Of a stretch of 21,598 nt of DNA, positions 1 to 21,598 are shown one piece after another. Position numbers and translations under genes: made by a program. The notes under the pieces are model-generated. The model had not been told where the DNA came from. It saw only the letters and a list, made by a program, of their open reading frames with translations, and ran no database searches. Location of the stretch: positions 1 through 21,598 of IMG/VR virus record IMGVR_UViG_3300020438_000324; one strand, given 5' to 3'. The stretch comes from a virus. The first letter of the stretch is position 1. Every line of letters starts with the position of its first letter.

Positions 1-3000
1 ATACCCATACGAACTGCTGGACTATCAATAGTAATAAACGATTCAATTTCAGCACCAGCATTACCAGTACCTGTTCCACGTATAACAACAGCAGGTGGTT
101 CTGTATACTCTGAACCAGAAAGAACTAACTCGGAATGATAAACTTTTTTACCAGAAACTCTTACCGTAGCAGTAGCATTACCACCACCAGGTAGTTGTGG
201 ACTTTCAATAGTTACAACTGCTGAATCATAATCATATCCAGTATTTTTAATATTGAGATCTGTTACTCTACCAGAATCTTTAACTATCTTAAGTGATAGA
301 GAAGTATTATTTGAATTATTATATTGTGTTATTGATGGAATAGAAAGTATTTCATCTTGAATAAAATCAGTTCCGTTATGATTGTTTAATACTAAATTAT
401 AAACCTGATCATTATTTAATGTTATTTGCCCTGTTGAAGTTGAAGCAACTTCAATTCCATTTCTGTCAATAACACGTGCTATAGGACCAGAAGCATTTGA
501 ATTAGTTCCAGTTACCTTTTCTGTCTTGAGAATTGTAAGAGTATCACTAGCAACTACTCTCAAATAAGTGTCTGGAGAAATAACTGTTTGGGTTCCTGGA
601 ATAATATTCTTACCAGGTTTGCTATTTTGTACATCAGTAAGATATACTCTAATAGGAATAGTATTACTCTTCTGTGCAAAGAATAAATCAATACCTGTTG
701 TAAATACACCTCCTTCAAATCCTTCCACAGTAAATGTCTGTGCAAGAGGATTTGGTCTAATTGGATTTGCTGTATTACTATCAGTTAACTGAGTACCTTC
801 ATTTGCTTTGAAATATGCTGGAGTAGTAGATACAATAGAAGATGGATTTTCTGGTAATGTACCAGTAGCATAGTATTGAACTTCAGCATATGTATCTACT
901 GTGTCCTTATTGGCATCAGTAGAACTTGATGTAAATCTAATTGTTTTAACACCAGAAGTAAACTTAACCTCATCGGCATCGTTATCATACACTACTGTAT
1001 CAACATTACCAGTCCAAGTAGAATTCTCTCTAGGTGGTTTTCCACAAGGTATTAATACTATTCCACTAGCACTACCATTAGAGTCTGTAACAATAGAACT
1101 ATTGAATGTTGATAATGAGTTACCAGCAATACCAGTATACCTAAAATCAGGATTAACCCAACGAGAAATATCCTGTCCTTCCATAAAGACACTGATATTT
1201 GTATTTGGTTTTAAACGATTTATTACAAACTTAACTGGAATACTTCTTGCAAAGAATGAAAGTGAAGTAGCAACTACATTAGAACCAACTCCTTTAGTTA
1301 TCAATCCTTTACCAATCTCATTATTTTCAGGACTGATATTTGATGAACTACCAACAGATGCTTCTGTTACAGATGAATCTGATACATCACTATTAACATC
1401 TGCAAATGATCCTATATTAAAGAATGCTCTATTAGCACCAATCCAATTAATTTTATATGAATTGTAAAGACTTGCAAAAGCATCTCTTACTTTACTCTTA
1501 GCAATAAAAATAGAATATAGATTTGTATTGTTATCCTTTATTAAAGGAGTAGTTGATGAATCATACCAAGAATCTGCAACTGGACCAATAAATGAATCTC
1601 CAACATATTGAAGAACAACAAATGGGTTTGGATTAATAGTTTTAGTAGCAAATGAATTACCAAGTAATTCCAATTCTGTATAAGGAAGTGTTACACGATC
1701 TCCATTGTTTACATAACCAGAAGTAACTCTTTGATCTGTTCTGGTGTTAACTTCTTTTAAACCTAATGATTCCTCATTAGATTGAGGTCTCATAACAGAC
1801 TGCTGTGTATCAACAGAACACTTATAATCAAGTGAACTAAGAGATCCAATCTTATGTGTCTCAAAATTGTCCACTATGAAACCACTCTTGAATCTATTGA
1901 TGCCATTACTATTAGTAATATGCATATTCAATGCTTGCTGTTCAAGAATGCTTAACGTTGTGTAATATTCTAGTCTTTCAATACGCTTCTCCAACTTACC
2001 AATATCACGCATTGTATAACGCTTATTATCAACTGGGACAAGTCTTACATCCTTACTACTATATGTGTACGCAGGAACGTACATATAGTATAAAGTGATT
2101 GCATCACTAATAGGATCAGGTTTTGATGGATTAAGAGAAGAATTACCTTTCTTGACAATAAATTCTCCTTTCTTATTTAAGGATAGAGAATCAATTCTGT
2201 TAAGGAATTGTGTTTGTGTAAACGAGAATGTATATTCAAGATTTGAATCAGGAGCTGGTGTACTAGTAACTACACCACCTGCACCTGTAAATGATCTTGT
2301 ATTTGATGCAGATAGAAGAGCATTGTTATTGAAACCAGAAGTTATGCAATCATTATCAACTTTTGGTCTAAAGTCAAGAACATCAGATAATGACACCTTA
2401 CCTAAAGCTGGTGAATTAAATGATGGAATATCTTCTGAACCAACACCTGCTTCATGTAAATATGAATCAACAGTACAGAAATCACCTTGAGTATGTTCAA
2501 AATAATCAAATGCTACAAGAAGTTTACCTACTGGAGATTCAGTTCCTGGTTTTAAAATAATTCTGGAAATATCATATACTGTATCTCTTTGTCCATCATC
2601 AAAGGTAAACTTATCAGTAACATCGGTTCCATTTATAATGTTACCATTTATATCAACACTAGGTGCTGCTGAAACCGTACCTTCATAAACATATCTCAAC
2701 TTATATGCATCAGCATAACTGAATACATCAGTAGTATCTTTATCATAATCCTTTCCACGGAAAGGAGTAACCTTATCTCCTACAGAATCAATAACAATTC
2801 TTTTATTTGTAACAGCAGTCTTAAGTCTTGGTTTTGCTTTAGTAACTTCCAAAGTGGCAGTTACCTTGAGTGTTGGGAACTTAGTATAGGTATTTGGTTC
2901 TGCTCCAAAGAAATTACTTGGTAAATTTAAAGTAACACTACCTGCTTGTAATCCACTAGCAGAATCAACAGAAGAAGCAATGGATACTTGATCTTGTCTA

Positions 3001-6000
3001 ATGTATAGAACATCACCATCTTCAACTAAAGATGTTCCTGAAGTAACTCCTTTGTTAAGAACTGTTACAAGGAAGTTACTTTCACTGAATGAAACAAACC
3101 TTTGTGTTCCATATGGCAAGTCTGCAACAAAGGTAATACCTCCACCAGTACCAGCAGCACCAGCAGCAGTAAAGTCTTTTCTCAAGTAATAAGTTATTTT
3201 AGAATCTTCACTACCTGCAACAACTGAACTTACTTGTTTAGTACCTGTTTTGTATAGAAGAGTTCCTTTATTAAAGTTATTAATTGAAGGACGTATTCTA
3301 ACAACACTAGCATTAGTTAAACCAGATGGTAATGATCTATCAAGATAAATTCTTGATTTAAATATACCTTGTGGTTTTGTTGCTTGTTGAACTACTGCAC
3401 GAAGAGTTCTATCTTCAACATCAGTAAATTGTATAAGATCTCCTTGTTGTAAAAATTTAGTAGCATCTCCACCAAATCCATTACATTCAATATATTTTCT
3501 TCCTTGATCACCACTGAAGGTAGAACTAGTAATAGCAGTAACTTCTGAATATTCTTCCTTATTTACTTCAATATCTGAAGTGAATAGATTTTCATTACCA
3601 GAACTATACTTACAGAAGAATGACTTAACATTCTGTGGTGTGTATGTTGTTACTGAATTTCTAACAAGAACAGGATTAATAATAGCAGCAGTTGGAGTAC
3701 CACCTGAAGACACACCAAGAACTAATGGTGGTTTTGCATATTCTACCTTGAAAGATTCTCTATCTTCAATATTGACTTTATAAATCCCACCACCACTAAT
3801 ACCAACACTAGCCTTATCTGAACCGTAATTTATACCATCTATACTGATAGTACTTCCAGTAGCATAATTACCACCACGATTAGTAACAACAAAATGAGAT
3901 ATAGTATTGTCTTTAGCAATTCTCTTTGTGTTGTTATTTTCATCTCTAATTGCTTCACCAGATTTGAAATTACCAAATATGGTTTTAAGCATTAAAACAT
4001 TACTAGTAGTATATTTACCAGATGGATATGCTTCTCCCTCTACAACACCATAAGCACCACTCTCAAGACCATATACGTACATACCAGGAGTAAATGTAGT
4101 AAGGTCTGTATTTGGTTCTTCTAAAATAATTTTGGTGAAGAATTGAGGATCAAAATAAGATAGTCCAAATGTACTATTGTAACTTGCTTTACCATCAGAA
4201 GATCTTCCACGTGAAACTACAATATCAGTATCAACGTTAAAACCAACTCCTCTGTCAACTAGACTGATGTTACTTGGTTTTGCTGTTCCTACAACTGGTG
4301 TTATAACTTCGTTATAATCAACTACATTTCCAAAAAATGTTGCATTATCTTTTACTCTAGCATCTGCTTCAGTTAAAAATAATCTTCTATATTTGGAACT
4401 TTCTCCATCATCATAATCAATAAATCTAGTTAAGAGAACATCTTTAGGTCCAGTAATAGTTAATTCCAAGTAAGTATCTGAAGTAGAAGTACTTACTTCC
4501 TTTCTATTAACTTTTGAGAATGCTAATGCAGTTACTTTCTGAACATCATTAGGAGTGTCATTATCATCTCTTGCAAAAACATACCATAATTCTCCTATAG
4601 TATTCTGCCAATCTATATCACTTACTGATGCTAAAGTTACTGTTAATGAAGTTGAAGCACCTGTACCTAATTGAGCAGCAGGACATGTGACAGTTTCATT
4701 ATTGGCATATCCAATACCACCATTGCTTATTGCTACACCTGTAACTGCACCATTACTATCAATAGTAACACTAAGTATTAAACCATTACCTGAACCACCT
4801 TCAGGAGTTACTATATGAGTATCTGCTTGACTTGCGAGTCCTGTGTAAGCACCAGGTGTTACAGAAAGAACAACACCAGCAGCAAGACCTAGATTGTTAT
4901 AAAGTTGACTGTTACTTGAATCAACATCAACATATATTGTTTTAGTTGCAGCATTTATATCAATAAACTTTCCTCTACGATCTAAAGTTTGTTTGATATC
5001 TGTATCTGCTTCACTATTATTAAGACCGATTGATCCATCATTAAATGTACTACAAAGAAATACGTTTGGATACGCAGTAAGATCAGTTCCAACAGAATTG
5101 ATTATACCAGCTTGAGCATTTAGTGGTACAGTTCCATATACATTAGTAACATTATAAGTAGGAAGTCCTTGTGTCTTTAAACGAATATCTGCTCTATCAA
5201 GAGTCTCTCTTGCTTTATCAATTGGATAATACTTTGTCTCCTTATTGACAATTTCATACCCTTTAACATATGCCTTACCTGGTCCAACACTTGCTACTAA
5301 TTTATCATCTGCCTCAGTAGTAGTTAATCCATTAATTTGACCAAAAGCATCAGCAGAGTATACACCTAAGTTTCCACCTTGCTTACGGTACTCTCTTACA
5401 TCAAGAGAAAAATTGTCAACAATATAATCTCCAGACTCATCATAAGTTCTTCTTGCTAAAGTTTGCTCAAGAAGATTGTAGTCTGTTTGTACTATTTGAC
5501 TTTGTACAGCACCATTTCTTACAGTCAACAACTGTATAAAATTCTTATCAGTTACTTGAGATAAAGAATATTGTGTGAGAGTAAGAGTTATCTTTAACCT
5601 ATTAGCACCTGGTGCAGTATAATTACTAGATCCAATTGAATTGTCATATAAAGATTCTTCTTCTTCTGCTGTTATAATACTTTCTTCAATCTTAAAACCA
5701 ACCTTTGCTGATGGTTTATCATAATACTTGTCAATAACCACTAACTGTGAACTATTCTTTACAAAATATCCATTTACAAAATAAATTCCTTCTTCTACTT
5801 TAACAGCAGAAGCATATCCCATTGCAGGACTCTCTAACGCTGTTGATGCACCTGTGTCAGGATCAGTAATAGAAATACTAGTAGGAAGTACACTTCCATC
5901 GGTTCCAACCACTAGGAGTGGTGTATTAACGCCATCTACGACCTCTAGGGTCTCACCTTGTCGGAATGTATCCTCATTACCTGCATCACCACTATTTGTA

Positions 6001-6410
6001 TAGTTTACATAAATTACATCTGATGTAGTTTCTGTTGCTACTTCAGTTTCAACTACATTACCAGTAACACCAGAAGTTAAACCTTTTAACTGCTGACCTT
6101 TTAACTGACTAATATCATATTTTTTATAAACAACCTGACCATCTTGGTTTACAGGTATTTCTGATACAGAAGATAACTTAACATAGTTAAGTTTGGTATT
6201 AAGTCCAACTTCTCCAGGTATGACAAGTTCACCTTGTTTAAAGGCATACTTACCAAAACTTTCAATTTGATTTTGCAGTATAGACTGTAACTGGGTTAAC
6301 TCCCTCGCTTGGATTGAGTATCCAGGGCGAAAGAGCACCTTGTAGAAGTTCTTATCCTGTGAAAAATCATCGTAGTATGGTGCTACATTTAGGTTAGTCT
6401 TCTGAGGCAT
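1..6410 (-). CDS. Giant DUF4815-type virion structural protein, C-terminus missing (runs off the window)
   Basis: An open frame runs from an ATG at 6410 to the left edge, giving at least 2,136 codons with no stop in the segments I translated. I sampled many places along it, not every codon. The N-terminus (MPQKTNLNVAPYYDDF, then YKVLFRPGYSIQARELTQLQ) is the hallmark of the DUF4815 proteins found in marine T4-like phages. Further family-like segments are a YFVNGYFV-type strand near residues 200-220, YDESGDYIVDNFSLDVREY near 330, and GKAYVKGYEI near 375. A short coiled coil (MRDIGKLEKRIERLEYYTTL) begins near residue 1467. A WVNPDFRY segment lies near 1740-1760 and a PLAQTF motif near 1890. The last visible part is beta-rich, with a Gly-Tyr-Pro-Pro type repeat (SGSEYTEPP). 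It starts 32 bp after gp8, with AGTGAG just before the ATG. By position it replaces T4 gp9/gp10, so a peripheral baseplate or fibre-attachment role is inferred. No catalytic motif was seen. Confidence 0.9.
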   Translation of the reverse strand, partial: MPQKTNLNVAPYYDDFSQDKNFYKVLFRPGYSIQARELTQLQSILQNQIESFGKYAFKQGELVIPGEVGLNTKLNYVKLSSVSEIPVNQDGQVVYKKYDISQLKGQQLKGLTSGVTGNVVETEVATETTSDVIYVNYTNSGDAGNEDTFRQGETLEVVDGVNTPLLVVGTDGSVLPTSISITDPDTGASTALESPAMGYASAVKVEEGIYFVNGYFVKNSSQLVVIDKYYDKPSAKVGFKIEESIITAEEEESLYDNSIGSSNYTAPGANRLKITLTLTQYSLSQVTDKNFIQLLTVRNGAVQSQIVQTDYNLLEQTLARRTYDESGDYIVDNFSLDVREYRKQGGNLGVYSADAFGQINGLTTTEADDKLVASVGPGKAYVKGYEIVNKETKYYPIDKARETLDRADIRLKTQGLPTYNVTNVYGTVPLNAQAGIINSVGTDLTAYPNVFLCSTFNDGSIGLNNSEADTDIKQTLDRRGKFIDINAATKTIYVDVDSSNSQLYNNLGLAAGVVLSVTPGAYTGLASQADTHIVTPEGGSGNGLILSVTIDSNGAVTGVAISNGGIGYANNETVTCPAAQLGTGASTSLTVTLASVSDIDWQNTIGELWYVFARDDNDTPNDVQKVTALAFSKVNRKEVSTSTSDTYLELTITGPKDVLLTRFIDYDDGESSKYRRLFLTEADARVKDNATFFGNVVDYNEVITPVVGTAKPSNISLVDRGVGFNVDTDIVVSRGRSSDGKASYNSTFGLSYFDPQFFTKIILEEPNTDLTTFTPGMYVYGLESGAYGVVEGEAYPSGKYTTSNVLMLKTIFGNFKSGEAIRDENNNTKRIAKDNTISHFVVTNRGGNYATGSTISIDGINYGSDKASVGISGGGIYKVNIEDRESFKVEYAKPPLVLGVSSGGTPTAAIINPVLVRNSVTTYTPQNVKSFFCKYSSGNENLFTSDIEVNKEEYSEVTAITSSTFSGDQGRKYIECNGFGGDATKFLQQGDLIQFTDVEDRTLRAVVQQATKPQGIFKSRIYLDRSLPSGLTNASVVRIRPSINNFNKGTLLYKTGTKQVSSVVAGSEDSKITYYLRKDFTAAGAAGTGGGITFVADLPYGTQRFVSFSESNFLVTVLNKGVTSGTSLVEDGDVLYIRQDQVSIASSVDSASGLQAGSVTLNLPSNFFGAEPNTYTKFPTLKVTATLEVTKAKPRLKTAVTNKRIVIDSVGDKVTPFRGKDYDKDTTDVFSYADAYKLRYVYEGTVSAAPSVDINGNIINGTDVTDKFTFDDGQRDTVYDISRIILKPGTESPVGKLLVAFDYFEHTQGDFCTVDSYLHEAGVGSEDIPSFNSPALGKVSLSDVLDFRPKVDNDCITSGFNNNALLSASNTRSFTGAGGVVTSTPAPDSNLEYTFSFTQTQFLNRIDSLSLNKKGEFIVKKGNSSLNPSKPDPISDAITLYYMYVPAYTYSSKDVRLVPVDNKRYTMRDIGKLEKRIERLEYYTTLSILEQQALNMHITNSNGINRFKSGFIVDNFETHKIGSLSSLDYKCSVDTQQSVMRPQSNEESLGLKEVNTRTDQRVTSGYVNNGDRVTLPYTELELLGNSFATKTINPNPFVVLQYVGDSFIGPVADSWYDSSTTPLIKDNNTNLYSIFIAKSKVRDAFASLYNSYKINWIGANRAFFNIGSFADVNSDVSDSSVTEASVGSSSNISPENNEIGKGLITKGVGSNVVATSLSFFARSIPVKFVINRLKPNTNISVFMEGQDISRWVNPDFRYTGIAGNSLSTFNSSIVTDSNGSASGIVLIPCGKPPRENSTWTGNVDTVVYDNDADEVKFTSGVKTIRFTSSSTDANKDTVDTYAEVQYYATGTLPENPSSIVSTTPAYFKANEGTQLTDSNTANPIRPNPLAQTFTVEGFEGGVFTTGIDLFFAQKSNTIPIRVYLTDVQNSKPGKNIIPGTQTVISPDTYLRVVASDTLTILKTEKVTGTNSNASGPIARVIDRNGIEVASTSTGQITLNNDQVYNLVLNNHNGTDFIQDEILSIPSITQYNNSNNTSLSLKIVKDSGRVTDLNIKNTGYDYDSAVVTIESPQLPGGGNATATVRVSGKKVYHSELVLSGSEYTEPPAVVIRGTGTGNAGAEIESFITIDSPAVRMG

Positions 6411-6442
6411 CTCACTTTATCTCTAGTTTTTTGGGATAAGAA

Positions 6443-8209
6443 TCAGAATTCAATTACAAGTTTGATGTCCTCAATTTGATCAGGAGCACGTGTAATCTGT
6501 CTTCTATTCTCTATGTATACGATATCCCCAGAGTTAGCAGCGATTTCAGGAGATGCTAAACCTCCAGTGAATCCAATATCTGATAGAACTGTATCCTGTG
6601 CAGTATCAACTGTTCCTGAAGCGGTTGAAGTACCACCAACAACTGCATTAGCAGCATCAGAAGCAAATGCTAATACAGTACCAGCATCAGTATGTGTTGT
6701 AGGAGATTGGAAATACTTTAATATACCATTAGTAGAATCCCAAGAAACTACAGTAGCTTTAGCAGTACCACCAGTAACTGTCTGTGTAATCGTTTCATCA
6801 GCAGCATAATCAGCAGTAGCACCATTGATCTTCAATACAGAAGTTCCACGTAATGTGCTATTTGTAGCAAAATTTGTAGTACCAAAATCATATGGATCTT
6901 GAATAATACCAATTCTACGGAAATCATTGTCTACAGGGAAGTCTCCAGAACCTTCAGCATAAGTCAGACGAACATTCGTCATAACTCTCTTAGCAAATAA
7001 TTCTGCTTCTGCACTAGAACCGTGACCACCTTCAGGTGAAATAACAACTTCAATTCCACCAACAGCAGTAAACGCAGCAGGGTTAGTTGTCAATCCAGTA
7101 TCAGTAAATACTGTGGATGTAGATAGAATTACATTACCATAGGTATATCCAGAACCTACCGATTCCATACCAATAGTAGATACAGCACCGCCAGCAGTTG
7201 TTTCAATTTTAACAACAGCACCATTTCCATCACCCTTAACAGGTGTGTATAAAGTTGCAGATGCAGGTAATCCACTAGTTCCTACATTATTATCCAATGC
7301 TATATGAATAGCACCATCAACAGCAGCACCCTCAACAGAAACTCTAGATGCTTCTCCAACAGCAGCGATAGGGATAAAGTCTGTAGATAAGAAGGAAAGA
7401 ACGTCACCTGTTGTCAAGGTGTACATATGCTTCCAAATATAATTACCTGTTGATTCAGTATAAATTCCACCAGCAAATGTACCTGCTCCAGCACTAGGAG
7501 AAGAAGTTGGTTCACCGTTGGCAGCAACGTTTACACCAGTTGGGTTAGCAGAACTCTGTCCATTATAAAGACACTTAAAGACTTGATAATTAGAATTCAT
7601 AACATAAAACTTAGATCCAGGAAGACTGCTTGATCCACCAGTAGCAGGTTGTATACCAATCGCTCCACCACCAGCAGGAGTTGCTGAATAGTTTGGACGG
7701 TACATATCAAACTTTGGATTAATAGTTGTGTTCCAGTTGTAACGGGGAACAACTAAACGAGCAAAAGTATCAGTAATACGCTTGGCAGCAATTAACTCTT
7801 CATAGACATCTTGTTTTTCAGCCTGGTTGTCTATAGGAGTAGGAGGAACTTCCTCAGTAGCGTATCTATACGCTCCAGAAGCAGCAGTAGCACCTGAAGT
7901 ACCACCAGTGATGGTAGTTCCAAATGCGGGTGTTGTAGTCGCTGTAGGAAGGATTGTAGTAAGTAGTAGACTGTTCGCTTGAACTTCAGATACTACTCCA
8001 CTCCATCCACCGCCACTAACGGTTTCTCCAACAGAAAATGCGGTTGCACTCTGATTGAAGATGTCAAGGTGAGCGTCCCATTTAGTTGAACGTCCCACAA
8101 AGAAATACATTCTTGTACGATCAGCAGTTCCTGCGGTTCCTTCACTAAGGGACTCTAAGAACTGCTTCGCATTGAAGATTCTAAATTTTTCTGAAATAAT
8201 AGCTGCCAT
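6443..8209 (-). CDS. 8: Baseplate wedge protein gp8
   Basis: This 588-aa protein matches T4 gp8 at both ends and at several internal points, compared from memory. The N-terminus has SEKFRIFNAKQF and then MYFFVGR (T4: SKFRTEKM and IFITFGR). The middle has RLVVPRYNW (residues 151-159) and NYIWKHMYTL (256-265). The end has FRRIGIIQDP (430-439) and the C-terminal block DIVYIENRRQITRAPDQIED (562-581), where T4 has MIYMENRPPIIMAMDQTEE. T4 gp8 has 334 residues. The excess lies mainly in glycine/threonine/alanine-rich beta stretches near 52-113, 225-250, 300-400 and 452-540. Two of these (52-113 and 452-540) resemble a 'GETI..G.TSG-A-A' module also present in the neighbouring giant protein. gp8 forms dimers in the wedge and binds gp6/gp7 in T4. 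A late promoter box sits about 40 bp upstream, so it can be transcribed independently of gp6. Confidence 0.95.
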   Translation of the reverse strand: MAAIISEKFRIFNAKQFLESLSEGTAGTADRTRMYFFVGRSTKWDAHLDIFNQSATAFSVGETVSGGGWSGVVSEVQANSLLLTTILPTATTTPAFGTTITGGTSGATAASGAYRYATEEVPPTPIDNQAEKQDVYEELIAAKRITDTFARLVVPRYNWNTTINPKFDMYRPNYSATPAGGGAIGIQPATGGSSSLPGSKFYVMNSNYQVFKCLYNGQSSANPTGVNVAANGEPTSSPSAGAGTFAGGIYTESTGNYIWKHMYTLTTGDVLSFLSTDFIPIAAVGEASRVSVEGAAVDGAIHIALDNNVGTSGLPASATLYTPVKGDGNGAVVKIETTAGGAVSTIGMESVGSGYTYGNVILSTSTVFTDTGLTTNPAAFTAVGGIEVVISPEGGHGSSAEAELFAKRVMTNVRLTYAEGSGDFPVDNDFRRIGIIQDPYDFGTTNFATNSTLRGTSVLKINGATADYAADETITQTVTGGTAKATVVSWDSTNGILKYFQSPTTHTDAGTVLAFASDAANAVVGGTSTASGTVDTAQDTVLSDIGFTGGLASPEIAANSGDIVYIENRRQITRAPDQIEDIKLVIEF

Positions 8210-8246
8210 TTGCCAAAGCTCGTGATTGTATAGACTGAATCTGGTT

Positions 8247-8254
8247 TATTTATA
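8247..8254 (-). promoter_or_regulatory. T4-type late promoter for gp8
   Basis: Read on the minus strand this is a perfect TATAAATA box, the T4 late promoter core. It begins 5 bp after the stop codon of the giant gene and lies 38-45 bp upstream of the gp8 ATG. Initiation would fall a few bases after the box. A near-match (TATAAATT) overlaps the giant gene's stop codon just before it (about 8258-8265). In T4 such boxes are read by host RNA polymerase with gp55 and gp33. Confidence 0.8.
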
Positions 8255-8259
8255 ATAAT

Positions 8260-11200
8260 TTATAAAGCGTTTCTGAGGTACTCACCTATAGTGTGTGACT
8301 CAATAGGAGTGTTGTTTACTCCACGAGTACAACCTAAGAAACGATCATTCATTTTACTTGTATAAGAAATTTGTTCTCTACCTAATAAAATTGTCCCTGT
8401 AGAAGGGAAGTTGGTAGTATTTGCATACACTGTTTCATTAGTAGCAAGATAACCACCACCACTCTCGTTTGGTAGGTCAGAAGTATCTAGCTGACTAACA
8501 TAATGATTTATGGAAGGATAACCAATATTAAAGATATAATCATTGGTTGCAACCATACTCTCTGCCTGATCTTCAAAAGTACGTAACTCTAGATCAAACC
8601 CCTCAAACTCCTGAATGGTATATGCGGAAACTGAGACACCACCAGTAGATAATATATCACCAGTAGTCATAAACTTAGCACCTTCCCATTGTAGGAATCT
8701 TGGTCCTAGTGTTCCCTGTTCGTATACTGATTCATAGTTGATTCTACGTAAATCAACAAATCCCATATTATATAATGCTTTCTTCTCCATAGGTAGTTGC
8801 ACTCCTCCACCTCCAATAGGATTACCATCACCAGGACTACCATCAGGACGTACTCTTCTGTTACCATACTGATCAATCTCAATAACAGGTAATCTTAATT
8901 GAACAATAGTTTCAGTTTCAATTTCTAGAGTCACTTGTTTTTCAACACTAGGAGAAGGTATAGAAGCGATTACCGTTGGATAGTACTTATTAATTTGTTG
9001 AGTAATAGGTTTAATATCTACACCAGATGTAGTTTGAATAATAGAAGTAATTTTTTGCTTACATCCGTCTGGTGTAGTAATCGCCATATTGAGATTACCC
9101 ATAGTACCAACTTCAAGACCTTTAAATCTAGTAACTTCTGAGTATACAGTAACAGGAGATGGGTATACAATACTAGGATTGAACTTTAATGTAAAACTAC
9201 TAGCAATTTTTCTACCACGTTGTTTAATAATTTTATACTGTCTTGCAGTAACAATCTTTGGTGCTTTTGTATAACCACTACCAGCATTAGTTAATACTAT
9301 ATCAATTATATGACCATCAGAAACAACTACTTCTGCTTTTGCTCCTCCTCCATTTTGATCAACAGGTATAAAATGTAGTACAGGTGTACTATCATATCCA
9401 AACGCAGTTGATCCTTTAGTAACCTTCCACTCAGATTCTATCATCTCTATGGTTGCTTTATTCCATGAAACAGAAGAAACCTTGCCACCATCAATCTCAC
9501 ATGTCGCACTAAGTCCAACACCTCTTGTGTCACCTGCATAGTTGGTTGTGATAATTGTTCCAAAGAAACCAGCAGACACTTCCTCTTGTGGCACATAGGT
9601 CTTAGGATTTACATACCTAGGCAATCCATTAATTGTTCTATAGTCATCTTCACCATCAATCTTGACTATATCACCATCGTTTATATTTGATAGTAGTCTA
9701 TTCCTTACATAGAAAGCTTCATCTGCTCTTGGAGTACCATATAACCACCTAGCAGAGTTTCTTTGCATTCTATAGTTCTGATCACTATCTCTAACAACTG
9801 CTATAGTATTAGTTACACCAGTAAGTTCATACTCATCAGCAAAGTCAGAAGATCTAGCAAAGAAAACAGAAGAACCATCTAGGTCTGGATTGTTACCAAC
9901 CAAAGTAATAATTAATTTCTGATCTGTGGTTGTATATGTTTTAACATTACCAAGCATACGCTTAGTTCCACCAACCTTTTGGTATGCTACTTGGAAATAA
10001 TCATATGATAAACCATACCAATCTTTCCAAGCACCAAAAGTATTAGTAGAACCTGCATCACAAGTAAGAATAATTTCATTAAAATATTGCCCTGCCTCAA
10101 AATCATATAGAGTCATAGCAGGATCAATATCTCTACCATAAAGAACAATAATCTCTACATTGTTTTCTTTCTTTATCTTTTTATTGAATGTAATAGCAGG
10201 TCCAACAATATTGTAAGAATCTTCTTCTCTTTGTAAGACACCATCAATAAAGACCATTACAAGTCTTGTATCATTTATTACTTTTACTTTTTTGTCTGAA
10301 TCTAATATTAAATAAGGTCCAGCAGAATCTTCCTCTACAATAGAACATCTAAGGTAACTACCAATACCGTGACCAAAGAACTTTTCAACTGCTAATGGTT
10401 CCTGAAGAGTTTTTGTATTTTCTGTCTGATTCCATATTGGTGCTTCATCAAATACAATCTTGTTAGGAACATCAGTTCTATCAATTGTATATGCAGGATT
10501 ATGCTGCAATACTCCACTTAATGCAATAAACAGATCTTCATTAACTTGTGTATCAACACCAGTTCCATCTTCATAATATAAATCAAATATTTTACTTTCT
10601 CCATTGAAATAGTCAGGATTAGTTAGTGTAGCAGCGTCTTCTCCATTAGTTAATATTAATGTTAGAACATTAGATAATGTATCTAATGCAGAAAGAACAT
10701 TAGCACATTTATTAGGAGCACTATCTGCTAATATATGAATATTCTCATATCCATCACTCAGTTCATTATTAACTGCTTGTTTAGCAAGACTAACAGCATG
10801 TTGATATGCTTCTACTCCTGCTTCTAATTCCGAAGTTTTATCACCTGTTGCTGCATCAGTAAGCACTCCTTCTCCAGTTAAAGAAGAAAGAACACCACCA
10901 GTGTAATAAGATTTACCTTCATATACTGTTTTCCAGTTTCCACCAAATCTTATATCATGTGACCATGCATCTAAAACCTGACCTATATTTCTAGAGAACT
11001 TACCTTCTGTAACATTCCAAGGTAACTCAGGATATGTAGATTTTATATAAGTAATAGTTTTATCTACTATAGTACTTCTATTACGTTCAATCTGATTAGC
11101 AGAGTCAATCCACCTACCACTTCTTTGGAATATGTTCTTAATCTTCTTAAGATACTTTTGATTTAAAGTATTATCTTTAAATTGGAAATATCTTCCATAA

Positions 11201-14200
11201 AAAGTAACACTAGGAATATCTTGACCACTTTTAACTCTTGATCCAAGAGGAGGTTGTGTAAAAGTTATCTTATCTTCGTTAATAGTATAAGATACACCTG
11301 GTTCTTGTAATATACCATCAAGAGTAATTACAAGAGCTTGTTCATTATATGGTCTAACAGAATTACCATTAGCATCAACCATATTGAATAATGTTCTTCC
11401 TTCTAAGTTTCCTTTATTTGTTAATCCACCATCAAAAGGAAGGTTTAAGAATATATTACCAGCAGTAATCTCAGCAGTATTAATAGCATCAATAGAAACA
11501 GATCCTACACCCCTTTCTACTAAAGTTGGTTGAACTGTTACAATGCTTTGGGTTAACTGTCTCCTAGTGCTTTCTACAGTGATCTTATTAACTTCTGGAT
11601 CCCATAGTTGTATAACACTAGTCTTAGAAGAAACAGTATCACTACTCATCTTAACTTCAGCAGAACTATTAATAAGTACTTCCCCAAATAATTGGAATCC
11701 TGCTGGATGAGTAGTTTCCTTAATTAATTTTCTCCATACATCAATGGAGGTTTCTGATTTAATCGTATATGAGTAATCTTGATAATAATAGGAATCTGTG
11801 ATTCTTTGATTGGAATCACTAATCTTACCACTATCAGATTTGTAATATCCCATATTATCAAAATATGTTTTAATAACAGGAGAATACTCTGTATAGGAAA
11901 TACTTAAGACATTAGCAGTATTATTCTTAGCAAGTCCTTTAATTTCTTTATTTTCTCTTAAGATTCCTTCAACCCTATCAATAACTAAGATGTTAGATCC
12001 ACTTACCCAAGAAGTTACTCTTGCTCTTGCAACTTCAGTAGAACCAGACTTTTGAACTATTGTCTCACCAATACTAAAAGCATCTCTATCAAAATTGGAT
12101 ACAATAAGAATGTAATTAGAAGTAAAAGTTGAACTTAATGTATTATCATTATGATAAGATCCACCATTATTGATTATCTTTATATTTCTAGGTGTACCAA
12201 TATCAGTACTTGATAAGAAACATTCTACATTTGTATCAAGTACTCCATCTACATCAAATATTCCTGTTACAATAGGAATCTTTTTATAATCAACTCCAAT
12301 ACTAGTAATCTTAACAGAATTGATTTCACCAACAGATGTTAATGATTTAGAAACATATTTGATTGATCCACTACCATCATTGGTAGCTACTATAACAGTT
12401 GAATAAAGAATTTTTGTTGGTGTAACATATATTACATTTTTTGTTCCTTGTAAAGGATCGTTGATAACATTTAAACAAGAATTTTCAGAATCAACTATTC
12501 CATCTCTATCATAGTAATAGTATTTGATATATGGTGATGGTTTTCTCTCATCATAAACATTTGTTGTTGTTCTGGATCCATAACCCAATTTTAATTCAAC
12601 AATATTATTTTGCTCTGTTTTTTCTGGTGTAACTAAATTGAAATTAACACTAGGTGATATATCAAACCCAACACCTGCCATTGATGTGTCACTTACATCA
12701 AATCTATATTTGTAATACTTTTTAATGTCAATCTGTTTGTTTCTTTCTCCATCAATTTCAAAATAATAATTTGCATTAGTAATACTTGCAATCTCTACAA
12801 GTCTCTTGTCTCCATCAACGTCTGGTTGATCAAAGAAAGTAGAACTTAAAGAAAGTTTGGTTATAGTAGATAATGTTTTATTTGTATCCCATGATACAAC
12901 CAATTTATGAGTATCTGAATCATAAGAAACTACAGAACCATCTTCAACCGCAAATCCTACAGGCAATCCATATCCACCACCATATAAAGTAACAGAAGCA
13001 CCATTAAAATGATTTACTGCTACTGTGTTCTTTTGCCCTCTCTGAACTGTGAAAACATTTGATGCTCTAGACTGAACTAATACAATTTCACTACCAACAT
13101 TCAAATAATCTCCTTGCTTTATATCATTACCATTATCAATAATCAATTCTGTGTTATCTGATGCAAATCCAACATGATCAACACGAACTAACAATTCAGC
13201 AGTATCTGAATTTGATTTAAATACAACATTAGTACCTATACTAAGTTCATCTCCTACTGCATACCCAGTTCCTTTGTTAGTTATCTTTATTTCAAAAATT
13301 ATATTATCTGATGAAACTTTAATTGTACCTTTTGCACCTGATCCTTTTCCACCAATCAAATTTATATTAGTATATTCACCCTGTGTATAATCAGCACCAC
13401 CATTTAATATAGATAGTTTACCAATTCCGTTATCAGTGAGAACCCTTGCTACAACAGGGTTTTTGAGGACTACATCTTGATATATTTTTTTCTTTACAGT
13501 ATATGTTGTAGTAGTGTTTGCATCATTAGGATCAATATCAATATCAATTGATTCTCCAACACCAACACCATGAGAAGTATCTGTAGTTAGTAATGCTACA
13601 TTATCTGTTATATTAAAAATTGGAAGATTTTCACTTAAATTTGTAATAGATACAATTTTTGCTCCAGGTGTGTTTAATAGATTAGAACTAGTTAAGAAAT
13701 AAGTTTGATCAACAACAAAACCAGTATCTGTAACCTTTACCTTAACTGTATTTTGTGCAGATGTTGTTTCTAATATTTCTCCAACCGCAATAGGAGCATT
13801 TACACCATCACTTAAAGAAAGAATAGCACCCTTTGTATAAGTGACATTAATATCAAGTATCAATGATAAAACTTTAGTACTTGATGATAGTACATCAGTA
13901 CTATTCATAGTACCAGAAACATTTTCTATGACAAAATTTCTTCCTGAGAATACATTACCAACTATCTTACCATTAGCACCAGTTACCCCCTGAGTGATAG
14001 TATCACCATCAAATAGGTAAGCAGTACTAGAAAGGTTTACATATAAAACTTTTGATTGCTGAGAATCTATTGATAGTACAGTTTTACCCTTTACAGAATC
14101 TACTTCACCAACAGCACCATATCCTCCAGTATTATTATCATCTATTGATAGTTTACAACCAACAGAAAAATTATTACCACTATTTGTTATTAAACCTGAA

Positions 14201-16857
14201 GATACACTTCCTCTATTCGTATCTTCAATCTTAGCTATAGTTAAGTCACCATTATTATCAATATCTGATGTTCTTAATCTCTTTGCTTTCTTTGGAATAT
14301 CTGTCTGTGATATTGAAGAATTTGAATTGGAGTCTAAAGGAAGTGAATAATAATTAACTCCTATTATATAAGGAAATACTGGTTTGTCTAAACCATCAAC
14401 AGTAATAAAATATGCATATGTGCCATTAGGATATTCTGGTGTTACACAATACCTTCCATTATTAGCATCTAGATGTCCACTTTCATCTTCATAAACATAA
14501 TCATTAATATATGTTCCAATAGGATCAGTAGGACCACCATCTCTAGTAGTAAGAGCAGTATAACTAGAATTCATTCTAACAATAGCAGATCCTACATCTA
14601 GTGGACTTATATAACCATAAGCACCATATATGGGGTTACCATCATATGCAAACCCTAAGATAGGTGAATGCTGTGATCCGTTATCATTTGCCCTTAATGT
14701 AGTAGGAGATGCATAATAGGCATAACCAGTTCCTAATTCAGGTGAAAAGTTTTTAAAGAAATAACCATTATCAGAATCAAGATTATTATTATTCTTAAAA
14801 TACCTATCCTTTCTCCATTCCTTAATTGTTGCAGTTGCAGTTGCACTAGATCCAACAGGAATCACTTCTAATGATATATTATTCTGTGTGTAAAGACTTC
14901 CACCATTGTTTTTAACAAATCCAGTGATTTCTCCTGTATTTGATACTTCAGCAGTAAAATCTGCAAACCTTCCTTTTCCAGCACCATCAGTTATCCTAAT
15001 AATAGGTGGTGATGAATAATACTCACCAGAATCATTAATTGTAATACTTGTTACTTCACCTGCTGTAACAACTGGTGTTAGAAGAGCACCTCTACCAGAT
15101 AGAATTTCAACAGTAGGATTCTCAGTATAATTACCAACATCTTCAATACTTATAGATTCAACAACTTGTCCAGCAAGTTTAGCAGTTGCTTTGTTTGGAA
15201 AACCATTAATTAATACAAATGGTGCTTTGCTATAACCATTTCCTCTATTACCCACAGTAATTTTTTGTAGTGGACCGTTATAAACTACATCTTCATCCTT
15301 ATAACTTACAAAAGGTACACCATTAATTGCAATACCAATATCCCTATACTTAGTCTCATATGTCTCAGTAATTGAGATAGCATCTTTTCTTATTATCTTT
15401 AATAATTTTTGATCTTGTAAATCTGTAGGTGGTGTTCCTGTTCCAATAGCATGTGATGGAAATCCTGAAGAAGCAATATAATACCCTTCACCATCTTGAT
15501 ATATTGCTGAAACATTAGAAGGTAAATCAGCAACACTAGCAATTTGAGGATCTGTACTACTGAATACCCATCTATTGTTATTCTGTGCATCAACAATCTT
15601 TACATCATTTGTAATAAATCCAGGTTTTGATATTTCAATAACATCATTTGGATTTGAATATGGTACTTTTGTGCTAGGTTCTACATTATAAAGGACACCA
15701 TAGACTAATAGATCAACATCATCAGTACCAACATTAGCTCCATATGTTACAGAAGTACCAATAGGGTAAGTTCCAGTGCCTGATCTAGTTTTTATTACGA
15801 ATTGATTTACATTTTTATTTTCATATGTTATGGTTTCAGCACCTATATTAAATTTTCCTTTAGAATCCCATGCAATTGTGGAAAAAACATTAACTCTACC
15901 ACCAATACTAAGAGAATTATTAATTTCTTTAGTTAATTTTGTTCGTGAAGCAATCTTAAACTCTCCATTTACAGTTGCTTCATTAAGAATAATCTCATAT
16001 AACTCCTCACCATCAAACTTACCAGAATATCTAACGTTATCAACTACAGCAGATGCATAAGAACCTTCAATATCCTGTACTATCTTCTTACCAATTAGAT
16101 TAGTTGGTGTTCCTGAAACAACTTTTGCTTTAATTGAATATGATTGTACCCAATTAGATTCTGAAGGTTTTAAAGTAAAATCTCTTGGGTATGCAACTTC
16201 AGGATTTGTTCCACCAAGATCAACTAAACACTTAAATAAAAATTTGATTGAGTTGTCTGTTCCCTTTGATTGGTAAAAAGAACTAATATTTTTAATAAGA
16301 GTTCTCTTATCTACATTACCTTTTAAATACTCTTCTGGAAAATCAGACAGATACTGCTTTTCAAAACTCTTTACAAATGCATATAAGAATAGATTACTGA
16401 TATTACTTACTGTAGATCCATCTACATGACTTGCAGACTGTGTAGTAATAAAAGTACTCTTCTCATAAAGATCACCTAAAGTACTATTACCACTTACTCC
16501 ACGACTAACTTCTAAAAATTCTGTATTTGTTCTACTAGTATAGAAACATATTTCATCATCTATTTTAATGTATCCACCTTGCTTTGGAAATGAAGTAGCA
16601 TCATCTACAGTAATAGTAGTATCTGAATCAAGTACCAATCCATTAAGTGTAGTACCCTGTACTAATAGATTCTTCTCATAGAAATCAATGTCACGGTAAG
16701 TTGTAAGATTGTTGACAATATCTAATGGTTGACCTTGAATCTCAAGCTGCTCATAATACTTCTGTATGAACTTAGAAAACAGTTCATACTCCTCATTAAT
16801 AAAATCAGGTAATTGTGACTCAATTAAAGTTGAGACTTTATTCGCAGATTTAGGCAC
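8260..16857 (-). CDS. Giant gp7-position baseplate protein (2865 aa) with split gp7-like core
   Basis: GTG start at 16857; the gp6 stop and this start share one base (TAGTG). Residues 1-265 resemble the C-terminal part of T4 gp7: a helical start, then VDKRTLIKNISSFYQSKGTD (residues 182-201) and NSIKFLFK (202-209), then NLIGKKIV (253-260). T4 gp7 has DKRDAV...FY.STKG...YKFLFK...LVGQTI. A later block, THPAGFQLFG (1716-1725), resembles the T4 HPVGF segment. Between them lie about 1,430 residues of beta modules. These include Gly-Tyr-Pro-Pro repeats (530-650), a YHYH-like domain (729-834), and 'GDTITQG' modules (947-990, 1594-1642). After it come three 'DGVLQ...Y.I...I.F...YGR' repeats (1843-1890, 2108-2145, 2198-2243) and a helical insert (1893-1985). 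The C-terminal 55 residues repeat a module found near the N-terminus. T4 gp7 is about 1,030 aa. Role as the wedge protein between gp6 and gp8 is inferred from position and these motifs. No catalytic site was recognised. Confidence 0.85.
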   Translation of the reverse strand: MPKSANKVSTLIESQLPDFINEEYELFSKFIQKYYEQLEIQGQPLDIVNNLTTYRDIDFYEKNLLVQGTTLNGLVLDSDTTITVDDATSFPKQGGYIKIDDEICFYTSRTNTEFLEVSRGVSGNSTLGDLYEKSTFITTQSASHVDGSTVSNISNLFLYAFVKSFEKQYLSDFPEEYLKGNVDKRTLIKNISSFYQSKGTDNSIKFLFKCLVDLGGTNPEVAYPRDFTLKPSESNWVQSYSIKAKVVSGTPTNLIGKKIVQDIEGSYASAVVDNVRYSGKFDGEELYEIILNEATVNGEFKIASRTKLTKEINNSLSIGGRVNVFSTIAWDSKGKFNIGAETITYENKNVNQFVIKTRSGTGTYPIGTSVTYGANVGTDDVDLLVYGVLYNVEPSTKVPYSNPNDVIEISKPGFITNDVKIVDAQNNNRWVFSSTDPQIASVADLPSNVSAIYQDGEGYYIASSGFPSHAIGTGTPPTDLQDQKLLKIIRKDAISITETYETKYRDIGIAINGVPFVSYKDEDVVYNGPLQKITVGNRGNGYSKAPFVLINGFPNKATAKLAGQVVESISIEDVGNYTENPTVEILSGRGALLTPVVTAGEVTSITINDSGEYYSSPPIIRITDGAGKGRFADFTAEVSNTGEITGFVKNNGGSLYTQNNISLEVIPVGSSATATATIKEWRKDRYFKNNNNLDSDNGYFFKNFSPELGTGYAYYASPTTLRANDNGSQHSPILGFAYDGNPIYGAYGYISPLDVGSAIVRMNSSYTALTTRDGGPTDPIGTYINDYVYEDESGHLDANNGRYCVTPEYPNGTYAYFITVDGLDKPVFPYIIGVNYYSLPLDSNSNSSISQTDIPKKAKRLRTSDIDNNGDLTIAKIEDTNRGSVSSGLITNSGNNFSVGCKLSIDDNNTGGYGAVGEVDSVKGKTVLSIDSQQSKVLYVNLSSTAYLFDGDTITQGVTGANGKIVGNVFSGRNFVIENVSGTMNSTDVLSSSTKVLSLILDINVTYTKGAILSLSDGVNAPIAVGEILETTSAQNTVKVKVTDTGFVVDQTYFLTSSNLLNTPGAKIVSITNLSENLPIFNITDNVALLTTDTSHGVGVGESIDIDIDPNDANTTTTYTVKKKIYQDVVLKNPVVARVLTDNGIGKLSILNGGADYTQGEYTNINLIGGKGSGAKGTIKVSSDNIIFEIKITNKGTGYAVGDELSIGTNVVFKSNSDTAELLVRVDHVGFASDNTELIIDNGNDIKQGDYLNVGSEIVLVQSRASNVFTVQRGQKNTVAVNHFNGASVTLYGGGYGLPVGFAVEDGSVVSYDSDTHKLVVSWDTNKTLSTITKLSLSSTFFDQPDVDGDKRLVEIASITNANYYFEIDGERNKQIDIKKYYKYRFDVSDTSMAGVGFDISPSVNFNLVTPEKTEQNNIVELKLGYGSRTTTNVYDERKPSPYIKYYYYDRDGIVDSENSCLNVINDPLQGTKNVIYVTPTKILYSTVIVATNDGSGSIKYVSKSLTSVGEINSVKITSIGVDYKKIPIVTGIFDVDGVLDTNVECFLSSTDIGTPRNIKIINNGGSYHNDNTLSSTFTSNYILIVSNFDRDAFSIGETIVQKSGSTEVARARVTSWVSGSNILVIDRVEGILRENKEIKGLAKNNTANVLSISYTEYSPVIKTYFDNMGYYKSDSGKISDSNQRITDSYYYQDYSYTIKSETSIDVWRKLIKETTHPAGFQLFGEVLINSSAEVKMSSDTVSSKTSVIQLWDPEVNKITVESTRRQLTQSIVTVQPTLVERGVGSVSIDAINTAEITAGNIFLNLPFDGGLTNKGNLEGRTLFNMVDANGNSVRPYNEQALVITLDGILQEPGVSYTINEDKITFTQPPLGSRVKSGQDIPSVTFYGRYFQFKDNTLNQKYLKKIKNIFQRSGRWIDSANQIERNRSTIVDKTITYIKSTYPELPWNVTEGKFSRNIGQVLDAWSHDIRFGGNWKTVYEGKSYYTGGVLSSLTGEGVLTDAATGDKTSELEAGVEAYQHAVSLAKQAVNNELSDGYENIHILADSAPNKCANVLSALDTLSNVLTLILTNGEDAATLTNPDYFNGESKIFDLYYEDGTGVDTQVNEDLFIALSGVLQHNPAYTIDRTDVPNKIVFDEAPIWNQTENTKTLQEPLAVEKFFGHGIGSYLRCSIVEEDSAGPYLILDSDKKVKVINDTRLVMVFIDGVLQREEDSYNIVGPAITFNKKIKKENNVEIIVLYGRDIDPAMTLYDFEAGQYFNEIILTCDAGSTNTFGAWKDWYGLSYDYFQVAYQKVGGTKRMLGNVKTYTTTDQKLIITLVGNNPDLDGSSVFFARSSDFADEYELTGVTNTIAVVRDSDQNYRMQRNSARWLYGTPRADEAFYVRNRLLSNINDGDIVKIDGEDDYRTINGLPRYVNPKTYVPQEEVSAGFFGTIITTNYAGDTRGVGLSATCEIDGGKVSSVSWNKATIEMIESEWKVTKGSTAFGYDSTPVLHFIPVDQNGGGAKAEVVVSDGHIIDIVLTNAGSGYTKAPKIVTARQYKIIKQRGRKIASSFTLKFNPSIVYPSPVTVYSEVTRFKGLEVGTMGNLNMAITTPDGCKQKITSIIQTTSGVDIKPITQQINKYYPTVIASIPSPSVEKQVTLEIETETIVQLRLPVIEIDQYGNRRVRPDGSPGDGNPIGGGGVQLPMEKKALYNMGFVDLRRINYESVYEQGTLGPRFLQWEGAKFMTTGDILSTGGVSVSAYTIQEFEGFDLELRTFEDQAESMVATNDYIFNIGYPSINHYVSQLDTSDLPNESGGGYLATNETVYANTTNFPSTGTILLGREQISYTSKMNDRFLGCTRGVNNTPIESHTIGEYLRNAL
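8275..8433 (-). repeat. C-terminal copy of the 'NFPSTG..LLGREQISYTS' module
   Basis: Residues 2809-2861 of the giant protein read TNFPSTGTILLGREQISYTS, then FLGCTRGV and a His-Gly-containing end. This has the same order of motifs as residues 78-131 (TSFPKQGGYIKIDDEICFYTS, then FLEVSRGVSG). A looser copy lies at 1238-1292 (NDIKQGDYLNVGSEIVLV, then FTVQRGQ and a His). It is a protein-level repeat: one small beta domain occurs at the start, middle and end of the polypeptide. Modules of this form are common in large marine phage structural proteins. Confidence 0.7.
12982..13146 (-). repeat. Middle copy of the same module in the giant protein
   Basis: Residues 1238-1292: IKQGDYLNVGSEIVLV, then FTVQRGQ and VNHFNGASV. 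It aligns with the N- and C-terminal copies by the G..I.I..E.I.Y, F...RG and H..G positions, but is more diverged. Confidence 0.55.
14356..14673 (-). other. YHYH-like domain inside the giant protein
   Basis: Residues 729-834 of the giant protein contain SPILGFAYDGNPIYGAYGY (731-749), then HLDANNGRYCVTPEYPNGTY (795-814), then a hydrophobic FPYIIGVNYY end (828-837). This is the layout of the YHYH domain family, where the namesake motif follows 'P.GTY'. Here the motif reads YAYF, so both histidines are missing. The fold may be kept while any metal-binding function is lost. The domain call is by recall of the family pattern. Confidence 0.6.
16465..16626 (-). repeat. N-terminal copy of the same module in the giant protein
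   Basis: Residues 78-131: TTITVDDATSFPKQGGYIKI, then an acidic EI-F-YTS strand, then FLEVSRGVSG. It interrupts the gp7-like N-terminal region, sitting between the first helices and the VDKR...KFLFK segment. Confidence 0.65.
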
Positions 16858-18659
16858 TACTCTTTATACGCAACGAATTTACTATTTGACACATCTACAT
16901 CTAGATATGCCTCACGCTTTACTTCAATATCTTTATTAGCAGGTTTTACTCGCAATTCAATACGATTATCAGAAAAACTGCTTTTTAAAATAGTGAAGTC
17001 ATAAAGTTGTATTTCACCTTTAGTATAATCAACAGTTCCTATTGAATCATTCAATAGAACCTTTTCACCACTTAAGGAATCTAGTCTATATAGGACTATT
17101 TTACCTTTTCTATCTTCAAGGTATGATGTGTAATTAGGATACTCAAAGACTGTCATACCAGTAGATGATACAACAGGATTATCACAATCTACAAGGAAAG
17201 GATTTTGATAACATACTTCATAATATGAAGATGAATTTATCTGTGCTATAAAATCCTTTCTTATAGTAATACTAGTATCATTTGAATTGATAGAACGATC
17301 TACGCTATCAATAACACTGATAAATTTACTATATCTAAATTTACCTTTAAATTTTTCTGTGCCAGAAGATAGTAGATACTGCTGAATCCCAGTGGCAGCC
17401 TTTGCTGCCATCTCAGCAGGAAGTAATTTACTCTTTGTAGAATTATAGTATATCTTACTATTTAACTCAACATATAAAATAGATGGGTCAATAAATTCTG
17501 GTTTAATTGAAGCAACAGTATACTTCTTCAATTCATCTGTTAATTCATTCTTGGTATAAGATGATATTGATGGTGCATCTGTTGGTTTAATTGAAAGGAA
17601 TACTTTACCGTATGCAGGTGGTACTTGATCTTCACCACCAAATACTATAATGTCACTAACAGATGGATATATGTTTCTAACTATAGAAGCAAAGTCATTT
17701 GAAGTTACTGCTCTATTTTGAGATCCATAGAACTTAGGAGCATTGTATTTAATATCATCAATACTCTCAATGTCTGCTCCACCACTAGCATTTTGTACAA
17801 CTGTCAATTCTGTTACATTATATGGTACTTGTATTAATGAATTGGTTTGATCTACAATAGTTCCATTAAATCTAAAGGTTGATGCTCCATTAGTAATATT
17901 ACCATTCGTTACAACAGAACTCAGTTCAACAACCTCATTATCCTCAAGTTTTTTCCCTAATACACCATCACCAAAAAAGATTTCATATTTCTCATCTTCT
18001 ATTTCATTTACAAAGTATACCTTATCATCTGAATTGACATCTAATATATTATTTGCTTTGATATACAATTCAGACTGTGTTGTATTAGCAGATTCGTAAA
18101 TCCTTACCTTAAGTGTATTGATATCAGTAGATGGGTTATCAATAATAAATCTTTGACCTTTTGCATTAGAATCAACAGATGTCCTTGTCTGAATAAGAGA
18201 TCCTTCGTAAATAGGTAAATTAGCAAACGATACAGTACCGTTACTAACAGTCTCTCTATAATCTTCTGTTACAATAAAACGATATAAACTACCATCATAG
18301 TTAGTAACAAATCCACTACCTGCTTTTATAGTGACAGATACAGGAGCATTATTATTAAAGGTAAGACTTAGATTGATTAATGCTTGAGCAGCAGTTTTTG
18401 ATTTGGGAGAATACCCTAGTTGCTTTGCTAGAGAGACTACGTTATCCCTTAGAGACGCTGAATCAAGGAATAGTTCATTCACTACCATATTGGTATTGAA
18501 CGCTGTGTAGTACGTATTATATGCCAATACATCCAACACTTGACTTAAAGCAGATCCTTCAAAATCGTAGTCAGTGAAGTCTGTTTGTGCTCTCATATAG
18601 TCTTTGAGAGCTGTTTTAATATCAATGAAGTCTAAATTGTTTAACTGGGTGTATGGCAT
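16857..18659 (-). CDS. 6: Baseplate wedge protein gp6
   Basis: This 600-aa protein shows the T4 gp6 N-terminal signature. Residues 28-48 read DFTDYDFEGSALSQVLDVLAY, followed by ELFLDSASLRDNVVSLAKQL (62-81) and GYSPKSKTAAQ (82-92). T4 has EFLDYDFEGSRLNVLCDLLAYNT and LRSSVVQAAQDNGYLPTSKSAAQ. T4 gp6 is 660 aa, so the length fits. gp6 is related to the phage Mu-type baseplate J family and dimerises to tie wedges into the ring around the hub. It starts with ATG sharing one base with the gp25 stop (TAATG) and ends sharing one base with the GTG of the giant gene (TAGTG). This suggests translational coupling of the three wedge genes in matched amounts. Confidence 0.97.
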   Translation of the reverse strand: MPYTQLNNLDFIDIKTALKDYMRAQTDFTDYDFEGSALSQVLDVLAYNTYYTAFNTNMVVNELFLDSASLRDNVVSLAKQLGYSPKSKTAAQALINLSLTFNNNAPVSVTIKAGSGFVTNYDGSLYRFIVTEDYRETVSNGTVSFANLPIYEGSLIQTRTSVDSNAKGQRFIIDNPSTDINTLKVRIYESANTTQSELYIKANNILDVNSDDKVYFVNEIEDEKYEIFFGDGVLGKKLEDNEVVELSSVVTNGNITNGASTFRFNGTIVDQTNSLIQVPYNVTELTVVQNASGGADIESIDDIKYNAPKFYGSQNRAVTSNDFASIVRNIYPSVSDIIVFGGEDQVPPAYGKVFLSIKPTDAPSISSYTKNELTDELKKYTVASIKPEFIDPSILYVELNSKIYYNSTKSKLLPAEMAAKAATGIQQYLLSSGTEKFKGKFRYSKFISVIDSVDRSINSNDTSITIRKDFIAQINSSSYYEVCYQNPFLVDCDNPVVSSTGMTVFEYPNYTSYLEDRKGKIVLYRLDSLSGEKVLLNDSIGTVDYTKGEIQLYDFTILKSSFSDNRIELRVKPANKDIEVKREAYLDVDVSNSKFVAYKE

Positions 18660-19051
18660 TATCTCGTCCTAGCTAGGAAGAACTGTATGTTGGTTGGTGG
18701 TGTGTCTACACCTCTTAATGTATAAGTCATCTCAACATCAAAACCATTATCATTAAAATTTGGTATACATCTTAAATCTTCAATGGCAATTCTAGGTTCG
18801 TAAGTTCCTATTGTTGATTCTATATTTGTTTTGACTTGTGCAGCAGTAGCATAATCCAATGGTTCAAATAAGAACTTCCTTATGTTTGAACCATAGTCAG
18901 GATTAAATAATTTCTCACCTTTATTTGTCAATAGCAAATTTACTATTGCTTGTTTAACAGCAGAAGCATCCCTACTAACAACTAAGTCATTAGTAACAGG
19001 ATGCTTTTTAAAAGTAATATTAATGTCCTTAAAGGACAGTGCTTCCACCAT
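18659..19051 (-). CDS. 25: Baseplate wedge protein gp25
   Basis: A 130-aa protein, almost the same length as T4 gp25 (132 aa). It has the features of the gp25/lysozyme-like baseplate family, which despite the name has no lysozyme activity. These are an N-terminal segment with VSRDASAVKQAIVNLLLTN, then GEKLFNPDYGSNIRKFLFEP (residues 45-64), and the conserved YEPRI motif near 84-88 followed by a strand-rich end. gp25 joins gp6 and gp53 in the wedge core and contacts the tube/sheath initiation site. The ATG at 19051 is preceded by a small hairpin (19054-19075) and a late-promoter-like box (19079-19086). No Shine-Dalgarno sequence is obvious. Confidence 0.97.
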   Translation of the reverse strand: MVEALSFKDINITFKKHPVTNDLVVSRDASAVKQAIVNLLLTNKGEKLFNPDYGSNIRKFLFEPLDYATAAQVKTNIESTIGTYEPRIAIEDLRCIPNFNDNGFDVEMTYTLRGVDTPPTNIQFFLARTR

Positions 19052-19053
19052 TT

Positions 19054-19075
19054 ACTGACAATATACGAAGTCAGT
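19054..19075 (-). promoter_or_regulatory. Small hairpin immediately before the gp25 start
   Basis: Minus strand: ACTGAC, a 10-nt loop, GTCAGT, ending 2 bases before the ATG. If the box at 19079-19086 is a promoter, this hairpin would form the 5' end of the gp25 mRNA. With only a 6-bp stem it is weak and may be chance. Confidence 0.3.
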
Positions 19076-19078
19076 AGT

Positions 19079-19086
19079 TATTTAGA
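19079..19086 (-). promoter_or_regulatory. Possible variant late promoter for gp25
   Basis: Minus-strand sequence TCTAAATA, one mismatch from TATAAATA, 28-35 bp before the gp25 start and just after the stop of the oxygenase gene. Its position matches the gp8 promoter arrangement, but the second base of the core differs from consensus, so activity is uncertain. Confidence 0.35.
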
Positions 19087-19090
19087 CAGT

Positions 19091-19687
19091 TTATACAGAG
19101 TATTGATATCCGTTCTTACTCACTAACTCAGTCTCTGCAATGTTAAATGCTAAAGTTATTCTTTCTTTATCTTCTTGAAATGGCATTACGCAGTGTACTA
19201 CATCACTAGGGAACATAATCATAGTTCCATTCTTTCCTTCATACTCACAACCAAGATCAAAGAATTTAGTTGGGTGATTATGATTCTTATAGTAGATCAC
19301 ACCTGATAGAAACCCTGAATGATTATGCGGAGGATTGTCATCTCCTTTATATGCAAAGTTAGTCCATAGGTCATATTTGTCAAAATAACCAGGCCAATTC
19401 TTTAATTTGAACTCACGGAGATTTCTTCCTTTCCCCCAATGTTCATGCGTCAATCGTAATACCCATGCCAACCAAAATGAATCTTCAATCAAACGTGCAG
19501 GTACACCACATTGATATGAATTATGCTTTCTTCCATCACTAGAAAGATATCCAACATTCTCATGTGCTCTTATATCTGCTAAAGGATGGTTCTTAACTCT
19601 AATACTACAAGTAACCCAATAATCAATCTCTTCTTGTATAGATTCGGGAATATCAAAGATTAATATATTATCCCTTAGTTTTTTCAT
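19091..19687 (-). CDS. Putative 2OG-Fe(II)-dependent dioxygenase
   Basis: A 198-aa protein with the C-terminal layout of a phage/cyanobacterial 2-oxoglutarate and Fe(II)-dependent oxygenase family. The segment NPPHNHSGFLSGVIYY spans residues 118-133, and TMIMFPSDVVHCVMPF spans 155-170. A second conserved segment, ERITLAFNI (175-183), follows. Candidate iron ligands are H121, H123 and H165, and R176 is the likely 2-oxoglutarate contact. The first ligand motif is H-x-H rather than the usual H-x-D/E, which I believe is common in this family but changes the ligand set. Such enzymes hydroxylate protein, nucleotide or small-molecule substrates; nothing here fixes the substrate. The ATG overlaps the SET gene stop by 4 nt (ATGA), so the two are probably co-translated. 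The stop lies 39 bp before gp25. Confidence 0.8.
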   Translation of the reverse strand: MKKLRDNILIFDIPESIQEEIDYWVTCSIRVKNHPLADIRAHENVGYLSSDGRKHNSYQCGVPARLIEDSFWLAWVLRLTHEHWGKGRNLREFKLKNWPGYFDKYDLWTNFAYKGDDNPPHNHSGFLSGVIYYKNHNHPTKFFDLGCEYEGKNGTMIMFPSDVVHCVMPFQEDKERITLAFNIAETELVSKNGYQYSV

Positions 19688-19977
19688 ACTTTATAAAAGG
19701 TGTATTTTAAAAATAATTCTTCGCCTTGCTTAATTTCTTTAATCGTCTTCATATGGTACACTTTACACCCACCTTGGTTATCCGACCATTTAACGCAATT
19801 GGGGTCTTCAGAGTGATTTATGAACCCTCCTAGAGGCGTTCTTATGATTTCCCCATTAACTATCACGTGGGATACACCAAGATACATCATAGCAGGTATA
19901 TCTTCTTTCGCAAAAAGACCTTGACCTGCTATGGTACTATTCTTTACATGTAATTCATTCGGTAAAGCTTGGTACAT
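19684..19977 (-). CDS. Minimal SET-domain protein (putative protein lysine methyltransferase)
   Basis: This 97-aa protein carries the SET core in order. STIAGQGLFAKEDI (residues 14-27) contains the GxG cofactor loop. FINHSEDPNC (52-61) is the NHSxxPN signature. IKQGEELFLKYTFYK (82-96) is the GEEL...Y motif with the C-terminal tyrosine (Y92). Known SET enzymes methylate lysine using S-adenosylmethionine. Here the pre-SET and post-SET regions are absent and the whole protein is a bare core. Small SET proteins of this kind occur in marine phages. The target is unknown; virion, host ribosomal or DNA-binding proteins are possibilities. It overlaps the downstream oxygenase by 4 nt. The ATG at 19977 has no clear Shine-Dalgarno sequence. 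Confidence 0.82.
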   Translation of the reverse strand: MYQALPNELHVKNSTIAGQGLFAKEDIPAMMYLGVSHVIVNGEIIRTPLGGFINHSEDPNCVKWSDNQGGCKVYHMKTIKEIKQGEELFLKYTFYKV

Positions 19978-20018
19978 TGTATTACTTCGGAGATTTGGTC
20001 GGAGTCCACGCCATTTTT

Positions 20019-20156
20019 TTAACTACCCTGCCCTCTATATCTTTTCTTACGCCCATTTCGTGCTGTCGCACTAAGCTTCGTATTCTGGGAATTGCCTTGA
20101 CGTGTCTTTTTAGGTTTTGGTGGTGACTGATCACCATTGTTAGAATATAATGCCAT
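20019..20156 (-). CDS. Small basic protein of 45 aa, function unknown
   Basis: The frame reads ATG at 20156 to TAA at 20019. The protein begins MALYSNNGDQSPPKPKKTRQ and ends with RNGRKKRYRGQGS. It is very basic (many Lys/Arg), rich in Gly, Asn, Ser and Pro, and has no hydrophobic core, so it is probably disordered and may bind nucleic acid or an acidic partner. It looks like a short protein I recall from T4-like cyanophages at this kind of position, but I cannot confirm that. It fills the otherwise empty gap between PAAR (26 bp after its stop) and the SET gene. An AGGAA lies about 15 nt before the start. Confidence 0.7.
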   Translation of the reverse strand: MALYSNNGDQSPPKPKKTRQGNSQNTKLSATARNGRKKRYRGQGS

Positions 20157-20182
20157 AAAATAATATGATTTCCTATATTATA

Positions 20183-20500
20183 TCACAATCCACCAGTTCC
20201 TGCAAGTACTGTGAGGGATGCTGAAACAACTAATCCCTGAGCAACAGTGTCACCAATTACCGAAACAGGTTGCCCTCCCACTATAACACTCGGAACACCT
20301 GGTCCAGTTATGGGTTTGGTAAGGGAAACACAAACAGGGGGTACACCTGACAGGTAGGGTGCTGTTAGATCACCCAATCTTGCACAAGGTATACTATCTA
20401 CTATTACACTCAAAGCACCAGGTCCAGCAATTGTTGTTGCTGACTGACACAGATCATTCGTAGTTACTGCATCACCTACTCGTGTTACTCCACCTGGCAT
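20183..20500 (-). CDS. PAAR-repeat tail spike tip protein (gp5.4-like)
   Basis: A 105-aa protein with the PAAR pattern. It starts MPGGVTRVGD, and a first repeat reads GPGALSVIVDSIPCARLGD (residues 26-44). A second reads GPGVPSVIVGGQPVSVIGD (66-84), followed by a Gly-rich end. PAAR proteins form a cone that caps the beta-helical spike (T4 gp5/gp5.4) and pierces the cell envelope. Family members usually hold a zinc ion with histidines and a cysteine. This one contains no histidine at all; the 'GDxTxH' positions read GDAVTT and GDTVAQ, and three cysteines (18, 39, 52) are present. A good Shine-Dalgarno sequence (GAGGAG) lies 8-13 nt before the ATG at 20500. Confidence 0.9.
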   Translation of the reverse strand: MPGGVTRVGDAVTTNDLCQSATTIAGPGALSVIVDSIPCARLGDLTAPYLSGVPPVCVSLTKPITGPGVPSVIVGGQPVSVIGDTVAQGLVVSASLTVLAGTGGL

Positions 20501-20760
20501 CGCTTCAACTCCTCTACTGTGTTATGTAGATAGTCAAGTGTCTCAACTATACTCTGATGTTCCTGTGATGCTGGTGGGCGGTACATCAAGCGAGGTTTCT
20601 CCAGTGATGAGATCTTCTGTTCCATCACCGTCAATCTCTCTGACAACTGTTGGAGTTTGTCGTTGAATTTCTGCATTATCAATTGGTTGTCTGCTGTCAT
20701 CATCTTGTCCTGAGAATCGCTTTGCTGCTCCTGCTTCAAATCCATCGCAGAATTGTTCAA
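20485..20760 (-). CDS. Overlapping coiled-coil reading frame before PAAR (start uncertain)
   Basis: 91 codons, starting with TTG at 20760; an ATG at 20745 is the alternative. From about residue 28 it reads LIMQKFNDKLQQLSERLTVM, then EQKISSLEKP. After a Pro-rich break it continues SIVETLDYLHNTVEELKR. Both parts have heptad-like spacing of hydrophobic residues. The stop overlaps the PAAR start by 16 nt, a typical phage coupling, and the part 20542-20485 is covered by no other minus-strand frame. Against it, no good start or ribosome site is visible and most of its length overlaps another open frame. It may be a real gene, or the downstream half of a frameshifted product. Confidence 0.5.
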   Translation of the reverse strand: MNNSAMDLKQEQQSDSQDKMMTADNQLIMQKFNDKLQQLSERLTVMEQKISSLEKPRLMYRPPASQEHQSIVETLDYLHNTVEELKRCQVE

Positions 20761-20800
20761 AGTTATCTAGTATCTCTTGGTAATTATTTCTAGGATCCAT
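20543..20800 (-). CDS. Unknown acidic protein overlapping the coiled-coil frame
   Basis: 85 codons from ATG at 20800, which overlaps the stop of the upstream 100-aa gene by 11 nt; upstream in-frame start 20833 is less likely. The protein starts MDPRNNYQEILDNFEQFCDG, then FEAGAAKRF, and continues with a hydrophilic, acidic tail ending ITGTSEYS. A short AGG lies before the start. The N-terminal half looks helical and natural; the tail looks disordered. It overlaps the frame at 20485-20760 over about 218 nt in a different register, and ends 42 nt before PAAR. Function not recognised. Confidence 0.55.
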   Translation of the reverse strand: MDPRNNYQEILDNFEQFCDGFEAGAAKRFSGQDDDSRQPIDNAEIQRQTPTVVREIDGDGTEDLITGETSLDVPPTSITGTSEYS

Positions 20801-21092
20801 AGTTAATACCTGATGGAGGTTCGGGCGGACCATCGTGGGTGAACTTCGGAAACCTTGTCTGTGTTTCCAATTCGTTTAACCTATTATCTAAGTCACTTAG
20901 TTTAACTGCCACGTTCTCTAAGGCATCTACGATTCTTGCAATCTGTTTGTCGTGTACCACTACTGCGTACTTCGGATTCTCTAAAAGTTCTTGGTGGGCA
21001 GCTTCGTCAGGACTTTCTGCCTTCACGTCCACTATGTCGGTATTTGGAGCCATAATTTTAAATGCTTTATTGGGTTCGTCTTTTTTGACCAT
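20790..21092 (-). CDS. Unknown 100-aa protein, first gene after the late promoter
   Basis: Starts MVKKDEPNKAFKIMAPNTDI. It contains a short alpha/beta-looking N-terminal part (PDEAAHQELLENPKYAVVVH, residues 28-47). A predicted coiled coil follows at about residues 50-76 (IARIVDALENVAVKLSDLDN onward), and the end is Pro/Gly-rich (HDGPPEPPSG). I do not recognise a family. It lies about 59 bp downstream of a perfect late promoter box, so it is likely expressed with the virion genes. Only a poly-A run, not a Shine-Dalgarno sequence, precedes the ATG. Confidence 0.75.
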   Translation of the reverse strand: MVKKDEPNKAFKIMAPNTDIVDVKAESPDEAAHQELLENPKYAVVVHDKQIARIVDALENVAVKLSDLDNRLNELETQTRFPKFTHDGPPEPPSGINYGS

Positions 21093-21233
21093 TTTTTTGC
21101 TGGAAAAATTTTTTCAAAATCAAGGTTTTGAATATTGAAATTCGTAGAAATATTTATATGTCGTTGGGATACTGTTGTAGACTTTCAAATGGTTAGGAGT
21201 CCCACTCGGCATCGCCCCACGCACCGCACCCAC
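21093..21233. other. Intergenic region between terminator and first late gene
   Basis: No supported gene. It holds the late promoter box at 21151-21158 and an AT-rich leader with short poly-A/poly-T runs. Short open frames here appear to be shadows. Confidence 0.6.
21151..21158 (-). promoter_or_regulatory. T4-type late promoter opening the structural operon
   Basis: Perfect TATAAATA on the minus strand, 59-66 bp before the ATG at 21092 and about 75 bp after the terminator at 21234-21261. The combination of terminator and then late box makes a clean transcription boundary. Confidence 0.85.
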
Positions 21234-21261
21234 AAAAAAACCCTGTCATTTGGGACAGGGT
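21234..21261 (-). terminator. Rho-independent terminator
   Basis: On the minus strand: ACCCTGTC, a 6-nt loop (CCAAAT), GACAGGGT, then a run of T's. This is an 8-bp GC-rich stem with a U-tract, placed 12 bp after the stop codon of the gene ending at 21273. It separates that gene from the late operon. Confidence 0.9.
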
Positions 21262-21272
21262 GTGTTATACTG

Positions 21273-21530
21273 TTAGAAGCAACCGTTGCGACTGTCGCCC
21301 CAACCATTTCTAAAATACTCCTCACGTTCTCGGTTTCTGCATTGGGGGTCGCCCAAGTCATCCAAGACATCCTGTAAGAAATTCACTGGTGAAACCTCAA
21401 CGGTCTCAGGTGCAATTCCTGCCACTTGGCGGTCATGCTCTTCAGTCATCCTCTTTAGGATTGATGCCATTGCTGCGATCACTGCTGGATCTTTGCGAGC
21501 GTTGGCGTTAGTAAGGAAAATGTTTTTCAT
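21273..21530 (-). CDS. Unknown 85-aa protein upstream of the late operon
   Basis: The preferred start is ATG at 21530 (MKNIFLTNANARKDPAVIAA); an in-frame GTG/ATG at 21569/21566 would add 13/12 residues that fall in a hairpin and look non-coding. Residues 12-35 are probably helical (AVIAAMASILKRMTEEHDRQ). A central VSPVNFLQDVLDDLGDP segment follows, and the C-terminus is rich in Arg, Asn, Glu and aromatic residues with two cysteines. No family recognised. It is isolated from the structural genes by the terminator, so it may belong to a different expression class. Confidence 0.7.
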   Translation of the reverse strand: MKNIFLTNANARKDPAVIAAMASILKRMTEEHDRQVAGIAPETVEVSPVNFLQDVLDDLGDPQCRNREREEYFRNGWGDSRNGCF

Positions 21531-21536
21531 ACTCTT

Positions 21537-21542
21537 ATTATA
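21537..21542 (-). promoter_or_regulatory. Possible -10 box (TATAAT) before the 85-aa gene
   Basis: A perfect bacterial -10 hexamer on the minus strand, 7 nt before the ATG at 21530. No convincing -35 box was seen at the usual distance. If used, the transcript would begin at or next to the start codon (leaderless). It could equally be chance in AT-rich DNA. Confidence 0.3.
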
Positions 21543-21549
21543 GAGGATA

Positions 21550-21571
21550 AGGTGACGGTTGCCCATCACCT
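21550..21571 (-). other. RNA hairpin with a GNRA tetraloop
   Basis: Minus strand AGGTGATGG, loop GCAA, CCGTCACCT. This is a 9-bp stem with one G-U pair and a stable GNRA loop, and no T-run follows. It may protect an mRNA end, act as a processing or pause signal, or control translation of the 85-aa gene. Confidence 0.6.
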
Positions 21572-21598
21572 GTTAACAGTTTGTTATAAACCAGGTGG

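Follow-up and report, generated by a model that had tools for sequence, protein, structure and literature searches.

The window analysed here is a 21.6-kb IMG/VR virus fragment whose minus strand encodes a T4-like cyanophage baseplate module. Along this strand, the gene for a PAAR-motif protein of the spike tip (20183..20500; PF05488, E 1e-6) is followed by a gene for a conserved, Lys/Arg-rich cyanomyovirus protein of 45 aa, here called basic45 (20019..20156; phrog_516, E 5e-19), a gene for a SET-domain protein of 97 aa (19684..19977; phrog_28741), a gene for a PF13759-type putative 2OG-Fe(II) oxygenase of 198 aa (19091..19687; phrog_81), the gene of the baseplate wedge protein and sheath initiator gp25, which is the fixed downstream neighbour (18659..19051; PF04965, phrog_261), and gp6 (16857-18659). 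The preliminary description had placed the SET and 2OG genes between the spike-tip gene and the wedge genes, coupled by 4 nt, and both points were confirmed: PAAR precedes them, gp25 and gp6 come after, and the stop codon of SET overlaps the start codon of 2OG in an ATGA (19684..19687, minus strand). It had missed basic45, the gene directly upstream of SET, which opens the unit to which SET and 2OG belong; a 51-aa ORF from the six-frame list (19982-20137) was rejected as a wrong-frame ORF over basic45. Elsewhere in the window (8260-16857), a giant virion structural protein of 2865 aa contains a YHYH domain (PF14240, E 1e-29) at residues about 677-821.

The SET and 2OG frames both stay open in relatives, with 74-97% identity for 2OG and with SET found in 165 loci, and the two ORFs are therefore real genes. 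Neighbouring genes overlap as well, by 1 nt at gp25/gp6 and at gp6/next gene in the window and by 4 nt at basic45/SET in many relatives. Overlaps of 1-4 nt are thus ordinary in this module, so that the overlap of SET and 2OG by itself says little about a functional pair.

The SET ORF matched PF00856 well above the gathering cut-off (E 5e-11, 43.3 bits; cut-off 22.4) and contains the motifs GxG, RTPLGGFxNHSxxPNC and GEELxxxY, the last including the catalytic Tyr. G18, G20, N54, H55, N60, E87 and Y92 were invariant in 47 sequences. The AlphaFold2 model was confident (pLDDT 92.7), and Foldseek returned 243 fold matches at E<=0.001, among them the MLL1 SET domain and PBCV-1 vSET. Most relatives have a length of 94-105 aa, and the motifs are invariant across phages and bacteria; judged by length and motif spacing, the protein appears to be devoid of the insertions and the post-SET region of the eukaryotic enzymes. 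With fold and catalytic motifs intact, the assignment as a SET methyltransferase stands, and the protein is very likely to be catalytically active. It resembles PBCV-1 vSET (A612L) in being a small stand-alone viral SET protein (TM-score 0.71 to 3kma over the query) with SAM-binding and catalytic motifs in common, but vSET has 119 aa and the phage protein belongs to a cyanobacterial phage. Since cyanobacterial hosts are without eukaryotic histones, H3K27 cannot be its target.

The same small SET family was also found in marine bacterial genome records (L213-L266) of Flavobacteriaceae, Porticoccaceae, SAR86 and others, some of which may in fact be phage contigs placed in bacterial bins. Within each group the neighbour genes are conserved; inspected by eye, they resemble symporters and aminotransferases in Flavobacteriaceae and fabA/fabB in Porticoccaceae. 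No hint at a substrate was found among the neighbours of these bacterial homologues.

For the second enzyme, the assignment to the 2OG-Fe(II) oxygenases held for family and fold but not for the metal motif. The ORF passed the PF13759 cut-off (E 9e-13, 49 bits; cut-off 27), and W108, H121, H123, H165, R176 and N182 were invariant in 22 sequences. These residues provide the 2OG-binding Arg near the C-terminus (R176), which is the first residue of an RxS/T motif in the window protein (RIT) and in about half of the relatives, whereas the canonical HxD/E...H metal triad is replaced by an invariant HxH...H. Phmmer against the PDB gave chance matches only; profile search and fold comparison identified 3BVC and 2RG4, both uncharacterised, as the nearest solved relatives. 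Both have HIH and the same HxH...H...R pattern, and HxH is therefore a trait of the PF13759-type family rather than damage. The remaining PF13759/phrog_81 proteins of cyanophages are of the identical Pfam and PHROG family with the same HxH...H...R pattern; the window type differs from them as a narrow subfamily of five complete loci, all with SET beside the 2OG gene, and one truncated locus. When the window-type HxH proteins were compared by hhalign with the HxD proteins of the phrog_274 type, the C-terminal half alone aligned.

Catalysis by the 2OG protein is plausible. It was proposed for many cyanophage 2OG proteins that they act on host nitrogen status (Sullivan et al., 2010, PMC3037559), and the protein might accordingly draw down or sense 2-oxoglutarate, or act on a small molecule, instead of hydroxylating a protein. 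The next fold neighbours found by Foldseek include the free-lysine halogenases/hydroxylases BesD and HalA, as would suit a small-molecule substrate, but equally the protein prolyl hydroxylases PHD2 and P. putida EF-Tu P4H. Since model confidence is moderate (pLDDT 77, AlphaFold2) and HxH leaves the metal chemistry putative, we regard this alternative as possible but rather doubtful. As a side observation, phrog_274 is labelled 'DNA endonuclease V' in PHROGs, a label that is probably mistaken: several of its members in the interval between basic45 and gp25 (L095 1632-2402, L110 2952-3671, L112 828-1391) instead hit 2OG-Fe(II) oxygenase families in Pfam.

Promoter motifs were then compared across relatives, a sigma70-type site being defined as TTGACA with 16-18 nt spacing or as an extended -10. 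Such a site precedes basic45 in 76 of 87 non-redundant loci (shuffled sequences gave 1.4), and its usual distance to the start codon is 20-26 nt. It is not universal, being absent in the cultured phages Syn9 and P-HM2. In the window (20177..20205, minus strand) it consists of TTGCAG (20200-20205), 17 nt and the extended -10 TGA-TATAAT (20177-20185), in which the TGA of the TGn extension is the stop codon of the PAAR gene. Because the -35 is weak, a strict promoter scan did not retrieve the window site, and the predicted strength of this promoter derives from its extended -10 and from the conservation of such sites. Sigma70-type sites directly before SET (0/58) or 2OG (1/28) were not clearly above chance. 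The late promoter motif NATAAATA/TAAATA, the former being the published late consensus of S-PM2 (PMC2984593), was found directly upstream of SET in 5/58, of 2OG in 1/28 (both near chance) and of basic45 in 0/87. The gene gp25, by contrast, has the late core TAAATA in the 60 nt before it in each of 94 distinct sequences, the distance to the start codon being 28-36 nt (60/60 non-redundant, compared with 4.5 in shuffles). In the window this core lies at 19079..19084 (minus strand, CTAAATA context) and marks the downstream boundary of the interval from basic45 to gp25, referred to below as the slot.

Early timing of the slot unit is rather probable on the basis of this promoter anatomy. A second late promoter, TATAAATA (21151..21158, minus strand), lies ~64 nt upstream of the ORF 20790-21092, and its core is kept in 29/52 relatives; read-through from there into the slot could add late expression, and the slot genes may be expressed both early and late, as dual early/late control was proposed for S-PM2 genes (PMC2984593). 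The preliminary description had reasoned from late expression to action on virion proteins, or on host proteins at assembly time, and the step from late expression to the virion has become doubtful, since the slot has an early-type promoter and gp25 a late promoter of its own, late read-through being nevertheless possible. Because an early-type promoter is located among late tail genes, the role of the slot would be remodelling of the infected cell rather than virus building.

Two further elements on the minus strand were observed near the late cores. A perfect 7-bp inverted repeat, TACTGAC-ttcgtatatt-GTCAGTA (19053-19076), lies just after the late core and just before the start codon of gp25, and a similar repeat precedes gp25 in many relatives, often with GTCGGTA, by which a G-T pair is kept. 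In the late gp25 transcript it would fold into a hairpin close to the 5' end; gene 25 of T4 has an unusual, hairpin-assisted start. The other element, a terminator-like hairpin of 8 bp with six T behind it (21240-21261), is found a short way upstream of the 21151-21158 late core, where it may insulate the PAAR-side operon from the preceding gene.

Whether SET and 2OG belong together was judged from loci gathered with gp25 as bait, which is less biased than the use of SET or 2OG baits, and with a wide detection of 2OG genes including the phrog_274 type. In the 114 complete slots, which came from a similarity ranking against the gp25 baits and from fragments whose missing parts may contain further genes, SET was present in 52 (46%), any 2OG in 22, both in 10 and neither in 50. 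The 10 slots with both genes compare with 10.0 expected by independence, and with near-duplicates merged the odds ratio was 0.9-2.2 over four thresholds (p 0.34-1). Most SET loci are without 2OG, 12 slots have a 2OG gene without SET, and the slot 2OGs belong to several unrelated subfamilies (phrog_81, phrog_274 and others), located before SET, after SET or alone. Adjacency of the pair next to gp25, for which the preliminary description had suggested a survey, is therefore not seen across the wider family, but within the close 2OG subfamily SET is adjacent in all five complete loci (L006-L009, L089), L088 being truncated. The recurrent element is the SET gene, not the SET-2OG pair. Other slot cargo noticed by eye includes purM-like and purC (SAICAR synthetase)-like genes (L034, 3233-5001) and a GIY-YIG-like homing endonuclease (L175, 1495-2535); slot endonucleases could drive exchange.

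SET has a second conserved home in a cluster of nucleotide and carbon metabolism genes, in the order nrdB - GC659 - SET - GC430 - talC. This arrangement is found in P-SSM7 (L001, 5001-5300), where SET is annotated as hypothetical and lies away from the structural genes, and in viral loci such as L036, L054 and L061. A tree of 113 SETs, built from few alignment columns and unresolved at many nodes, requires two or more relocations of the gene between the gp25 slot and the nrdB-talC cluster, and SETs found together with a window-type 2OG are spread over different clades. The histories of SET and gp25 disagree both ways, because their third-position identities diverge in opposite directions: 87% for SET and 42% for gp25 between L040 and L048, compared with 55% and 94% between L015 and L029. 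SET is thus exchanged between phage lineages. Between the window and L009, DNA identity is 67% for basic45, 85% for SET, 91% for 2OG and 75% for gp25; within the close 2OG subfamily the adjacency with SET was inherited or exchanged as a block. In P-RSM6, SET occupies the gp25 slot and the closest cultured relative of the window 2OG (45% identical) is encoded far away.

These data bear on the reading that SET and 2OG are a late functional pair which jointly modifies one virion protein, namely of the baseplate. The 4-nt overlap, the location between PAAR and gp25, the constant adjacency in the five complete loci and the possible late read-through would all fit it, but the two genes are unassociated over the 114 slots, each is frequently found without the other, SET also resides at the nrdB-talC site, the 2OG relative of P-RSM6 lies at a distant site and the slot has an early-type promoter. 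A conserved functional pair was consequently rejected, as co-occurrence does not exceed chance, and joint modification of a virion protein is considered very improbable.

The gene order also suggests another substrate, basic45 itself, whose Lys/Arg-rich sequence could serve as a histone-tail-like peptide, the slot order then placing a substrate next to its enzyme. It lies directly upstream of SET, with the 4-nt overlap of many loci, and there are prokaryotic precedents for SET proteins that act on basic DNA-binding proteins: cpnSET acts on Hc1 and Go1-SET on MC1-alpha (PMC3980110). The distribution of the two genes speaks against it, since 448 phage records contain basic45, each with a name of the type cyanophage, Synechococcus, Prochlorococcus or marine virus, compared with just six records for SET, two of which are duplicates, and the SET gene of the nrdB-talC clusters does not have basic45 as a neighbour. 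Moreover, the lysines of basic45 are about equally conserved with and without SET, for which reason basic45 was discarded as a dedicated substrate; methylation of basic45 by SET is, in our view, unlikely. With Go1-SET, cpnSET and BaSET the phage protein shares the SET fold and motifs, and the phage family has bacterial relatives, but it differs as exchangeable phage-borne cargo.

The SET family, the PF13759 family and the recombination hot-spot are already known. The last was described in cyanophages as lying 'between gp46 and gp25' (Sullivan et al., 2010, PMC3037559), the identical genomic area with variable small genes; here, its boundaries are resolved as a sigma70-type promoter with basic45 on one side and the gp25 late promoter on the other, and SET and 2OG enzymes are identified as recurrent cargo. 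In the open literature searched, the coverage of which was partial, we found no SET methyltransferase named in a cyanophage and no cargo slot immediately ahead of gp25 that begins with an early-type promoter.

Taken together, we favour, with a probability of about 0.6, the reading that SET and 2OG are early-type exchangeable cargo, in which SET is a minimal lysine methyltransferase acting most likely on a host protein and 2OG is a separate cargo. The genes, their folds and motifs, the slot anatomy, the conservation of the promoter motifs, the independent assortment and the exchange were established by the analysis, and from there we infer early transcription, catalytic activity and a host target of SET; for the target taken by itself, a host protein is slightly favoured over a virion protein. 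Both genes would be cargo in the T4-like cyanophage hot-spot between basic45 and gp25, and the host sigma70 polymerase would read basic45, SET and 2OG as one early-type unit from the promoter before basic45. The unit would be formed by runs of genes that overlap or lie close together, and overlapping stops and starts would couple the translation of SET and 2OG. During takeover, SET would use SAM to methylate lysine, most likely in a host protein or in a basic protein bound to DNA or RNA, whereas 2OG, acquired independently as a second cargo, would carry out a separate oxidation and need not share the substrate of SET. Transcription would restart at gp25 from its own late promoter, the wedge genes being made later.

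A further-reaching version is proposed tentatively: in marine cyanophages, methylation of host-protein lysine by an early, minimal SET may be a mechanism of takeover, to which some lineages would add a second protein-modifying oxygenase in the same exchangeable cassette. As part of this version, the transcription, translation or nucleoid machinery may, for example, provide the host targets, which we likewise propose with reserve. Almost half of the gp25-anchored marine slots contain SET, yet very few cultured cyanophages do, and there it is called 'hypothetical'. The promoter anatomy of the slot indicates that a location among late tail genes need not mean late expression. Should an early action of SET on a host protein prove true, the methylation of lysines in proteins would be a tool of phage takeover, and the slot would be a place to look for other such tools.
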